Assembly: GCA_021810905.1 (NCBI GenBank)
Contig: JAJZQH010000003.1
Location: forward strand, 189,897-253,896
DNA length: 64,000 nucleotides
Direction of reading: 5' to 3'
Origin: a bacterium
GTDB lineage: Bacteria; UBA10199; 2-02-FULL-44-16; JAAZCA01
Both the position numbers and the translations under genes were made by a program. The notes under the pieces were generated by a model. It saw only the letters and a list, made by a program, of their open reading frames with translations. It was not told the DNA's origin and ran no database searches. This document shows, in pieces, positions 1 to 64,000 of the stretch. Numbering within the stretch: the stretch's first letter is position 1; every line of letters begins with the position of its first letter.

Positions 1-337
1 CGTTGCTCCCGCTCACTGCGACGCACGGCACGGAAAACCTGCCGCGCCACCAGGCCGCGATGTCGCCGAGCGCCTGCGTCGTATCGTCCACCTCCAGCGC
101 GGCCATGCCCGCCGGTACCGAAGAACCCCTGCGCACGATTGCGCCTGCGGCGCCGGCAGCCAAAGCGTCGCCCAGAAATTCGTGGCCGTCGAAATGCGCG
201 CCGGAGATCGCAACGAAGAGTTCTCCCCTCGCAATCTTTCTCGTGTCGATTGAGATCGAACTGAACGATGCGCGGGCATCGCCTCCTGCGATATTGCCCC
301 GCGTCGCCTTCGCTATGTCGGAAAGTGTGAATTTCAT
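1..337 (-). CDS. murF: MurF, UDP-MurNAc-tripeptide--D-Ala-D-Ala ligase (N-terminal part)
   Basis: Partial gene that runs off the left edge of the window; only about the first 112 residues are present. It opens MKFTLSDIAKATRGNIAGG and contains DTRKIARGELFVAISG followed by HFDGHEF, the substrate-binding N-terminal domain typical of MurF. The last visible residues, VAVSGSN, are the start of the P-loop that continues outside. MurF adds D-Ala-D-Ala to UDP-MurNAc-tripeptide in the cytoplasm. The ATG at 337 lies 7 bp after the murE stop, as expected for adjacent genes of a dcw operon. Confidence 0.9.
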   Translation of the reverse strand, partial: MKFTLSDIAKATRGNIAGGDARASFSSISIDTRKIARGELFVAISGAHFDGHEFLGDALAAGAAGAIVRRGSSVPAGMAALEVDDTTQALGDIAAWWRGRFSVPCVAVSGSN

Positions 338-344
338 ATCCTCA

Positions 345-1841
345 TCATTTCAATAATTCCGATAGCACCTCACGGTCGTCGAAGTGGATGCGCCTGTCGC
401 CGATTATCTGATAATCCTCGTGCCCTTTGCCGGCCACGACTATCACGTCGCCCCGGCGCGCAAGAGAGACTGCGCGGGTTATCGCTTCCCTGCGGTCGAC
501 GATGACCTCGTATCCGACTTCTCCGGAAAATTTCGGGGCCTGCTCGCGTACGCCGGGGAGTATCTCCTCGATGATCGCCTCCGGGCTCTCGCTGCGCGGG
601 TTGTCGCTCGTCACGATGACGATATCCGCAAGCCCCGCTACCGCGCGCCCCATCAGCGGCCGCTTCTTCCTGTCACGGTCGCCGCCGCATCCGAAGACCG
701 CGATCAGGCGCCCGCCTCTGCCGTTCATGAGTTCCTTTGCGTGCGAGAGCACATTTTCCAACGCGTCCGGTTTGTGCGCGTAGTCGACCAGCGCCAGCAC
801 GCCGCGGTCGTTTTTCACCGCCTCGAATCTGCCCGGAACGTATGTGAGATTTTCAATGCCTTCGCGTATCTTCTCGATCGGAATCCCTATCCTCACAGCA
901 GCGGCGACAGCCGCGAGGATATTCTGGGCATTGAAACTGCCGCAGAGCCTTGAGCGGCACTGGAAAGATCCGGCGGGCGTCTCCACGCGCATGCGAAGTC
1001 CTGAGGAATCGAATTTCAAATCAGATGCCGTCACATCCGCGGGATTCTTGAGAGCGAACAGGATCACAGGTACGGTGGAGCGCCGCGCCATCTCCAGCCC
1101 GTAAGGATCGTCGGCGTTGATCGCGGCCACGGCAGCTGGCTTTCCGCTCTCCAGCAGGATCCTCTCGAAGAGGATCGCCTTTGCCGCGAAATAGTCATCC
1201 ATGCCGTTGTGGTAATCCATATGTTCCGGCGTGAGGTTCGTGAAGATGCCCGCGTCGAAACGGCAGCCGGCTACGCGCTCCTGCGTGAGAGCATGAGAGG
1301 AGACCTCCAGGGCGCACGCGCTGCATCCGGATTTGCGCATGCGCGCGAGCAGCCGCTGGATATCGAGCGACTGAGGGGTCGTCTGAGTAGCCTTTATGCG
1401 CTCTCCTGGGAATCTGCATTCCACAGTCCCGATGACGCCGGACGGTTTGCCCGCGGATGCGAATATGGATTCCATCAGATATGTGATCGTGGTCTTGCCG
1501 CTCGTTCCGGTGACGCCCACGACCGTCATCGACGCCGACGGATCGCCCAGCAGGCGGGCCGACATGAATCCCAGGGCTCGCCGCGAATCATCGACGACCA
1601 CGTTGGAAGCGTTTCCGTGTATCTCCGCCGGCCGCTCGCTCACGACCGCAATCGCCCCCCGCGCCACGGCGTCTCCGGCGAACTCCACGCCGTCGCGCTT
1701 CGTCCCTTTTATCGCCACAAAGCAGGCGCCGGGCGCCGCGTCCGCCGCGTCGTAGGCGAGGTCGGTCACTTCCACCTCCGCGCTCCCGCGCATCTCGCGG
1801 ACATCTATGCCCTGTAATAATTCAACAAGCTTCATGGTCAT
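345..1841 (-). CDS. murE: MurE, UDP-MurNAc-L-Ala-D-Glu:meso-DAP ligase
   Basis: 498 residues, the usual MurE length. Adds the third residue to the peptidoglycan stem peptide in the cytoplasm. The ATP-binding loop GTSGKTT is at about residues 112-118, TTPQSLD follows near 154, and DNPR at about 413-416 is the motif that selects meso-diaminopimelate over lysine. An alternative ATG two codons in (1835) would remove only MT. It lies between ftsI (28 bp upstream) and murF (7 bp downstream) in the dcw order, so co-transcription is expected. Confidence 0.97.
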   Translation of the reverse strand: MTMKLVELLQGIDVREMRGSAEVEVTDLAYDAADAAPGACFVAIKGTKRDGVEFAGDAVARGAIAVVSERPAEIHGNASNVVVDDSRRALGFMSARLLGDPSASMTVVGVTGTSGKTTITYLMESIFASAGKPSGVIGTVECRFPGERIKATQTTPQSLDIQRLLARMRKSGCSACALEVSSHALTQERVAGCRFDAGIFTNLTPEHMDYHNGMDDYFAAKAILFERILLESGKPAAVAAINADDPYGLEMARRSTVPVILFALKNPADVTASDLKFDSSGLRMRVETPAGSFQCRSRLCGSFNAQNILAAVAAAVRIGIPIEKIREGIENLTYVPGRFEAVKNDRGVLALVDYAHKPDALENVLSHAKELMNGRGGRLIAVFGCGGDRDRKKRPLMGRAVAGLADIVIVTSDNPRSESPEAIIEEILPGVREQAPKFSGEVGYEVIVDRREAITRAVSLARRGDVIVVAGKGHEDYQIIGDRRIHFDDREVLSELLK

Positions 1842-1868
1842 CTGCCTTTAGTTGTAAGCATTCAGCCG

Positions 1869-3863
1869 TCACATCATCGGCCTGAATTCAACCGTGCACC
1901 TCGCTCCCGGATCTATAGCGCTTCCAGGCGGAGGGATCTGGTTCACGGCGACCCCGCTGCCCTTGAATTCCCAATCGATCTCCGCATCCTTTGCCGCAGC
2001 CAGGACTCCGCGCATCGTGAGTCCGCTGAAATCAGGCAGCCGCCAGGTTCCATCGTCATGCTGCACCGCCTGAGATGCATTTGATTCATCCGACGCGATT
2101 ACCGCCAGCTCCTCCACATCCGATGCGGCGGGCAAAGACTGCGCCGTCGTCACGAGCGTGGACGGAACCTTGAGATAATGAAGCGACTCCTCGACTATCG
2201 TCTTGAATATAGGAGCAGCCACCTGCCCTCCGTAATATGCACCGCGCGGTTCATCCATTCCCACGAATACGGCGATGCGCGGCGCGTCAGCGGGCGCAAA
2301 ACCGACGAATGACGCATAATAGCGGCCCTGTGCGTAACGGCCCGTTCGCGAATCGGCCTTCTGCGCAGTGCCCGTCTTCCCGGCCATCGGATACTCAAGG
2401 CTTGCGGCCAGCGTTCCTGTTCCGCCTTCCTGCGTCACTCTCCTGAGAAGGCCGGTCATCATCTTCGCCGCAGCCTCGCTTATCGGCTCGCTGACTATCT
2501 CGGGCGCGGCTTCGAAGAGGACCTCGTTGCGATCGTTGGTGATACGCTTCACCACGTAAGGCTTCATCAATTTTCCGCCGTTCGCTATAGCTGCGAAGGC
2601 CACCGCAGTCTGGAGCGGCGTGACCGCTATACCCTGGCCGAACGCGATGGTGGCGAACTGTATCTGCGACCAGCGCTGGCGCGGTGAGAGAATCCCGGCA
2701 TCCTCGCCGGGGAGATCGATGCCCGTCTTCCTGCCGAACCCGAACGACTTGATCGCCTGTTCAACCCGCTCCTCGCCCAGCTGCTGCTCCACCTTGTACG
2801 CGCCGATGTTGCTCGACACCCTGATTATGTCCGCAACGGACAATTTTCCGTGCGCGTGCGAGTCGCGGACGATGTTCGTCCCTATCTTGATGGCCCCGCC
2901 CTCGCAGTTGAATATATCCTCGGGTTTCACCGCCCCCGCACTGAGCGCCGCGGAGACGATTATCACCTTAAAGGTCGAACCCGGTTCGTGCGGCTCCACG
3001 ATAGCGCTGTTGCGCCAGCTCGAGAGCGGATAGCGCTCGTAGTCGTTGGGATCGAACGTAGGCATGTTCGATACCGCGAGTATAGCCCCTGTGCGGACGT
3101 CGACTACTACCGCCTGACCGGCGCGCGCGTTGGCGGTTGTTACTCCTTTTTCCAGCGCACGGTCGGCTATGTACTGCAGCGTCTTGTCGATCGTGAGCTC
3201 GACGTTCTTCTGCTCTGTTTCGCCCTCGTCTCCGTCGGGCGAGAGATAGAGATGCCCGCGCGCGTCGCGCTTCACGTCCCTGGATTCGGTTCGCTGCGAG
3301 AGTACGTCGTCGTACATGAGTTCGACGCCGCCCAAAGGCTCGGTGTCAAAGCCTACTGCGCCGAGCACGGAAGCGCCCACCGTGCCGTTTGGATAGGAGC
3401 GCCTGCCCTCCCTCATTGAATATACACCGTCGATATTGAGCGCCTTGATCTGCTGGGATTCAGCGATGCTTACCCTGCGCTTTACCCATACGAATTTTCG
3501 GTGCGACGTGAGCCTGTCGAACAGTTGCGAACGGTCCACGCGAAGCGCGGCAGCGAGTTTTTCAGCGGCATCGACCGGATTCTGTATTTCTCTCGGATTA
3601 GCAAAGATCGAATCCACCATCACGTCTATGGCCATCTCGCGGCCGGCGGCGTCGAGGATCTTTCCCCTCATACTGCTCTCGCGAACCGCGGTGCGATACT
3701 GCCTGAGCGCAACCTTTTCGATGTTCGCGTTATCCTTTAGATGGAACGCCACGGCGCGGCTTACGAGGATGCCGAAGAACAGGGCAAAAAAAGCGGCCAC
3801 CGCGTAGATGCGCTTTACGCCCCGCCCTTCGCCCCCGCGCTCTGATTTTTTGAATCTCGGCAT
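1869..3863 (-). CDS. ftsI: FtsI/PBP3-type peptidoglycan transpeptidase with a C-terminal PASTA domain
   Basis: Class B penicillin-binding protein of 664 residues that cross-links septal peptidoglycan in the periplasm. One N-terminal membrane anchor (about residues 20-38) is followed by a dimerisation domain and the transpeptidase domain. The active-site motifs STFK (Ser296), SSN (350-352) and KTGT (496-499) are all present. The last 55 or so residues (LPDFSGLTMRGVLAAA to the end) form one PASTA domain, found in some FtsI/SpoVD proteins. A TTG at 3869 would extend it by two codons; the ATG at 3863 is preferred. A long hairpin (3873-3946) ends just upstream of the start. Confidence 0.95.
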   Translation of the reverse strand: MPRFKKSERGGEGRGVKRIYAVAAFFALFFGILVSRAVAFHLKDNANIEKVALRQYRTAVRESSMRGKILDAAGREMAIDVMVDSIFANPREIQNPVDAAEKLAAALRVDRSQLFDRLTSHRKFVWVKRRVSIAESQQIKALNIDGVYSMREGRRSYPNGTVGASVLGAVGFDTEPLGGVELMYDDVLSQRTESRDVKRDARGHLYLSPDGDEGETEQKNVELTIDKTLQYIADRALEKGVTTANARAGQAVVVDVRTGAILAVSNMPTFDPNDYERYPLSSWRNSAIVEPHEPGSTFKVIIVSAALSAGAVKPEDIFNCEGGAIKIGTNIVRDSHAHGKLSVADIIRVSSNIGAYKVEQQLGEERVEQAIKSFGFGRKTGIDLPGEDAGILSPRQRWSQIQFATIAFGQGIAVTPLQTAVAFAAIANGGKLMKPYVVKRITNDRNEVLFEAAPEIVSEPISEAAAKMMTGLLRRVTQEGGTGTLAASLEYPMAGKTGTAQKADSRTGRYAQGRYYASFVGFAPADAPRIAVFVGMDEPRGAYYGGQVAAPIFKTIVEESLHYLKVPSTLVTTAQSLPAASDVEELAVIASDESNASQAVQHDDGTWRLPDFSGLTMRGVLAAAKDAEIDWEFKGSGVAVNQIPPPGSAIDPGARCTVEFRPMM

Positions 3864-3872
3864 CTTCAATCT

Positions 3873-3946
3873 CGTCGTTCGTCGTTCGTCGTTCGTGAAT
3901 CGTAAAACCGGTTTTACGATCGACGAACGACTAACGACGAACGACG
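3873..3946. repeat. 74-bp near-perfect hairpin repeat between ftsL and ftsI
   Basis: Two 37-nt arms, 3873-3909 and 3910-3946, are reverse complements at 34 of 37 positions with no loop. Each arm holds three copies of a CGTCGTT/AACGACG unit plus a GTAAAACC/GGTTTTAC core at the centre. It begins 3 bp after the ftsL stop and ends 9 bp before the ftsI ATG, so the dcw transcript would carry a long stem next to the ftsI ribosome binding region. It looks like an interspersed palindromic repeat; no second copy was found in this window. Confidence 0.9.
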
Positions 3947-3948
3947 AT

Positions 3949-4284
3949 TTACGGTTGTACTATCACCACCTCATCTCCATTCGGCAGCCTCATGCCGAAG
4001 CGCTGTACCGCCACCTCGGCCAGCCGTTCCGCCGACTTCTGCGCGGCGACTTCGGCCTCCAGCATGTCGCGCTGCTGCGCGAGCTCTGTCGTCTCCTTGC
4101 GTATGCGGCTGACTTCGTAGCCGAGCTGGATCACCTGTATTCGCGTCCACACGTAGAGCAGTGCGAGCACGACCACGACCGCGAGCAGGGTGAAGGCCTG
4201 CCTCAGATACCGGCGGCTCTCCGCCGCCTTCTTCGGGGCTATCGGCTGCCGCCTGACCGCTGTGATCATCGAGATAGAGCTCAT
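3949..4284 (-). CDS. ftsL: FtsL-like divisome protein
   Basis: Small bitopic protein of 111 residues. A cytoplasmic N-terminus with several basic residues precedes one membrane segment (about residues 32-48, LLAVVVVLALLYVW). A periplasmic heptad-like helix rich in Glu, Arg and Leu follows (VSRIRKETTELAQQRDMLEA). Size, topology and position between rsmH and ftsI fit FtsL, which bridges FtsB/FtsQ and the FtsWI synthase. FtsL diverges quickly, so topology and synteny carry the call. Its ATG overlaps the rsmH stop (ATGA), implying translational coupling. Confidence 0.88.
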   Translation of the reverse strand: MSSISMITAVRRQPIAPKKAAESRRYLRQAFTLLAVVVVLALLYVWTRIQVIQLGYEVSRIRKETTELAQQRDMLEAEVAAQKSAERLAEVAVQRFGMRLPNGDEVVIVQP

Positions 4285-5189
4285 GTTCGTTCAATCACTC
4301 GCATCTTGGCGCTCCTTGCGCGCGGGTTCGTTTTCACTTCTTCATCCGTTGGAACGATAGCCCTGCGCGACGGGAGCGTGTATTCGCCCTCGGCCGCAAT
4401 CCTGCGGAAGGAATGCTTTACGCGCCTGTCCTCCAGCGAGTGATAGCTGATGACGACCATCCTCCCGCCTTCGGAAAGAAGCGCCGGCGCTGATGTCAAA
4501 AAACGATCCAGTTCGCCCAGCTCGTCGTTCACAGCAATGCGGATCGCCTGAAATACTCGCGTAGCCGGGTGAATTCTCGATCGCCGCGCGATCGGAGGAA
4601 CGGCGCCCATAACCGCTTGGGCTAGTTCGCCCGTAGTCTTCACCCGTCTGCCGGCCAGCGCCCTGGCTATCCTGCCCGCGTATCTCTCCTCGCCGAATTC
4701 GCGCAGTATCTTCGAGAGCTCCTCTTCGTCCACCCTCTCCAGGAGATCTGCTGCGCTCTCACCGCACTCCGGGTCCATCCTCATGTCGAGCGGCGCATCG
4801 CTTCTGAAGCTGAAGCCCCGCCCTCCGCTGTCCAACTGATAGCTCGATACTCCAAGGTCCGCGAAGATCCCGTCCGCGCGCTCAATTTCCAATTCTTTCA
4901 GAATTGCTGCGATCTCTCCCATCTTGCCGCGCACTATCGTGGCTCGTGCGCCTTCCGTGGAGAGGCGCGATCTCGCCGCCTCTATCGCATCCGGATCGCG
5001 GTCGATGCCTATGAGCCTTCCGTCCGGCGCCGTGGCTTCGAGGATAAGAGCGGCATGGCCGCCGCCTCCGAGCGTTACGTCCACTATGAGCTTCCCGGGC
5101 AACGCCTTGAGGAGTGAAATCGCCTCGCCGGCCATCACCGGCCGGTGAAGGAATTCCGCCCGGCCGGCGCACTCCGACTCCCCGGTCAT
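4281..5189 (-). CDS. rsmH: RsmH, 16S rRNA (cytosine-1402-N4)-methyltransferase
   Basis: 302 residues from the ATG at 5189, matching family length; the open frame continues upstream but that part is Arg-rich out-of-frame-like sequence. Residues HRPVMAGEAISLL, the SAM-binding VTLGGGGHA, GIDRDPDAI, ADLGVSSYQLD and the C-terminal SYHSLEDRRVKHSF are RsmH signatures. It N4-methylates C1402 in the ribosomal P site. The start overlaps the STAS gene stop by ATGA and its stop overlaps ftsL by ATGA, so three genes are coupled in series. Confidence 0.96.
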   Translation of the reverse strand: MTGESECAGRAEFLHRPVMAGEAISLLKALPGKLIVDVTLGGGGHAALILEATAPDGRLIGIDRDPDAIEAARSRLSTEGARATIVRGKMGEIAAILKELEIERADGIFADLGVSSYQLDSGGRGFSFRSDAPLDMRMDPECGESAADLLERVDEEELSKILREFGEERYAGRIARALAGRRVKTTGELAQAVMGAVPPIARRSRIHPATRVFQAIRIAVNDELGELDRFLTSAPALLSEGGRMVVISYHSLEDRRVKHSFRRIAAEGEYTLPSRRAIVPTDEEVKTNPRARSAKMRVIERT

Positions 5190-5539
5190 TGAGGTTCTCC
5201 GCCGGGAATCTCGCCAAGAAAAGCAAGCAGCGCGTCCTCGACGGACGAATATATCTGCTCGTCGAGACCCATGGCCTCGAGAATGCGGCGCACGTAACCG
5301 CTGGCCGCGGCCATTTTGAGATCGCCGCCATCGCACTGAAATTCCACTATGCGCTCGGCGATGCGCTGCACCATCCGGTAATCGAGGTGTCGCAGGCCCT
5401 CGAAGTTGAGCACCACGTTGTGCTGATCGCACGCGGCGAGCGAATGCAGCAACTCATCCAGCACGTGCGCATTGCGCCGCGAGAGTTCGCCGTCGATACC
5501 GACGACCGAGATGTCGTGAAAGCGTTTGACCTCGAACAT
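5186..5539 (-). CDS. STAS-domain protein inserted in the dcw operon
   Basis: 117 residues, starting 2 bp after the mraZ stop and ending in an ATGA overlap with rsmH. The fold signature is that of STAS/SpoIIAA anti-anti-sigma proteins: an N-terminal beta-rich part, then NVVLNFEGLRHLDYRMVQRI and the helix VRRILEAMGLDEQIY, which matches the usual VRRVLxxxGLDxxF stretch. The usual phospho-acceptor DSSG is replaced by DYRM, so regulation by serine phosphorylation looks lost. No anti-sigma kinase or sigma factor lies nearby. A cell-wall or division related partner-binding role is inferred only from position. Confidence 0.8.
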   Translation of the reverse strand: MFEVKRFHDISVVGIDGELSRRNAHVLDELLHSLAACDQHNVVLNFEGLRHLDYRMVQRIAERIVEFQCDGGDLKMAAASGYVRRILEAMGLDEQIYSSVEDALLAFLGEIPGGEPQ

Positions 5540-5541
5540 AA

Positions 5542-5982
5542 TTACAATCCCAGATCGGCAAGTTTGGCGCCCATGCCGTCGAGCTTCGCGTGAGCGCCCT
5601 GGAAGACCTGATCCCACCGCTCGCGAGCCCAGAGCTCGAAGCGTCTCGACATGCCAACGATCACCACATCGCGGGTGAGCCCCGCGTATTCGCGCAGAGA
5701 CGGAGGGACGAGGATTCTGCCCTGCCTGTCTATCGGACACTCCGATGCAGCAGAAATGAAGACCCTCTGCAGAGCCTTGACCTCTTCCATGAACTGCGGA
5801 AGGGCCGCAACCTTTCGCTCCAGCTCCTGCCACTCGGCCGCTGTGTACGCCCAGAGGCAGCCGTCGAAATTCGTGACGATAAGGCGCTCGTCCGAGCCTG
5901 CGGCAAGGATCTCCCTGAAGTGCTTTGGCACCGAGATCCTGCCCTTTGAGTCTATCTGATGATGATATCGCCCACGAAACAT
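5542..5982 (-). CDS. mraZ: MraZ, transcriptional regulator of the dcw cluster
   Basis: 146 residues with two tandem AbrB/SpoVT-type halves. Each holds the conserved DxxxR element: DSKGRISVP near the N-terminus and DRQGRILVPPSLR about 60 residues later. MraZ forms a ring-shaped oligomer that binds repeated TGGGN boxes and represses its own operon. Candidate boxes with 10-bp phasing lie just upstream (5990-6024). First gene of the dcw operon, as in most bacteria. Confidence 0.96.
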   Translation of the reverse strand: MFRGRYHHQIDSKGRISVPKHFREILAAGSDERLIVTNFDGCLWAYTAAEWQELERKVAALPQFMEEVKALQRVFISAASECPIDRQGRILVPPSLREYAGLTRDVVIVGMSRRFELWARERWDQVFQGAHAKLDGMGAKLADLGL

Positions 5983-5989
5983 GTTTTAA

Positions 5990-6024
5990 TCCCATTATTT
6001 AGGGACTCGTACCACTTCATCCCA
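5990..6024 (-). promoter_or_regulatory. MraZ operator boxes
   Basis: On the minus strand TGGGA (6024-6020), TGGTA (6014-6010) and TGGGA (5994-5990) recur at 10- and 20-bp intervals, the phasing known for MraZ targets (TGGGN boxes with 5-nt spacers). They fall between the predicted transcription start near 6029 and the mraZ ATG, so bound MraZ would block early transcription. Confidence 0.75.
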
Positions 6025-6035
6025 CTTAATGGGCA

Positions 6036-6064
6036 AAATAACGGCAATATCATCGCTCCGTCAA
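6036..6064 (-). promoter_or_regulatory. Predicted sigma70 promoter of the dcw operon
   Basis: On the minus strand a -35 box TTGACG (6064-6059) and a -10 box TTATTT (6041-6036) are separated by exactly 17 bp. The predicted start near 6029 leaves a leader of about 47 nt that contains the MraZ boxes. Confidence 0.65.
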
Positions 6065-6343
6065 GATTTTTCTCCTTCTAATTCCTTGAAAAAACAGGAT
6101 TTTTTCGATTTCGAGCCCAAAGGATGTCGCATAAAAAAGGGGCCCCAAATCGCTCCGTTGTGAATACATATAAAAGTAATATATCGGCAATGGCATATAA
6201 CCACTTGATATATAATACTTTATTTTTTAGAAATAATATTTGCGCCGGGGTATTCAGGAAAAGCAGCCCTGAAAAGACTTTCCGCACAACACCACTGTCG
6301 AAAGCCTACAACAACAGGTTTTAATGAGATTGGCAACGGGATT
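6065..6343. other. AT-rich intergenic region between mraZ and the CPBP gene
   Basis: The stretch lies between the dcw promoter and the 3' end of the CPBP protease gene. It is clearly AT-richer than its surroundings. Short open frames on both strands have no ribosome binding site and odd composition and look like noise. No convincing terminator or RNA gene was seen. Confidence 0.5.
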
Positions 6344-7165
6344 TTATCGCATGATCTGCATTTGCCGGCGAAGCAAGGTAACAGCCACGACGATGAAGGC
6401 TGCACCCCAGAAAAAGATCGCCCCATTGAAGAAGATCGAAGCGCCCTCGATGGGGAGTTCGAATCCGCGGAGGTGATTGAAGAAGGTCCACGAATTATTG
6501 AGCACGTGACAGAGGATCGACGCCCACAAGGAACCGGTGACAGCAAAGACCCATCCGAAAAGGATTCCCAGGAGAATGTAGAGGTGAAAATACCACGGAT
6601 TGCCGTGCAGCGCCGCAAAGATCACTGCGGTGACGAATATCGCCATAGCGTTTCCCCAGCGCCAAGCAAGGGAGCCCTGACAGAATCCCCTGAAGAATAT
6701 CTCCTCGCAGACGCCCGGAACGAGACAGAGGATGAAAAATTTCCAGACGACAGCGGCCGGAGCAGAAGCGTTCATCATCAGATCGTACTGCGCCTCTATT
6801 TCACTTGGCAGAGGAAAAAAGTGCTCGCTCGCCGCAGTCGTAAAATCCATGACGATGACCGCGCCGCAGGTGAGCATGATTACAAGTGCGATCACAGCTG
6901 CGCCTGGAATGTTGAGCGGCATGACCCTGCGGCGTTCGAATCGCAACAACCATACGAGGGCAATCGGTACGCCCGCGATCGCAACGAGTTCGTTCACGAG
7001 CACGCCCGTGGAAATATGCTCCGCCCTGATAAGGAAACTCGCCGGTATCTGCAGGGCCGATACCAGCGCCACTGCGAGGAATACCAGCGCGGGAGAAGGA
7101 ATCGTGGAGCCCGGCGTATAGAGGGCGCGGGCGAACGCTGCGAATCTTCCACAGGGTTGCATCAT
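6344..7165 (-). CDS. CPBP-family intramembrane metalloprotease
   Basis: 273 residues with about seven hydrophobic segments. The CPBP (Rce1/Abi) signature motifs are present: EEIFFRG after PGVC, then FAALHG, and the third motif LCHVLNNSW near the C-terminus. The glutamates and histidines are the presumed metal-site residues. Family members cleave prenylated or bacteriocin-like substrates in the membrane, or act in resistance; the substrate here is unknown. Its start overlaps the nitroreductase stop by ATGA, so the two are translationally coupled. Confidence 0.85.
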   Translation of the reverse strand: MMQPCGRFAAFARALYTPGSTIPSPALVFLAVALVSALQIPASFLIRAEHISTGVLVNELVAIAGVPIALVWLLRFERRRVMPLNIPGAAVIALVIMLTCGAVIVMDFTTAASEHFFPLPSEIEAQYDLMMNASAPAAVVWKFFILCLVPGVCEEIFFRGFCQGSLAWRWGNAMAIFVTAVIFAALHGNPWYFHLYILLGILFGWVFAVTGSLWASILCHVLNNSWTFFNHLRGFELPIEGASIFFNGAIFFWGAAFIVVAVTLLRRQMQIMR

Positions 7166-7683
7166 CTGAACTCCGTGACGTCTTCGATGTGGCGCCGCTG
7201 CGGAACGCGAACAGCGTGTTCGGCGGGCGCGCCTATGGGCAGGATCGCGACAGGTCGCAGATGCGAAGGGAGCTTGAGTATTTCCGCAGCCTTTGCCTCG
7301 TCAAAAGCGCCGACCCAGCATGAAGCGAGCGAGAGCGCATTTGCGGCGAGAAGCATATTCTCCACGGCGGCCGCCGTCTCCTGCAGCGCATAGGTGCCGC
7401 GGCCACGGTCTCCGTATTTGCTGCCCGCCCTCTCCATGTCCGCGCAGACCACGATAGCGACCGGCGCCTGGTCGATGAATGCCTGATGCCCTGCCTTTGC
7501 AGCGATCTCGCCCTTTAAGGCCTTGTCCCTCAACACCACGAAATGCCACGACTGTCCGTTGCCCGCGGAAGGCGCCATGATAGCGGCGTCAAGAATCTTG
7601 CGGACCTGCTCGTCACTTACCGGCACGTCCTGCTTGAACTTTCGCACCGACCTGCGCGAGTTAATCACTTCAAAGAAATCCAT
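7162..7683 (-). CDS. Nitroreductase-family FMN oxidoreductase
   Basis: 173 residues. SRRSVRKF near the N-terminus is the FMN phosphate-binding motif, and APSAGNGQSWHFVVL is the second conserved block. LASCWVGAFDE and LPIGAPAEH complete the C-terminal flavin-binding half. The family uses NAD(P)H and FMN to reduce nitro compounds, quinones or other electron-poor substrates in the cytoplasm. A strong AAAGGAGG site precedes the ATG. It is the first gene of a two-gene unit with the CPBP protease. Confidence 0.92.
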   Translation of the reverse strand: MDFFEVINSRRSVRKFKQDVPVSDEQVRKILDAAIMAPSAGNGQSWHFVVLRDKALKGEIAAKAGHQAFIDQAPVAIVVCADMERAGSKYGDRGRGTYALQETAAAVENMLLAANALSLASCWVGAFDEAKAAEILKLPSHLRPVAILPIGAPAEHAVRVPQRRHIEDVTEFR

Positions 7684-7785
7684 CGATGCCTCCTTTGAAC
7701 TCTCTCAATACATCTTTCATGAGCATTCGATCAATGTGAAAAAAGATATCTTGCAACGCGTGGGAAAGTTCATAATCTCCCCGCC

Positions 7786-8700
7786 ATGAAGCACGCCCAC
7801 GCGCTGAAACCAGGCGACACCATCGGCATCGCGGCCCCCGCCAGCCCGTTCGACCGCCATGTTTTTCTGAAGGGCGTGCACGCGATAGAGCAGATGGGTT
7901 TCAAGGTCTTCTTCCGCAAGGATATCTTCGACCAGAACCGCTACTTCGCCGGCACGGATCAGCGCCGCGCGGATGAATTCATGGAGCTGATGACCGACCG
8001 CAATATCGCCGCGGTCATGTTCGCGCGCGGAGGATACGGCAGCCAGCGAGTGATCCCGCTGCTCAAGGCGGATCTGCTTCGTCAGCACGCGAAACCCGTG
8101 CTCGGATTTTCCGACGTCACGGCGCTGCTCGCGTTTTTGCGGCAGAGCGCGGGCGTCCCCACGTTCTACGCGCCGGTGGTGACGCAGCTCGGCCGCGAAC
8201 CGCATTCGATGACGATGGATTCTCTTTCGCGAGCGCTCACCACCGCGGGTCCGCTTGGCGCTATTGCTTCTTCAGGCGCGCGCTGCATGAAGCCGGGAAA
8301 TGCGCGCGGCCCGCTCGTCGGCGGTTGCCTCTCGCTCATCAATTCGAGCATGGGCACTCAGTACGAACTCGACACTTCGGGCGCGATCCTCTTCATCGAG
8401 GAGGTCGGCGAGAAGGTCTACGTGCTCGACAGGATGCTCACCCAGCTCAAGAACAGCGGCGCGATTGCAAAGGCAAACGCGGTCGTCTTCGGATCGCTCA
8501 AACTCCCGGACGGAGAAAAACACGACGTTAGCGCGATGCTCGCGGACGTCATGTCTGACTTCGAAGGGCCCGTCGTCACGGATTTTCCAGCCGGGCATTC
8601 GGATGAATTCGTAACCCTGCCGCTCGGCGCCGCCGCGGAACTCACGGCGGATGCGGGCGCTGAACCGATTCTCACGTTTACAGAGGGACTTCTTTCATGA
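7786..8700 (+). CDS. ldcA: LD-carboxypeptidase (peptidase S66), peptidoglycan recycling
   Basis: 304 residues, close to family length. LD-carboxypeptidase removes the terminal D-Ala from cytoplasmic murein tetrapeptide. The opening LKPGDTIGIAAPAS, the RGGYGSQR segment, the nucleophile elbow GFSD (Ser109), a glutamate in FIEEVGEK (205/206) and His271 in PAGHSDE give the Ser-Glu-His triad of the S66 family. The product tripeptide is the substrate of Mpl, encoded at 37655. MccF-like immunity proteins share this fold, but the context favours recycling. It overlaps the next gene by ATGA. Confidence 0.92.
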   Translation: MKHAHALKPGDTIGIAAPASPFDRHVFLKGVHAIEQMGFKVFFRKDIFDQNRYFAGTDQRRADEFMELMTDRNIAAVMFARGGYGSQRVIPLLKADLLRQHAKPVLGFSDVTALLAFLRQSAGVPTFYAPVVTQLGREPHSMTMDSLSRALTTAGPLGAIASSGARCMKPGNARGPLVGGCLSLINSSMGTQYELDTSGAILFIEEVGEKVYVLDRMLTQLKNSGAIAKANAVVFGSLKLPDGEKHDVSAMLADVMSDFEGPVVTDFPAGHSDEFVTLPLGAAAELTADAGAEPILTFTEGLLS

Positions 8701-9857
8701 ACAGACCTGTCGATGCAGCATTCAAAGAGGCGATCGCCCGAGGAGCTTTTCCCGCGGCAGACCTGCTGGTGGCGAAGAGGGGCGAGATCGTCTATTCCGC
8801 ACACTACGGAGACGCGAGGGAAGGCACCTACTTCGACATAGCCTCGCTCACGAAGCCCATATGCACGGCCACGCTCGCGATGCAGCTGGTGAAAGACGGG
8901 CTAATTAAACTCGATGACACCGTCTATCAATGGCTCGCGGGCGCCCGCCGCCACGAGCACCGCGAGATCACTGTGAGGATGCTGCTCAATCACACATCTG
9001 GGCTTCCGGCATGGCAGCCATACTATCGCGAGCTTCCCATCAGCCTCGTAGCGGCCGAGAGCGGAAAGAGGTTGATCATCGGCGAGTGCTTCAACGAAGA
9101 GCTCGTAGCGAAGCCAGGAGAGAAGACGATCTACAGCGACGTCGGTTACATCATCCTCGGCGAAATGATCGAGCAGGCAGGCCATGCTCCGCTGGACGCG
9201 CAGTTCCATGAGCGTATCGCAAAACCACTCAAGATGAACGATACGTTCTTCGTGCGCGTGAGCGGCCAGCAGATAAGCACGACCGCAAGGCGCACCACGA
9301 CGTCAGCCGACCAGCACGTGCCGACCCCGCGTCACGGCATACGCGGTGAACGAAGCGACAGAAAAGAGGGAGAGCACCGGCGATTCGCACCTACGGAAGA
9401 CTGCCCGTGGCGCGATCACGTGATCCACGGCGAGGTGCACGATCAGAACGCATACGCATTGGGGGGAGTCGCGGGGCACGCGGGTCTCTTCTCCACGGCG
9501 ATCGACATCCATCGCTTCACGGTAGAACTCACGCGCTGCTACAGAGGCGACTCCAACTGGATACCTCAAGACATCGTGCGTGAATTCCTGCAGCACAACA
9601 CGGAGAAACCGGAGGGTGAGGCGTTCGTCCTCGGCTGGAACCGTCCCTCGAGAAAAAATTCCTCTTCAGGGCACGGCTTCTCGCCGAATTCGATAGGACA
9701 TCTCGGCTATACCGGCTGCTCCATCTGGATCGACCTCACAAACGACTTCTGGGTGATCCTGCTCACCAACCGCATCCACCCCTCTTCCACCAACGAAAAG
9801 ATAAAGGCGTTCCGTCCGAAGATCCACGATCTGGTCTACGATGAATTCATAGCGTAA
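8697..9857 (+). CDS. Serine hydrolase of the class C beta-lactamase/PBP-like family
   Basis: 386 residues without an evident signal peptide. SLTK (Ser50, Lys53) is the catalytic SxxK pair and YSD (146-148) stands at the YxN position. The HTSGLPAW block is typical of PF00144 proteins. Family members include D-aminopeptidases, esterases and DD-peptidases. A probable role on D-amino-acid peptides or cell-wall fragments is inferred from coupling (ATGA) to the LD-carboxypeptidase gene. The segment at about 190-245 is unusually rich in Arg, Thr and His and may be an insertion. Confidence 0.88.
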   Translation: MNRPVDAAFKEAIARGAFPAADLLVAKRGEIVYSAHYGDAREGTYFDIASLTKPICTATLAMQLVKDGLIKLDDTVYQWLAGARRHEHREITVRMLLNHTSGLPAWQPYYRELPISLVAAESGKRLIIGECFNEELVAKPGEKTIYSDVGYIILGEMIEQAGHAPLDAQFHERIAKPLKMNDTFFVRVSGQQISTTARRTTTSADQHVPTPRHGIRGERSDRKEGEHRRFAPTEDCPWRDHVIHGEVHDQNAYALGGVAGHAGLFSTAIDIHRFTVELTRCYRGDSNWIPQDIVREFLQHNTEKPEGEAFVLGWNRPSRKNSSSGHGFSPNSIGHLGYTGCSIWIDLTNDFWVILLTNRIHPSSTNEKIKAFRPKIHDLVYDEFIA

Positions 9858-9878
9858 GGGCGCACTGCAGGAGGACGT

Positions 9879-11003
9879 ATGTTGCGGATCGCATCGATGA
9901 AGGCCGTTTTCATCCTGTCACTGCTCGCCATGATTTCAGGATGTTCCAATCTGACGACGTCGGAGAGCACCATCAACACGTGGGTCACGAAGTTCGGCGA
10001 AACTGCGAAAATGAATGCCGGCGCGCAGAACGTGGAGAGCGACGCCTTCTTCCTGGTTAAATTCGGCGCCCAGTTGACGGGAGATGTCTTCATTGTCAAG
10101 GGGAGCAGGGCCGACCGCACGCTCACTACCTTTGACGCAGCCACCTGCGATATTGCCAACGAAGTCCCGTCGAACACCTTCAGTTGCAGCACCTCCGCGT
10201 GCACGATCGAGCCCGTCTCGTTTTTCCATCCATCAACGGACTACAGCATCTGCGTGCTTCCTTTCCGGTTGAAAGACCTGAATTATCCAGGATTCACCTT
10301 GTCCTTCACCACCGCGTCCGGAACTCTCGCCGGCGACGGGTGCACGGATCCTTCGATCGTGGTAAAGCCGTTCATCACGCACCTGCCTTTTGACCTCGGC
10401 ACGGTGGGAAAGATCGGAAAGTTCCGGAGCTGCACGAGCCAGGGATCGCTGCCGGCAACGACAGAGCCGGCGTCCGCCCATACACATGTCATCTATGGTC
10501 TTTCCAGTCAGGTCGGCTGCAAGGAGGGGATCCCTGTCTACGCTCCCTTTGACGGCGTCATCGCCGATATCTCCACGACGCCGCAGAGCGGTCCCTGCGA
10601 CCCCGCCATCGGAAGCGACGGCTATATCATGCTCTATCCCGACGGCGCCTATCGATATCAATTCTACCTGAACAATGTCATTCCCGCCGCCGGACTCAAG
10701 GAAGGCGATGCGGTCACGGCGGGACAGCAGCTGGGCACAGTGACCCTTATTTCCACTGATCGATACTGGGAGATCGGCGTACGGCCTTACTCTGTGGCTA
10801 CCGGCGAATCCGAGATGTGCAACATCGGCTTGTTCTTCAACGATGCCGTGGCTGCACAGCTCAACCAGCACGGCATCAACGCCTCGGCCCTCAGCTTCAC
10901 CAAGGCGTATCGTGAGGCGCATCCGTGTGAAATCGCACCCTCCATCAACACTTTCTCCGGGGCCCCGGATGGAGACAACAATTACGTCGTACCCACGCCC
11001 TGA
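9879..11003 (+). CDS. Lipoprotein with an Ig-like domain and a degenerate M23-like domain
   Basis: 374 residues; CAGGAGG 6 nt before the ATG supports this start. The signal ends in a lipobox (LLAMISGC), so it is probably a lipid-anchored envelope protein. Residues about 35-145 resemble SbsA-type bacterial Ig-like domains. Residues about 200-310 (GIPVYAPFDGVIADIS, GYIMLYPDG, LKEGDAVTAGQQLGTV) follow the M23/LytM fold. The histidines of the second zinc motif (HxHFE in active enzymes) are replaced in RYWEIGV, so it is probably not an active endopeptidase. It follows the two peptidase genes by 21 bp. Confidence 0.7.
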   Translation: MLRIASMKAVFILSLLAMISGCSNLTTSESTINTWVTKFGETAKMNAGAQNVESDAFFLVKFGAQLTGDVFIVKGSRADRTLTTFDAATCDIANEVPSNTFSCSTSACTIEPVSFFHPSTDYSICVLPFRLKDLNYPGFTLSFTTASGTLAGDGCTDPSIVVKPFITHLPFDLGTVGKIGKFRSCTSQGSLPATTEPASAHTHVIYGLSSQVGCKEGIPVYAPFDGVIADISTTPQSGPCDPAIGSDGYIMLYPDGAYRYQFYLNNVIPAAGLKEGDAVTAGQQLGTVTLISTDRYWEIGVRPYSVATGESEMCNIGLFFNDAVAAQLNQHGINASALSFTKAYREAHPCEIAPSINTFSGAPDGDNNYVVPTP

Positions 11004-11024
11004 CGACTGATCGAGCTGATCATG

Positions 11025-12548
11025 TCACCGAATCGCCGCGGTTACCTCGGCGAGCATCTCGCTCAAGGCGTCGCCGTCCACGCTTCCTTCCGCCAGCTCG
11101 CATATCAACCCCAGCAGCTGTCGACTGAAGATCGCGCGCTTTGGCGAGCGCGGATGCACTGAACGGATGCGATCCGCGATGATGCGCAGCCGTTCGTCGT
11201 CTGCCGCGAGACGAGCATATTGCGCACCGAGTTCCGGTTTCCCTTCCAGAGCGGCCCACTTCCCCACGACCTCTTCGAGATATGCGTCTATCCCAAGGTC
11301 GCGGCGCAAGAGATCCGTCGCGCGTGCGGCAATCGCACCGAGACGCCTTTCCTCCGGGCTGATTGTGATCACGTCCACCACCCGATAGACAACGCGCTGT
11401 CCCACGCGCGCGGTACCTACGAAGGGGAAGGACTTCGCAGCGTGCTTGGGCATCACCATCTCGCCGCCTTTCATCGAGACGAGCACGAGCGAGACATCAC
11501 GGCCCGTCTTGCGCGCGACGCGCGACGCTGCGATGATTACGCCGCCTGCCTGGAAATATACCTCCGGCTTCCTGCGATCCGGCGCGTTCCCGTAGAATCC
11601 GGCCGGGGCTTGGCTGCCGTCGTCATTGTACGCGGTAGGAGTCCTTCCTCCCTGGCCGAAGAATATCGGTCGTACACCGAGTTCTGTCATGAGACTGATG
11701 AGCCTTTGGCTCAGTTCGTCGGTCGCGGTGGCGCGGCGTTGCGCATCCCCTCCTGCCTTATCGCCGCGCTTTTCCCTTTTGATAAACGGAAGCCCGAGCA
11801 GGTCGAAGTAGAGCGCGGCCCCCGATCGACGCGCCAGCCAGTCGTAGCTGAAGTTGTCCACGTCAGCCACCGGCGCGAATCGTTCATCCGCCCACGCAAA
11901 GAGAAAGTCCGGGAAGATTGAGGAATGATTAGCCGCGAGCTGTATCACCATGCCGTCGCGCGGTATCATCTCCTTCCCTTCTATCACCACGTCGAGCCCA
12001 AGCGCTCGCGCATAGATCTCAATGCCGTGCAGGAAGTGACGTCGAGCTATTCCTATAAATCCGTTCGAGTCTACGGGCAGGTGCTCCTGCGTCGCAGCGT
12101 GTCTGCAATACTGAGAAATAAAATCGCGCGCCCCAACGAGCATCGCATAATGAGCCATCGCCAGCGCTATTGCATAGACATTGGCTCCAACGCCTATCGC
12201 GCTGTACGCTTTGTGTTCGGCGCCAAAAAGCCCCTCCAGCCCCACTCGCGCTAGCGAGCGTTTCCCTGCGAAGAGCAACTCCTGGCGCGGGCCATCTATT
12301 GGCGGGAGGATTCGGTCGAAGAACGGCAAGGAATTCAATTCGGGAGGCCTCTCCGGCGGAGGCATCGCTGAGTCAACGGCGCCCGAATCATCGCTGCAGA
12401 GTTCCGCATCCTGCGCACCGGAGGCAGAGGACGGCTCGGCCCAGAGCAATGACTGAGCCAGATCGAAAAAGGAGATCGGTGATGAAACAGGATCGTTGAT
12501 CATGGACCGGCGGCAATACTCCGTAGCGTACGGTATGTCCAGCCTCAT
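11025..12548 (-). CDS. PlsB/PlsC-superfamily acyltransferase
   Basis: 507 residues. The central region has acyltransferase motifs: AANHSSIFPD (H-X5-D, one residue longer than canonical H-X4-D), LGLPFIKREKRGD as the second block, and IFFGQGGRTPTAY at the position of the FPEGGRS glycerol-phosphate-binding motif, with Gln for Glu. A glycerolipid acyltransferase role at the inner membrane is likely, but the variant residues leave substrate and activity open. The first 90 residues are a low-similarity extension rich in Pro, Ser and Ala. AAAGAG precedes the ATG at 12548. Confidence 0.72.
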   Translation of the reverse strand: MRLDIPYATEYCRRSMINDPVSSPISFFDLAQSLLWAEPSSASGAQDAELCSDDSGAVDSAMPPPERPPELNSLPFFDRILPPIDGPRQELLFAGKRSLARVGLEGLFGAEHKAYSAIGVGANVYAIALAMAHYAMLVGARDFISQYCRHAATQEHLPVDSNGFIGIARRHFLHGIEIYARALGLDVVIEGKEMIPRDGMVIQLAANHSSIFPDFLFAWADERFAPVADVDNFSYDWLARRSGAALYFDLLGLPFIKREKRGDKAGGDAQRRATATDELSQRLISLMTELGVRPIFFGQGGRTPTAYNDDGSQAPAGFYGNAPDRRKPEVYFQAGGVIIAASRVARKTGRDVSLVLVSMKGGEMVMPKHAAKSFPFVGTARVGQRVVYRVVDVITISPEERRLGAIAARATDLLRRDLGIDAYLEEVVGKWAALEGKPELGAQYARLAADDERLRIIADRIRSVHPRSPKRAIFSRQLLGLICELAEGSVDGDALSEMLAEVTAAIR

Positions 12549-12586
12549 GCAATCTCTTTACGCGCGTACGCCGCGATGCTAATACA

Positions 12587-12659
12587 CCAGAAGACAGAAG
12601 TCAGAATACTGTTGAGATCTCTCTCATACGCCATTCTGGATTCTGACTTCTGCATTCTT
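12587..12659. repeat. Dispersed palindromic repeat, 'CAGAAGTCAGAAT' family, copy 1
   Basis: CAGAAGTCAGAAT near the left end and ATTCTGACTTCTG near the right end are inverted copies around a middle ending in TACGCCATTCTG. A clearly related copy lies at 51530-51601 and a short one at 23381-23420. It lies just upstream of the ribosome binding site of the next gene. Confidence 0.8.
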
Positions 12660-12681
12660 AACCGTCACCAAGGGGGGAATT

Positions 12682-13158
12682 ATGAAATCCATTCTGATCG
12701 CAGTAGCCGTTGCAGTGTTCGTGGCCGGGGCAGCGCCCGCAGTATTCGCCAAGGATGTGGTTCCGCCGAAAGGCGCAAAGCTCTACCAGATAATAGGCAA
12801 CGATCCCGGGACCGTGGACGTGGCTACGCCTTACGACCGCGCGATAAAGCTCGCGAAGCTGAGCGACAAAGACGTCGCATACTGGAATCCGGATGGCGGC
12901 AAGTACATCATGGCCGGCGACTATGCATACGTGTGGTGCAAGATTTACAACACCAAGAGCGGCTCCTCGCACTTCGAGTGGGTCGCAGTGAATTCGCCCG
13001 ATCTCTCAAAGGCGCTCGGGCTCGCGAGCAGCATCCCGGGCGGTGTCGCGTTCTACAAGCTCACAAGCGACGGAAAACAGGTGGTGCTGGACGCCATCAC
13101 CTACGATGCTGTCCACGCCATGTCGCAGGGTAAGGCAGTGACGGACGTAAAGGAATAA
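12682..13158 (+). CDS. Small secreted protein of unknown function
   Basis: 158 residues with AAGGGGGG before the ATG. A typical cleavable signal peptide (about residues 1-23, ending AVFAKD) directs it to the periplasm or beyond. The mature part has no cysteines except one in VWCKIYN, and includes DVAYWNPDGGKYIMAGDYAYV. No family was recognised. It stands alone, with a repeat upstream and a strong terminator downstream, so it is probably a single-gene transcript. Confidence 0.8.
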   Translation: MKSILIAVAVAVFVAGAAPAVFAKDVVPPKGAKLYQIIGNDPGTVDVATPYDRAIKLAKLSDKDVAYWNPDGGKYIMAGDYAYVWCKIYNTKSGSSHFEWVAVNSPDLSKALGLASSIPGGVAFYKLTSDGKQVVLDAITYDAVHAMSQGKAVTDVKE

Positions 13159-13182
13159 TATGATAAAAATATAGAGCTGGTT

Positions 13183-13215
13183 ACCCGGCATCGTACGCGG
13201 TGCCGGGTTTTCTTT
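13183..13215 (+). terminator. Rho-independent terminator
   Basis: Stem ACCCGGCA (13183-13190) pairs with TGCCGGGT (13201-13208) around a 10-nt loop and is followed by TTTTCTTTT. It ends the transcript of the small secreted protein gene. Confidence 0.88.
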
Positions 13216-13321
13216 TGCCGATTAAGGCAAGACGCTGGAATGAGCCCATTTTTTTGTTGATAAATGCCCCTCCTTGGACGATTTGCTGTTGCTGGTGACT
13301 ATTTCTTATCTGGAGGATCAT

Positions 13322-15121
13322 ATGCGTGGTTTTCGAATCAGATTCATCGGGCTCGCAGTCGCGGCCTTCGTGATTACAGCTTTCCTGAGCGGATGCGGAG
13401 GGAGCGATACCACGAAAGGTCCAACGATCACGGCGACCAACTCTGCCGGGACGATCTATACCACGCAGCCGCTCTCGATCACATTTTCCGAGGCAATGGA
13501 TCAGGCCAGCGTGGAAGGTGCGTTCTCCGTCGCCGGAAGCGGGGCAGTATCCGGCGCCATCACCTGGTCGGGAAATACTCTGATATTCACGCCAGCATCG
13601 AGATGGCTCACGCATCACACCTACACCATCACCATCGCCACCGCTGCAATGAGCGCCGCCGGACTCCCGATCGACGCGCAATACACGCAGACGTTCACGC
13701 CGTCGCTCAACATGCACGACGTCAACGGAGACGGCATCGCCGATTTCATGCTTGGGTCGTCACAGCACGATTACAGCCCGACGGTACTCGATGCGGGCCA
13801 GGCCTACCTCTTCCTGGGCAGGACTACCTGGAGCGATTTCAATCTCTCGACGACGCCGGCGGACGCCACGTTTTCCATGTCGCAGGGCGGCATCTTCATG
13901 GGCGCCGATGCAAAGGTAGTGGGCGACATGAACGGAGACGGATACGCGGACATGGCTTTCTCAAGCGCCATTGACGAAGGTTTCGTGGGCATCGTCTTTG
14001 GCTCCGCGAGCCCCACCGGCTTCACGGTGGACCCAGCTGTACCAGCTACAATCGATAACTTCAGCGCATTGGCCGTAGGTCCGGATAACTCTGCTTCCCT
14101 GGGGGTTACGATCATGCCGGCGGGCGACGTGAACAACGACGGCCTCGCCGACGTCATCGTCGTCGGCAAAGACATAACCGCGCAGACCACGAAATACTGG
14201 CTGATCCTGGGCAGGACCACGGCATTCCCGACGCCTTCCACGTTTCCCCTGATCACAGCAGTGGCGGACGCGGTCTACACCGTGCCGGGTATTTCCGTAG
14301 TTGATGGTGCGGAGGGCATGCCTGTCGCCGCATGCGACGTCAACGGCGATGAATATGATGATATGATCTTCGGCGCGCCGCTCTTCGACGCCACCAATAC
14401 GGGCAAGGTCCTTGTGGTGGCGGGATCGACGACTCCAGCGAGCGTGGATCTGGGCGCTGCCGCGGCCTCGGAGACGCTCACCGGCGCGAATGCGGGCGAC
14501 AAGTTCGGGGCATCGGTCGCATGCGGCGACGTTAACGGAGACGGATTCGGCGACATCATGGCAGGCGCTCCCCAGTTTTCAAACGCCACCGGCAGGATCT
14601 ATCTCGTCGGCGGTGCCTCTGCATTCAAGGATCATAACTTCTCAACCGACACCGCGATGGCGCTCTTCACGGGTCCCGCCGCGACCACGGGCTTCGGGAC
14701 GATCGGATGCATCCAGGGAGACGTCAACAAGGATGGATTCCCCGACATGATCGTCAGCGCGCCGTTGATGACGGTCGGCGGAACGGCAAATCGCGGCAGC
14801 ACATGGCTCTTCCTCGGCGCTTCGGCTCCAACCGGCGTCGATCTCGCCACCGGCTCGGCCAACGCGACCTTCGTGGGTACGAACGAGGGTGGAGCCTTCG
14901 GATACTGCAAGGCCGTGGGCGACGCAAACGGCGACGGCATTGACGACATCCTGCTCGGAGAACCCGGCGCAGGTGGAGGAGGTATCTTCCGCGGCCAGGT
15001 ATTTCTCATCTTTGGCGCATTCATTCCAGCGAGCCTGGATCTCTCGACGCAGAGCGCGAATGCGACGTTCACAGGCGCCGCGGACAACGACCTATTGTCG
15101 CTCGCGCTGGAATTTCTCTGA
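13322..15121 (+). CDS. FG-GAP (integrin-alpha-like) repeat lipoprotein
   Basis: 599 residues from the ATG at 13322, which has GGAGG 6 nt upstream; the open frame starts 48 nt earlier without such a site. The signal peptide ends in a lipobox (FLSGCGG). Residues about 30-120 form an SbsA-type Ig-like domain. The rest holds at least seven FG-GAP/VCBS blades, each with a Ca-binding DVNGDG-type loop followed by xDIxxGAP. Such seven-bladed propellers sit on the cell surface and bind ligands or mediate adhesion. Its partner is unknown. Confidence 0.88.
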   Translation: MRGFRIRFIGLAVAAFVITAFLSGCGGSDTTKGPTITATNSAGTIYTTQPLSITFSEAMDQASVEGAFSVAGSGAVSGAITWSGNTLIFTPASRWLTHHTYTITIATAAMSAAGLPIDAQYTQTFTPSLNMHDVNGDGIADFMLGSSQHDYSPTVLDAGQAYLFLGRTTWSDFNLSTTPADATFSMSQGGIFMGADAKVVGDMNGDGYADMAFSSAIDEGFVGIVFGSASPTGFTVDPAVPATIDNFSALAVGPDNSASLGVTIMPAGDVNNDGLADVIVVGKDITAQTTKYWLILGRTTAFPTPSTFPLITAVADAVYTVPGISVVDGAEGMPVAACDVNGDEYDDMIFGAPLFDATNTGKVLVVAGSTTPASVDLGAAAASETLTGANAGDKFGASVACGDVNGDGFGDIMAGAPQFSNATGRIYLVGGASAFKDHNFSTDTAMALFTGPAATTGFGTIGCIQGDVNKDGFPDMIVSAPLMTVGGTANRGSTWLFLGASAPTGVDLATGSANATFVGTNEGGAFGYCKAVGDANGDGIDDILLGEPGAGGGGIFRGQVFLIFGAFIPASLDLSTQSANATFTGAADNDLLSLALEFL

Positions 15122-15156
15122 TAGCATTCCTCTGAGAACAATGAGGGAGGTCTGAA

Positions 15157-15921
15157 ATGAAACGTATACCCGAATTCAAGAGAGCAGTAGCGCTTGCTGC
15201 GATATGCGCTTGCGCGTTCCTAGCTTCTGCAGCACACGCCGGATGGAATTTGAATGACATCAAAAAGGGCGCGGATGCGGCTGCTCAGTCCGCAGGCATC
15301 AAACAGGGCTCGCTCAGCAACGACGAGGTCGTGCGTGGTCTCAAGGAAGCGCTCTCAATAGGCTCCAAGGACGCCTCTGCGCTCGCGTCCAGGGTCGACG
15401 GCTTCTACCGCAACCCTCGCATCCGCATACCATTTCCGCCCGAAGCGCAGAAGGTCAAGGCAGCGGCTGAAGCTGTGGGGATGAAAAAACAGGTGGATGA
15501 ATTCGTGCAGACGCTCAACCGCGCGGCGGAAGAGGCGGCAAAGAGGGCCGCGCCGATCTTCCTCGACGCGATCAAGCAAATGACGATCCAGGACGGTTTC
15601 GCCATCCTCAAGGGCGCCGACAACGCGGCAACCGCCTATCTCCAGAAAAAGACCACCGCCCCGCTCACGCAGGCGTTCAGGCCCGTGGTGCACCAGGCGA
15701 TCGAAAAGGTTCAGGTCACGAAGTACTGGAACCCTATCGCCACGCAGTACAACCAGATCCCGTTCGTGCAGAAGGTCAACCCTGACCTCGATGCCTATGT
15801 CACGCAAAAAGCTCTGCAGGGGCTGTTCACGCTCATAGCTGATGAGGAGCGGAAAATTCGGCGCAATCCCTCTGCGCGCGTCACGGATCTCTTGCGCCGC
15901 GTCTTCGGCAGCGCATCGTGA
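15157..15921 (+). CDS. DUF4197 secreted protein
   Basis: 254 residues with GGGAGGT before the ATG and a signal peptide ending ASAAHAG. The mature part matches DUF4197: [18 protein letters not shown] at the start, then the alternating segment [17 protein letters not shown], and [19 protein letters not shown] with [22 protein letters not shown]. Such proteins are periplasmic or outer-membrane associated and of unknown function. It overlaps msrB by GTGA. Confidence 0.88.
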
Positions 15922-16397
15922 TAAAAAAGATGACGACATCGAAAGTGCGAGGCAAGGCATTCGTGAAACCCACGGACGCGCAACTGCACAAGATGCTCGC
16001 GCCCCTGCAGTATGACGTAACGCAGAAGAACGGCACGGAGCCCGCGTTCCGCAACGAATACTGGGACAACAAGCGCGAGGGGATCTACATAGACGTGGTC
16101 TCGGGAGAGCCGCTCTTCTCCTCACTCGATAAATTCGATTCAGGCACAGGATGGCCCAGCTTCACAAAGCCGCTCGTCCCCGATAATATCGTGGAGCGAA
16201 GCGATCGAAGCCTCATCGGTCAACGAACCGAGGTGCGCAGCAAACGCGCAGACTCGCACCTGGGCCACGTATTCGACGACGGCCCGCCGCCCGCGCGCCT
16301 GCGCTACTGCATGAACTCCGCGGCGCTGAGATTCATCCCAAAAGAGGACCTGGTGAAAGAAGGGTATGGCGAATATCTGAAGCTGTTCGAGAAGTGA
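15918..16397 (+). CDS. msrB: Methionine-R-sulfoxide reductase MsrB (zinc-less, single Cys)
   Basis: 159 residues from a GTG that overlaps the previous stop (GTGA); an ATG at 15930 is also possible. The blocks [22 protein letters not shown] and the catalytic [11 protein letters not shown] identify MsrB, which reduces methionine-R-sulfoxide in proteins. The four cysteines that bind zinc in many MsrBs are absent (SGEPLF instead of CGx[11 protein letters not shown] instead of CxxCGAHLG). The catalytic Cys is the only cysteine, so no resolving Cys is present and recycling probably passes directly to thioredoxin or another thiol. Confidence 0.95.
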
Positions 16398-16475
16398 ATC
16401 CTATACAATAAGAAATCAGGGCTCCTTCTCCCGCTAAGCGATAGACCAGTCTCATGTAGTATTAACTCTGAAGTC

Positions 16476-16504
16476 TTGACGCGCTTATTATTTCAGAGTA
16501 TTTT
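16476..16504 (+). promoter_or_regulatory. Predicted promoter giving a leaderless mRNA
   Basis: A -35 box TTGACG (16476-16481) and a -10 box TATTTT (16499-16504) are 17 bp apart. The start site expected 6-7 nt downstream falls at the ATG (16512). A direct repeat TTTCAGAGTA overlaps the spacer and the -10 box (about 16491-16511) and could be an operator for self-control. Confidence 0.6.
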
Positions 16505-16511
16505 TCAGAGT

Positions 16512-17873
16512 ATGGATATTATCGGAATCCTTCAAAAAGGTGAGGGCAAAACTACTGAATTCAAACGCGATCTCTCGTCACCCCAGAAAATTCTGAAGAC
16601 GATTATTGCCTTTGCAAATACATCAGGTGGCACCCTGATCATCGGCATCGATAATGATGGAAACATAAGGGGAGTCGATAATGCCCTTCAGGCTGAGGAA
16701 CTCGTTTCAAACATCATATCGGATTCTATCTCTCCTCAGATTCTGCCCAACATTGAAGTCGTCTCCTGGAGGGATAGGGAGCTCCTTGCTCTGGAAATAT
16801 GCCATGGAAACCAAAAACCATATTTCCTGAAATCCAAGGACAAAAGTAACGGTACATTTATCCGTATCGGTTCCAGTAATCGTCTAGCCGGTCCGGAAAT
16901 GCTCGAGGAGCTCAAGCGTTATACTCTCAATCGATGCTATGATGAAGAACCCTTTCTCGAAAGGAACTCTGAAGGATTGGATATTCAGAATATTTCAGAG
17001 TGCCTATCCGCCATTGACAAGAAGCCTACAGAAACACTGTTCAAGACGCTCCGGTTTCACACACCACACGGCAAAAAAATCGTACCCACAAATGGAGCTT
17101 ATATCCTCTTTGGTAAGGACCGCCTCTCATTTTTCCCTGATGCCAGGATTCAGGCGGCGCTCTTTGCTGGAACGGATAAATCGGAGATCATAGATTCAAT
17201 AAATGTTGAAGAGCCGCTCGTAAGAGCAATTGAACAGACGATGTCCTTCATCTTGAGAAACATACCAAAGCCAAGCAAGATTGAGGGGCTGTATCGGCGC
17301 GACGTCTATCGCTACCCGCCACAATCCTTGAGGGAATGCCTTGTCAATGCCATCGTCCACTGTGACTATGCGCAGAGAGGAACGCCGATCACTGTTTCAA
17401 TATTCAGTGATCGCATCGAAATAACAAACCCTGGCGCCCTTCCGTTTGGCCTGACGCTTGAAGATATCTTCAAGGGAGTATCAAAGCTCAGGAATCGGGT
17501 TATTGGACGCTTCTTCCGCGAAATAAACCTTATCGAACAATGGGGAAGCGGGATCGGACGAGTACTCAGGGCATGTAAAGAATTCGGATTGCCGGAGCCT
17601 GTATTCGAAGAGCTTGGAACACACTTCAGAGTCACACTGCATGGGACCTCATCGTCTATGATGGTTCTTGATGACGATGGGAAGGCAATTATCGAGGCGA
17701 TCCGAGCGAAGGGAGAATTGTCCACAAAAGACATCGCAAAAATCATAGGAAAAACAGAGAGGACAGCGCGGACCAAGATGCTGGGGCTTATCAAAAAAGG
17801 TCTTGTCGTTGAAATTGGATCAAGCCCTCAGGATCCCCAAAAAACGTACACGTTGACTCAAGGACGCTTCTAA
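16512..17873 (+). CDS. AlbA_2/HATPase_c_4 family ATP-binding regulator
   Basis: 453 residues from the ATG at 16512. The N-terminal AlbA_2 (Schlafen-like) domain has EGKTTEFKRDLSSP and FANTSGGTLIIGIDNDG. The middle resembles the RecG-like HATPase_c_4 domain: LRECLVNAIVHCDY, RIEITNPGALPFG and RFFREINLIEQWGSGIGR. A winged-helix segment near the end (LSTKDIAKIIGKTERTARTK) suggests DNA binding. Proteins of this type are putative transcriptional regulators or defence-associated factors. Its base composition is AT-richer than the flanking genes, which suggests acquisition by transfer. It faces the next gene, only 4 bp away. Confidence 0.85.
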   Translation: MDIIGILQKGEGKTTEFKRDLSSPQKILKTIIAFANTSGGTLIIGIDNDGNIRGVDNALQAEELVSNIISDSISPQILPNIEVVSWRDRELLALEICHGNQKPYFLKSKDKSNGTFIRIGSSNRLAGPEMLEELKRYTLNRCYDEEPFLERNSEGLDIQNISECLSAIDKKPTETLFKTLRFHTPHGKKIVPTNGAYILFGKDRLSFFPDARIQAALFAGTDKSEIIDSINVEEPLVRAIEQTMSFILRNIPKPSKIEGLYRRDVYRYPPQSLRECLVNAIVHCDYAQRGTPITVSIFSDRIEITNPGALPFGLTLEDIFKGVSKLRNRVIGRFFREINLIEQWGSGIGRVLRACKEFGLPEPVFEELGTHFRVTLHGTSSSMMVLDDDGKAIIEAIRAKGELSTKDIAKIIGKTERTARTKMLGLIKKGLVVEIGSSPQDPQKTYTLTQGRF

Positions 17874-17877
17874 AAAT

Positions 17878-19590
17878 TCAGTGCTTATTTTTGTGCTGAT
17901 CGAGCCACTCCCGCGTGATCTCTTCACGGCGCTTCTTCAGATCCGGCTCGTCAAAGAGCGAGAGCAGGCCCACCATCGCCGGCGCGGAGACGAGCATCCG
18001 GGCGTTTACATCCGGTGCATTTGAAGATCCTTCTGCCGGCGCTGGGGACGTATCCTTCGCCCCGGATGCCGCATCCGAAACATCCAGCCAGATCAAGTGG
18101 TCGTCGTCCGGGATCGGAGTGAATTGGACGCCACGATCGTCTCCCGACGCGAGATCGATACGCCGCGGGTCGCGGAGCATCTGGAGCAGTGCCGGAAATT
18201 TCTCGGATTTGACGGGCGCTGCAGCGTGTGAACCTGGAACAACCTTAGCTCTCACCAGGACGAGGCGATACGTGTGGCGATGCGTGCGGTGACGCGTCAC
18301 ACGAACAAAATCCAGGTCTCCCTTGTAATGGTCGTGCATCGGATCGATCATCTCCAGGACTTCCATTCGTTTTTCAGGATCATCGATGCTGTTGATCATG
18401 GCTGCAAAGGCTTCGGGCTTGTCGTTGACCGCGGCGCGGAGCGAGGCGCGGACGTCGGCGTTCGCGTCAAACTGCGAGACGAGTTCGTCGGAGATTTTTT
18501 CTCGTAATGCCTCATACTTTTTTTGTCTTTCGACATCGCACGCATCGGGATCCGATGGATTCCTGCAATTCGCGAGCGATGGCGACACGCCCCACATGAA
18601 TTTCGCAAGGGAATCAATTCCCTCCCCCTTCGTCTTTTCATAAGAAAAGATGGCTTCCGCGACGCGTTGAATCTCCTTCGCATCTATCTGCGGAATGCGC
18701 CTGAGGGGATCGGCCACCATATCCTTGAAGAGGGGCTCCTCCCTGTCCAAGGCCATCCCGACGAGCGTCATCAACAAACCCTGTTTCCGCTGAAGCTCTC
18801 CAGCATGCAGGAACTGGTCCCGAAGTTTCGAGGTCCTGAACGCAATGACATCTGATTCCACCAGAAAATCTATTTTTCGATCCTCCAGCATTGCCTGAAT
18901 CTCGCGGTGAGAGAATCCGACGGCGTCGGTAATGTTTGCGTATTCCTCAAACGTCAAAATCCTGAAACCCGTGACTCTGTCTCTGCGCGCATCCGAATCA
19001 GCAGGAGGCGCGCCAGCGTCGGGGGAATCGATGGGACCCATCGGATCGACTTCGGGTTCGGATTCAAAATCCGGCGGATCCATGAGGACGTCATTGAGCC
19101 CCGGGTCGGGGGCGATCTCTTCCGCGGGCGGAAACGCGATAGTCCCATCCGGATCGCTCGTCTCCGAGACTTCTTCGGCAAGCTTATCCTGATCCACGGT
19201 CGCGGGTTTTTCCTTTTTGGCGAGGAGTTCCCGCTCGACCCGTGATTTCGCGCGGTCTGCCTCGTCCGGCCGCGCGATCGCGAGCTCGTCGAATGACTTC
19301 GCGGGCTTGATCCCCTGCTTTATGAGGAAGCCGACGTAGAGGATCGAGGGATCGTAAATAGAGGCTTCGACGAATTTTTTCGCTCTTCCGCTGATGAGGT
19401 TGCGCACCTCCACGATCTTGCCGTCCTTGTTGCGCCGGAAGATCACCGGCTGCAGGTGATTCTTGAAGACCTGGATGCCGACCCCTTCATCGTCCGCAAG
19501 CGCGATGCGCGCCTTGTCGAGCGCGGCAATCGCGAGTTTTGTCTGATTCTCGCAATTCCCTTTTCGCTCCTTCTTCTCCGGGTTCAGCAA
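17878..19590 (-). CDS. Large protein of unknown function (downstream part of a split frame?)
   Basis: 570 residues from a TTG, with no ATG or good ribosome site near it. No family was recognised. The N-terminal 100 residues are basic and mixed; residues about 120-200 are acidic and Pro-rich (a likely linker); the rest is helical. It lies in the same reading frame as the gene that ends at 19609, separated by a single TGA and six codons, and the codons between read as plausible protein. It may be the distal half of one long protein broken by a stop. Confidence 0.6.
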   Translation of the reverse strand: MLNPEKKERKGNCENQTKLAIAALDKARIALADDEGVGIQVFKNHLQPVIFRRNKDGKIVEVRNLISGRAKKFVEASIYDPSILYVGFLIKQGIKPAKSFDELAIARPDEADRAKSRVERELLAKKEKPATVDQDKLAEEVSETSDPDGTIAFPPAEEIAPDPGLNDVLMDPPDFESEPEVDPMGPIDSPDAGAPPADSDARRDRVTGFRILTFEEYANITDAVGFSHREIQAMLEDRKIDFLVESDVIAFRTSKLRDQFLHAGELQRKQGLLMTLVGMALDREEPLFKDMVADPLRRIPQIDAKEIQRVAEAIFSYEKTKGEGIDSLAKFMWGVSPSLANCRNPSDPDACDVERQKKYEALREKISDELVSQFDANADVRASLRAAVNDKPEAFAAMINSIDDPEKRMEVLEMIDPMHDHYKGDLDFVRVTRHRTHRHTYRLVLVRAKVVPGSHAAAPVKSEKFPALLQMLRDPRRIDLASGDDRGVQFTPIPDDDHLIWLDVSDAASGAKDTSPAPAEGSSNAPDVNARMLVSAPAMVGLLSLFDEPDLKKRREEITREWLDQHKNKH

Positions 19591-19608
19591 TTGCGGGAAA
19601 TATCGATT

Positions 19609-20292
19609 TCACCTCGCGTAGCGCTTGTAATAGTCCCAGTAGAGCTTTTCCATGAGGCCATAGGCCTTCTTACGCTGATCCTTCTCGCCGGCGAGTTCGT
19701 CGGTATACGAGCGGATCGACTTGTCCCACTCGGCCTCCATTGCCGCGAGTTCGGAAGCGGAATACCCCATCTTCATCCCGTCCACGCTCGCAAGAAAACG
19801 GCTGTAGTCCGCAGTGGAAGGATCCGCGAGCGCCGCGCGCGCCTGTTCGATGAGCGCAATCTTGTCGCTCGTCCAGCGCGCGCGGCCCGTGAGCGGATCG
19901 ACTGAGTTTGCGGCGTCATGACTCGTTACGGCGTAGTGGAGGCCCAGAAAACCCAGCAGATGCGCGACACCCGCGATGATAATGAAGACGAACAGCGGCG
20001 CGCAGGCGAGCGGTTTCTCCGTCGCCCCTGCCCCGACCCCTATCATGTTGGAAGGATCAGCGGCATTCAGGAACCAACCTTCGATTCCGTGCTGAGCAAG
20101 GCGACCAAAGAGGCGCTCCGGCGAATTCAGCGGGCTTGAAGCGAAGAAATCGCGGATGGAGCCTGCCGCCTCATCAAGAGGATGTTCAGGAAGAAGCGTC
20201 CGCATCCGGTCAAACGGAGAAAGGTCCGCGAGCGAGGCCGCAATTTCACCAGGCCCGAATGATACGCCTGCCCTGAACGGAGTCAGCGCCAT
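19609..20292 (-). CDS. Predicted membrane protein of unknown function
   Basis: 227 residues. One strong hydrophobic segment lies near residues 96-117 (APLFVFIIIAGVAHLLGFLG); the rest is soluble, with a C-terminal helix rich in Lys, Tyr and Glu. No family was recognised. Its stop is a lone in-frame TGA before the 570-residue frame that follows, so the two may be one gene of about 804 codons. No signal peptide or lipobox was seen. Confidence 0.6.
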   Translation of the reverse strand: MALTPFRAGVSFGPGEIAASLADLSPFDRMRTLLPEHPLDEAAGSIRDFFASSPLNSPERLFGRLAQHGIEGWFLNAADPSNMIGVGAGATEKPLACAPLFVFIIIAGVAHLLGFLGLHYAVTSHDAANSVDPLTGRARWTSDKIALIEQARAALADPSTADYSRFLASVDGMKMGYSASELAAMEAEWDKSIRSYTDELAGEKDQRKKAYGLMEKLYWDYYKRYAR

Positions 20293-20545
20293 GAATAGAA
20301 GATACGAAAACCCTGTGAATGGTTAAGCCCCCCTGCTCAGATATATTATCGGCAGAAGTCGAAATAAGTTGTCAGGATTTTCCCCTCATTTCCGAAACCA
20401 GACATAATCTGTTGATTTACAATAATAAAACCGACTAAACTTTCTTAAGAATCAGCCAATACGCGTAGCTGGACGGACAGGCGAACGGCCGGCTGTAATA
20501 ACGCGCACTTCAGAGTCCTCCTGACAGCGTGGTGAGCAAATCAGC

Positions 20546-22063
20546 TTATTTCGATCGCCTTGGGCCACGTTGCCGGAGGAACGACAGGAGAAGATCTCGC
20601 AGGACATCGGTGAATTTTCCATCCCGGTAATAGGCCGTGACGTCATTACTTGCGGATATGACGGCCATCGCCTCTCGAGTGACCCAATCCGTAGCCGCAT
20701 CGCCATAATGCATGGGGTATAAGACGCCTATCTTTCTCGCGCCGACATCAGCGACTTGTGCGCGCAGTTCATTTGTCGTGAATGGGAACGCAGGAGTATT
20801 TTTGCCTCCCGCGGCCTTCGCCGAAGGCCCTTCAACTGCTCCGCTCTGCGCCTGATCGTTACGCGGCAGCTTCTCTCCAGCGGTCGGAGCTGGCGCTGCG
20901 CTCTCGGATACAGTCTCCGCCACCGCTTCTTCCCGTTCCACCTTACGACCTCTCGCTACCCGCGGATCATCGAAGAGCGCCGACTGGCCGGAAGCCCTCG
21001 CGGTCCTTTTCAGCATGGAGATCGTGTCGCCATCATCCGGCGGAGGCGCTTCATCTTCATCGTCATCACTCCAATCACGAATCCAGGTAGCTCCTGGCGT
21101 TGAGGTTCCACGTCTCCTGAGCTCTGCTATCTCCTGTGAGTGCCGGTGTTTTTCTTGTCGTCCCTTCGCCGAGAGACGCAGCTTCACCTTTCGCGCATTC
21201 GTCTCAAAGATGGTGGATGATCTCTCGGAGAATGCACCGTTGCGGTACACGCTTTCGATAGCCCTGCATTCGCAGCTGACGTAGCCCAGGAACGCCCCTG
21301 TAATTTTTGCCAGTTTATGAACGATCTCCTCGCGGGAATAATGGTCGAAGTCATATTTTCCCTGGGCGCGGAGGTGCCGCTCGACCAGACCGAAAAGAAT
21401 TACAAGATCATCATTTGTTGCTTCATGGGGAAAGAGCAGAATACACTCAACGACGTCACGGAAACAGAGTTCCTCCCGTATGACATCCAGATGTTCAACT
21501 GCAAAACGCCTTCCGTCTTCGTTGAGATGCAATCCATCTGCCAGAAATCCATACATCTGCATGCTCCCCAGCGCATCGGCCATCCTCCGAAGCTTTTCAT
21601 TCATCCACTGCGTCTTCTGCTTTTCCGTGACGTCGTTGTAGCGAGCTGCCAACGCCTCTCGTTTGGAGGTGAGAAGCCTGAAGACCTGGGCATTCGTTTG
21701 GTCGATGGGCTGCCGTCTGCGGAACAGTCTCATCATAAAGGCGATGACTTCTTCGAACTGCGGGCTCAGGGCCTGAACCGGCGTTGTCGATTCCCCTCCA
21801 GCCAGCGGCACATCCACACGGCTGTCGCGATTTTCAAACCTGCCGACAGCGCTCATCGCCACAGACGAGGACATCGCTGCAGCGTTACCCAAGGGCAAAG
21901 CAGCGCAATAGGAAGATGCGGTCGCGCAAGGCTCCGCAACGATTTCGTTCTCGGCTGTTCCCTCCTCTATACTGACAAAATCTTCTCGAGAGATATCCGG
22001 AGAAATACCCAAAGTCCCGAATGGCGTACACGCAAGAAATCCGGTCTGTCCCGCGCCTGTCAT
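20546..22063 (-). CDS. Large protein of unknown function
   Basis: 505 residues, not recognised. The first 90 residues are low complexity and Ala/Ser/Gly-rich. Residues about 95-290 look alpha-helical and charged (MMRLFRRRQPIDQTNAQVF, DVVECILLFPHEATNDDLV). An acidic, Pro-rich linker (DWSDDDEDEAPPPDDGD) follows, then a conserved-looking C-terminal domain. No membrane segment or signal was seen. It lies 253 bp upstream of the two unknown genes on the same strand and may form a lineage-specific cluster with them. Confidence 0.6.
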   Translation of the reverse strand: MTGAGQTGFLACTPFGTLGISPDISREDFVSIEEGTAENEIVAEPCATASSYCAALPLGNAAAMSSSVAMSAVGRFENRDSRVDVPLAGGESTTPVQALSPQFEEVIAFMMRLFRRRQPIDQTNAQVFRLLTSKREALAARYNDVTEKQKTQWMNEKLRRMADALGSMQMYGFLADGLHLNEDGRRFAVEHLDVIREELCFRDVVECILLFPHEATNDDLVILFGLVERHLRAQGKYDFDHYSREEIVHKLAKITGAFLGYVSCECRAIESVYRNGAFSERSSTIFETNARKVKLRLSAKGRQEKHRHSQEIAELRRRGTSTPGATWIRDWSDDDEDEAPPPDDGDTISMLKRTARASGQSALFDDPRVARGRKVEREEAVAETVSESAAPAPTAGEKLPRNDQAQSGAVEGPSAKAAGGKNTPAFPFTTNELRAQVADVGARKIGVLYPMHYGDAATDWVTREAMAVISASNDVTAYYRDGKFTDVLRDLLLSFLRQRGPRRSK

Positions 22064-22515
22064 GAATCCTCCATTAATGTGATAAGGATGTCTGCCAAGT
22101 CCCTTATCGGCGAAAAAACGGAAAAGTTGCTACGATTTCGCATAACATATAACCCTAATCCGGCAATAAAACTTGCCATCAACATCCCCTCTCCCTTGAT
22201 GGGAGAGGGCTGGGGAGAGGGTGAACAATTGGAACCAAGTCTACCACAGGTATGTTTCCCCTCACCCTGTCCCTCTCCCGCAAGGGGAGAGGGGATAGTA
22301 CTTTGCGAATCCGACATTTGAAATTTATTGCCGGATCAGGGATAACAATTTGATATTATTATTTAATACTCATCGCCACTCCCATTAATTTTCAACTGTC
22401 GAGCAACTCGATCCCGTGAAAATCATCGGTAGTGCCGTTAGTGAATTGGAGCGCGAGATCGCAGGGATACGTGACCGTTGCAAATGCTTCCGCATTCCGG
22501 GTAAGTTATCCGCAT
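22064..22515. other. Intergenic region dominated by a palindromic insertion
   Basis: Most of the interval is the TIR-bounded repeat at 22153-22341. The right part (22345-22430) is AT-rich and could hold a promoter for the small gene at 22516. A short GTG-started frame from 22417 overlaps that gene in another frame and was not accepted as real. Confidence 0.5.
22153..22341. repeat. MITE-like element with terminal inverted repeats (family A core)
   Basis: The 18-bp ends CCCTAATCCGGCAATAAA (22153-22170) and TTTATTGCCGGATCAGGG (22324-22341) are inverted copies with one mismatch. Inside, 22183-22297 is a large imperfect palindrome built from CCCCTCTCCC...GGGAGAGGG units, a motif class dispersed through many bacterial genomes. 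A similar core sits at 33962-34074. Confidence 0.85.
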
Positions 22516-22701
22516 ATGGCATCCAAACTTCAAGAGGACCGTCAGCTCGCCGTGCTCAGGGGTATGTCGCCGCATGAGCGCCTCGAAGAGGCCTGCCGGC
22601 TCTACTGGCTTGCGCGGGAGATCATCAAGAGGCGGGAGGAGCGCCTGCACCCCGAGCTCGATGCCCATGCACTGGAAGAACGCGTACGCTCCTTTTTTTG
22701 A
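22516..22701 (+). CDS. Small conserved helical protein
   Basis: 61 residues, MASKLQEDRQLAVL at the start, then MSPHERLEEACRLYWLAREI and a C-terminal charged helix ending ALEERVRSFF. The pattern 'MSPEERLxxAxxLYxxARxL...HPxxxxxxxxxxVR' recurs in small proteins of unknown function in many bacteria. An internal ATG at 22564 (MSPHER) with CAGGGG upstream is an alternative start. It stands alone ahead of a convergent gene. No partner suggestive of a toxin-antitoxin pair was found. Confidence 0.6.
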   Translation: MASKLQEDRQLAVLRGMSPHERLEEACRLYWLAREIIKRREERLHPELDAHALEERVRSFF

Positions 22702-22730
22702 TCGTTCACTATGAAGCTCAAACACCTGCT

Positions 22731-23309
22731 TCACTCCATCTCCTTCCCAATGCTGAAGGCCTGGGCGAACGGCTTGCCTATCGCGCGATATTCTTTTACC
22801 GGAGAAGATGTGTAGACAAAGGTATTGATCTTTTCGATGTCAGGTTTGCCGTCAGTGAGGCACGTATCGGACGCATGCGTCTCCTCCACCCTGCCTATGA
22901 CCAGCACGTGAGTTCCGAGGTCGAGCCTTTCATGCACCGCGCACTCTATATTTATCGGACACTGTTCGATAAGGGGCGCGCTGGCCAGCTTGCCATAGAA
23001 GATCTTGAATCCGCACGCTGCGACTTTGTCCACCTTTGCGCCGGAATAGATGCCGCAGTAATCGGCCTGTTTCACGAGCTCGATTGAGGGCACGTTGATG
23101 GAGAAAGTTCCGTTCTGCTCGATCCCCTTGAGCGTGTGCCTCACGTGGCGTATCGCCACCGAGATCATCAGCGGCTCCGCACACGCCACGCCCGACCACG
23201 CGATGGTGCAAAAATTCGGTTTTCCGTCGACGTCAGCGCCCACGAGCAGCACCGGCATCGCCGGAGCCGAATAGATCGTCCCCTCTTTTCCCATCGCAAC
23301 TTTCTGCAT
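22731..23309 (-). CDS. Flavin reductase-like FMN-binding protein
   Basis: 192 residues with GGGAGG 5 nt before the ATG. PVLLVGADVDGKPNFCTIAWSG, EPLMISVAIRHVRHTLKGI and NGTFSINVPS match the flavin reductase-like domain, a split-barrel FMN-binding fold. Homologues are annotated as flavoredoxins or small flavin reductases. Several cysteines are present (CTIAWSG, DYCGIY, CPINIEC). No partner monooxygenase lies next to it. Confidence 0.88.
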   Translation of the reverse strand: MQKVAMGKEGTIYSAPAMPVLLVGADVDGKPNFCTIAWSGVACAEPLMISVAIRHVRHTLKGIEQNGTFSINVPSIELVKQADYCGIYSGAKVDKVAACGFKIFYGKLASAPLIEQCPINIECAVHERLDLGTHVLVIGRVEETHASDTCLTDGKPDIEKINTFVYTSSPVKEYRAIGKPFAQAFSIGKEME

Positions 23310-23380
23310 ATCCCCTCCCGGTTAAGCGGGAACATACCACCGTTTTTTGCAATTTGCCATATCACTCGGGTCATATTAGG

Positions 23381-23420
23381 GTCAGAAGTCAGAATCCAGA
23401 AGTCAAAATTCTTGAATTGA
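23381..23420. repeat. Dispersed repeat, 'CAGAAGTCAGAAT' family, short copy
   Basis: Contains TCAGAAGTCAGAAT followed by CCAGAAGTCAAAATTC, related to the ends of the elements at 12587 and 51530. It lies in the gap upstream of the DUF1566 lipoprotein gene. Confidence 0.6.
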
Positions 23421-23445
23421 AAGTTCGATCGAAAAGGAGAACTCC

Positions 23446-24693
23446 ATGAAACGGGTTAATATTTTTCTCTGCGCCGTCATAATCGTTTTTGCGGCGCTGC
23501 AGTCTTGCGGAAGGGCCACTCCCGTCAGCATCACTGGTGGAAGCTCATATAAATACGCGATCATCTCCACCGGTCAGGACAAATGCTACGACAATGCGGA
23601 ATCGATCACTTGTCCCAGAACGGGAGAAGCATTCTACGGGCAGGACGGCGAATTCAGCGCGAGGAAATTTTCCTACAACAAAAACGACGACGGCACCGTG
23701 ACCGATAACAACACGGGTCTGATCTGGCAGAGGACGATGGGCAGCAGGATGTCGTGGGACGATGCCGTGGCAAATGCCTCCACTATCGCCATCGCTGGAC
23801 GCAGCGACTGGCGCGTGCCCACCGTCAAGGAACTCTATTCGCTCATCAATTTCACGGGCAAATCAGGGGCAACCGCATCTGACTCCATCCCGTATCTCGA
23901 CACTAACAATTTTGAATTCATCTATGGCGACACGGCAGCCGGCGAGAGCCTCATAGATTCACCTGACTGGACTTCCACGCAATACGTGAGCACGACAATG
24001 AACGGCGCGGCCACGGTATTTGGAGTGAATTTCGCCGACGGCACGATCAAGGGTTATCCCAAACTCTCGCCCGACGGCAGCGGAACGCCGAACATGTTAT
24101 ACGTGAGGTACGTTCGCGGCCGCACTGATTACGGAATCAACGAGTTCGTTGATAACGGCAACGGCACGATCACCGACAATGCAACCGGGCTCATGTGGGC
24201 AAAGGACGACAGCGGCTCCGGCATGAACTGGGAGGCCGCGCTTGCATACTGCATGGGCCTTGGACTTGTGGGCAATCAGGACTGGCGGGTTCCAAACGCC
24301 AAGGAGCTGCAGAGCATCGTGGATTACGGCCGCTCTCCTGATACGACGAATTCGGCTGCAATCGACCCTGTCTTCAACAGCACTCCAATAACAAACGAAG
24401 CCGGAAACCCCGACTACGCGTATTACTGGACCGGCACCACGCACCTCGATGGCCCCGGAACCGAAGGTGGGGGGAGCGCGGTGTACATAGCGTTCGGCCG
24501 CGCGCTGGGCTTTGTGGAGACGCCGCCCGGATCGGGTAACTACGCGATCCTCGACGTGCACGGAGCGGGCTCGCAGCGCAGCGATCCCAAAGTCGGCGAT
24601 CCCGCCAGCTACCCGCACGGTTTCGGACCGCAGGGGGACGTGATACGCATCGACAACTTCGTACGATGCGTGCGCGGCGGCGAGTCATACTGA
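23446..24693 (+). CDS. Lipoprotein with two DUF1566 domains
   Basis: 415 residues; AAGGAG precedes the ATG and the signal ends in LQSC, a lipobox. Two copies of the DUF1566 (Lcl C-terminal) domain follow. Each has DNGTVTDNxTGLIW/MW...MxWxxAxxxA...DWRVPTxKEL-like motifs, near residues 85-215 and 240-410. DUF1566 proteins are surface or secreted, with C-type-lectin-like folds; in Legionella a related one binds glycosaminoglycan. Surface binding is an inference. A long hairpin follows the gene. Confidence 0.88.
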   Translation: MKRVNIFLCAVIIVFAALQSCGRATPVSITGGSSYKYAIISTGQDKCYDNAESITCPRTGEAFYGQDGEFSARKFSYNKNDDGTVTDNNTGLIWQRTMGSRMSWDDAVANASTIAIAGRSDWRVPTVKELYSLINFTGKSGATASDSIPYLDTNNFEFIYGDTAAGESLIDSPDWTSTQYVSTTMNGAATVFGVNFADGTIKGYPKLSPDGSGTPNMLYVRYVRGRTDYGINEFVDNGNGTITDNATGLMWAKDDSGSGMNWEAALAYCMGLGLVGNQDWRVPNAKELQSIVDYGRSPDTTNSAAIDPVFNSTPITNEAGNPDYAYYWTGTTHLDGPGTEGGGSAVYIAFGRALGFVETPPGSGNYAILDVHGAGSQRSDPKVGDPASYPHGFGPQGDVIRIDNFVRCVRGGESY

Positions 24694-24706
24694 TCTCACC
24701 TGTATT

Positions 24707-24752
24707 AAAAAAATCACGGCCCGTGGAATCGACTGCGATTCCACGGGCCGTG
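24707..24752 (-). terminator. Strong terminator between convergent genes
   Basis: A perfect 17-bp stem (24715-24731 with 24736-24752) has a 4-nt loop. On the minus strand it is followed by a run of seven Ts (plus 24707-24713), so it terminates the beta-propeller gene. On the plus strand no T run follows, though the hairpin may still stabilise the lipoprotein mRNA end. Confidence 0.85.
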
Positions 24753-24777
24753 TGCTGCCGGCCTGACGTCAATGAAG

Positions 24778-25830
24778 CTATCGCAATGGATAGCCTGCGA
24801 TGTCGTTGCCGTACGCGATGAGCGACGGCGTTTCGTTCCTCAGCTCGTCAGGCATAAACGGGAAAGAGGCGCTCGTGATGAAGAGAACTTTTCTGAGGCC
24901 CAGCCGTCCGAACGCACACGCGGTCGATCCATCCATGCCGTCATCCTTGTCCAGCAGCACGGTCGACACGTTGTCCGGCGTGACCTTCACGAGCTGTGAG
25001 TAGGGGTCGTTCGTGAAGTAGATATTACCGGCCAGATCGAAAGCAAAGTCGTCAACACCGAGGGCGTCGACATATAACTCCGGTTCTCCAGCCACCGGCG
25101 GCTGGAGGGGGTTAAGTCCGCTGCCCTGCATGGGAACCCTGTAGATTGCGTTCTTTCCGGAGTTCGCCACGTAGAGGTCGCCCATGAATTTCTGGATGCC
25201 GTTCATTCCGGGCATGAAGGGCACTCCCGGAGGAGGCGGCAGACTCGGATCGAACGCCATCAGATCGCTCTCCATGAAGAGATCCGCCGCTTCGCCCTGC
25301 CCGTCAATGCGCGCTGAAAAGATGCGGCCTGTGACCGACATGGAATCCACGGTGTAGAGATAGAAACCGCGCTTCACGATGCCGTTGAGCATCGCGTCCA
25401 TGGGAACGGTCGCCACGACATACTTGCTTCCGTCGGGCTTCAACTTCCAGATGCCGCGATATTCAGGCGTGCACGAATTGACGGTGATGTACATGTCGCC
25501 GGTCAGCTCATCCGGCGCTATACCGGCAATCATCGCGGGGAAGCCGCACGCGGGTTCGCCATTGGGTCCCAGGATCGGGAACTGCGCGAACACCTCCCTC
25601 TGTCCGTCAAAGGGATTGACCTTCTCGATTACTCCTGTGAGCGCAAGCGTGACGAACACTTCGTTATTCCAATTCACGGCCAGATTTTCCGGCGTCTCAA
25701 AGGCAGTGAAGTCGTACGGCACTACCATCTCCGACGTCCCGGTTGCAGGAGGAAATGCGTGAGCACTCCCTGCAGACGAGAGCAGCAGACCAATGACTGC
25801 CACCCCAAATATCCACCGCATTTTCCTCAT
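24778..25830 (-). CDS. Secreted SMP-30/gluconolactonase-like beta-propeller protein
   Basis: 350 residues from the ATG at 25830, which has GGGAGG upstream; the frame extends 45 nt further without a site. A signal peptide (ending SAGSAHAF) exports it. The repeated patterns ENLAVNWNNEVFVTLALTGVIEKVNPF, DMYITVNS and DDFAFDLAGNIYFTND are the Asp/Asn-rich blade loops of six-bladed SMP-30/strictosidine-synthase-like propellers. Substrate and activity are unknown. Confidence 0.75.
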   Translation of the reverse strand: MRKMRWIFGVAVIGLLLSSAGSAHAFPPATGTSEMVVPYDFTAFETPENLAVNWNNEVFVTLALTGVIEKVNPFDGQREVFAQFPILGPNGEPACGFPAMIAGIAPDELTGDMYITVNSCTPEYRGIWKLKPDGSKYVVATVPMDAMLNGIVKRGFYLYTVDSMSVTGRIFSARIDGQGEAADLFMESDLMAFDPSLPPPPGVPFMPGMNGIQKFMGDLYVANSGKNAIYRVPMQGSGLNPLQPPVAGEPELYVDALGVDDFAFDLAGNIYFTNDPYSQLVKVTPDNVSTVLLDKDDGMDGSTACAFGRLGLRKVLFITSASFPFMPDELRNETPSLIAYGNDIAGYPLR

Positions 25831-26008
25831 CGTGCCTCCCCCACTGGCCTCTATGCCAGCAATTGCGGCGGACACCGCCGGCCTGAGTCCGCAAATGTTG
25901 AGGGCCGTGGCCGGCCCGGCTGATTTTTTTCTGGTCTCATAGCAGATTATAGTTTAGAAGAAATCGGCTGGCAATAATAACCAGTTGATATTATTGGAGA
26001 TTTAGGAC

Positions 26009-27010
26009 ATGAATGACCCCCTATCGGCCAAGGATGGCCGCACGAGCACCGTAAACACCACGGGCCGACGGATGCAAATCAGGATACAGTCATTTCAGCG
26101 AACGATCGGCGCACTCCTCGCGGATATGCGCAGAAAGAGGAAAAAGACCCAGCAGGATTTTTCGCTGCCTCAGCGCACGATCCGCAGGATCGAGAAGGGA
26201 GAAATGCAGCGTTCCACGGTAATGGAATATTTTTGTGAAATGAAACCGTGCGCAAGGGATGCGGCAAAATGGATCAGGGCCGTGCTTGAACTTCTTGCGC
26301 CGGGCTGTCTGAGATGCGACCCGGATTGCGGCATGTGCGACAAGAGCATGGGTGAACTCGCGCACGAACTCAGAAAGAATACGGGGCTTGAGGAATTCGC
26401 AATGGAGCGGGCGATGCTCAGGGGAATCATCGAGCTAAACCCCTACGCCATCGTCATCTTCGATGAGGACGGCCGCTTTGTCCGGGCAAACAGGGCATAT
26501 CTCGATATATTCAAGGAACCTCCTCCAAAATTCGTGACGCTCTTCGATTCGCCTCCGCTGCGCAAGGCAGGCGTGCAGGAGGAGTTCTTCAAGCTGCGGG
26601 AAGGAAGGACTGTAAATATCAAGCCGATCTGGCACAACTCCAGGGACGTGGGCGAAGAATGGCCGGACAATCCGATTTGCATCGGCACCGTTGCATTCCC
26701 GCTCCACGATCAGTCCGGACGTATTCGCAATTATGTCGTCATTTCAGAGGATGTCACCAAGCGCGTCATTGCAGAAGAGAAATTGCGGGAGGCGATGAAA
26801 TTCAAGAGCGACTTCGTGGCCCACGCATCGCGCGAAATAGGGATGCCGCTCTACGGCATAATCTCCAGCGCCAGCCATATGCTGCAGGACGACGCGCTGC
26901 CTGAGCCGCGCAAGGCGGATCTCAAAGAGATGCTGGAAAAAGCCGACGGGCTCATGATGAAGATCAACGGACTGATGAAGACTCGCCCCATATCTGCTGA
27001 TAGATCTTGA
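26009..27010 (+). CDS. HTH-PAS protein with a vestigial histidine-kinase helix
   Basis: 333 residues, GGAG upstream. Residues about 25-70 look like an XRE-type helix-turn-helix (LADMRRKRKKTQQDFSLPQRTIRRIEKG). A short Cys cluster follows (CLRCDPDCGMC), then a PAS domain near 140-255 and a HisKA-like helix (FKSDFVAHASREIGMPLYGI). Where kinases have SHELRTPL the sequence reads SREIGMPL, so the phosphorylated His is Arg, and no ATPase domain follows. It is probably a sensor or regulator that does not autophosphorylate. Confidence 0.75.
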   Translation: MNDPLSAKDGRTSTVNTTGRRMQIRIQSFQRTIGALLADMRRKRKKTQQDFSLPQRTIRRIEKGEMQRSTVMEYFCEMKPCARDAAKWIRAVLELLAPGCLRCDPDCGMCDKSMGELAHELRKNTGLEEFAMERAMLRGIIELNPYAIVIFDEDGRFVRANRAYLDIFKEPPPKFVTLFDSPPLRKAGVQEEFFKLREGRTVNIKPIWHNSRDVGEEWPDNPICIGTVAFPLHDQSGRIRNYVVISEDVTKRVIAEEKLREAMKFKSDFVAHASREIGMPLYGIISSASHMLQDDALPEPRKADLKEMLEKADGLMMKINGLMKTRPISADRS

Positions 27011-27392
27011 GGTCTGCCGCGTAAAACAATCCGCTCCGGCCGACGAACGCAGTTATATTTCCACGATGCCAATACTGGAAAGTCATTCATTTCACTTCAC
27101 TAAGAACTTCCCCTCGCTGCAAAGACACAAGCGGCTTTATTTTTGAAAAACCGTCAAAAAAATAACATGGGGGAGGTGATTTTTACTCCATAATAATGTA
27201 TTGTATTTCAGCGTTAAAGGACTGTTGGAGTTCTCAATGTCAATAAATTGCCTCACAAAGGGAGGTTAACCAATTTTCCTATAAATAAATACCCATATAA
27301 TTTAAATAGATAGCCTGGTCGTCTAGGCACGCCTTATGCAACTCTTAGTGGATCGTAAGTAGAAAAATATTCCCTTTTCAGGGGGGTGGGTT
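27011..27392. other. AT-rich intergenic region
   Basis: 382 bp without a gene of normal size. A 10-codon frame (27237-27269, MSINCLTKGG) has GGAG 6 nt upstream and could be a leader peptide, but it may be chance. No riboswitch consensus or terminator was recognised. The promoter of the downstream lipoprotein gene must lie here. Confidence 0.45.
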
Positions 27393-28652
27393 ATGGAAAA
27401 AAATTATCCATTCACGAAACTCTGGACGATCTCCTTCATTATAATAGCTGGAGTATTTCTGCTCGCCTCGTGCGGGGGCAACCCTGCCACCAGTGTGGGA
27501 GGAGGCGATACCGGCGGAGGAATACAAGATCAGCCGCCTGTCGTCACCGGGCCGCCGGCAGAAGCACCGATGCCTATAGCGCTCAAGTTCGTCAATCCTC
27601 AGGATTTGAAGCTCGACTTCGCAACCTTGAGCCTTGAGGAACAGCTGATCAAGGCCATCGACCCGACGGGTCAATATTCAGCGGCCATATCGTACACCTA
27701 TCACGAAAACGAAACTTTCTTTAACGATTACCTGGGACCCCTCATGGCGGGCCTGGAAAAGATCGATATGCCGTACGACACCGCACGGACGTTTCACACG
27801 CGGATAGATTTCGGGTATGACCGCTACATCTATGCGGATACGGTCCTCGTAGGCGAACACGATATCAAGATCGATTTCGCGGATTACGATTTCGACAACG
27901 ACGGCGTGGCCGAAGGCTGCTCTGGCAATAGCCAAACTCTGCCGATCTGCGTGCGGATGTGGGTGGACGATAAGCGCTATCTCGCCTGGGTGTATGAGAC
28001 CTTTCCATACTGGGATTTCAATACGAATACGGCCAACGAAATCCCGGGCCTTGGCAGATTCAAGATCGTCGGCGCTCAGAGCATAGAGCATAACGGAGGA
28101 AATTACACCGCCACGCACGTTGACTACGATCGCCAGAGCGATCTTCATACTTCCTTTGATGCGTTCGGCTGGGGCATCAACGTCTTTTCGCTCAGGGTCA
28201 CGGGAATACATATTCAGATAGGTTCGGACGTTGGTGCAGACGTAGATGCCGCGAAACTTGTCAAGAGATACGGCCAAAACTATGCGATCGATATGGATGG
28301 CGATTCTCAATTCGATACGTTAGGCAACTATCTCTCGCGATACCGCGAAGGCTATGATTTTTGGAGCGGTTCAACCACAAACGGACTCATCTTCGGCTAT
28401 CTTGGTTTGTGGCTGGATCTGAACAATCAGTGCGCCGTGATCTCGACTGGCAACGGTACGGATACCGCGAATTGCGACAATGTCGGCGGAGAGAGAATCA
28501 GCGTCGGCGAGATCGATCCAATTACCGGACAGATCGTCGTCGCCCCGGGGAACCTTCAGTTCCCATCCGTCGTGGTTCAGAACGATGTCACGCTGGATGA
28601 TTTTCCGAACTCACCGCCCGTCGGTCTCTTTTCTCCTTTGACGAATCCGTAA
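27393..28652 (+). CDS. Lipoprotein of unknown function
   Basis: 419 residues with a G-rich ribosome site. The signal peptide ends in a lipobox (VFLLASCGG), followed by a Gly/Pro-rich linker of about 30 residues. The mature part is beta-rich and acidic, with many Asp/Tyr/Phe segments (DYDFDNDGVAEGC, IDMDGDSQFDTLG) that could bind Ca. No family was recognised. It lies 49 bp upstream of the MopE-like repeat protein on the same strand, and the two may be secreted together. Confidence 0.75.
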   Translation: MEKNYPFTKLWTISFIIIAGVFLLASCGGNPATSVGGGDTGGGIQDQPPVVTGPPAEAPMPIALKFVNPQDLKLDFATLSLEEQLIKAIDPTGQYSAAISYTYHENETFFNDYLGPLMAGLEKIDMPYDTARTFHTRIDFGYDRYIYADTVLVGEHDIKIDFADYDFDNDGVAEGCSGNSQTLPICVRMWVDDKRYLAWVYETFPYWDFNTNTANEIPGLGRFKIVGAQSIEHNGGNYTATHVDYDRQSDLHTSFDAFGWGINVFSLRVTGIHIQIGSDVGADVDAAKLVKRYGQNYAIDMDGDSQFDTLGNYLSRYREGYDFWSGSTTNGLIFGYLGLWLDLNNQCAVISTGNGTDTANCDNVGGERISVGEIDPITGQIVVAPGNLQFPSVVVQNDVTLDDFPNSPPVGLFSPLTNP

Positions 28653-28701
28653 GTTCGCCGTCGGGCGCAAAGATTGTGCTTATGGAAGGAGGTACAGGGT
28701 C

Positions 28702-30936
28702 ATGAAGAAAATCGACATTCGCTCCCTTGTTGCTGATAGCGGTGTTCGAATGAAACCGATCTTGCTGGCGCTGATCTCTATCGGCGTTCTCTGCCTGTTT
28801 GCCTCGTGCAACGCCGAGGTAAATTCCGACCTCTCCTCAACCGGGACTGAAGAGCCGCCGGTAGTCCAGACGCCGGAACAGCCGCCTGTGGCTGCGGCAA
28901 CCGGAGAGGATATCAACCTCATCGGCATTGCGGCGACCAAGGCGTTTTCCGTCTCGGCCACGCAATCGCTCCTTCAGGGTATCGGGTTCACGATTGTTGC
29001 GCCGTCGGCCTCGATCGGTGCTTCCAAAGCCATCTGGCCTGGCGCGCCTGAGATCTGCGATGACGGCTTGGACAACGACCTGGACAACCTGATCGATTGT
29101 CGTGATCCGGACTGCAGCGGGAGTTCTCTCTGTCCGGAAGCGAGCTGCTGCAACGGCATCGACGACAACCACAACGGGATGATCGATTGCGCTGATCCGA
29201 GCTGTGACGGGCAGGCCTCCACGAAATGCACTCCTGGAAGTGCTGATATCTGCTGGACGGACGGATGCACCTGGTTCTTGATGCAGGAGGGGGTATCTGG
29301 ACCTACATGCGCGGCGGGTCAGGAGATGAAACACGAAGGTGGCATTCCGAACGGTTGCATAGATCTCGCTGACAACGACGGGGATGGAGATACCGACTGC
29401 GATGACTCGGATTGCTGGGATGATCCGCTATGCGGCGGCGGAGCGCGCGGCTGCATAGATCTTGTCGACAACGACGCCGACGGCCTGGTCGATTGCTCGG
29501 ACCTTGACTGCAAATTCGAAGCGGAATGCGCAGGCCCTGACCGCGAGACGTGGTGCGCTGATCAATCGAACTGCTGCCGCAACAGCGCCGATGACGACGC
29601 CGACGGCAAGATCGACTGCGCGGACAGCGATTGCGCGGCAACGCTCGCGTGCACGGCGCCGGGAATGCTGCAGCTTGTGAACGCCTACTGCAGCGGTGCT
29701 TATCCGCCGCTGACGACGAGCCTCTTCAGCGCGCATTGCAGCGGTAGCACGCAATCTCAGGCGGTCTTCCAGATCACGGGTTCCGTTTCCGGCATCGGCT
29801 TTGACACCTATCAATTCTCCGGGGCCTTCATGGCAACGGCGGCAGTGCTCATGCAGCCCAATACGGTGATCGTCAACTTCTCATTTACCTCCAGCGACCT
29901 CACCGCTTCCTCCGAAGCGCAGGCTGATATCGTAGCCAAGGCTGTTGATACCTCTTCCATCGATCAGGTGCGGTTTATCGATTGCACGGTCAAAACCGAA
30001 TGGAGCTGCGATAACAACTCATCGTGCACGCTCAAGAGTTCAGAGATTGAGGAATGCAAAATGGCTGCCGGCGATCTCAACTTCTCCTGTAACGACCTCG
30101 TGGGCTGCGATCTACGCGAATTGCTCTGCGCCGACGGCGTAGATAACGATGGAGATCAATTAATAGATTGTGCTGATTCTGATTGCACGTACGATCATGC
30201 CTGCGATTCAGCGTGCGTCTATGAAGGTCCGGAAAAGTGGAGCGGCGGCGATCCGGCCATCGACAACACCTGCGGCGACGGCAAAGACAACGATTGCGAT
30301 CACTTCATCGATTGCGCGGATCCGGACTGCGCCGATCAAATCGAGAATCCGCCATATGTGGGAACGTATCCGAAATGCACGGGCTGCGTGTGGGAAGGAC
30401 CCGAAGGTCCGGCCTATGGGAACTGCAATGATGGCAAGGACAACGATTGCAACGGGGACTATTTCTACAACTGGTACACGGGCGTCGATTGCGACGATCA
30501 TAACACCGACAATCCCCCCATCGCTGGTAGCTGTTCAGACAGCCCGGATTGCCCTGTTTGCGGCGGACAGCCCACGTGCGATGACGCCACCGGTCAGGTA
30601 TCGGGCGTCTGGTCCTTCAACTACCTGAGGCCGGATCCGCCGCCGACGTGCGGGGAGATCAACAAGGGAACGTGCGTGGCAGGCTGTTGCACGGGCGTTC
30701 CGGCGTGCGCCAAGATCTCCTGCCTGCAGGCGTACCAGGCCGTGTGGTCATTCCTCAATAACGGAATTAAACCGGCAGCGGCGGATCAGTGCGGAAATGC
30801 GGGCTTCAGCGATTTCATGAACATGTACTTCATGAAATTCTTCCCGCCGACATTCCCGTTCGCAGGAGCAGCCTGCGACGATCTCGCGTTCGATCCAGAC
30901 GGCGCCGCAGGCACCAGGACCGGATGTTGCAATTGA
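28702..30936 (+). CDS. Cys/Asp-rich lipoprotein with MopE-like metal-binding repeats
   Basis: 744 residues with a very good AAGGAGGT site 8 nt before this ATG; an ATG 48 nt in would start nearer the signal. The lipobox is LCLFASC. The mature part carries about eight Cys-rich units of the type CDDGLDNDLDNLIDCRDPDC, in two blocks: about residues 115-320 and 490-600. Between them is a beta-rich domain (340-470). Such repeats occur in MopE-like copper-binding and many myxobacterial surface proteins. A metal-binding role is inferred. A T-rich terminator follows. Confidence 0.8.
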   Translation: MKKIDIRSLVADSGVRMKPILLALISIGVLCLFASCNAEVNSDLSSTGTEEPPVVQTPEQPPVAAATGEDINLIGIAATKAFSVSATQSLLQGIGFTIVAPSASIGASKAIWPGAPEICDDGLDNDLDNLIDCRDPDCSGSSLCPEASCCNGIDDNHNGMIDCADPSCDGQASTKCTPGSADICWTDGCTWFLMQEGVSGPTCAAGQEMKHEGGIPNGCIDLADNDGDGDTDCDDSDCWDDPLCGGGARGCIDLVDNDADGLVDCSDLDCKFEAECAGPDRETWCADQSNCCRNSADDDADGKIDCADSDCAATLACTAPGMLQLVNAYCSGAYPPLTTSLFSAHCSGSTQSQAVFQITGSVSGIGFDTYQFSGAFMATAAVLMQPNTVIVNFSFTSSDLTASSEAQADIVAKAVDTSSIDQVRFIDCTVKTEWSCDNNSSCTLKSSEIEECKMAAGDLNFSCNDLVGCDLRELLCADGVDNDGDQLIDCADSDCTYDHACDSACVYEGPEKWSGGDPAIDNTCGDGKDNDCDHFIDCADPDCADQIENPPYVGTYPKCTGCVWEGPEGPAYGNCNDGKDNDCNGDYFYNWYTGVDCDDHNTDNPPIAGSCSDSPDCPVCGGQPTCDDATGQVSGVWSFNYLRPDPPPTCGEINKGTCVAGCCTGVPACAKISCLQAYQAVWSFLNNGIKPAAADQCGNAGFSDFMNMYFMKFFPPTFPFAGAACDDLAFDPDGAAGTRTGCCN

Positions 30937-30966
30937 CGGGTTGATATTCGATGATGACGGCGAGGG

Positions 30967-31002
30967 CGCCCGCCTTGCGATAATGCAAGGCGGGCGTTTT
31001 TT
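30967..31002 (+). terminator. Rho-independent terminator
   Basis: A 12-bp perfect stem CGCCCGCCTTGC (30967-30978) pairs with 30985-30996 around a 6-nt loop, followed by TTTTTT. It ends the MopE-like gene transcript. Confidence 0.92.
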
Positions 31003-31560
31003 CTATTTCTTGACCCCGCCAGCCTGCCCTGGCCTCTTGCAGACGCGGCTCAAGCGCACGTCGATGCCATAGGTCTCTACCGAAGAAACCAGCGACGGCG
31101 GCGCATCGAAGATGTTGATCTCGCGCCTGTTGTCCAGCGAGCGCGCGAAGGTCCTGATACTCGCGTCGCCTGCCTTGCACTTGAGCAGGGTCCACGGGTA
31201 GCCCTCCCCTCCATCGCTCCGGTGCGTGATGGCGCAGCTGGCTTCGCTGCCCACGCCCTTGACGCACTGGAGCCCGCGCAATTCCTGTGTCACCGTATAG
31301 GTATTCGTGGCCGTCTGCTGAATCTTGAAGCCCTGCACCGGGCCACCGATGTAAGGCGGAGGGGGAGGTTCCGCCGGAGGGGGCGGGACAGCGCCGGGCG
31401 TCACAGGTTCAACCGGAGGCGCGATCGATTGTACTTGGGCCTCCGGCGCCGGTGTTTCCACTTCCTCATTTGTCCCCTCGTCTTGCGCGAACACGGCGGA
31501 AGAGAATACAAAGAGCGTTGCGACTATTGCATAAGAGCAGGCGCGTAGAACAATCCTCAT
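31003..31560 (-). CDS. Small secreted protein with a proline-rich linker
   Basis: 185 residues from the ATG at 31560 (GGAGG upstream); an ATG 21 nt further up lacks this spacing. The signal peptide ends AVFAQD. Residues about 25-75 are Pro/Glu-rich (an unstructured linker). The C-terminal domain has four cysteines spread over 85 residues (LQCVKG, ASCAIT, LLKCKAG, SRVCKRP), which could form two disulfides. No family was recognised. It lies downstream of the small membrane-peptide gene on the same strand. Confidence 0.72.
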   Translation of the reverse strand: MRIVLRACSYAIVATLFVFSSAVFAQDEGTNEEVETPAPEAQVQSIAPPVEPVTPGAVPPPPAEPPPPPYIGGPVQGFKIQQTATNTYTVTQELRGLQCVKGVGSEASCAITHRSDGGEGYPWTLLKCKAGDASIRTFARSLDNRREINIFDAPPSLVSSVETYGIDVRLSRVCKRPGQAGGVKK

Positions 31561-31585
31561 GCAGACCTCCAGATGGAACAAACGG

Positions 31586-31672
31586 CTATGATGTCATTAT
31601 TATGAATGCTATCATGCTCACGATGGCGAGAAGAAAACCGATTGCGATCACTATCTTGTGATGTTTTTTCAT
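31586..31672 (-). CDS. 28-residue single-span membrane peptide
   Basis: Opens MKKHHKIVIAIGFLLAI and ends in IIMTS, stop at 31586-31588. It consists of a basic KKHHK head followed by one hydrophobic span, the layout of small bacterial membrane peptides. GGGAG lies 6 nt before the ATG. It is 25 bp upstream of the secreted-protein gene, so both may be on one transcript. Function is unknown. Confidence 0.55.
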   Translation of the reverse strand: MKKHHKIVIAIGFLLAIVSMIAFIIMTS

Positions 31673-31757
31673 TTGGAACTCCCGTTGTGTTGGCTTTGCA
31701 GATAGTATCATATCCGCGAATGCGGTGACGAGATGAAACATTTGAATTGGAGCCTTT

Positions 31758-32336
31758 ATGAAATCACGATGCCCATGGCCTGGAGATGATCCGCTCTATA
31801 TCGAATATCACGACAAGGAATGGGGCGTGCCCGTACGCGATGACGTCAAACAGTTTGAATTCCTGATACTCGAGGGGATGCAGGCGGGACTCTCCTGGCT
31901 CACGATCCTCAAGAAGCGCGAAAATTTTCGCAAGGCCTTTGACGGCTTCGACGCGGAGCGCATGGCTCGCTACAGCAAAAGGGAATTCAAACGCCTGATG
32001 AACGACGCCGGCATAATCCGCAACGAGCAGAAAATCAGAGCGGCCATCGCGAACGCCGGCGTGTTCCTTACGGTGCAGGAGGAGTTCGGATCGTTCTCGG
32101 ATTATATCTGGGGATTCGTGGACGGAAGGCCGATCCTCAACCGCTGGAAGAACCTTAAACAGCTGCCTGCAAAGACGAAGCTGTCGGACGAGATCAGCCG
32201 CGACCTCAAGGCGCGAGGATTCAAGTTCGTGGGGTCAACGATCGTCTACGCGCACATGCAGGCGACCGGCATGGTCAACGACCACCTCGTCGATTGCTTC
32301 CGCTACAAAGCGCTGGCAGGTGGTCGAATCTCATGA
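31758..32336 (+). CDS. tag: DNA-3-methyladenine glycosylase I
   Basis: 192 residues, the usual Tag length. The N-terminal CPW and YHDKEWGVPVRDD, then FEFLILEGMQAGLSWLTIL, and the C-terminal KFVGSTIVYAHMQATGMVNDH motifs are diagnostic. The enzyme excises 3-methyladenine from alkylated DNA. TTGGAG precedes the ATG. The cysteine and histidine residues of the Tag zinc site (Cys near the start, HLVDC at the end) are retained. Its last 62 bp overlap the convergent gene below. Confidence 0.95.
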   Translation: MKSRCPWPGDDPLYIEYHDKEWGVPVRDDVKQFEFLILEGMQAGLSWLTILKKRENFRKAFDGFDAERMARYSKREFKRLMNDAGIIRNEQKIRAAIANAGVFLTVQEEFGSFSDYIWGFVDGRPILNRWKNLKQLPAKTKLSDEISRDLKARGFKFVGSTIVYAHMQATGMVNDHLVDCFRYKALAGGRIS

Positions 32337-33873
32337 GTCTGACGTCGTAAGGCGAAACGACGTTGTCAGCGGATACCATCTTTTTCGTCCTGTTCTGCCC
32401 GAAGCCGAGCACGAGCCTCCCATCGGCATTGATGGAGAGGACCGTCTCGTCCTTATTGTATTGCGGCCGCCTCACGTGAGAGAGCGGCCAGAGACCGCGC
32501 GCCTCGATGTCGCGCAGGTTGTCGAAGGCGTTGGTGGATGAGGCATCGATCCTTGCGAATTTGTTCCTGTCATCGAGCGGCGGCACGTTTTTCCCAAACC
32601 TGCCCGATCTGATGTAATCGAGGTAACGCCGATACGCCGCGTCGATTTCTGCCGCGAAGAGGTCATACATCTTTTTCCTGAAGTACATCTTCGCGAATGC
32701 CTCCCTCTCCTCGCTGATGGATCTCCTGGGATCGCGTGAAAAGTTGTTCCAGCGCTCCGCGATCTCCTTTGCCAGCCGATCCAGCCATTCTGCGCTCATC
32801 CCGGACCTGAAGGAGGCGGGAACGATGCGCTCGTCCATCATGAATTGATCGAGGTAGCCGCGCGCCTCCGCGATTTCGTCCTTCTGTACGACGTCAGCAA
32901 GCATCACACTCCGGGGGGGGAGCTTTCTTCCTGAATCAAGGACAAGATAGCAGTCTACCCCTATGCCCATGACCTTCTCCCGCACCAGTCCGTCTTCCGG
33001 GACGCACGTGAGTACATGCGCCTTCGCGTCAAACAGCATCTCCATTTTTTCAAGGTACAGAAAGCGTGTGTAGGGCGTCATATGGAAAGGAGCGTTACGG
33101 GAGATAAAGACGTGCTTTGGTATCGGCGCGCTGCCTCCGCTCCCGATCTTGCCCTCGCGCACCGCGGCGACGTATCGATCATAGGCGGCATCGGGTCCCG
33201 TCTTTTGCCGGACCCACGCGACCGCTGCGCTCTTTGCGATGACTTCCGCGTTGGTTTTCAGCCCCGCGCGCTCGATCATCGCGATTTTTTTTCTCACCTC
33301 CGCGACGAGCCCCGGCATGTCGCGTTCGAGAAATTTCGGCCAGAGCTCCGTATCGATGTCCCTCCTCTGCTGCACCGCGTTTCTGATCGTGGTCCTTATC
33401 TCTTCGTCCGTCGTTCGCGCGTCCGAACCGGATGCCCCGCCCGTTTCATCGCTTCCTGAAACGGCAAACACGCCTGCCTGCGGCATGACGGACTGCGGAC
33501 CCGCGAATGCGGGCATGAGAAGCCGTGCACTGAAAGGTTCGGCAAATCGTCCTGTATTCTGTTTGATAACGGAAGCTGCTTCGCGCAACGAAGTTTCCAC
33601 GGAGAGAAGCATCACATAAGGATCTGCTGCGTCGCTCGATCGTGCAGGCGTCGCGACATCTCCCGTCACGATCTCCGGTTTTTCTGCGATAACGGCCGGC
33701 TCGCGAAACTTAAGCGTAGGCACACCTTCGTTCACGCTGACGTAATAATCCTGCGCTGAGTCATCGCATGCAGCCTCGGCGCTGCATCCGTAATCAATGC
33801 CCTCTTCTGCTGCAAAAGATTCCGCGCCAGGCGATACGCCCGGCATGATGCCCATCATGGTCTGTGTGATCAA
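32275..33873 (-). CDS. Large protein of unknown function overlapping tag
   Basis: 532 residues from a TTG with AAGGAGG 4-5 nt upstream; the next ATG would be too far from that site. The first 170 residues are low complexity (Ala/Ser/Asp-rich). The remaining part is charged and helical (KFLERDMPGLVAEVRKKI, EEREAFAKMYFRKKMYDLF). No family, signal or membrane segment was seen. Its long low-complexity N-terminus resembles that of the 505-residue protein at 20546, though no sequence identity is evident. Its 3' end runs 62 bp into the tag gene on the other strand. Confidence 0.65.
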   Translation of the reverse strand: MITQTMMGIMPGVSPGAESFAAEEGIDYGCSAEAACDDSAQDYYVSVNEGVPTLKFREPAVIAEKPEIVTGDVATPARSSDAADPYVMLLSVETSLREAASVIKQNTGRFAEPFSARLLMPAFAGPQSVMPQAGVFAVSGSDETGGASGSDARTTDEEIRTTIRNAVQQRRDIDTELWPKFLERDMPGLVAEVRKKIAMIERAGLKTNAEVIAKSAAVAWVRQKTGPDAAYDRYVAAVREGKIGSGGSAPIPKHVFISRNAPFHMTPYTRFLYLEKMEMLFDAKAHVLTCVPEDGLVREKVMGIGVDCYLVLDSGRKLPPRSVMLADVVQKDEIAEARGYLDQFMMDERIVPASFRSGMSAEWLDRLAKEIAERWNNFSRDPRRSISEEREAFAKMYFRKKMYDLFAAEIDAAYRRYLDYIRSGRFGKNVPPLDDRNKFARIDASSTNAFDNLRDIEARGLWPLSHVRRPQYNKDETVLSINADGRLVLGFGQNRTKKMVSADNVVSPYDVRLMRFDHLPALCSGSNRRGGR

Positions 33874-33941
33874 AGTGCCTCCTTGAAAAAAATCTCACCT
33901 GCTTATCGGCACGCCCGTGGATTTGTTGCTAACTATCGCAC

Positions 33942-34108
33942 GCCCAGATCCGACACCATAAATCCCCTCTCCCTTGATGGGAGAGGGTTAGGGAGAGGGT
34001 GCTAAGCACCCCCTGCGTGAAGTTGTTCTGCATGGTCACCCTCCCTCTAACTCCCTCCCATCAAGGGAGGGAGGATTTGAGTGAAAATTCGAGTGTCGGA
34101 TTTGGGGC
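33942..34108. repeat. MITE-like element with terminal inverted repeats (family A core), second copy
   Basis: The ends GCCCAGATCCGACAC (33942-33956) and GTGTCGGATTTGGGGC (34093-34108) are near-inverted copies. Between them, 33962-34074 is a large palindrome of CCCTCTCCC/GGGAGAGGG and CCCTCCC/GGGAGGG units like that at 22183. The core is shared but the bounding inverted repeats differ from those at 22153. Confidence 0.8.
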
Positions 34109-34144
34109 ACGGGATTCCATCATATGAATGCTCCCCTGAATGCT

Positions 34145-34251
34145 CCCCGCGGCAAGCCGCGGGGTATCACCGGCAACATCGGCGATCACCCTCACCCTTC
34201 CCTCTCCCCTCAAGGGAGAGGGTGGCGGAAACCCCGCAGCAAGCTGCGGGG
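34145..34251. repeat. Nested short palindromes
   Basis: Two 20-bp hairpins, CCCCGCGGCAAGCCGCGGGG (34145-34164) and CCCCGCAGCAAGCTGCGGGG (34232-34251), flank a further CCCTCTCCCCTCAAGG-type hairpin (34200-34222). Both outer hairpins are followed by a WATCA motif, so they are diverged direct copies around the family A-type core. Together with 33942-34108 they fill the gap between two minus-strand genes. Confidence 0.8.
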
Positions 34252-34290
34252 AATCATCTCATTGAATTTAATAACGATTATTTCAAGCGC

Positions 34291-34324
34291 AAAAAAACGC
34301 CTCCAGTTCGAAGGAGGCGCTTTT
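34291..34324 (-). terminator. Rho-independent terminator
   Basis: On the minus strand GCGCCTCC pairs with GGAGGCGT around a 10-nt loop, followed by a run of seven Ts (plus 34291-34297). It ends the transcript of the large glycosidase-like lipoprotein. Confidence 0.88.
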
Positions 34325-34348
34325 CCGGTTCGACTTGATGCACAGCCC

Positions 34349-37300
34349 TCAATAATTTCTCCTCAGCCGGATCTTTTCGTAGCACCCGCCAGCCCTGTCG
34401 TCCGTATCAAGTCCAATGAGATTCGTGGGCGTATTGGACGATGACGACGCTGTAGTAGTTGCGATCGGTTTGCATTGTCCCGCATCTCCGCTCAGGTCCA
34501 CGTCGAGGAAATATCCTCCGTCGCCGCTGATGGAAAATCTCTGCGTGCACCAACCGTTGCGGTTGTCCATGTCCAACGTTATCGCCGACGTCCATTGATT
34601 GATCGGCGCGCAGTGAAGTCCCGCGGCCTGACATTGGCCCATGTCCGCTCCCGGGCTGTCGCCTTCGAAGTCCACGCAGAGAGTGAGGTTGGCCTGGCAT
34701 TGCGACTGTATCATGAACTTCTGATAGCAATTGCCGGCCCTGTTGTCCGTATCGATGAACATGGAAGGGCTCCACGATTCGAGCGAAACGCATTTGATTC
34801 CCGTCGCACCTCCGCACTGCCCGGAATCGCCGCCGAACTCATAACAGAGTTGCAGGCTCGGAGGCGAACAATACTGTCGCGGGTTCGTTCCGTTGCGATA
34901 CTCGGCGAGGTTTGAATACTTGTCTTCATCGAAATCCATACCCGCGTCCTGAGCGTTCAGCGGATTGAGCTGATAGGCAAGCTCCCACGAATCCGGCATG
35001 CCGTCGTTGTCGTCGTCCGCATCTGCGTTGTTTCCAGTGCCGTCGTTATCGCTGTCCAGCCACTCCGAAGGGTTGAGGGGAAACGCATCCTGGCCGTCCG
35101 CGACTCCGTCTCCGTCGTCGTCGCCATCTACCGAATTAGGAGTGCAGTCGTTATCCGCATCGGGCGGCTTCGAGCCAGGATTGAGCGGATCGGAGCCAGC
35201 GGCGAGCTCCACGGAATCCTGGTAGCAATCGTTGTCATCGTCGGCATCAGCGTTGTTGCCGACGCCGTCTCCATCTGTATCCATCCATTCGTTCGGATCG
35301 CTGGGGAATGCATCCTGGCCGTCGGCGATTCCGTCCCCGTCGTCGTCGGAATCGAGCGCATCGGGATTGCAGTCATGATCCATGTCAGGCGGCTTTGACG
35401 CGGCGTCCCTGGGATTGGTGCCCAGCGAAAGCTCCACCGTGTCCGCATAGCAGTCGTTGTCGTCATCGGGATCGGTGGCGTCGCCTATTCCGTCATTGTC
35501 AGTGTCCAAAGACTCCACCGAGTCGAATGGGAACGCGTCCTTGTCATCGGCAATGCCGTCGTTGTCGTCGTCCGGATCCAATGCGTCAGGTATGCCGTCC
35601 TTGTCATGATCCGCGGGAGAGGAGTTCGCGTCCAATGGGTTGGAGCCGAGCTGAATCTCCACAGCATCGGTGTAGCCGTCGTTGTCGTCGTCTAGATCTG
35701 CATTGTCGCCTATGCCATCTCCGTCCGTATCGGTCCATTCGTTCGGATTCTGCGGAAAGGCGTCATTGCTGTCGGCAACTCCGTCGTTGTCGTCGTCTGA
35801 ATCAAGCGAGTCCGGCGTGCCGTCCTTATCCCGGTCTTCCGGCGTGGCATATTTGTTGGCAGGGTCCGTGCCCGCTGCAATCTCAACCGCGTCCGAATAT
35901 CCGTCGTTGTCGTCGTCAGTGTCGGAATCGTCGCCAACGCCGTCTCCGTCCGTATCCACCAGGTCTTCAGATTCGTCCCCGACCTTGCACGCGTCTCCTC
36001 TACCATCGCCGTCCGCGTCCTCCTGATTCGTATTTGCAACGAGCGGACAGTTGTCCTGCGTATCGGCAATGCCATCGCCGTCCGAGTCGTTGTCGCATAC
36101 ATTTGGCAAACCGTCCGCATCGATATCGCCGCGATCGCCATATGGCGGACATTGCGCGGAAAGCGAGGAAATGTCGCCGGATGTTCCTATGATCTGTTTT
36201 TTCAAGGCGTCATAGGCGGGCTTGGGCGTTCCGTCCGTGTGCAGCAGACCGAAGTGTCCCTCCTGCGGCCTTATGAAATCCCAATCACCTGAATCGAAGA
36301 GCTCGTAAAAATTCGCAAATACGATATCGGTGCGTCCGCTCAGCTTCTGTTTGATGATCGGCAGCGCCGTGAGCACCCATTGCCTCTGCCCCTCTTCCGT
36401 GGCGATGGCGCTTGAATGCGTGGCGTAACCCGTCTCCGCTATTGCGCCTTTTTTTCCGTATAGGCTCATCTGCCTGAAGAGCGAATCCAGCGGCGCCCAG
36501 TCCTCGGCGTTGGTAAAAGTCCACGTGCCCGGATAGTGGTCGATTGCGATGATATCGATGGAGCCGCCTGCCTCGCCGAGCCAATGGTCGAGATCCGCCT
36601 CCCAATCGTCGAAAGGTGCGTTGGCGTATACGTTCACTATCGTCTCGAAGCTGGAATCGAAGCGCGCGATCCCGGCGCGACACTCAGTGAACTGGCGCGC
36701 GTCGTCCTCATCGCTGATCTGGTCTCCGACGCGCACGAGGCTCGCCACGTCTACGCCGGCGTTCGCCTCGTTTCCCATCTGGTAATAATAAACGTCCGAG
36801 CCGAACATGAGCGCTAGCTTGCGGCAGTACCTCTGCCACTCCTGCCAGTAGAGCTCCTTGTTGCCGTTGCGATAGTGATTGAGAGCCCACTCGGGCGGAC
36901 GCGAGAGCACGACGATCGGCGTGAGGCGCGGCGGATTGGATGCGTCGCGCAGCGCAGGCAGGAGAATATTGCGGAAGAAATCGATCCCCGCAGTCTCGCA
37001 TTTGTCGTTGCTCGTATTTGTATAACACCAGTTGTCGTCCGTGATGGAGCCCTCTTTTGGCTGAATATCCATCCATGGGATATCGATTCGAACCATGGTG
37101 GCGCCGACCCCCCTGATCCGTTCGAGGGACGTGACGAGAGAAAGAGCACCCGATTTGGCGGCGTATTCGCTGATATCCTCGGGATGGAGATTGATCGACC
37201 AGGGAACGGGTGAGCGATCCACGGATTCGAACATGCACGTGCTGCTGCAGTTGTCGCCGTTAAACGTGTTGCTGTCATCGCACTCCTCAAGTTCGCCCAG

Positions 37301-37447
37301 CACTCCGTCCCCGCACGACGTAGAATCGCCTATTTCGGGGGAAGGACTGTCAGAAGGGCCCTGCCCGCCGCCTCCCGTTCCGATTACCGGACATCCTGCG
37401 AACAACAGGGCCATCATGGGCACGAGAATTAGAGCGATGCGCTTCAT
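34349..37447 (-). CDS. Giant lipoprotein: DUF4215 motif, clan-A glycosidase-like barrel, TSP3 Ca-binding repeats
   Basis: 1032 residues from the ATG at 37447 (GGAGG upstream). The lipobox is LLFAGC. A Myxo-type DUF4215 motif (CGDGVLGELEECDDSN) follows near residue 42. A TIM-barrel domain (about 70-440) has QMGNEANAG, the Asn-Glu acid/base pair of GH clan A, and a candidate nucleophile in GAIAETGYAT. Residues about 445-860 hold TSP3-type DxDxDGxxD repeats, including four larger units of about 75 residues ending in DAFP-P-EW. The last 170 residues have three Cys-rich units. It probably acts on a polysaccharide at the cell surface; the substrate is unknown. Confidence 0.82.
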   Translation of the reverse strand: MKRIALILVPMMALLFAGCPVIGTGGGGQGPSDSPSPEIGDSTSCGDGVLGELEECDDSNTFNGDNCSSTCMFESVDRSPVPWSINLHPEDISEYAAKSGALSLVTSLERIRGVGATMVRIDIPWMDIQPKEGSITDDNWCYTNTSNDKCETAGIDFFRNILLPALRDASNPPRLTPIVVLSRPPEWALNHYRNGNKELYWQEWQRYCRKLALMFGSDVYYYQMGNEANAGVDVASLVRVGDQISDEDDARQFTECRAGIARFDSSFETIVNVYANAPFDDWEADLDHWLGEAGGSIDIIAIDHYPGTWTFTNAEDWAPLDSLFRQMSLYGKKGAIAETGYATHSSAIATEEGQRQWVLTALPIIKQKLSGRTDIVFANFYELFDSGDWDFIRPQEGHFGLLHTDGTPKPAYDALKKQIIGTSGDISSLSAQCPPYGDRGDIDADGLPNVCDNDSDGDGIADTQDNCPLVANTNQEDADGDGRGDACKVGDESEDLVDTDGDGVGDDSDTDDDNDGYSDAVEIAAGTDPANKYATPEDRDKDGTPDSLDSDDDNDGVADSNDAFPQNPNEWTDTDGDGIGDNADLDDDNDGYTDAVEIQLGSNPLDANSSPADHDKDGIPDALDPDDDNDGIADDKDAFPFDSVESLDTDNDGIGDATDPDDDNDCYADTVELSLGTNPRDAASKPPDMDHDCNPDALDSDDDGDGIADGQDAFPSDPNEWMDTDGDGVGNNADADDDNDCYQDSVELAAGSDPLNPGSKPPDADNDCTPNSVDGDDDGDGVADGQDAFPLNPSEWLDSDNDGTGNNADADDDNDGMPDSWELAYQLNPLNAQDAGMDFDEDKYSNLAEYRNGTNPRQYCSPPSLQLCYEFGGDSGQCGGATGIKCVSLESWSPSMFIDTDNRAGNCYQKFMIQSQCQANLTLCVDFEGDSPGADMGQCQAAGLHCAPINQWTSAITLDMDNRNGWCTQRFSISGDGGYFLDVDLSGDAGQCKPIATTTASSSSNTPTNLIGLDTDDRAGGCYEKIRLRRNY

Positions 37448-37654
37448 AACTCCTCCTTTGGATGAATGTCTGGCGCTCACCCTGCCGAAAGGAGCGGGCA
37501 GGCCATTTCGCAGTTTCTATTATTAAGGCCGAAACGTTTCGGAAGGCTTAAGGTTGCTGGCGTTGAAAGGCCAAAAGACGCCTATTTCCCTTGATTCGAC
37601 GCCGCGCGTCGGGTAAAACTTTAAGAACTTCAAAGGGTTGTAAACGGACTTTAT

Positions 37655-39055
37655 ATGCGCGTGCACATGCTGGGCATCGGCGGCACGGGGATGGGTTCCC
37701 TTGCCGGACTTTTTGTTGAAGCGGGGCATACGGTCACAGGCACGGACCAGAAGCTCTATCCGCCCATGAGCGAGCAGATCGCATCTCTCGGGATCGCGCC
37801 GTTTGAGGGATATCGTGCGGAAAACATCGAAGCTGCGGATCCAGAGCTCGTGATCGTAGGCAACGTGATTCGCAGCGATAATCCGGAGGCGCAGGAAGCG
37901 ATTCGCCGCAACATCCAGTATCGCTCAATGCCGCAGGCGCTCGCCGAAAATTTCCTCGCCGGCCGCACGCCGCTCGTCATAGCCGGCACGCACGGAAAGA
38001 CAACCTGCGCAACTCTTGCGGCGTGGCTGCTCGCGGAGGCGGAAGAGAAACCCGGATTTCTCATAGGCGGCGTTGGGAAAAATCTCGGCCGTAGCTACGA
38101 GATCGGCTCAGGTCCCTTCTTCGTGGTGGAAGGCGACGAATACGACACCGCGTTCTTCGACAAAGGGCCAAAATTCCTGCACTATCGTCCGCAGGCGGCT
38201 ATCATCACTTCCATAGAATTCGATCATGCGGACATATACCGCGACGTCGATCACATCACATCGTCGTTCGAAAGGCTCACGAAGATCCTTCCGCCTGACG
38301 GTCTCATCGTGGTTAACGCAGGCGACGATCGCGCCATGCGTACTGTCGCTGATGCTCCATGCCGCGTGGTCACATACGGTTCGGACGCCGCCGCTGAGTA
38401 CCGGCCGCTGGACGTGGAGGTCACTGAGGCCGGAACTTCGTTTGAAATGAAAAAGGCGCATATGAGATTCCGCATGCCGATGTGGGGAGAACACAATCTG
38501 GACAACGCCGCTGGAGTGCTCGCACTGCTCATCGAATGCGGAGTAACGCCCGACAGGCTTACGCGCGGTCTTGAGAATTTCGAGGGAGTAAAGCGCAGGC
38601 AGGAGTTGTTGGGTGTTGCCGGCGGTATCGCCGTGATCGACGATTTTGCACATCATCCGACCGCCGTAGCCAAGACCATCGATTCGATCAGGCTTCGCTA
38701 CCCGCGCCGCAAGATATGGGCAATCTTCGAACCGCGCTCAAACACGTCCAGACGAAACGTGTTTCAACACGAGTTCGCCAAGTCGCTCGCAAGGGCCGAC
38801 CGCGTTATCGTGGCGAGCCCGTACCTGGCGGAAAAGATTCCGGACGCTGAACGGCTCGATTCAGCCGCGGTAGCGGATGAGGTGAATAATATCGGAACGG
38901 ACGCACGTCACATACCCGACGCGGACGCAATCGCGGCATTTATCGTCGAGAATGCGGCGAGCGGAGACGTGCTGCTCATCATGTCAAACGGCGGGTTCGG
39001 GGGCCTGCACGGAAAGCTCCTTACGGCGCTGGCGCATCGCCATGGCAACGGGTGA
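37655..39055 (+). CDS. mpl: Mpl, UDP-MurNAc:L-Ala-gamma-D-Glu-meso-DAP ligase
   Basis: 466 residues, the usual length. It opens MRVHMLGIGGTGMGSLAGLF, has the P-loop GTHGKTT, VVEGDEYDTAFFDKGPKFLHYRP (a strong Mpl signature), FDHADIYRD, and DDFAHHPTAV with EPRSNTSRRNVFQ. The enzyme re-attaches the recycled murein tripeptide to UDP-MurNAc in the cytoplasm. The tripeptide comes from LD-carboxypeptidase activity, a candidate for which is at 7786. It begins a plus-strand group with tamB and the Omp85 gene. Confidence 0.96.
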   Translation: MRVHMLGIGGTGMGSLAGLFVEAGHTVTGTDQKLYPPMSEQIASLGIAPFEGYRAENIEAADPELVIVGNVIRSDNPEAQEAIRRNIQYRSMPQALAENFLAGRTPLVIAGTHGKTTCATLAAWLLAEAEEKPGFLIGGVGKNLGRSYEIGSGPFFVVEGDEYDTAFFDKGPKFLHYRPQAAIITSIEFDHADIYRDVDHITSSFERLTKILPPDGLIVVNAGDDRAMRTVADAPCRVVTYGSDAAAEYRPLDVEVTEAGTSFEMKKAHMRFRMPMWGEHNLDNAAGVLALLIECGVTPDRLTRGLENFEGVKRRQELLGVAGGIAVIDDFAHHPTAVAKTIDSIRLRYPRRKIWAIFEPRSNTSRRNVFQHEFAKSLARADRVIVASPYLAEKIPDAERLDSAAVADEVNNIGTDARHIPDADAIAAFIVENAASGDVLLIMSNGGFGGLHGKLLTALAHRHGNG

Positions 39056-39084
39056 CGCCACTCTCCCTTAATTACGGTGATTGA

Positions 39085-42000
39085 ATGAGGCGTGAACGAC
39101 GAAATCTCATACGCCATTTCATTGCGTTCGCGGCGATCGCAGCGGGTTTCCTGGCCGCAACGGCATGGCTCGTTAACCGCCCTGAGACGCTCAAGCACGC
39201 GCTCGCGATCGCAAACGTGCGCAGCGGCTGGAATATCGATATTGCACGCTTCCACTGGGACCCGTTGACCAGCAGAATCGAACTCGGCCAGATTTCCATC
39301 GAGCAGCGCTCCACAGGCAAGAAGGCTTCGGCGGACGGGGCGCTGGCTCGCTACAAACTCCTGGGCTTTTTGCGCGGAAAGTTCGTAATCGACACGATCG
39401 AGCTGGACAACGCCCGCATAGCCCTGCCGCCTCGCGACCCCGCGGTTCCGAAAAAACCTCATCAACGTATCAATCTTGCGCGGCTCTTGCTGCTCAAAAA
39501 TATCGAAATTCTTGACGGAAAGGTGAACGGCCTTTTCCTCTCCTTTGGAAATGGATTCATGTTCGCCACCGATGAGATGGACTTCGCGCTCGTGCCCAGC
39601 ATATTCGGAGAGAACAGGCTCGCGCTGAGGAGCAACGGCGCATATCTGAAAAAAGGAGAGAAGGACATAATATCTGCGGGCCTGGTATCCCTCAGGACGG
39701 CGACCGCGCTCGACCGTTGGGGCGTGGACTTTCCATACCTCAACGCATTCACCGGAAACCTGAGGATACAGGATGCGACGGCCTACGGCATGACCGCGGA
39801 CAGGATAGACGCGAAGGTCTCCTACAATGACGATGTACTCAATCTCAGCGATCTCACGATCGATATAGAGGGCAGAAAATTGATCGGCAGGCTCGACCTG
39901 GACGTGGGCAACGAAGGCTTCGACCTGTCGATTGACATTCCTAACCCGATAGCTGTGCCGTATTTCGGAAGGAAGTTGGAGACGCTGGACACCGAGGGCG
40001 AAATCTCGGGCAGCGTGCGGCTCCAGGGAAAGGGTTTCATGCCGCGCGAATCCGACGGCGCGGGTCACGTGGAGCTCACGCACCGCTTCGACGTGGCGAG
40101 GCAAGCGCCGATATCGGTGGTGACCGACGCAACGTGGAAGAACGGCGTGATAACGCTGTTCAATGCGGCTGTCCTGGCCGGAATGGAAGGTTTTCCCTTC
40201 AACGGCGAGATCGACATACCCGGTAAGCGCATGGCGCTCGAAGCAAAAGGCAGCCGCTTTCCCATCGAAAACATATTCGACAAATTCACGAACAAGCACT
40301 TGAGAAAAATATTCGGTCCCACCGACTTTGAAGGCACGTTCGAGGGATGGGGAAAAAATTTCAAGGCGCACGTCCTGGGGACGACTTATAACGGAGGATG
40401 GAGGCCGATCGCGGTCAGCCGCGTAGAAACCGAACTCACCGCTACCTACGACGACCTGATGCTCAAGGGGAAGATCTTCACCGCTGGCCGAGACTCCGGC
40501 AGCGCGGACCTCAAGATCAAATACGGCCCCAAGATTCCGGGCCAGATTCGCAGCAAGTTAATCGATCTGACAGCGGAGGTTCACAACGCCGACCTTGCTG
40601 AGGCCTTGGGTTCGATGGGACTCGCGGGCTCTGGCACGGGAAACATCGTTCTCAAAGGGCCCCAGACTTCCTTCGAAGGCAAAGTGCTCGCAAGCATCGA
40701 CAATGGAAGCTGGCACGGCGTTCCATTCGATTCCCTCTCCAGCAATCTGGGTATCACAAGGCGCAAGCTCACTTTCGACAATATCGAAATAGGACTGCCC
40801 GGACTCGCCGTACAGAAGGCGACCGGACCCCTCATCGCAGACATCGCTGAGGGAAGCATGCGGCTGCACGGCGAACCGTTCACCGGATTCTCGATGGATG
40901 CGACATACCGCTACGATGGGAGCAGATGGTCCTTCGCAGGAATACGCTGGAAAGATCCGCAGCGCGAAGGTTCGGAGCTGGTAGCCTCCGGCTCGCTGTC
41001 GTCGGGCGGACCGATGGACCTGAAGATACGGGGCCAGACGGACGCGCGCGTTCTCCCAATGCTTCTGTCGTCGGTGCGCGACGCACAAGGGATACTCGAT
41101 ATTGACATCTCTGCGCGCGGCGCCTCAGCGGACCCGCGCATCTCCGGCGCCATCAAGTTGAGCGACAATAGCCTCAGGCTCAAGAATCCGCGCATCTCTC
41201 TCAACGCGCTGAACGGATCCATTCGCTTCGATGGCCCGCGCGTATTCTTCGATGACATCACAGCGGAAACGGAGGACGGTACACTAAAGATCGACGGGCG
41301 CATCGATCAGAAGAATTTCAAGCCGGTGTCGGCGGATCTTGCTATATCCGGATCCGACATGCGCTACCGCACCGAGGACCGCACTCTCAATCTCGAATTG
41401 GAAGGAGATCTGAAACTCGTTGGCGCCTTCCCCAGCCCAATACTCTCCGGATCGATCCGCATACTCGACGGCAGGTACAGCAAGGACTTCAACATCATCG
41501 ACGTTATCGCCGGAGGAAAGGCGCCGAAGCCGTTGCCTGAGAAGGGCGCAGCGTTCGAGTTCAACCCGCGGCTGGATCTCACGATCCGTAACACCGGCGA
41601 CCTCGCCATACGCAACAACGTCGGCGACATCTGGCTCAACTCGAACATTGAGCTTAAGGGAACGCGCGATAAGCCCTCCGTCATCGGATCCATAGACGTC
41701 GTGGACGGACAGGTCCATTACATGGGTGTAAACTTCGACATCACCAAGGGATTCATGGAATTCCGCGGTGAGCGAGAGAGTCCGTATCTGGAGGTGCAGG
41801 CGCAGAAGGAGATCGATACGTACAACGTCAACATGACGCTGCACGGACCGACGGACAACCTCATGCTCGATCTATCCGCCACTTCTCCGCAAGGGCCGCT
41901 GGAGAAACGCGACGTGATATCGCTCATACTGTTCGGCGCTACAGAACAGGAGCGGCTGGCTGCGGAGAGGTCCGGCAGCTCGCTGACCGCTTCGATGGCG

Positions 42001-42291
42001 GCCAGTTCGGTATCGGGCCTGATCGAACGCCCAATCTCAAGATTCGCGCATCTCGATGTCTTCCGGCTTGAGGCATCCGAACCATCTTCGCATGCGATAT
42101 CGCGCATCAACATAGGAAAACAGGTTTCTGATCGTCTGACTTTCAAGTTCGCCACCGACATCAACAAGTACAACGCCGTACAGACCTTCGCGGCCGAATA
42201 TCAGATAACGGACAACACCCTTCTCAGGGGATCGCGCTCTACCGATGCCAGCTACGAGATAAGCGGTTTGCTCAGATTCAGATTAAAGTAA
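39085..42291 (+). CDS. tamB: TamB-like translocation and assembly module protein
   Basis: 1068 residues. One N-terminal membrane anchor (about residues 8-28) is followed by a long repetitive beta-rich part typical of AsmA/TamB proteins. The last 350 residues match the DUF490 domain: SVIGSIDVVDGQVHYMGVNFDITKGFMEFRG, then SATSPQGPLEKRDVISLILFG, a hallmark of TamB C-termini. TamB spans the periplasm as a hydrophobic groove that carries lipids and helps outer-membrane insertion. It is shorter than E. coli TamB (about 1259). The Omp85 gene starts 8 bp downstream. Confidence 0.92.
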   Translation: MRRERRNLIRHFIAFAAIAAGFLAATAWLVNRPETLKHALAIANVRSGWNIDIARFHWDPLTSRIELGQISIEQRSTGKKASADGALARYKLLGFLRGKFVIDTIELDNARIALPPRDPAVPKKPHQRINLARLLLLKNIEILDGKVNGLFLSFGNGFMFATDEMDFALVPSIFGENRLALRSNGAYLKKGEKDIISAGLVSLRTATALDRWGVDFPYLNAFTGNLRIQDATAYGMTADRIDAKVSYNDDVLNLSDLTIDIEGRKLIGRLDLDVGNEGFDLSIDIPNPIAVPYFGRKLETLDTEGEISGSVRLQGKGFMPRESDGAGHVELTHRFDVARQAPISVVTDATWKNGVITLFNAAVLAGMEGFPFNGEIDIPGKRMALEAKGSRFPIENIFDKFTNKHLRKIFGPTDFEGTFEGWGKNFKAHVLGTTYNGGWRPIAVSRVETELTATYDDLMLKGKIFTAGRDSGSADLKIKYGPKIPGQIRSKLIDLTAEVHNADLAEALGSMGLAGSGTGNIVLKGPQTSFEGKVLASIDNGSWHGVPFDSLSSNLGITRRKLTFDNIEIGLPGLAVQKATGPLIADIAEGSMRLHGEPFTGFSMDATYRYDGSRWSFAGIRWKDPQREGSELVASGSLSSGGPMDLKIRGQTDARVLPMLLSSVRDAQGILDIDISARGASADPRISGAIKLSDNSLRLKNPRISLNALNGSIRFDGPRVFFDDITAETEDGTLKIDGRIDQKNFKPVSADLAISGSDMRYRTEDRTLNLELEGDLKLVGAFPSPILSGSIRILDGRYSKDFNIIDVIAGGKAPKPLPEKGAAFEFNPRLDLTIRNTGDLAIRNNVGDIWLNSNIELKGTRDKPSVIGSIDVVDGQVHYMGVNFDITKGFMEFRGERESPYLEVQAQKEIDTYNVNMTLHGPTDNLMLDLSATSPQGPLEKRDVISLILFGATEQERLAAERSGSSLTASMAASSVSGLIERPISRFAHLDVFRLEASEPSSHAISRINIGKQVSDRLTFKFATDINKYNAVQTFAAEYQITDNTLLRGSRSTDASYEISGLLRFRLK

Positions 42292-42298
42292 GGACAAA

Positions 42299-45067
42299 GT
42301 GGATATATTGGGAGCGAAAAAAGCTAATTCATGGCGGCGGCGCACGAAGCTGATGCTATGGTCCGTGCTGTGCGTCGCCGTGCTGGCGGCGCTCGCCGCC
42401 GCCTCGCAGGCGTTTTCCGCGGAGATCGCGGCGACAGACCGCGTTGCAGCCGTCAAGATCACAGGGCTCACTACCATCAACGAACAGGAAGTCCGGGACG
42501 TTATAGAAATAGCCCCGGGCGATCCGTTTTCGCTGGAGAGCGTGGACGCAGCAGTCTCCAGACTTCGAAAATGGGGCGTGTTCGACGCAATAGACGTCTA
42601 CCCTTCAATGAGTCCCGAGGGCGTGATCATCGACTTCAATCTGGAGGAGGCGACCATTGTCGCTTCCATAGAGCTGAGCGGAAACTATCCATTCATTGAA
42701 ACCAAAATCAGAAAGTATTTCACGTTGCACGCGGGGGATATCTACACGCACGACAGCATCGAGGAGCAGATAGACCGAATAAAAGAATTTTATCTGCGCC
42801 AGGGATACGTGGGCACAGACGTATTCGTAGAGGAAGAGCGAAGGCCCGATGACAACCAGGTCTTGCTCACGTTTCACATCCGCCGCGGCGACCTGCTGAG
42901 GTATCGGGAAATACAGGTCGAGGGAAATCACGCGTTTCCGCTGGGGCGATTCGTATCTGTAATAAATACGTGGAAGCCATTCTCCGAGCAGAGGCTGCGC
43001 GCATCCATCCGCGACCTCAAGGACGTGTATCACTCTCACGGATATCCTCGCGCAAAGATATCGATAAAACGCAAACACATTGATTTTGACGCGTTGAAAG
43101 TGGACCTCACCCTTGAAGTCAACGAAGGTCCGCACGTCGTGGTCGTTTTTCCTGGACACCACCGTACCGGCACCCGTCTTCTCCGAAAGACGATCACCAT
43201 ATTCAAAGAGGGTTCAATCGATCAGTACGAGATAGAAGCCAGCGAGGATGCGATCAAGGAATTGCTCAAGAATCGCGGCTACCCCAATGCGCAGGTGACT
43301 TCGGAACAGCATCAAAGGCACGACGGCACGATAGTTATAGCCTTTAACGTTGAGGAAGGTCCGGCAAGTCTGATTCGTAAGCTTTCGCTTGAAGGAAACC
43401 GCGACGTGAGCTCCGGAGAAATTAAGGAGAACATGAGGAATCGCGAGATGTCCATCTCGCGGCAAGGTGCATATCTTCCCGAGGCCATGCCCCAGGACGA
43501 CGAACAGATCTACAATGTCCTCAAGCGCAAGGGATTTCTCGACGCCAAGGTCGGAGATTGGGAGGTCAAGCCCTCTGATCAGGGATTTGCGCTCAACGTA
43601 ACCGTACCGATCGATGAGGGGCCGCGCACGATGGTCTCTGAAGTGCAATTCGCGGGCGACTCGTCGTTCAGCGACAAAAAACTGCTCGACGTGCTGAAAA
43701 TAAAACCCGGGAAGCCCCTGGATGAACCGGGACTTCCCGACGATCAGGAACGGCTCGCCAGATTCTTTTCCGACAACGGATACCCATACGCAACCGTGCA
43801 GCAGAGCTGGGAGCGCGACGCGGAGGGCGGAGCCATCATCCGCTACGATATAGAAGAAGGTCCGCTGGTCCGCATAGGACATATCCTCATCGTCGGCGAC
43901 GTGCTCACCAGCCAGAAGGCCATCAAGCGCGCGATGGACATAGGCGAGGGCGATCCGTTCAGCTACAGGAAGATAGTGGACAGCCAGCTCAATATCCGCC
44001 GGCTGGGCCCGTTCGATCTGGTGAGCATCGAGACGATAGGAATCTCGGAGCGCAAGGATACCGTTCACCTGAAGGTGAAGGTCGAAGAACAGAAACCTTT
44101 TTTAATTGATGTCGGGCTTTCCTATTCGACCCAGGAATCGATAACCGGCACCCTTTCGTTCAGCAACATCAACGCCTTCGGCTGGGCAAAAACCAATTCA
44201 CTCAAACTCACGGCAGGCAAAAAGCTCTCGCGCGCGGAGATAGCGTGGCTCGATCCGCGATTCCTGGGCTCCAGCATCGAGATGGCCACATCCGGCTGGG
44301 TGCAGTACAAACAGCAGCCTGCCTATACATTCATGCAGATTGCCGGCGCGGTCGGTTGGGCAAAGCGTTTTTCCAGACTCGGATTTTCAGTGCGGTGGGA
44401 GCTGGATCGAAACTATTTCGTCGAGGGCGATTCGACCGCCGCCGATGCTGACAGCCTGCGCGACAGCACGATATCGAATCTGGCGCTCTTTACGAGCTAT
44501 GACAGACGCGACAGTTTCTCGGAACCGACCAAGGGTTTTTTCACAGGCGCCGGGGTCAACATCTACGATGAAATAAAGGGCGCCAATGCGAACTTCGTGA
44601 AATTCACCTGGCAGTTCGAGTACGACCAGAAAATCATCAATCCATTAGTGCTGTCCACTGCGCTGCGCTTTAACCGCATTCAGGACATAGGCAACAACGT
44701 GAGCGTGCCGACCAACGAATTGCTCTTCCTGGGCGGCAACGACACGATTCGCGGATTTGACCTGGATTCCCTCGGCCCGGTGGACGCCAACGGGAAAGCG
44801 ACAGGCGGCAGGACGCGCTGGATCGTCAACGAGGAGCTGCGGATAGGCCTCTTCAAGCACTTCGGAGCGGTGATCTTCTATGATATGGGCTCGCTCACCA
44901 ACGATTTCTCGGAGATCAACGCGACGACGATCCGCAACTCGATAGGATTTGGCCTACGCTATCTCACGCCGGTCGGACCGATACGCGCTGAATATGGTTT
45001 CAAGCTGGACAAGGGAACCAACGAGGGGATAGGAAAATTCCACTTCACGTTTGGATATGTATTCTAA
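42299..45067 (+). CDS. Omp85-family outer-membrane assembly protein with seven POTRA domains
   Basis: 922 residues from a GTG, AAGGA 4-5 nt upstream, 8 bp after tamB. A signal-like segment (18-42) is followed by seven POTRA-like units, each ending with a V-E-G or D-E-G pattern (near residues 118, 200, 278, 355, 442, 522 and 600). The C-terminal part is a 16-strand-type barrel with the conserved GNDTIRGFDLDS loop. BamA has five POTRA units and TamA three, so seven is unusual. Pairing with TamB suggests a TamA-like role, but a BamA-type role is possible. Confidence 0.9.
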   Translation: MDILGAKKANSWRRRTKLMLWSVLCVAVLAALAAASQAFSAEIAATDRVAAVKITGLTTINEQEVRDVIEIAPGDPFSLESVDAAVSRLRKWGVFDAIDVYPSMSPEGVIIDFNLEEATIVASIELSGNYPFIETKIRKYFTLHAGDIYTHDSIEEQIDRIKEFYLRQGYVGTDVFVEEERRPDDNQVLLTFHIRRGDLLRYREIQVEGNHAFPLGRFVSVINTWKPFSEQRLRASIRDLKDVYHSHGYPRAKISIKRKHIDFDALKVDLTLEVNEGPHVVVVFPGHHRTGTRLLRKTITIFKEGSIDQYEIEASEDAIKELLKNRGYPNAQVTSEQHQRHDGTIVIAFNVEEGPASLIRKLSLEGNRDVSSGEIKENMRNREMSISRQGAYLPEAMPQDDEQIYNVLKRKGFLDAKVGDWEVKPSDQGFALNVTVPIDEGPRTMVSEVQFAGDSSFSDKKLLDVLKIKPGKPLDEPGLPDDQERLARFFSDNGYPYATVQQSWERDAEGGAIIRYDIEEGPLVRIGHILIVGDVLTSQKAIKRAMDIGEGDPFSYRKIVDSQLNIRRLGPFDLVSIETIGISERKDTVHLKVKVEEQKPFLIDVGLSYSTQESITGTLSFSNINAFGWAKTNSLKLTAGKKLSRAEIAWLDPRFLGSSIEMATSGWVQYKQQPAYTFMQIAGAVGWAKRFSRLGFSVRWELDRNYFVEGDSTAADADSLRDSTISNLALFTSYDRRDSFSEPTKGFFTGAGVNIYDEIKGANANFVKFTWQFEYDQKIINPLVLSTALRFNRIQDIGNNVSVPTNELLFLGGNDTIRGFDLDSLGPVDANGKATGGRTRWIVNEELRIGLFKHFGAVIFYDMGSLTNDFSEINATTIRNSIGFGLRYLTPVGPIRAEYGFKLDKGTNEGIGKFHFTFGYVF

Positions 45068-45072
45068 AAATC

Positions 45073-45135
45073 CGCCAGCAACGCGGACATGGACAGGTTT
45101 TAACACGCGTTGTTTGCGAATTCGACGTTGCTGGC
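45073..45135. repeat. Inverted repeat between convergent genes
   Basis: Perfect 11-bp arms CGCCAGCAACG (45073-45083) and CGTTGCTGGCG (45125-45135) enclose a 41-bp middle that itself has CGCG...CGCG pairing. No T run follows, so it is a weak terminator candidate and more likely another short palindromic repeat. Confidence 0.6.
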
Positions 45136-45136
45136 G

Positions 45137-45733
45137 CTAGTCCCTCGTCTGATTCAGATCGTCGGGATTCATGATGACCTGCCTCAGCAGTTCTACGTTT
45201 ACCGGTTTGCCTGCGAAGAAATCGTCGAAGAATTTGTTGGCCGCGTAGTAGAAGAGGCCGATGAGATTGACCTGCTGCAGGATGAATTCGGCCCGCTTGC
45301 GATCCTGCTTGCCCGCCGCCACCTTTGCCTCGGTGACTTTTGCGCGCGTGCGCTCAATAGTCGTTATGGCGTCGGTGAGAGAGCCGCGGATCTTGTCGAG
45401 GAAATCCCTGATCACTTTTTTTGGATATGTGCGCTCGGCCGCGTAGAAGTCTTTGCGCGACCCCTTGACCCAGACTTTTCTAACCAGGTTATATTCCTCA
45501 AGCATGCGTATGTTGATCGATACGTTGCTTTTGGATACGCCGAGCCTTTCGCCTATGTCGTCCAGCGAGAGAGGTTCGTCCTCGAGAAAGAGCAGCGCGT
45601 AGATCTGGCCGCCAACCTTGTTGATCATTCCGAGCAGGGCGCCCGATACCTTGCCCGCACCCTGGATGAAGAGATCGACCGCTTCCTCGATCATCTTTTC
45701 GCCTTCTTCACGATCTTTCTTTTGCTGCGTCAT
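45137..45733 (-). CDS. GbsR/MarR-type winged-helix transcriptional regulator
   Basis: 198 residues from the ATG at 45733, which overlaps the upstream stop (ATGA); the frame extends upstream into the previous gene's tail and is not used. The helix-turn-helix is at about residues 55-95 (LSLDDIGERLGVSKSNVSINIRMLEEYNLVRKVWVKGSRKDFY), matching the GbsR family, followed by a long helical dimerisation region. Coupling to the phospholipid synthase gene suggests it senses or controls membrane lipid or osmolyte state; this is inference. Confidence 0.85.
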   Translation of the reverse strand: MTQQKKDREEGEKMIEEAVDLFIQGAGKVSGALLGMINKVGGQIYALLFLEDEPLSLDDIGERLGVSKSNVSINIRMLEEYNLVRKVWVKGSRKDFYAAERTYPKKVIRDFLDKIRGSLTDAITTIERTRAKVTEAKVAAGKQDRKRAEFILQQVNLIGLFYYAANKFFDDFFAGKPVNVELLRQVIMNPDDLNQTRD

Positions 45734-48048
45734 AGGGTCGCCCTCGCTTGCCTGCCGGCCGCTTCGCAGCGCTCGGGAACTACTCCGTCGAGAGAATGCT
45801 CGGCGTCGATGCCCATGAGCGAAAGCGTCAGCGCGAATGCATCGGCGGTGCGGATCTCGCGCGCCGATATCGGCACGCTGCTCAGGAATGGAACGACGCA
45901 ATGTCTGCGGCTGAGAGAGCCGTGAGTCGAACCGCCCGCCTGCGCGCCCAAGGCCACGTCCGAAGCTGCGCTTATGACGAGATCGCCGGTCCTGCGCGAG
46001 CGGAATATCTGCAGCACCTGCATGATCCCATCCGGATAGTCGGAGTGAATCGTGGCATCAAGCGCATCCGAAGATGAGAGCACCTGCCGCACGCCCGAGA
46101 GTCCGAACGGGTCGCCGCTCCGCGCAAGGTAGGTGATGCGGCCGTCCGCGTCTTCAAGTATGTGCGCGCGGCCCCTGCGGCTCTGCACGACTATTCCGCC
46201 TTCACTGCTGCGGCCCGCGATGATATCCACGCCATCCTGTTCGAGAAGAGATCCCACGAGCCCCTTGCGCTCCACGTCCTCGAAGAAGCACCGCTCTTCC
46301 CAGCCGCGACCGAGCTTAAGATACAGATGAGCCATCGAAGTGCCGGAAGTGAGAGCTATCGCGTCCGAGTCGATCCATTCGCGCAGCCTGCGATCCGCGT
46401 TGCACAGCTTGAATCTCTTGCCTACGAAAGCATCGAGGTCGAACGCGCGCGCAGCCGTTCCCGTGGCGTGATCCGAAGCGAATATCAGGGCCGTCTGTTC
46501 GTACATACCGTTGTTCTTAATGACCTGGGCGGCCCTGCCTACGTACGAATCGATGCGGCGCAGCGACTCCTCGGCTGATATCGAATCCACTACGCCTCCG
46601 CCTGGCGCAAGCATCGGAGGAAACCGATAGAGCACGAAGTCGGTCTCGCGCCGGATGGCGGATGAAAACCAGTAGAACGCGGCCTCATCGGCCCTTTCGA
46701 GGTCCTCGGGACGGCGCGCCTGATTGTAACGGCGATGCATCCTGAAAAACGCAGGATCGCGCACGAGTCCGCAGCCGCGATTGAGCATGCCGAAGATGTT
46801 GACCGCCTGGCGCGAGTATTCGAAAACGGTGCGCACGGAGTTGCTGAGGTCGTAATCCATGGCATAGGCGCCCCAGCCGAGATAATCCCTGAACCTGTTC
46901 ATGGCGAGAACGCGGCCTGCCTGCACCGTGCGGTCGAACCATCGCGCGCCCGGTATGTCGCAGGTGCCTGGAAATGAACCGGTGACAAAAGGCGTGGATG
47001 CCGGACCAACCGTCGATGGGAACGCGCCGATCGCCTCAATAAAACTCCCCCTCTCCGCGACGTGCAGCGCGATGTTAGGCAGATCGCCCCTGCGCATCAT
47101 CGCGGAGAGAACTTCCGGCGATATGCCGCTCGCGGCAAAGAGGACAACGTGCGAATACGACGCCCTGCTGCGATCGTAGCCGTAGCGCGCGCGATCCCAG
47201 AGCATCTCGCGGCCCGCCTGCGTTCCGAGTTTTGTGATGATCTGAGGTATGGAATCGTTGCCGCGACGATCCGCCGTATCCAGGGCGTTCATGACGTGGA
47301 TCATCCTGTAGATTGCGGTGAAGTTTGTGAGCACCGCTATCAGCCCCAGCGAAATCATGACGAGCAACGGAGTGGGTGAGGGCATCCAGCGCGTGAGAGC
47401 AATACCCACCATAGGGCTGAACACTGACGCTACACCCAGCGCAACTATCCGCTCCGGCCTCTGCATGGTGCCTACGTTGCATTCGACACCCACTGCCTCG
47501 GCTCGCGCTTTCGTGTAGCTCACGAGCAGAGAGCCCACCAGCGCCGCGAAGATTATCGGAAGCATGAAGCTCGCGCGGAAGTACCAGCCGAGGCCGAGCA
47601 TGCAGGCGCCCTCTCCGAAGCGATCCATCACGGCGTCGAAGAACGCGCCGGAGCGAGTGGTCTTTCCGGTGATGCGCGCCACGCGGCCGTCGAATATGTC
47701 GAATGACGCGCTGAGTATCATCATCCAGCCTGCATAGCCGAACGATCCGCGCGCAAAGAGGTAAGCGGCGACGCACGCGGTGACAAAACCTATCATAGTT
47801 ATCGTGTTGGGCCCGATGCGGAGTTTGACGAAGAGCCTAACGACTGGATCAGTAGTCCAGAACCACCATTCGCGCGTGCCGCTGGAGAGAAAGTTCGACT
47901 CGCCCTTCTTCGCCCCGGCGAATTCGCGCTTGATGCGCTTGCGCCCCCAAATCTGATAGAGAACATAAGATGTGAAAAGGATCGCGTTTATGACGACAAT
48001 CGGCCCCAACGTGATCCAGACAGGGCTAATGTTTGTTAGAAGATTCAT
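45730..48048 (-). CDS. CDP-alcohol phosphatidyltransferase fused to an alkaline-phosphatase-like domain
   Basis: 772 residues. The N-terminal 300 residues are membrane-embedded with the complete CDP-alcohol phosphotransferase motif DG-xx-AR-x8-G-xxx-D-xxx-D (DGRVARITGK to DAVMD). The C-terminal 450 residues follow the phosphodiesterase/alkaline phosphatase fold: PSTVGPASTPFVTGSFPGTCDIPG with a candidate Thr nucleophile, FASDHATGTA and the late His in THGSLSRRH. The first metal-binding Asp of active enzymes is not evident (VVLFAASGIS), so activity is uncertain. The first half would transfer a phosphatidyl group to a polar head; the second may trim or move head groups. Confidence 0.82.
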   Translation of the reverse strand: MNLLTNISPVWITLGPIVVINAILFTSYVLYQIWGRKRIKREFAGAKKGESNFLSSGTREWWFWTTDPVVRLFVKLRIGPNTITMIGFVTACVAAYLFARGSFGYAGWMMILSASFDIFDGRVARITGKTTRSGAFFDAVMDRFGEGACMLGLGWYFRASFMLPIIFAALVGSLLVSYTKARAEAVGVECNVGTMQRPERIVALGVASVFSPMVGIALTRWMPSPTPLLVMISLGLIAVLTNFTAIYRMIHVMNALDTADRRGNDSIPQIITKLGTQAGREMLWDRARYGYDRSRASYSHVVLFAASGISPEVLSAMMRRGDLPNIALHVAERGSFIEAIGAFPSTVGPASTPFVTGSFPGTCDIPGARWFDRTVQAGRVLAMNRFRDYLGWGAYAMDYDLSNSVRTVFEYSRQAVNIFGMLNRGCGLVRDPAFFRMHRRYNQARRPEDLERADEAAFYWFSSAIRRETDFVLYRFPPMLAPGGGVVDSISAEESLRRIDSYVGRAAQVIKNNGMYEQTALIFASDHATGTAARAFDLDAFVGKRFKLCNADRRLREWIDSDAIALTSGTSMAHLYLKLGRGWEERCFFEDVERKGLVGSLLEQDGVDIIAGRSSEGGIVVQSRRGRAHILEDADGRITYLARSGDPFGLSGVRQVLSSSDALDATIHSDYPDGIMQVLQIFRSRRTGDLVISAASDVALGAQAGGSTHGSLSRRHCVVPFLSSVPISAREIRTADAFALTLSLMGIDAEHSLDGVVPERCEAAGRQARATL

Positions 48049-48133
48049 AGTGTCCTGAACGTTCTAATACGTTGAATTATTAAGGGTTTAACCGTGTATG
48101 GGTGCACTATTTAGGCGGCGATGTCAAGCTAGT

Positions 48134-48290
48134 GAGCACTCGTTTCAAACCCCTGCTGCGAGGTCCGGATGGACCTTCCGGACGCAACTTCGGAGGGGGA
48201 AACCCCCTCCCCGTGGCCTTTGGCCACGGTTCCCCTCCCCAGCGTCCTGAAGGGCCATCCTCCCCTCGCCGGGTTTTGAAACGAGTGCTC
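48134..48290. repeat. MITE-like element with 19-bp terminal inverted repeats
   Basis: The ends GAGCACTCGTTTCAAACCC (48134-48152) and its inverse GGGTTTTGAAACGAGTGCTC (48271-48290) bound a 157-bp element rich in short palindromes (GTCCGGA...TCCGGAC and GTGGCC...GGCCAC). It lies upstream of the radical SAM gene, and an open frame that reads through it is not a real extension of that gene. Confidence 0.85.
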
Positions 48291-48344
48291 GATAGATTTC
48301 CGCTTGCCAATCAGCGGTCCGTCAAGCTACAGACTGAAGCCATT

Positions 48345-49283
48345 ATGTCCTCGCATTCAGCAAAGCCCAAACATCGATTCTGGCGCGGTAAAGTGCTGCC
48401 TAAACTCGCGCTCACGGTCGTTCCGCTCCCGCGCAACACGTTCTGTTCCATCGACGTGACCAACAAGTGTAACCTTCGCTGCAAGCACTGCTACTATTTC
48501 TCGTATGACCAGGAGCGGGGCCCCGAGCTCTCCATAGATGAATGGCTTTGCCGCATAGAAAAGATGCAGAGCGGCAGTGGCGCATTCTTCAGCTGCACGT
48601 GGGTGGGCGGAGAACCGCTGTTGCGCCGCGAGCTGATCGAACGCGGAAAGCGCTTCTTCCGTGCAAACCGCGTGGTGACCAACGGCGTGCTGCCGCTTCC
48701 GCAGTGGACCGACGTTGAGTTCCACATCTCTATCGACGGCACTGAGAAACTACATGACGAGATAAGGGGCAGCGGCTGCTATGAGAAGATCAAGCGCAAC
48801 CTCGGTGCAATCAATGACGAGATGAACGTCGCAATCGCATGCTGCCTCAATCGCGCAAATATCGACTGTCTCGAAGATATTGCCGCCGAATGGCGCGAAG
48901 TCCTGCATATCCGCCACGCACTCTTCGATTTTTTTACGCCCATCAAGGGCGTGAAGGAAGATCTGTGGCTCGATTTTTCAGAGCGCGACCGCGCCATCGA
49001 GCGCATCAACGCTCTGCGCGAAAAATTCGGAAGTTTCATCGGAGGTCCCCCTGCCACGCACGACTTCATGCTTGAAAAAAATTGTCATTCCAGCGTGGGT
49101 GCGAATTGCGTGTTCGTGAAACACGGCACCGCGTTCGATGCCTGGGGAAACATCAAAAAACCCTGCGTCATAGGCCCCAAGGCCGACTGCTCTCGCTGCG
49201 GCTGCATCGTTCCGTTCTCCCTGCACGCCTGGAAGCGCCCCTCCAATCTTCTGCGCGAAGTGTGGAAAGACTTGAAGGGATAA
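48345..49283 (+). CDS. Radical SAM enzyme with a C-terminal Cys cluster
   Basis: 312 residues from the ATG at 48345; the frame extends upstream only through the repeat. NKCNLRCKHCYYF holds the CxxxCxxC that binds the 4Fe-4S cluster, followed by WVGGEPLL (the GGEP SAM motif) and a TIM-barrel core. A C-terminal cluster (CHSSVGANC, then KKPCVIGPKADCSRCGC) could bind a second Fe-S centre as in SPASM or HpnH-type enzymes. The substrate is unknown. It lies after the phospholipid synthase gene in the divergent orientation, so a lipid-related role is only a guess. Confidence 0.85.
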   Translation: MSSHSAKPKHRFWRGKVLPKLALTVVPLPRNTFCSIDVTNKCNLRCKHCYYFSYDQERGPELSIDEWLCRIEKMQSGSGAFFSCTWVGGEPLLRRELIERGKRFFRANRVVTNGVLPLPQWTDVEFHISIDGTEKLHDEIRGSGCYEKIKRNLGAINDEMNVAIACCLNRANIDCLEDIAAEWREVLHIRHALFDFFTPIKGVKEDLWLDFSERDRAIERINALREKFGSFIGGPPATHDFMLEKNCHSSVGANCVFVKHGTAFDAWGNIKKPCVIGPKADCSRCGCIVPFSLHAWKRPSNLLREVWKDLKG

Positions 49284-49299
49284 TCGGAAAATAAAGATA

Positions 49300-49377
49300 C
49301 CTCCCCTTTGTAAGGGGAGGTTAGGAGGGGTAGATCTTGCTCTACCTCCCCTAGCCCCTCCTTACAAAGGAGGGGAA
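49300..49377. repeat. Palindromic repeat, family B ('CCCCTCC TTTGTAAGG AGGGG')
   Basis: Arms of about 35 nt (CCTCCCCTTTGTAAGGGGAG at the left end and CCCTCCTTACAAAGGAGGGG at the right end) are near-inverse copies around a TCTTGC centre. Related copies are at 54683-54772 and, as a half element, at 57167-57204. Confidence 0.85.
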
Positions 49378-49381
49378 TACC

Positions 49382-49411
49382 AAAAAAAAGGCCCCGGATT
49401 TCTCCGGGGCC
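49382..49411 (-). terminator. Terminator downstream of the porin gene
   Basis: Stem GGCCCCGGA (49390-49398) pairs with TCCGGGGCC (49403-49411), with a run of eight Ts on the minus strand (plus 49382-49389). On the plus strand TCTCTTTT follows, so it may also end radical SAM transcripts. Confidence 0.88.
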
Positions 49412-49444
49412 TCTCTTTTGCTTCGAGACTCGCTATGGCTTCAA

Positions 49445-50644
49445 TTAGAAGTCATACGCGAACGCCAGCGCTCCACCGTAGTTGTACTCGGTGTTGTTGG
49501 CGATGATTGAAGTCGACGGCTTTACGATATCAAAGCGGCCTTCGAGCTTCAGCTTTGCACCATCAGCAATCGCGTAGCCACCGGCCAGCGAAATCTGATG
49601 GATCTGCTGCTGCGTGCCGGTGAGGTTCCACTGCGTGAGCGGTGCTGCCGCAGCGACCGTACCCGGTTTGTTCTGCCAACCGAATGCATACTTCAGGGTT
49701 CCATCCCACACGTCGCTGAACGCGTAGTGCAGGTTGAGCAGACCGCCGAAGTACCTGGTGTTGACGCCGGCCACTACGCCGGTGGTGTTCGTCACAGCGT
49801 TGTCCTGACGGAAGAGAGCTTCCATTCCGAGTGCGAAGGCTTCCGTGATCCACCAGTTCAGATCGAGGTCAGCGCCGTACGTGAAGTGCTTGTTCGACAG
49901 ACGCGATTCCGGACCGAAGAAACCGGAGAGGCCGAACGTGCTCTCGCTGCCTTCCTCACCCCAGTTGAAACCGAGGCGGAAGCCGAGCGACGGAACGTCG
50001 TTGATCTTCGCGTTGCTGTCCTGCGTGAGCGAGTTCACGACATAGAAATGGAAGTCCACCAGATCGCTGAACGCGTAGTAGATCTTCATACCTGTCGTGT
50101 TGGCCGGACGCAGACCGGTTACGAGGACTGACTTGGAAATCGTGTCGTTCTCGTTCACATCGACCGACTCGAAGCCGATCGGGGTGTTGAAGCGGCCGAG
50201 CAGGAACTCGATGCCGTTGCCGACCGGGATGTTCGCCGTGGCATAGGCCTGTTCAAGCACGAACGGAACCATGCCGGCTCCACCCGAATTCACGCGGGCG
50301 AAGTCGAGGTCTGCACGCAGCCTGACGTTCTCGCCGAAAGATTTCATGAGATCCAACTCGACCTCATCGACGAAGAACGTGAAGTTGTCCTGCCTGTTTA
50401 CTGCCGGGACCGCACCAGCCGGGTTGTTGATGTACTTACCGATCACACCAGCGTAGTACAGCGTATCGCCATCATTGGTGTAGTAGGTCGGTATCTTGTT
50501 GTTGAAGTGCTCGTAACCACCGCCGGCGATCACGTGACCGGCCGCTTCAAAGCCGCCGGCTACGTACTTCTCTTCGGCCTGTGCGCCCGTCGCGATAAAC
50601 GCGAACAGAGCGATGGCCAGAACTGCCATAGTAAATTTCTTCAT
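49445..50644 (-). CDS. Outer-membrane porin-like beta-barrel protein
   Basis: 399 residues from the ATG at 50644 (AAGGAG upstream); an upstream extension is rejected. A signal peptide (ending ATGAQAEE) is followed by alternating beta strands rich in Tyr/Phe/Trp and ending in Phe (ALAFAYDF), the usual C-terminal porin signal for BAM recognition. Patterns such as VDEVELDLMKSFGENVRLRADLDF and FLLGRFNTPIGFE match porins of the outer-membrane beta-barrel/OprP-like type. The solute is unknown. Confidence 0.85.
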   Translation of the reverse strand: MKKFTMAVLAIALFAFIATGAQAEEKYVAGGFEAAGHVIAGGGYEHFNNKIPTYYTNDGDTLYYAGVIGKYINNPAGAVPAVNRQDNFTFFVDEVELDLMKSFGENVRLRADLDFARVNSGGAGMVPFVLEQAYATANIPVGNGIEFLLGRFNTPIGFESVDVNENDTISKSVLVTGLRPANTTGMKIYYAFSDLVDFHFYVVNSLTQDSNAKINDVPSLGFRLGFNWGEEGSESTFGLSGFFGPESRLSNKHFTYGADLDLNWWITEAFALGMEALFRQDNAVTNTTGVVAGVNTRYFGGLLNLHYAFSDVWDGTLKYAFGWQNKPGTVAAAAPLTQWNLTGTQQQIHQISLAGGYAIADGAKLKLEGRFDIVKPSTSIIANNTEYNYGGALAFAYDF

Positions 50645-51108
50645 GTTGATTACTCTCCTTTTCCTTGTTTGCCTCCGGACCTGCGGGCTCATTCCCGCCG
50701 AACCGGAAAACTGCCGAGCAAGGATGCCGTACGAAGTGAAACGTCTTCCCGCGGATTGGCCATTCGGAGAGTGCACCCCCTTTCCCGGCCTGATTTCCGC
50801 TTGGGTTCAATGGAATCCAAAGAACTCTGCGCATCTGAATTGCGGCCTTCCCCTCACCGCTGCGCAGAAAAAAAAGTTACAACCCTCTACCGATTCGATT
50901 TCCCCCTGTCAAGGCGTCGTGCCCTTTGCGGGCGAGGCCTTGTGAAGATTACGGGTCGAATAGTAAAGAAACTTTTTAAGAGCTGCAAGCGAAATTGCCG
51001 AACCTAAAGAGAGTTTAGTGATATAAGCGGTTTACTTGCGAAAATAATGCCCCAAAATTCCTTTTTTGCTTGACGGACAATAACTATGTCTATTAATTGA
51101 ATAATATC
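50645..51108. other. Porin leader and divergent promoter region
   Basis: The 464-bp gap holds, on the minus strand, a hairpin near the porin start (50675-50706) and a candidate promoter (50884-50912) that would give a leader of about 235 nt. The right part is AT-rich and must contain the promoter of the CheY-like gene; TTGACG at 51070-51075 is a candidate -35 box. No riboswitch consensus was recognised. Confidence 0.5.
50884..50912 (-). promoter_or_regulatory. Candidate porin promoter
   Basis: On the minus strand TTGACA (50912-50907) is followed after 17 bp by TAGAGG (50889-50884), a perfect -35 box with a poor -10 box. A G-rich spacer makes it uncertain. Confidence 0.35.
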
Positions 51109-51525
51109 ATGGACATAAAGCAAGCTCGCACACATATTCTTGTAGTCGACGATGAGCCGGAGATCCATACAGTCCTTGGAAAGCTGCTCACAAAAGAGGG
51201 ATACGAGGTCGAAAGCGCTTATTCTGCCGATGAGGCCTTCCAGTCAGTCACTCACAACAAACCAGACCTGATCATCCTGGATATAATGATGCCCAAGGTA
51301 TCGGGCATTGAGGTTTGTAACCGCTTGAAATCAGACCCTTCTACAAAAGATATCCTCATACTCATAGTATCCGCGCGCGATGCGCAGGCTGATAGAATAG
51401 AAGGTCTCAAGCACGGCGCGGACGACTACGTCTCAAAGCCGTTCCACCTGCGCTCGCTCGTCCGCAAGATCGAGCACATGTTGTCGAAAAAGAAAGTCTC
51501 TGATTTTGAAAAGGAAATAACGTAA
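51109..51525 (+). CDS. Single-domain response regulator (CheY-like)
   Basis: 138 residues from the ATG at 51109; a TTG 12 nt earlier would add MNNI. The receiver signatures are complete: paired acidic residues DD (14-15), phosphorylated Asp58 in LIILDIMMP, Ser88 in IVSA, and Lys110 in VSKPF. A short basic tail follows. No output domain or kinase lies beside it, so its partner is encoded elsewhere or not recognised. It could control motility or other signalling by direct protein contact. Confidence 0.93.
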   Translation: MDIKQARTHILVVDDEPEIHTVLGKLLTKEGYEVESAYSADEAFQSVTHNKPDLIILDIMMPKVSGIEVCNRLKSDPSTKDILILIVSARDAQADRIEGLKHGADDYVSKPFHLRSLVRKIEHMLSKKKVSDFEKEIT

Positions 51526-51529
51526 CCCC

Positions 51530-51601
51530 AAGAAGCCAGAAGTAAGAATGCTATTGAGGGGGCTATTCACACGCCATTCTGAATTCTGTATTCTGGCTAC
51601 C
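51530..51601. repeat. Dispersed palindromic repeat, 'CAGAAGTCAGAAT' family, copy 2
   Basis: AGAAGCCAGAAGTAAGAAT near the left end and GCCATTCTGAATTCTG toward the right match the element at 12587-12659 over its full length with scattered differences. It lies between the response regulator and the convergent FecR-like gene. Confidence 0.8.
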
Positions 51602-51612
51602 TGGATTGTTAT

Positions 51613-52557
51613 TCACTCAAACCTTGCAGCTTCTTTGCCCCTTCCCATCTGCGAATAGCCGAACTTGAGAAGCCTGCCCACAAAGGGAGTCGCGCCTTTC
51701 TGCCACAACGGCGCGAGCTCGCGCACCATATCGTCGTACATCCCGCGCTGATAATAGAGCTGCGCCACGAGCAGCGACTTTCCCTCGCCGCTTACGTCGA
51801 GCGACTTCACCTTTGCGACGTCTGCGTCCAGCGCGCGCTCGTCCGCTGCGGAAAGCGTTGTGAACTCAAAGCGCGAGGTCTTGCCCACGACGCCCTTTTC
51901 GTTGGACGCGAGATACCACGTGAATTTGCCGCCTGCGGTAAGCCCCAGTTCTTTCGTCTGCGCGGAAAACTCGGATGACTGCGGCTTGATCGCCTTCACC
52001 GCAAGGTGTTTTTGCGAGGCATCGTCTACGACGATGGCAGGCGCGGGCCAGCTGACCTGCTGCGCGCCTTCCCACCGGAATGAGATTGAAGAGCGGAGTC
52101 TGATCGCCGTGCCGATCGGATAGATCGCGCGAAGGCCGCCGGAACCGAGCGCATCGAGCGCTGGGAGTTTCGACGCAGGCCCCCTGGCCTCCTTGACCAT
52201 CCCGTGCACTGTGGGACCGCCCTTGCCCGCGGCCAGTTCGTTCATTGCGAGCGCGATGCCGCTGCCAAGCTCGGTGCGCGTAACGCCCTTTGCCTTGGCT
52301 CCAACCGTATAAGACGAGCCAGCGGCGATTTGGTCGACGGAACCGGAATCGAGCATCACGGAGGCCTTGCCGCTTTTGCCCACATTGACCACGCTTCCGT
52401 CGGGAATCTCGAGTCCCACCCTGGCCGATACGGCCTTCTTGCCGGGGATCGTCACGTTCACGGTTCCCTTAGCGTCGATGAGCACCGCAGAAGCGCGTGC
52501 CGCGAGAGGCGCTGACACGAACAGCGCAATCAACATCAAGCGGATGAAGTTCTTCAC
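51613..52557 (-). CDS. FecR-domain secreted protein
   Basis: 314 residues from a GTG at 52557, which has GGAGG 7 nt upstream; the frame runs further into the cyclase gene. A signal peptide ends APLAARASA. The segment AKGTVNVTIPGKKAVSARVGLEIPDGSVVNVGKSGKASVMLDSGSVDQIAAGSSYTV fits FecR-type beta-sandwich domains. The C-terminal 70 residues contain a TPR-like helical pair (LLVAQLYYQRGMYDDMVREL). It is coupled to the CHASE2 cyclase upstream, a pairing known from several bacterial genomes. Confidence 0.8.
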   Translation of the reverse strand: MKNFIRLMLIALFVSAPLAARASAVLIDAKGTVNVTIPGKKAVSARVGLEIPDGSVVNVGKSGKASVMLDSGSVDQIAAGSSYTVGAKAKGVTRTELGSGIALAMNELAAGKGGPTVHGMVKEARGPASKLPALDALGSGGLRAIYPIGTAIRLRSSISFRWEGAQQVSWPAPAIVVDDASQKHLAVKAIKPQSSEFSAQTKELGLTAGGKFTWYLASNEKGVVGKTSRFEFTTLSAADERALDADVAKVKSLDVSGEGKSLLVAQLYYQRGMYDDMVRELAPLWQKGATPFVGRLLKFGYSQMGRGKEAARFE

Positions 52558-52571
52558 TCTAAACCTCCTGG

Positions 52572-54647
52572 CTATTTGGAAGTGAGATCCGTCACCAAAT
52601 CCCAATCCGGTTCGCGCGCTACGCGCTCGCATCTCTTTATCAACTCCTGCGAAGGCATGTCACTCGGAAATTTTTCGATCAACTCAGAGAGAATGGATCT
52701 GGCGCGACCCAATTCCCGGTTCTCAAAAAATTCGAACGCCTCGCAGTATGGACTCAACAGCGCCTGCGCTGCGCCGCCTTCTTCAATCACTTCGTAAAGC
52801 AGGATCGGCTGCGATTTTCCCTTCACGCGAACGCGGTCGACGGGGCGAACCGCGACGTCGTGCGCTGGTGCGTTCGTGCGTTCGTGCGTTAGCGCGGCAA
52901 CGACACTCTCCGCCGCGAGTATCATAGTGCCGTAAAATTTATTTGCTCCTTCAAGCCTGCTCGCGAGATTGATCGTGTCTCCTATCGCCGTGTAATCGAA
53001 CCGCCCTTCGGAGCCCATGTTTCCTACGACAGCGGGCCCGGTATTGAGCCCGACCCTCGTGATAATTTCGCGGCCGCAACGATCGCGCCATTCCGCGCTT
53101 ATCGCGGCGCTCGCCCTCTTGACTCCAAGCGCAGCGCGCAAGGCGGCGATTTCATGCTCCGGCACGTCGAGAGGCGCGTTGAAGAACGCTATGATCGCAT
53201 CTCCTTCATATTTGTCGAGCGTGGCGCCAAAGCGGAAGAGCTCTTCGTTCATCTTGCCGAGATATTCGTTGAGAAACGCAACGAGCTCCTGCGGCTTCAT
53301 GCGCTCGGATATGGATGTGAACGACGCTATATCGGTAAACATGCTCGTGACTATCCTCGTCTCGCCGCCGAGCTTCAGAAGTTCCGGATGTTCGGTCATG
53401 CGCGCGACCACGGACGGCGGCACGTAGCGCTCGAAGACCCCTTTGATGAAACGGCGCTGCCTTCCCTCCGTGAGCGCCCGCCATCCGAGCCCCGAACCCA
53501 GCGATATTGTTGCCGCAGCCATAGGCGCCACGATCGGAATCACCACCGCACAGGATCTGAATGAGAGCACCGCCAGCGCAAGCTCCGCGAGTGCGCTCAG
53601 CGCAAATATCGCGGCCGCCCGCCACGGCGACAGTGCGGACGCAGCGAGCGCAATTATGAGTGCGCACGCAAACGCCAGCGCCCACCTCTGCCACTGATGT
53701 AAGACGTAATAGAACTGTCCCGTGAGCAGCATGGAGAGGATATTGGCGTGGATCTCCACGCCGGGCATAGTCGCGTAATTCGTGGAACGCGCGTAGTACG
53801 GAGTTATGTAGGTATCCTTAAGGTCCTGATATGACGCGCCGACCAGCACGATCTTATTGTGCAGCCACGAATCCGGCACGAGCCCCTTCTCCACGAGCGA
53901 CGCCGAATATATCTTGAACGCGTTGCCGCTCGCTCCGATAGTTCCCGGCGGCCCGCTGAAGCGGATGTACGTCTCGTCCCCGTCGCCCACAAAAGGCGTC
54001 GCGGAGAACGGACCCCAGCCCGGACGCTTCGATTCCTCGCCCACGGCCGCAGCCGCGTCCACGCTTCCCGCGGCCTCGAAGACGGCCGCGGCGAAGGACG
54101 TTTTGTCTCCGTCCCTGGTCTTGAAATGAAACCTCGCCTTGCGCACGGCGGAATCGAACGGGTTGAATGGAAGGTCCGCAAGCCCGGTACCGGTCAGCTG
54201 CTGTGCAAACAAGGGGAGCGGTTCGTCCACCGTGCCGTCCGGCCGCATTGGCACTACCGCATATACCACGCTGCCCTTGAACGCATCGGCGAGTTCCCTG
54301 TCAGCGGCCGGGAATGACGGATCCTTGAAGAAGATGTCGTAGCCGATAAGCCACGGCTCGGCCTTGACGATATTGCGGTGCAGACGCGCCAGAAAATCGC
54401 GCGGAACGGGCGTGCGATACGGCAGGTCACGCATCGTCGGCTCGTCGAGCCAGACCATCACGATATCCGGAAACGGTTTTGTCTCGGGCGCAAACGCGAG
54501 CACGCGCACGTCGAAGAGCACGTCCTCAAGATCGCGAGGCGCACGAAGCTGCATGATGGCGAACGCGGCAAGGGTAGCAGCGATCGCGATCACGAAGACA
54601 GCGCGCAAGTGCCTGAATCTCTTCTTCATGTCTTCACGCGAAGTCAC
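52572..54647 (-). CDS. CHASE2-domain adenylate/guanylate cyclase
   Basis: 691 residues from GTG, or 685 from the ATG at 54629; neither has a clear ribosome site. A first membrane span is followed by a periplasmic CHASE2 sensor domain (about 45-340, ending with VEIHANILSMLL), three more spans, and a class III cyclase domain from about residue 425. Metal-binding aspartates are visible in MFTDIASFTS and in KYEGDAIIAFF, and NTGPAVVGNMGS and YTAIGDTINLASRLE are typical. It would make cAMP or cGMP in response to an envelope signal. The FecR-like protein encoded next may be a partner. Confidence 0.93.
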   Translation of the reverse strand: MTSREDMKKRFRHLRAVFVIAIAATLAAFAIMQLRAPRDLEDVLFDVRVLAFAPETKPFPDIVMVWLDEPTMRDLPYRTPVPRDFLARLHRNIVKAEPWLIGYDIFFKDPSFPAADRELADAFKGSVVYAVVPMRPDGTVDEPLPLFAQQLTGTGLADLPFNPFDSAVRKARFHFKTRDGDKTSFAAAVFEAAGSVDAAAAVGEESKRPGWGPFSATPFVGDGDETYIRFSGPPGTIGASGNAFKIYSASLVEKGLVPDSWLHNKIVLVGASYQDLKDTYITPYYARSTNYATMPGVEIHANILSMLLTGQFYYVLHQWQRWALAFACALIIALAASALSPWRAAAIFALSALAELALAVLSFRSCAVVIPIVAPMAAATISLGSGLGWRALTEGRQRRFIKGVFERYVPPSVVARMTEHPELLKLGGETRIVTSMFTDIASFTSISERMKPQELVAFLNEYLGKMNEELFRFGATLDKYEGDAIIAFFNAPLDVPEHEIAALRAALGVKRASAAISAEWRDRCGREIITRVGLNTGPAVVGNMGSEGRFDYTAIGDTINLASRLEGANKFYGTMILAAESVVAALTHERTNAPAHDVAVRPVDRVRVKGKSQPILLYEVIEEGGAAQALLSPYCEAFEFFENRELGRARSILSELIEKFPSDMPSQELIKRCERVAREPDWDLVTDLTSK

Positions 54648-54682
54648 TATTCAGGGCCTCTGTTGGATGCTTCGATTATATA

Positions 54683-54772
54683 TCCCCTCCCTTTGTAAGG
54701 GAGGGACAGGGAGGGTAGATCTCCGGAAGACCACGATCTACCTCCCCTATCCCCTCCTTACAAAGGAGGGGA
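54683..54772. repeat. Palindromic repeat, family B, second copy
   Basis: CCCCTCCCTTTGTAAGGGAG at the left and CCCCTCCTTACAAAGGAGGG at the right are inverse copies around GATCTCCGGAAGACCACGATC. It lies between the cyclase and subtilase genes. Confidence 0.85.
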
Positions 54773-54809
54773 ATGTACGACGGCTGAATGGTCACCATGC
54801 GAATTGAAT

Positions 54810-57164
54810 TTATCGAATCTTTCTTCGCGCTGCTATTCCTGCCAGCGGGATCAATATCGCCAGCGCCGCGATTCCTGCGCCTCCTGACGATGGTACCAGC
54901 ATGCCGCCGCACCCGCCGGATGAGGTGGAACCGCCGCCGCCGTCTATCTCAGCCTGAGTGAGATTGCCGGTGCCTTTGTAGCCGGTAGTGTCGGCCGAGA
55001 CTGAGGACATGGCTCCAGGGGCGAGCACCTTGCCGTAGCCGTCGTTGTCGTTAGGATTCGACGCGAGCGTTGCAGTAGAAGTCAGCGCCTGCTTGGCCTG
55101 CGCCGCAGTGAGCGTGTTGTTCTTCTGGAAGAGCAGCGCCACCATGCCGGCCACGTGCGGACTTGCCTGAGACGTCCCCTGGAGTTTGTAGTGAGTGCTG
55201 TCTACGATCACTGTCCTGTTGGTCGCCCCTTCGAACGAGGGGGTGAAGCCCGTCGGCAGCACCGAGATGATCGGATCTCCCGGCGCCAGCACGTCGGGCT
55301 TATGGCCGGAGTACGAGTATACGGCGGGCCCGATGCTCGAGAACGGAGTGCGGTCTCCCGGTATCCCGCCGTTTATCTGCGCCTGCGCCGCGTCGGCTGC
55401 CGCGGGATTGGTGGCGTCGTGCGGGACACCGTCCTCATCTATCCAGCAGCTGTCGCTGCATCCTGCAACCGGCTTTATCTGCAGATATGCGCCGACCGCG
55501 ATGACGCCGGATGCGGTGGCGGGTATATCGACCGTCTTCAGGCTGTCGCCTGTGCCGAGTGCGTAGCCGTCTCCATTGGCGCCGTTGCCTATCGTACCGG
55601 TGTCGATGTTCTTCATGAAGTTGACGAGAGAGCCGCCGCCCTCGATCCACATATCTCCGCTGCAGTTTCCGCCGGACGCGCGCACGATCAGATCCAGGAC
55701 ATAGAAATTGGTATTGGCCGTCGGCCCGTTCGCGAGCGCTATCTGGTTCCACGAACCACCGCCCGTGGGACCGTACTGGATGAGGGCGCGGGGTTTGTTA
55801 TTCTGCGAATCAGAGGAATCGGTGGCTATCGTAACTGATGCGACTGCGTCCGAACCCTGGTTGCTCGCATCGGCCGATAGCGGCATGTCGGGAACCGCAA
55901 ACTTTGCAGCAGTCGTCAAGACGCCGGCCTTTGGATTGAGCGTCCCCGCGTCAAAGACGTCCGGATATGCATAGACATTCGCAGCTATCGTGCAGTTTCC
56001 GCCCTGACCAGAACCGAACCACGCGTCTGCAATAAGCGGAGTGCGCGCGGGCCCCGATGAATCTAGCACCCAGAACCTCCACGCCTTGCTCGAACCGGAC
56101 GTGACGCTGATGGGTGCGTGTATGCCGCCCGCATTGTTCGCAAAGTCGCCGAGCCCCGCGGCGACCACGTGCTCGTTTCCAGCCGCGACAACGATCGCAC
56201 GGCCGTACGACTTGCCGCCCGATGCGTAACCGCCTTGAACCGCGGAATTGAGCGCCTGCTCCATGAGCGAGGTGTTGTCATGCGCGCCTATGTGCGTCCC
56301 CTGGGAAATGTTGATGACTGCTGGCTTGTCGAGTATGTCCGACTTCTTGAAGATTTCGGTAACGCCGTCGATGATTCCGCCGCTGAACGTGCCGCCGCCT
56401 TCATTCAGATCGTCATCATAATCGTTACGCACCATCATGATGTCGGCCGCAGGCGCCACGCCGGTGTATTTTGAATTTGAACCCGCGGCGATGCCGGTCA
56501 CGTGCGTGCCGTGGCCCACCTGCGAATCGTTGTTCGCGCCTATGGAGCAGTTGCCCGCGTCGATCGTATCATTTGCGCACTCAACCGCGCTGATGCTCGT
56601 GCCGGACGCGCTCTGGAAGCGGAGGTATTGAACCCTGGTCCCGCCGCCGGAAGCGTCGAAGTCCGAGCGGGAGTAATCGAGGCCCGAGTCTATCGCGCCC
56701 ACCACCACGTTCGCGCCGTCGTACTGCGACTGGACGGAAGCGACGTTCGTGTTGTCCGAAGAGCGCGCCGTGTCCATGAGGAACTTCATCTGCCTTGACG
56801 CCTCAAGCGCCTCCACCTCATCGCGCGAAGATATCCCCTCGATGGAATCGACGGGTATGAACGCGGTCATGATATTTCCGACCGTCGAGCGCACCGTGCC
56901 TCCGGCGCCCTCGATTGCAGCGGCGGTTGTAGCCACGTCATCGGATTTTACGAGCACGTCCGCCTGTTCGATTCCGTCGCGAAGGGAGACCGCCTTGCCG
57001 AGCATCGCCTTACCTGCATCAGGCCGCTCCACGAGCATGCGCAGGGGCAGGTCCATCTTGTGGCCCACGCCGGACGTCGCCCTGACGGCGCCTCCCGGCA
57101 GCATCACGATTGCAGCTGCGAGCGCGATAAAGACGACGGATCTCAAATACGCGGTAATTTTCAT
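54810..57164 (-). CDS. Secreted subtilisin-like protease with a MYXO-CTERM-like tail
   Basis: 784 residues. A signal peptide ends GGAVRATS. Residues about 60-128 look like an I9-type prodomain (IEQADVLVKSDDVATTAAAI). The catalytic domain has Asp159 (AIDSGLDYSRSDF), His221 (GHGTHVTGIAAG) and Ser665 (GTSQASPHVAG), with a long insert between His and Ser. The C-terminus, SGGCGGMLVPSS plus a membrane span and RRKIR, has the Cys-motif/TM/Arg layout of MYXO-CTERM and JDVT-CTERM sorting signals. Its ribosome site GGGGAGG lies inside a family B repeat. A separate prodomain-like gene lies 77 bp upstream. Confidence 0.93.
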   Translation of the reverse strand: MKITAYLRSVVFIALAAAIVMLPGGAVRATSGVGHKMDLPLRMLVERPDAGKAMLGKAVSLRDGIEQADVLVKSDDVATTAAAIEGAGGTVRSTVGNIMTAFIPVDSIEGISSRDEVEALEASRQMKFLMDTARSSDNTNVASVQSQYDGANVVVGAIDSGLDYSRSDFDASGGGTRVQYLRFQSASGTSISAVECANDTIDAGNCSIGANNDSQVGHGTHVTGIAAGSNSKYTGVAPAADIMMVRNDYDDDLNEGGGTFSGGIIDGVTEIFKKSDILDKPAVINISQGTHIGAHDNTSLMEQALNSAVQGGYASGGKSYGRAIVVAAGNEHVVAAGLGDFANNAGGIHAPISVTSGSSKAWRFWVLDSSGPARTPLIADAWFGSGQGGNCTIAANVYAYPDVFDAGTLNPKAGVLTTAAKFAVPDMPLSADASNQGSDAVASVTIATDSSDSQNNKPRALIQYGPTGGGSWNQIALANGPTANTNFYVLDLIVRASGGNCSGDMWIEGGGSLVNFMKNIDTGTIGNGANGDGYALGTGDSLKTVDIPATASGVIAVGAYLQIKPVAGCSDSCWIDEDGVPHDATNPAAADAAQAQINGGIPGDRTPFSSIGPAVYSYSGHKPDVLAPGDPIISVLPTGFTPSFEGATNRTVIVDSTHYKLQGTSQASPHVAGMVALLFQKNNTLTAAQAKQALTSTATLASNPNDNDGYGKVLAPGAMSSVSADTTGYKGTGNLTQAEIDGGGGSTSSGGCGGMLVPSSGGAGIAALAILIPLAGIAARRKIR

Positions 57165-57166
57165 TA

Positions 57167-57204
57167 TCTACCTCCCCTTTCCCCTCCTCACAAAGGAGGG
57201 GAAT
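57167..57204. repeat. Half copy of the family B repeat at the subtilase start
   Basis: CCTCCCCTTTCCCCTCCTCA and CAAAGGAGGGGAAT match the right half of the family B elements at 49300 and 54683. Its inner part supplies the GGGGAGG ribosome binding site of the subtilase gene on the minus strand. Confidence 0.75.
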
Positions 57205-57241
57205 AATACGGCAACATCCGATATTTCCGATCCTCATGCGA

Positions 57242-57649
57242 TCATTTTTTCTTGAGCTTAAGCGGCACGGCCAGCTCCATCGCCTTAACGAACGGCAGAC
57301 GCGCGACTCCAGGCACGTTCCCGGCGCGCACGCTGCCGGTGACTATTGTCCCCGCGAAGGTGCGCGGCATGAAGCCGGCGCCGGAGAGCATGGCGCGATC
57401 GTCCTTGTTGTCCCCCTCCTCGATCTTGATCATGCACTCGAAGAGGCGGCCCGCGTCGCCCGCCGCTGTGGCGTCCTTCCACGCCTCGCGGAAGCGCAAA
57501 TCGAGCTTCTGCCAGGCCTGCGAGCCCTCGAACGGCTGTTCCTGCACCGCGGGATGCTTCGCGGATGCGGATGCAGAGATAGTGAAGGCCGCGAGTACAG
57601 CAACGATCGCCGCGGCCACGGCAAAATAAACAATTATGGAATTTTTCAT
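57242..57649 (-). CDS. Free-standing protein resembling a subtilase prodomain (I9-like)
   Basis: 135 residues with a signal peptide (about 1-28). Its C-terminal 65 residues resemble the prodomain of the neighbouring subtilase in spacing and order: GAG, then RT-AGTI-TG, a V-x-G-V-x-R-x-x-F-V-KAMELA segment, and ..LK at the end. This suggests a paralogue of the inhibitory prodomain acting as a chaperone or inhibitor in trans. Another reading is an unrelated periplasmic protein. The genes are 77 bp apart on the same strand. Confidence 0.6.
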   Translation of the reverse strand: MKNSIIVYFAVAAAIVAVLAAFTISASASAKHPAVQEQPFEGSQAWQKLDLRFREAWKDATAAGDAGRLFECMIKIEEGDNKDDRAMLSGAGFMPRTFAGTIVTGSVRAGNVPGVARLPFVKAMELAVPLKLKKK

Positions 57650-57706
57650 AAGACGATCAATTAATGGATGGCGCCGAAAAAGACCACAGAAAATTCAGGC
57701 CGTCAG

Positions 57707-59029
57707 TTACAGCCCAATGAGCCATCGCCATGCGGGCAGGATGTGAATTTTCTTTCCTTTTGTCGTGATTCTCTTCTCGCCCTCATCTTCCGTGACGATC
57801 GTTGCTCGTGCGATCTTGAGCTCTCCCATCGCCTCGACCAGCGCGCCGGCTTCACGGGCGGCTGTTCCGGGATCGGACATCGAAACAGTGACCTGCAGAA
57901 GCTCGCGCCGACCGTTCGCATCGGTTGCCAGAAAATCAACCTCACGGCCGGAGGATGTCTTGACATAGAAGATATCGCTGGTCCTCCGGCGCAGCTCGCC
58001 AAAGACCATAGTCTCCATACGGGCTGCACGATCGAGTTCCGGCTTGATTGAATACGCGGTGATGAGGCCCGGGTCGGCGCCGTAGATCTTGCGGGGATTG
58101 CGCGCCCGCTCATGGGCAGACGTGGAGAAGACAGGAACCGTGAAGAGGCAATAGGCATCTTCAAGATGTTCCATAAGTCCGTAGAAGAGATCCTTGCTCA
58201 CCGCGCGGCCCATCGACTTGAATCGCTGGTAGATGCGGTTGACGCTGAGCAGAGTTGCGGAATTCTGGAGACAGTAAGATACGAATTCCCGAACTATCGG
58301 AGCATTGCCGATGTTGTGGCGTTCGATGATGTCGCGGTAGACGACGGTCTCGATATACCCCTGCAGGAGCTCGCGGTGATACTCCCTTCCCATGATGACC
58401 GCCTCCGGAAATCCCCCGAAGGTCTGGTATATCTCACGATGATGGCGCAAGGCGGCGATCTGCCTGCTGGTGAGGCGGCCCTCGAAGACGATCCCCTGTG
58501 AGCGGAGATATTCCCTGAAGCTGAACGGAAATATCTCGCGCGTGAGCGTGCGGCCGCGAAGCGCCGTGGCAATTTCGCGGCTCAACATCCTGGATGATGA
58601 GCCGGTGAGAACGATTGCCATGCGTTCCTGATCGAGGAGCCTGCGGACGAACAGCTCCCATCCGTCGACCTCTTGAATTTCATCGAAGAAAAAATGTAGA
58701 TCGGATCGTTCGGCAAGATCCGGATAGAGCGAGAAATAGGCGTCCAGAATCGCCTGACAATCTGCGGCAGCAAAAGGCCGCAGCCTGTCGTCTTCAAAGT
58801 TGAGATAGAGGATTTTATGCGGGTCGAGGCCGGAAGCGATGAGCCTGTGCATTCGCTGATAAGCCGCCCACGTCTTGCCGCTTCGGCGCATGCCTACAAA
58901 GGTAACGGCCTTTCGCACACCCCTGGGGATGAGATTAATGTCTCCTTCCCGCTCAACCGGCACTGGCAGCGTTGAAGCGTGAAAATCGGTGATGATCTGG
59001 CGCAGGAGGCTTGTAACTTCTTCCTTCAT
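57707..59029 (-). CDS. DUF4143-family AAA ATPase
   Basis: 440 residues. The P-loop is GMRRSGKTW (about 46-54) and the Walker B motif is LHFFFDEIQEV. LTGSSSRMLSREIATALRGR and FPFSFREYLRSQGI are typical of this family. The C-terminal DUF4143 region follows, with a nuclease-like end (SGREVDFLATDANGRRELLQVTVS). Its function is not established; members are scattered and often mobile. No ribosome site lies before the ATG, and the predicted promoter would give a leaderless transcript. Confidence 0.93.
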   Translation of the reverse strand: MKEEVTSLLRQIITDFHASTLPVPVEREGDINLIPRGVRKAVTFVGMRRSGKTWAAYQRMHRLIASGLDPHKILYLNFEDDRLRPFAAADCQAILDAYFSLYPDLAERSDLHFFFDEIQEVDGWELFVRRLLDQERMAIVLTGSSSRMLSREIATALRGRTLTREIFPFSFREYLRSQGIVFEGRLTSRQIAALRHHREIYQTFGGFPEAVIMGREYHRELLQGYIETVVYRDIIERHNIGNAPIVREFVSYCLQNSATLLSVNRIYQRFKSMGRAVSKDLFYGLMEHLEDAYCLFTVPVFSTSAHERARNPRKIYGADPGLITAYSIKPELDRAARMETMVFGELRRRTSDIFYVKTSSGREVDFLATDANGRRELLQVTVSMSDPGTAAREAGALVEAMGELKIARATIVTEDEGEKRITTKGKKIHILPAWRWLIGL

Positions 59030-59037
59030 ACAAGGAT

Positions 59038-59069
59038 ATTATTGCCTATATATGTCCTTAATTCAAGGA
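59038..59069 (-). promoter_or_regulatory. Predicted promoter and operator of the DUF4143 gene
   Basis: On the minus strand TTGAAT (59066-59061) and AATAAT (59043-59038) are separated by 17 bp; the expected start near 59031 is two bases before the ATG. The -35 box overlaps a near-palindrome TCCTTGAATTAAGGA (59055-59069), a possible operator. Confidence 0.55.
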
Positions 59070-59080
59070 AATATTTTTGA

Positions 59081-59149
59081 GCGCCGAAAGCATCCCGGTG
59101 GTGAGTCTTCACTTTCGGCGCATCCATATTAGACAAATTTGTCTAATAT
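59081..59149. repeat. Hairpin and perfect 24-bp palindrome upstream of the DUF4143 gene
   Basis: GCGCCGAAAG (59081-59090) and CTTTCGGCGC (59112-59121) form a hairpin. Next to it, 59126-59149 is a perfect 24-bp palindrome with TTAGACAAATTTGTCTAA at its centre. The palindrome has the form of a protein-binding site and lies about 100 bp upstream of the DUF4143 start. Confidence 0.7.
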
Positions 59150-59190
59150 CAGGAGTCGACTGGAAAATGATCCGATGAACCCGCCCTGCA

Positions 59191-60501
59191 TCAAAAGATC
59201 GGCGCCGGGGTACGCAGGGTTGCCGTAGGAGGTGGTGCGGGGAGTCTCGGGGCGGACGGTCGAGCGGGACCAGGTGGGACTGTCGCGGGAATACGGGAAC
59301 GGCCGCAGGTGTTTTTTAGCCGTTTGAACAGGGGTTCGTTTTTTTGATTACTAAGCGCACACTCATTTTGCATAACTTCCACCGCTTTGGGCGTAGTAAA
59401 CGCGAGATAATTGATATCGAGGCTATCATAAATCTGCTGCAGATCAACGAGATGCGAGGCGCCTATAATGAGAACGGCGGCATCCTCATGTTTCAGTTCC
59501 ATCAATTCCCCCAAATTTGCCGCCATACCGTACGATCTCCATCGTAATCTTTCATTAACCAAGAGGTACCCCATCAATTCTTCGCAGTCGCTCCCACCTG
59601 GTCTTTGCGCAAGGCTGTATTCGTCGTACGCTGCGACCAGCATCTTCCATAGCTCATGATTCTCAAGTCCAAAGACGTTCGGATTTTTTGAAGCGATTTT
59701 GACAAAGGCCTTATCTTTCAATGGTACTTCCTGAAAAAGTTTTCCGTCAGGACGAATTTCTGGTCTCAAATCCGCAGTAACTCGAAATGGGAATCCAAGT
59801 CCCTCAACTCCTACAAGAGTAATACCTCTGTTGTTGAGTTCGCCGACCGAATTAGCAATCCCGTTTTGTACGTCGGCATCGTTATGCACATCAAGATATA
59901 CAAATACGGTAGTCTTTTTCGCCGATTTCGATTGGTGGGCTGCAAGAATATCCGCATGGAGTATCTGTTTGAGTTCAGTTGCGTTTGAACCCAGTTTTTC
60001 ATTACCGAGCAAAGTGAGAACTCCTGCGATCACGGAAGGATCTACCTCAACAGGGTGCAAAAAAGGCTCAAACTGCTTACGTTCCATCTTCTGCGCATAC
60101 AATGCCGCATCGCCATAGAGACCTGAAAAATTCGCATACGGCAGCGGGCCCAGGAGTTGCGCCGTGCGCGCGCCTTGTTGCACACATTCATCGAAGTTGT
60201 TTGCAGTCGGAGCTGGAAACGTCGGGAAGTATTCGAATAGAGGCGACATGAGTCGATACGACTCAGCCTTGTTCCGTCGTTGAGATACACACTGTTCTTT
60301 ATAATAGCTGCACGTAGCGACCATTGCGTCGCCGTACTGCGCGAGTTCATCGCACGGGTCAGGTCCTGCCTCCGGCTGCTCGGGCGCAATCGCTGCATCG
60401 CCATCGTTAGCAGCCTCGTGCGCGCTCAGGTTTGCAGCACCCCCGCCGCAACCGGCGAGCAGCGCCGCTCCGAACAGGATCTCTCCGAATATCGCCTGCA
60501 T
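59191..60501 (-). CDS. Lipoprotein with a possible TIKI/TraB-like domain
   Basis: 436 residues, with GGAGG upstream of the ATG. The lipobox is ALLAGC. The middle (about 195-385) resembles the TIKI/TraB and ChaN superfamily: VFVYLDVHNDADVQNGIANSVGELNNRGITLVGVEGLG near the front and AAVLIIGASHLVDLQQIYDSLDINYL at the end, with a candidate His in each. Some TIKI proteins are metalloproteases, but activity here is unproven. The last 35 residues are Pro-rich. Confidence 0.55.
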   Translation of the reverse strand: MQAIFGEILFGAALLAGCGGGAANLSAHEAANDGDAAIAPEQPEAGPDPCDELAQYGDAMVATCSYYKEQCVSQRRNKAESYRLMSPLFEYFPTFPAPTANNFDECVQQGARTAQLLGPLPYANFSGLYGDAALYAQKMERKQFEPFLHPVEVDPSVIAGVLTLLGNEKLGSNATELKQILHADILAAHQSKSAKKTTVFVYLDVHNDADVQNGIANSVGELNNRGITLVGVEGLGFPFRVTADLRPEIRPDGKLFQEVPLKDKAFVKIASKNPNVFGLENHELWKMLVAAYDEYSLAQRPGGSDCEELMGYLLVNERLRWRSYGMAANLGELMELKHEDAAVLIIGASHLVDLQQIYDSLDINYLAFTTPKAVEVMQNECALSNQKNEPLFKRLKNTCGRSRIPATVPPGPARPSAPRLPAPPPTATLRTPAPIF

Positions 60502-60669
60502 AGCGCCTCCTGATATATTCTTTTCACATCGCGTTCATCATTGTCCAGAAAAAAACCAGCAAACGCGCTCTATTTCTAGCTTTCCAAGGAATTCGGTCAA
60601 CGGGTTTGCGGGCTGTTCAAAAAGGCCCACAGACAATTCGGGAGGGTCGTAGTCGAATGGAACTGACTG

Positions 60670-61851
60670 CTATATCAAGGAAGGCATGACTCGTTTCATG
60701 TAACCGTCAAACAATGGCACAGTAAAACTATTGTCTCCGTGAGATGGGCTATAAATCATCCCTTTGTTGATAAGCGTTGCTCGAGTCGGGGCAACTGCCT
60801 GAACATCTCTTTTCAAGAGCGCCGCGATGTCGCCTGATCGATGCGGTCCTGCTCCAAGCTCAGCCATTGCCCGAAGGTATTTTTTTTCCGCAGGAGTCAG
60901 CCGATCAAAACGAACACGGAAAAAATTTGCGTCGAGTTCTGAAACAGCTAATTCGGTTGCCGCTTTGACATCATCGAGAGTAATGGGGGATTGTCTCGCG
61001 CATTGCCAGCTGTGCTTGCCCCACTCCTGCAAAAAATAGGGATAACACTGCGTTTGTGACAATATCTCGTCCAAGGCATTTTCTTCGTATCTGACATGGA
61101 GTCTGTTGGCTGGTGTCTCCAGTGCCTTTTTTGCCGCAGAAGACTGGAGAGGTCCGATACGAGGATATTCAAATAGTCTTTCAGCATACGATTTTGCTCG
61201 CCCCGCCTGCCCAACGACTTGAGGTAAGCCGGCCCCTATCAGGATAACCGGAAGCTGATATTGCGAACATTTATGGAGGGCCATGATAAGAGCAGCAAAT
61301 TGCTCCTCTTCGATGTATTGGATCTCATCGATAAAAAGGACAAAGGCAGTTTTTCTTTCCCCTGCGGCTTTCCCTATTTCGATGAACAAGGCCACCAAAT
61401 CACTTTCCAAATCGCCTGAATCGGCAACACCCGCTTCGGTTCCCAAATCCAATCCGAATTCAATATCAGCATATCTCAGTTTCATGGCCCCAATGAAACC
61501 ACCGAGCACGCGGAGGGCACGCTTGGCTAGATCGCCGACTGCGGAGATCCGGTCCAGTTTCAATAAAGCCATTCTGAGCGCTGGAATGAGGAGTGCTGGC
61601 AACGAGCGATTTTCCGGCGTTTCGCTCGAAACCGTTACAAAACCTTTTGCCTCGGCTTCTTGTGAAATTCGCGTCAGGAGAACTGTTTTTCCTACTCCAC
61701 GCAATCCGACCAGACATAGTCCCCGCGATGCGAGTCCATTACGGCATCGATCTAATTCAATTGATGCTTTTTCTATAATTTCATCGCGACCCGCCAGTTC
61801 TGGAGGGATCGTTCCGGCACCTGGGGCGTATGGGTTTATTCTTGGATCCAT
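60670..61851 (-). CDS. AAA-family ATPase with a C-terminal winged helix
   Basis: 393 residues from the ATG at 61851; ATGs at 61860 and a further start upstream are possible. The P-loop is GLRGVGKTVLL and the Walker B motif is AFVLFIDEIQYI. The C-terminal 100 residues contain a winged-helix-like segment (LTPAEKKYLRAMAELG to ATLINKGMIYSPS). The layout resembles Orc1/Cdc6-like bacterial ATPases often linked to mobile or defence islands. A perfect palindrome at 61862-61882 covers the region before the start. Confidence 0.88.
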   Translation of the reverse strand: MDPRINPYAPGAGTIPPELAGRDEIIEKASIELDRCRNGLASRGLCLVGLRGVGKTVLLTRISQEAEAKGFVTVSSETPENRSLPALLIPALRMALLKLDRISAVGDLAKRALRVLGGFIGAMKLRYADIEFGLDLGTEAGVADSGDLESDLVALFIEIGKAAGERKTAFVLFIDEIQYIEEEQFAALIMALHKCSQYQLPVILIGAGLPQVVGQAGRAKSYAERLFEYPRIGPLQSSAAKKALETPANRLHVRYEENALDEILSQTQCYPYFLQEWGKHSWQCARQSPITLDDVKAATELAVSELDANFFRVRFDRLTPAEKKYLRAMAELGAGPHRSGDIAALLKRDVQAVAPTRATLINKGMIYSPSHGDNSFTVPLFDGYMKRVMPSLI

Positions 61852-61861
61852 ATATAACATG

Positions 61862-61882
61862 TTTATCATGGTTTATGATAAA
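61862..61882. promoter_or_regulatory. Operator-like palindrome before the AAA ATPase gene
   Basis: TTTATCAT (61862-61869) and ATGATAAA (61875-61882) are perfect inverted 8-mers with a 5-nt centre. They lie 11 bp upstream of the chosen start, a position suited to self-repression by the winged-helix domain. Confidence 0.5.
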
Positions 61883-61976
61883 ACGCTAACTAATACTAAG
61901 TTATTTATAATTGAGGTAAGCCTGGCCTTGACCGGGGACCTCTCAGAACCGTCCAGATGCCAGGCGTCCCGCCATT

Positions 61977-62014
61977 AAAAAAAATCGCCCGGGTTTCCTC
62001 TTAACCCGGGCGAT
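61977..62014 (-). terminator. Rho-independent terminator
   Basis: A 12-bp perfect stem ATCGCCCGGGTT (61984-61995) pairs with 62003-62014 around a 7-nt loop; a run of Ts follows on the minus strand (plus 61977-61983). It ends the transcript of the large propeller gene. Confidence 0.92.
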
Positions 62015-62037
62015 TCGTTTTCCCCTTTGGGCCCTGC

Positions 62038-64000
62038 TCAGTTACCGAAATTGTATTTCTGAATCGGAGAGACTGCAGCTTGAGCTTGAAACTTGGCGCT
62101 GCTCTGAAGATCCGTCTGCGGCTCAGCCTGCACCCGGTTCAAATGGAACACCTGGAGGCTTTCGCCGCCTGTCGTGCCAAAACTGACGGCATAGTCCACG
62201 AGATCTCCATTATCCTTCGATGCGATGGCTACTGCCTCCACAGCCTGCTCGCCTGATGTAAGCGCGATATCCTGCCAGGTTGCACCGTCGCGCGTGATCT
62301 TGACGCCCTTTGGCGTACCGGCAATCACAGTCACCGTGCCCACCGGAACGCTTGGATCGATTGCCAGCGAGATCGCGGCTTCACCGGCCATACCCTTCTG
62401 CGACCAGTTGGCTGAATCTATCGGCGAGGCATAGACGCCGTCGTTGGTGCCGGCATAGATCGTCTTGTTGCGTGCGTCATAGGCGAGCGCCCAGACCGGC
62501 GACGAGAGACTGCCGAACGCTTCCCACTTGATGCCGATCTTGTCTGCATCCGCGTCCGCAGAGGGGCTCACGAATACGCCGTTGTCGTCCGCGGCAAAGA
62601 GCTTGCCATCAGCCATCTGCAGGTCGTTCACCACGTGACCGAAGGTCAGCGCGCCGATCGACTCGCCAGCCGTGCCAACAGCCGGCGTGCCTATCCATGC
62701 AACTGAGGAGTCGTCGATGTTCTTCTCAACCTGCACGCCGAAGTCGGTTGCCACGATCACGCGTCCGTCCTTCATCGCTACGATGTCGCAGATCTGGTTG
62801 AGGGAGATGAAGTCGCCTTCAAACTCAGGCTTCTTGCCAGCCTGGATCTTCTGCGCGCCATCATCGCCTCGTCCGCATGTCGCGTGGTTCGGATTGCCGT
62901 TGTAGCTGTTCATGTCGGCGGCCCTGCGGCGCGTGACCATAACGTTGTCGAAGCTCTTTCCGCCGTCCTTCGAGCGCATGACCGCACCCGTGATACCTAC
63001 GTACACTTCATCGGTATTGTCTTCGCGCGTCGTCACAGCGGTCGGGTACGTCTTGACCACATCCTTGAAGAACGCGTCGTTCCACATTTTATCCATCCCG
63101 TAGAGATCCTTGATGGATTTTCCGAACGGAACGTCCTTCTTGCTGCCATCGATGTAGATCCTGCCCACGCCGTCGTTATAGCTGGAGAGCTGCACTCCCT
63201 TGTACCTCTTGAGGTCCTTCGAAAATTCAAGGCTCGTCACCGCCACCACATCGTCGTCCTTGTCGTCCGCCATGAGACTCACGACAGGAACCGGGTAGTA
63301 CACGATTGGTTTGCTGCTTCCGTTGATGAGCAAGTCCACTTTCACGAACTGCCCCTTTGCAACTATGTCTTTCACGGTTATCTTCTTGCCGTCCCTGAGA
63401 TCGGTCAATAATCCAGGGAGTATATCCGTGTTGTACACCTTCACATTGCTCACGGCGCTGCCCTTTGCGCTGTCCTCGAGCGATATGTCGAGGTCAACCT
63501 TCTCGCCTTCGAGCGCCCATTTCTCGGCGATGACAAGGCCCGCGCTGCCGGCCGCATTTTGTACGACGTCGACTTCTTTGGTTGCCGGCTGACCGCTGCC
63601 TACCTGTGCCGAGATCACGAATTTTGTCTCGCCCGTGATCGTGCACTTGGAGGAGGACTCGGCCTTGTCCGTCGCGTCCGTCGGAAGCACTGGATCGCAC
63701 GTCGCCGAAGGAGTTGCGGTGATGGTGACCTTTGCCGAGGCTGGTTCGGCCTTCCATGAGATGTACACTGGGTTGGAGAACGACTCCACCTGGAGCAGGT
63801 TCTCTTTCTTTTCGGTCTCGTCTTTTCCAGCGTAGATATTCGCAGTCACGTTGCCGCTATTGACATTGACCGTCACGGAGGCATCGCCGCCGTCGTTCTT
63901 CACAGTGTAAATGGTATTCTCGCAGGGTTTCACGACCGCGCAGCCTGCTGCCGGCGTCGGATCAACCGCAGGAGCCGCGTTGATCGCAGCGATATCAGCC
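62038..64000 (-). CDS. Large envelope protein with Asp-box beta-propeller (5' end outside window)
   Basis: The frame stays open to the right edge, so the true start lies beyond 64000; at least 653 residues are present. The upstream part reads AAPAVDPTPAAGCAVVKPC, a Pro/Ala linker like those after lipoprotein signals. Residues near the start are Ig-like (TVTVNVNSGNVTANIYAG). The C-terminal 350 residues contain Asp-box patterns (SKDGGKSF, TRDGATW, YAGTNDGVYASP) of BNR/sialidase-type propellers. No catalytic residues were recognised, so binding is more likely than hydrolysis. Confidence 0.72.
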   Translation of the reverse strand, partial: ADIAAINAAPAVDPTPAAGCAVVKPCENTIYTVKNDGGDASVTVNVNSGNVTANIYAGKDETEKKENLLQVESFSNPVYISWKAEPASAKVTITATPSATCDPVLPTDATDKAESSSKCTITGETKFVISAQVGSGQPATKEVDVVQNAAGSAGLVIAEKWALEGEKVDLDISLEDSAKGSAVSNVKVYNTDILPGLLTDLRDGKKITVKDIVAKGQFVKVDLLINGSSKPIVYYPVPVVSLMADDKDDDVVAVTSLEFSKDLKRYKGVQLSSYNDGVGRIYIDGSKKDVPFGKSIKDLYGMDKMWNDAFFKDVVKTYPTAVTTREDNTDEVYVGITGAVMRSKDGGKSFDNVMVTRRRAADMNSYNGNPNHATCGRGDDGAQKIQAGKKPEFEGDFISLNQICDIVAMKDGRVIVATDFGVQVEKNIDDSSVAWIGTPAVGTAGESIGALTFGHVVNDLQMADGKLFAADDNGVFVSPSADADADKIGIKWEAFGSLSSPVWALAYDARNKTIYAGTNDGVYASPIDSANWSQKGMAGEAAISLAIDPSVPVGTVTVIAGTPKGVKITRDGATWQDIALTSGEQAVEAVAIASKDNGDLVDYAVSFGTTGGESLQVFHLNRVQAEPQTDLQSSAKFQAQAAVSPIQKYNFGN

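What the first reader, a model, noticed from the sequence alone, without database searches (positions are those of the whole stretch)
5186..5539. STAS protein lacking the phospho-serine sits inside the dcw operon
The operon reads mraZ, STAS gene, rsmH. The STAS gene starts 2 bp after mraZ and overlaps rsmH by ATGA, so it is firmly built in. STAS proteins normally work with anti-sigma kinases through a DSSG serine, but here this reads DYRM and no partner is present. It may be a division or cell-wall factor that binds a partner without phosphorylation.
Basis: partly seen in the sequence, partly recalled or inferred. Interest (0 to 1): 0.72.

Follow-up and report, generated by a model that had tools for sequence, protein, structure and literature searches.

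The report
Tyrosine-STAS protein built into division operon
A small binding protein of the family that usually acts as a phosphorylation-controlled switch has lost its phosphorylation site and is instead fixed between two genes of the cell-division operon in many little-studied bacterial groups, which points to an undescribed regulator of cell division.

Summary
Window 5186-5539(-) encodes a 117-aa STAS-only protein, 2 bp after mraZ and overlapping rsmH by ATGA, in an otherwise ordinary dcw cluster that runs to ftsZ. The SpoIIAA phospho-serine (Ser58) aligns with Tyr54.

It is not a local oddity. In the window's class (46 genomes), 34 of 41 resolvable mraZ-rsmH junctions carry it. So do 16 genomes of ten further families, including Hydrogenedentota, Poribacteria and Abyssobacteria. 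None of 53 such proteins has Ser/Thr at the site (44 Tyr, 4 Phe, 3 Leu, 2 Val), against 40 of 41 STAS proteins from elsewhere. With that column removed, the 53 still form one side of a branch (92/87). dN/dS is about 0.02-0.1.

It does not depend on an anti-sigma kinase. Six genomes 93-100% complete carry it with no detectable kinase and no canonical STAS. Seven genomes lacking it keep both. The window genome has its own canonical STAS-kinase-phosphatase cassette elsewhere.

Best reading: a phosphorylation-independent STAS adaptor, co-expressed from the apparently MraZ-controlled dcw promoter, binding a partner through the face around Tyr54. The partner is unknown (MraZ, RsmH or a division protein). 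I found no published description. New variant of a known kind.

The parts
5186..5539 (-). dcw-STAS gene: 117-aa STAS-only protein
   Evidence: PF01740 52.9 bits; relatives between mraZ and rsmH in 34 of 41 resolvable class genomes
5378..5380 (-). codon TAC for Tyr54, at the position of the SpoIIAA phospho-acceptor Ser58, N-cap of helix alpha-2
   Evidence: alignment to 1auz/1th8; helix 54-69 in model m88e2cb7752c9
5542..5982 (-). mraZ, dcw transcriptional repressor, 2 bp upstream of the STAS gene
   Evidence: PF02381 115.6 bits; TIGR00242 over cut-off
4281..5189 (-). rsmH (mraW), 16S rRNA methyltransferase; start overlaps the STAS stop by ATGA
   Evidence: PF01795 332 bits; TIGR00006 over cut-off
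3949..4284 (-). ftsL
   Evidence: TIGR02209 over cut-off
1869..3869 (-). ftsI (penicillin-binding transpeptidase with PASTA domain)
   Evidence: PF00905, PF03717, PF03793
345..1841 (-). murE-type Mur ligase
   Evidence: PF08245, PF02875
6036..6064 (-). candidate mraZ promoter: TTGACG (6064-6059), 17-bp spacer, TTATTT (6041-6036)
   Evidence: sequence; TTGAC conserved upstream of mraZ in many class relatives
5991..6025 (-). candidate MraZ boxes: TGGGA and TGGTA 10 bp apart, plus a TGGGAT nearer mraZ
   Evidence: sequence and comparison with relatives; binding not tested

Best explanation
The gene encodes a member of one ancient, vertically maintained STAS-only family (call it dcw-STAS) that is a fixed component of the division and cell-wall operon in several bacterial phyla. 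It is made together with MraZ, RsmH and FtsL from the apparently MraZ-controlled promoter. It works as an always-on protein-binding adaptor: the alpha-1/alpha-2 face, which in SpoIIAA and MlaB binds the partner and carries the phospho-acceptor position, here carries a conserved tyrosine or another bulky side chain. Binding is therefore set by amounts (operon expression) or by partner state rather than by Ser/Thr phosphorylation. The most likely partner is a product of the same operon, MraZ or RsmH first, then a cytoplasmic division protein. Shown: operon position, conservation, loss of the phospho-site, independence from the kinase; fold by prediction. Inferred: binding mode. Guess: partner.
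For: Position between mraZ and rsmH in 34 class genomes and in 16 genomes of ten other families. Named cases: Hydrogenedentota, Poribacteria, Abyssobacteria. No Ser/Thr at the site in 53 of 53, against 40 of 41 with Ser/Thr among other STAS proteins. One side of a branch with the site column removed, support 92/87. Purifying selection: dN 0.05-0.16 against dS 0.8-3. Kinase-independent: G014, G019, G024, G029, G034 and G016 carry dcw-STAS, no HATPase_c_2 hit at E<=1e-8 and no second STAS. SpoIIAA-like predicted fold, TM 0.76 to 1th8_B, with Tyr54 starting alpha-2. MlaB precedent: a STAS protein that binds an ATPase with this site at the centre of the interface (PMC7367683). TTGAC and MraZ-like boxes upstream.
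Against: No direct evidence for any partner. The gene is lost in seven class genomes with no matching change in conserved MraZ, RsmH or FtsL columns, so it is not essential to the operon, and no co-evolution signal favours MraZ or RsmH. Deep tree support is below the tool's star threshold.
Confidence: 0.6

Rival explanations
1. An anti-sigma factor antagonist that has become constitutive: it still binds a SpoIIAB/RsbW-type anti-sigma kinase but can no longer be phosphorylated off, so it keeps a sigma factor free.
For: Nearest solved and family relatives are SpoIIAA-type antagonists. The window genome has one SpoIIAB/RsbW-type kinase in a canonical cassette.
Against: Six near-complete genomes have dcw-STAS but no detectable kinase or canonical STAS. 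The canonical STAS genes of the class lie beside their own kinase. Seven genomes keep the kinase without dcw-STAS. Score is below the NCBIfam antagonist cut-off (38.5 against 53.45).
Confidence: 0.1
2. A tyrosine phospho-switch: Tyr54 replaces Ser58 and is phosphorylated by a bacterial tyrosine kinase linked to envelope synthesis.
For: Tyr in 44 of 53 proteins, one of the most conserved positions.
Against: Phe, Leu or Val replaces it in 9 of 53. No tyrosine kinase is linked to the operon; kinase presence elsewhere was not searched.
Confidence: 0.08
3. A stand-in for MlaB: it stabilises the MlaF ATPase of the lipid transporter, which in this genome has no MlaB of its own.
For: The genome has two MlaE genes, and no STAS protein other than this one and the canonical one. 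MlaB shows that STAS proteins can bind ABC ATPases.
Against: MlaE is in all 46 class genomes, including the seven without dcw-STAS. The gene is not linked to mla in any locus read. MlaB lacks the C-terminal helix that is predicted here.
Confidence: 0.08
4. A passive passenger: a gene caught in the operon by chance and kept for no division-related reason.
For: Lost several times without other visible change in the operon.
Against: Strong purifying selection, the same position across several phyla and probably one origin.
Confidence: 0.07

Closest known systems
SpoIIAA / RsbV anti-sigma factor antagonists (PF01740, TIGR00377)
   Same: STAS-only protein of about 117 aa; same predicted fold (TM 0.76 to 1th8_B); nearly full-length alignment
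   Different: Phospho-Ser replaced by Tyr; sits in dcw, not beside a kinase; below the TIGR00377 cut-off; occurs without any detectable kinase
MlaB (STAS subunit of MlaFEDB)
   Same: STAS-only protein that acts by binding, with no demonstrated phosphorylation at the equivalent site, which lies in the partner interface (PMC7367683)
   Different: MlaB keeps Thr52, is encoded with mlaFEDC and lacks the final helix; dcw-STAS has Tyr54, is in dcw and has the helix
Stressosome STAS proteins RsbS/RsbR
   Same: STAS fold; 6jhk (RsbS) TM 0.78
   Different: RsbS/RsbR are phosphorylated on a conserved Ser/Thr (PMC7367683) and work with RsbT; no such linkage here
Non-canonical STAS-only regulators (SypA, BtrV, RbaV; PMC8256260)
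   Same: Outputs other than a known sigma factor
   Different: Those described keep the conserved serine(s) and partner-switch kinases

Membership tests
STAS domain superfamily (PF01740) | Profile match over the curated cut-off and STAS fold | tested here: met
   52.9 bits against 22.6; predicted fold pLDDT 83, TM 0.76 to SpoIIAA
Anti-sigma factor antagonist (SpoIIAA/RsbV type) | Phosphorylatable Ser/Thr at the SpoIIAA Ser58 position | tested here: not met
   Tyr54; 0 of 53 family members have Ser/Thr
Anti-sigma factor antagonist (SpoIIAA/RsbV type) | Cognate HATPase_c_2 anti-sigma kinase linked or at least present | tested here: not met
   Not linked; absent at E<=1e-8 from six near-complete genomes that carry the gene
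Anti-sigma factor antagonist (SpoIIAA/RsbV type) | TIGR00377 score over the curated cut-off | tested here: not met
   38.5 against 53.45 bits
Anti-sigma factor antagonist (SpoIIAA/RsbV type) | Physical binding of an anti-sigma factor | not testable with these tools
   needs a binding assay
MlaB | Encoded with mlaFED(C) | tested here: not met
   In dcw; the Mla locus in L190 has no STAS gene
MlaB | Ser/Thr at the Thr52 position | tested here: not met
   Tyr54
MlaB | Binds MlaF | not testable with these tools
   no complex prediction available
Stressosome RsbS/RsbR | Partner RsbT and RsbR/RsbS companions | not tested
   RsbT family not searched separately; own genome has only two STAS proteins
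dcw-STAS (the group described here) | STAS gene between mraZ and rsmH, same strand | tested here: met
dcw-STAS (the group described here) | Groups with other dcw-located STAS rather than with canonical STAS of its own genome | tested here: met
   class clade 93/96; all 53 together 92/87

The most novel reading that the evidence does not exclude
dcw-STAS is an ancient part of the division operon in about seven phylum-level groups: a regulator that binds MraZ (or acts on the MraZ-RsmH axis) and tunes the repressor by stoichiometry, a case of a STAS protein controlling a DNA-binding division regulator rather than a sigma factor or transporter.
Probability: 0.22. Interest if true: 0.85.

Novelty: new variant of a known kind. 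Interest (0 to 1): 0.64.

Why it matters
The dcw cluster is among the best-studied operons in bacteria, and what controls MraZ is still open. A conserved extra gene at its head, present in several uncultured phyla and described in none of the open-access papers searched, is a ready lead to a missing regulator. It also shows a STAS lineage that has given up the phospho-switch thought to be general for the fold, while keeping the same residue position under strong constraint.

Tried and rejected
Anti-sigma kinase as required partner: rejected by the double dissociation. MlaB stand-in: MlaE present in all 46 class genomes regardless of dcw-STAS. Co-evolution of MraZ, RsmH or FtsL conserved columns with loss of the STAS gene: no signal. 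Which neighbour is tied more closely, by intergenic distances: the STAS-rsmH junction looks tighter, but rsmH starts were picked nearest the STAS stop, so this is biased and not used. Structured RNA in the long mraZ-STAS gap of G250 and in the window: no Rfam match. Viral relatives: none.

Full report
What is there. The minus strand of the window reads mraZ (5982-5542), a 117-codon STAS gene (5539-5186), rsmH (5189-4281), ftsL, ftsI, murE. Outside the window the same contig continues with murF, mraY, murD, murC, ddl, ftsQ, ftsA and ftsZ. The STAS gene is thus the one extra gene at the head of an otherwise textbook dcw cluster. Upstream of mraZ lie TTGACG, a 17-bp spacer, TTATTT and TGGG-type repeats; the TTGAC and paired TGGGA/TGGTA repeats recur upstream of mraZ in many relatives. 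These resemble the MraZ boxes through which MraZ represses its own operon (MraZ as repressor: PMC8475190; the TGGG form of the box is from my own knowledge). Binding was not tested.

The phospho-site. phmmer against solved structures aligns SpoIIAA FMD-Ser58-SG with HLD-Tyr54-RM. The AlphaFold2 model, made from the window protein plus six database loci, has mean pLDDT 83 with Tyr54 as the first residue of helix alpha-2. Foldseek finds SpoIIAA in its kinase complex as best match (TM 0.76). So the fold is predicted intact and the switch residue is exchanged.

Is it conserved? The genome search over the class (46 genomes, the only class seen in its phylum here) and the flanks show the STAS gene between mraZ and rsmH in 34 genomes and mraZ directly followed by rsmH in 7 (G006, G013, G023, G028, G033, G038, G042). 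Five genomes could not be resolved. Two broad samples of about 385 genomes each, largely overlapping, with MraZ and RsmH checked in the flanks, add 16 genomes in ten family codes: f27, f45, f49, f85, f90, f151, f160, f203, f235, f264. A named scan identifies Hydrogenedentota (five loci), Poribacteria and Abyssobacteria. dN/dS is about 0.02-0.1 in four pairs, although dS is near saturation in some.

One family, not repeated recruitment. With the phospho-site column removed, the class dcw proteins form one clade (93/96) apart from the canonical STAS of the same genomes. After adding six more sequences, all 53 dcw-located proteins lie on one side of a branch against 41 others, support 92/87, up from 70/64 in the smaller set. 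The alignment is short, so this is good but not conclusive. The others were drawn from the best profile hits, not at random. At the site the dcw set has 44 Tyr, 4 Phe, 3 Leu, 2 Val and no Ser/Thr; the others have 38 Ser, 2 Thr, 1 Ala.

Kinase independence. The window genome has exactly two STAS proteins. The other one, on contig C8, has IDSMG and is followed by a HATPase_c_2 kinase and a SpoIIE phosphatase, next to a sigma-54-type regulator. Across the class, dcw-STAS and this module dissociate both ways. G014 (100% complete), G019 (98), G024 (95), G029 (95), G034 (96) and G016 (93) have dcw-STAS but no kinase at E<=1e-8 and no second STAS; all seven dcw-STAS-minus genomes have a canonical STAS match and a kinase. 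Several of the six belong to one sub-clade, so the number of independent losses is small. A very divergent kinase could be missed at this threshold.

How it most likely works. STAS-only proteins act by binding, and phosphorylation at the alpha-2 N-cap breaks the contact. In MlaB the equivalent Thr52 sits at the centre of the MlaF interface, which is made by the helical face, without proven phosphorylation (PMC7367683). A conserved Tyr, or a bulky hydrophobic residue, at this spot fits a binding contact that is not switched by Ser/Thr kinases. Co-expression with MraZ, RsmH and FtsL suggests that amount sets activity. The partner is not identified; loss of the gene leaves no mark on conserved MraZ, RsmH or FtsL columns, so I give no single partner more than about one chance in four.

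Against what is known. It is a STAS protein but fails three tests for an anti-sigma antagonist (site, kinase, TIGR00377 cut-off) and two for MlaB (site, operon). A review of STAS-only proteins centres on the conserved serine; the words tyrosine and division do not occur in its main text (PMC8256260). In the open-access library only four papers hold both 'STAS' and 'mraZ', none of them about this by title and term counts; subscription literature was not searchable. Verdict: real, conserved, undescribed as far as could be checked, a new variant of a known kind.

Noticed in passing
L001 / G000 contig C8 29614-34629: Complete canonical partner-switch cassette in the same genome: sigma-54-type regulator, STAS with IDSMG, HATPase_c_2 kinase, SpoIIE phosphatase; not detected in a sub-clade of the class that keeps dcw-STAS.
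   Followed up: partly
window 6344-7165 (-): CAAX-type protease (Rce1-like) gene lies immediately upstream of mraZ on the same strand, separated by about 360 bp that hold the candidate promoter.
   Followed up: no
window 7786-11003 (+): An S66 LD-carboxypeptidase, a beta-lactamase-family serine hydrolase and a weak M23 peptidase match lie in a row close to the dcw cluster: possible peptidoglycan recycling or remodelling genes.
   Followed up: no
L203 1100-1500 (genome G250): 375-bp gap between mraZ and the STAS gene with GC-rich hairpin-like sequence; no Rfam match.
   Followed up: partly
L190 and L191 (G000 contigs C4 and C16): Two Mla-type loci (MlaE with neighbouring ABC-ATPase-like and MlaD-like genes) without any MlaB found in the genome.
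   Followed up: partly
G022:C86 and G044:C234: MlaE matches lie in open frames of about 537 aa, twice the usual length: possible fusion proteins.
   Followed up: no
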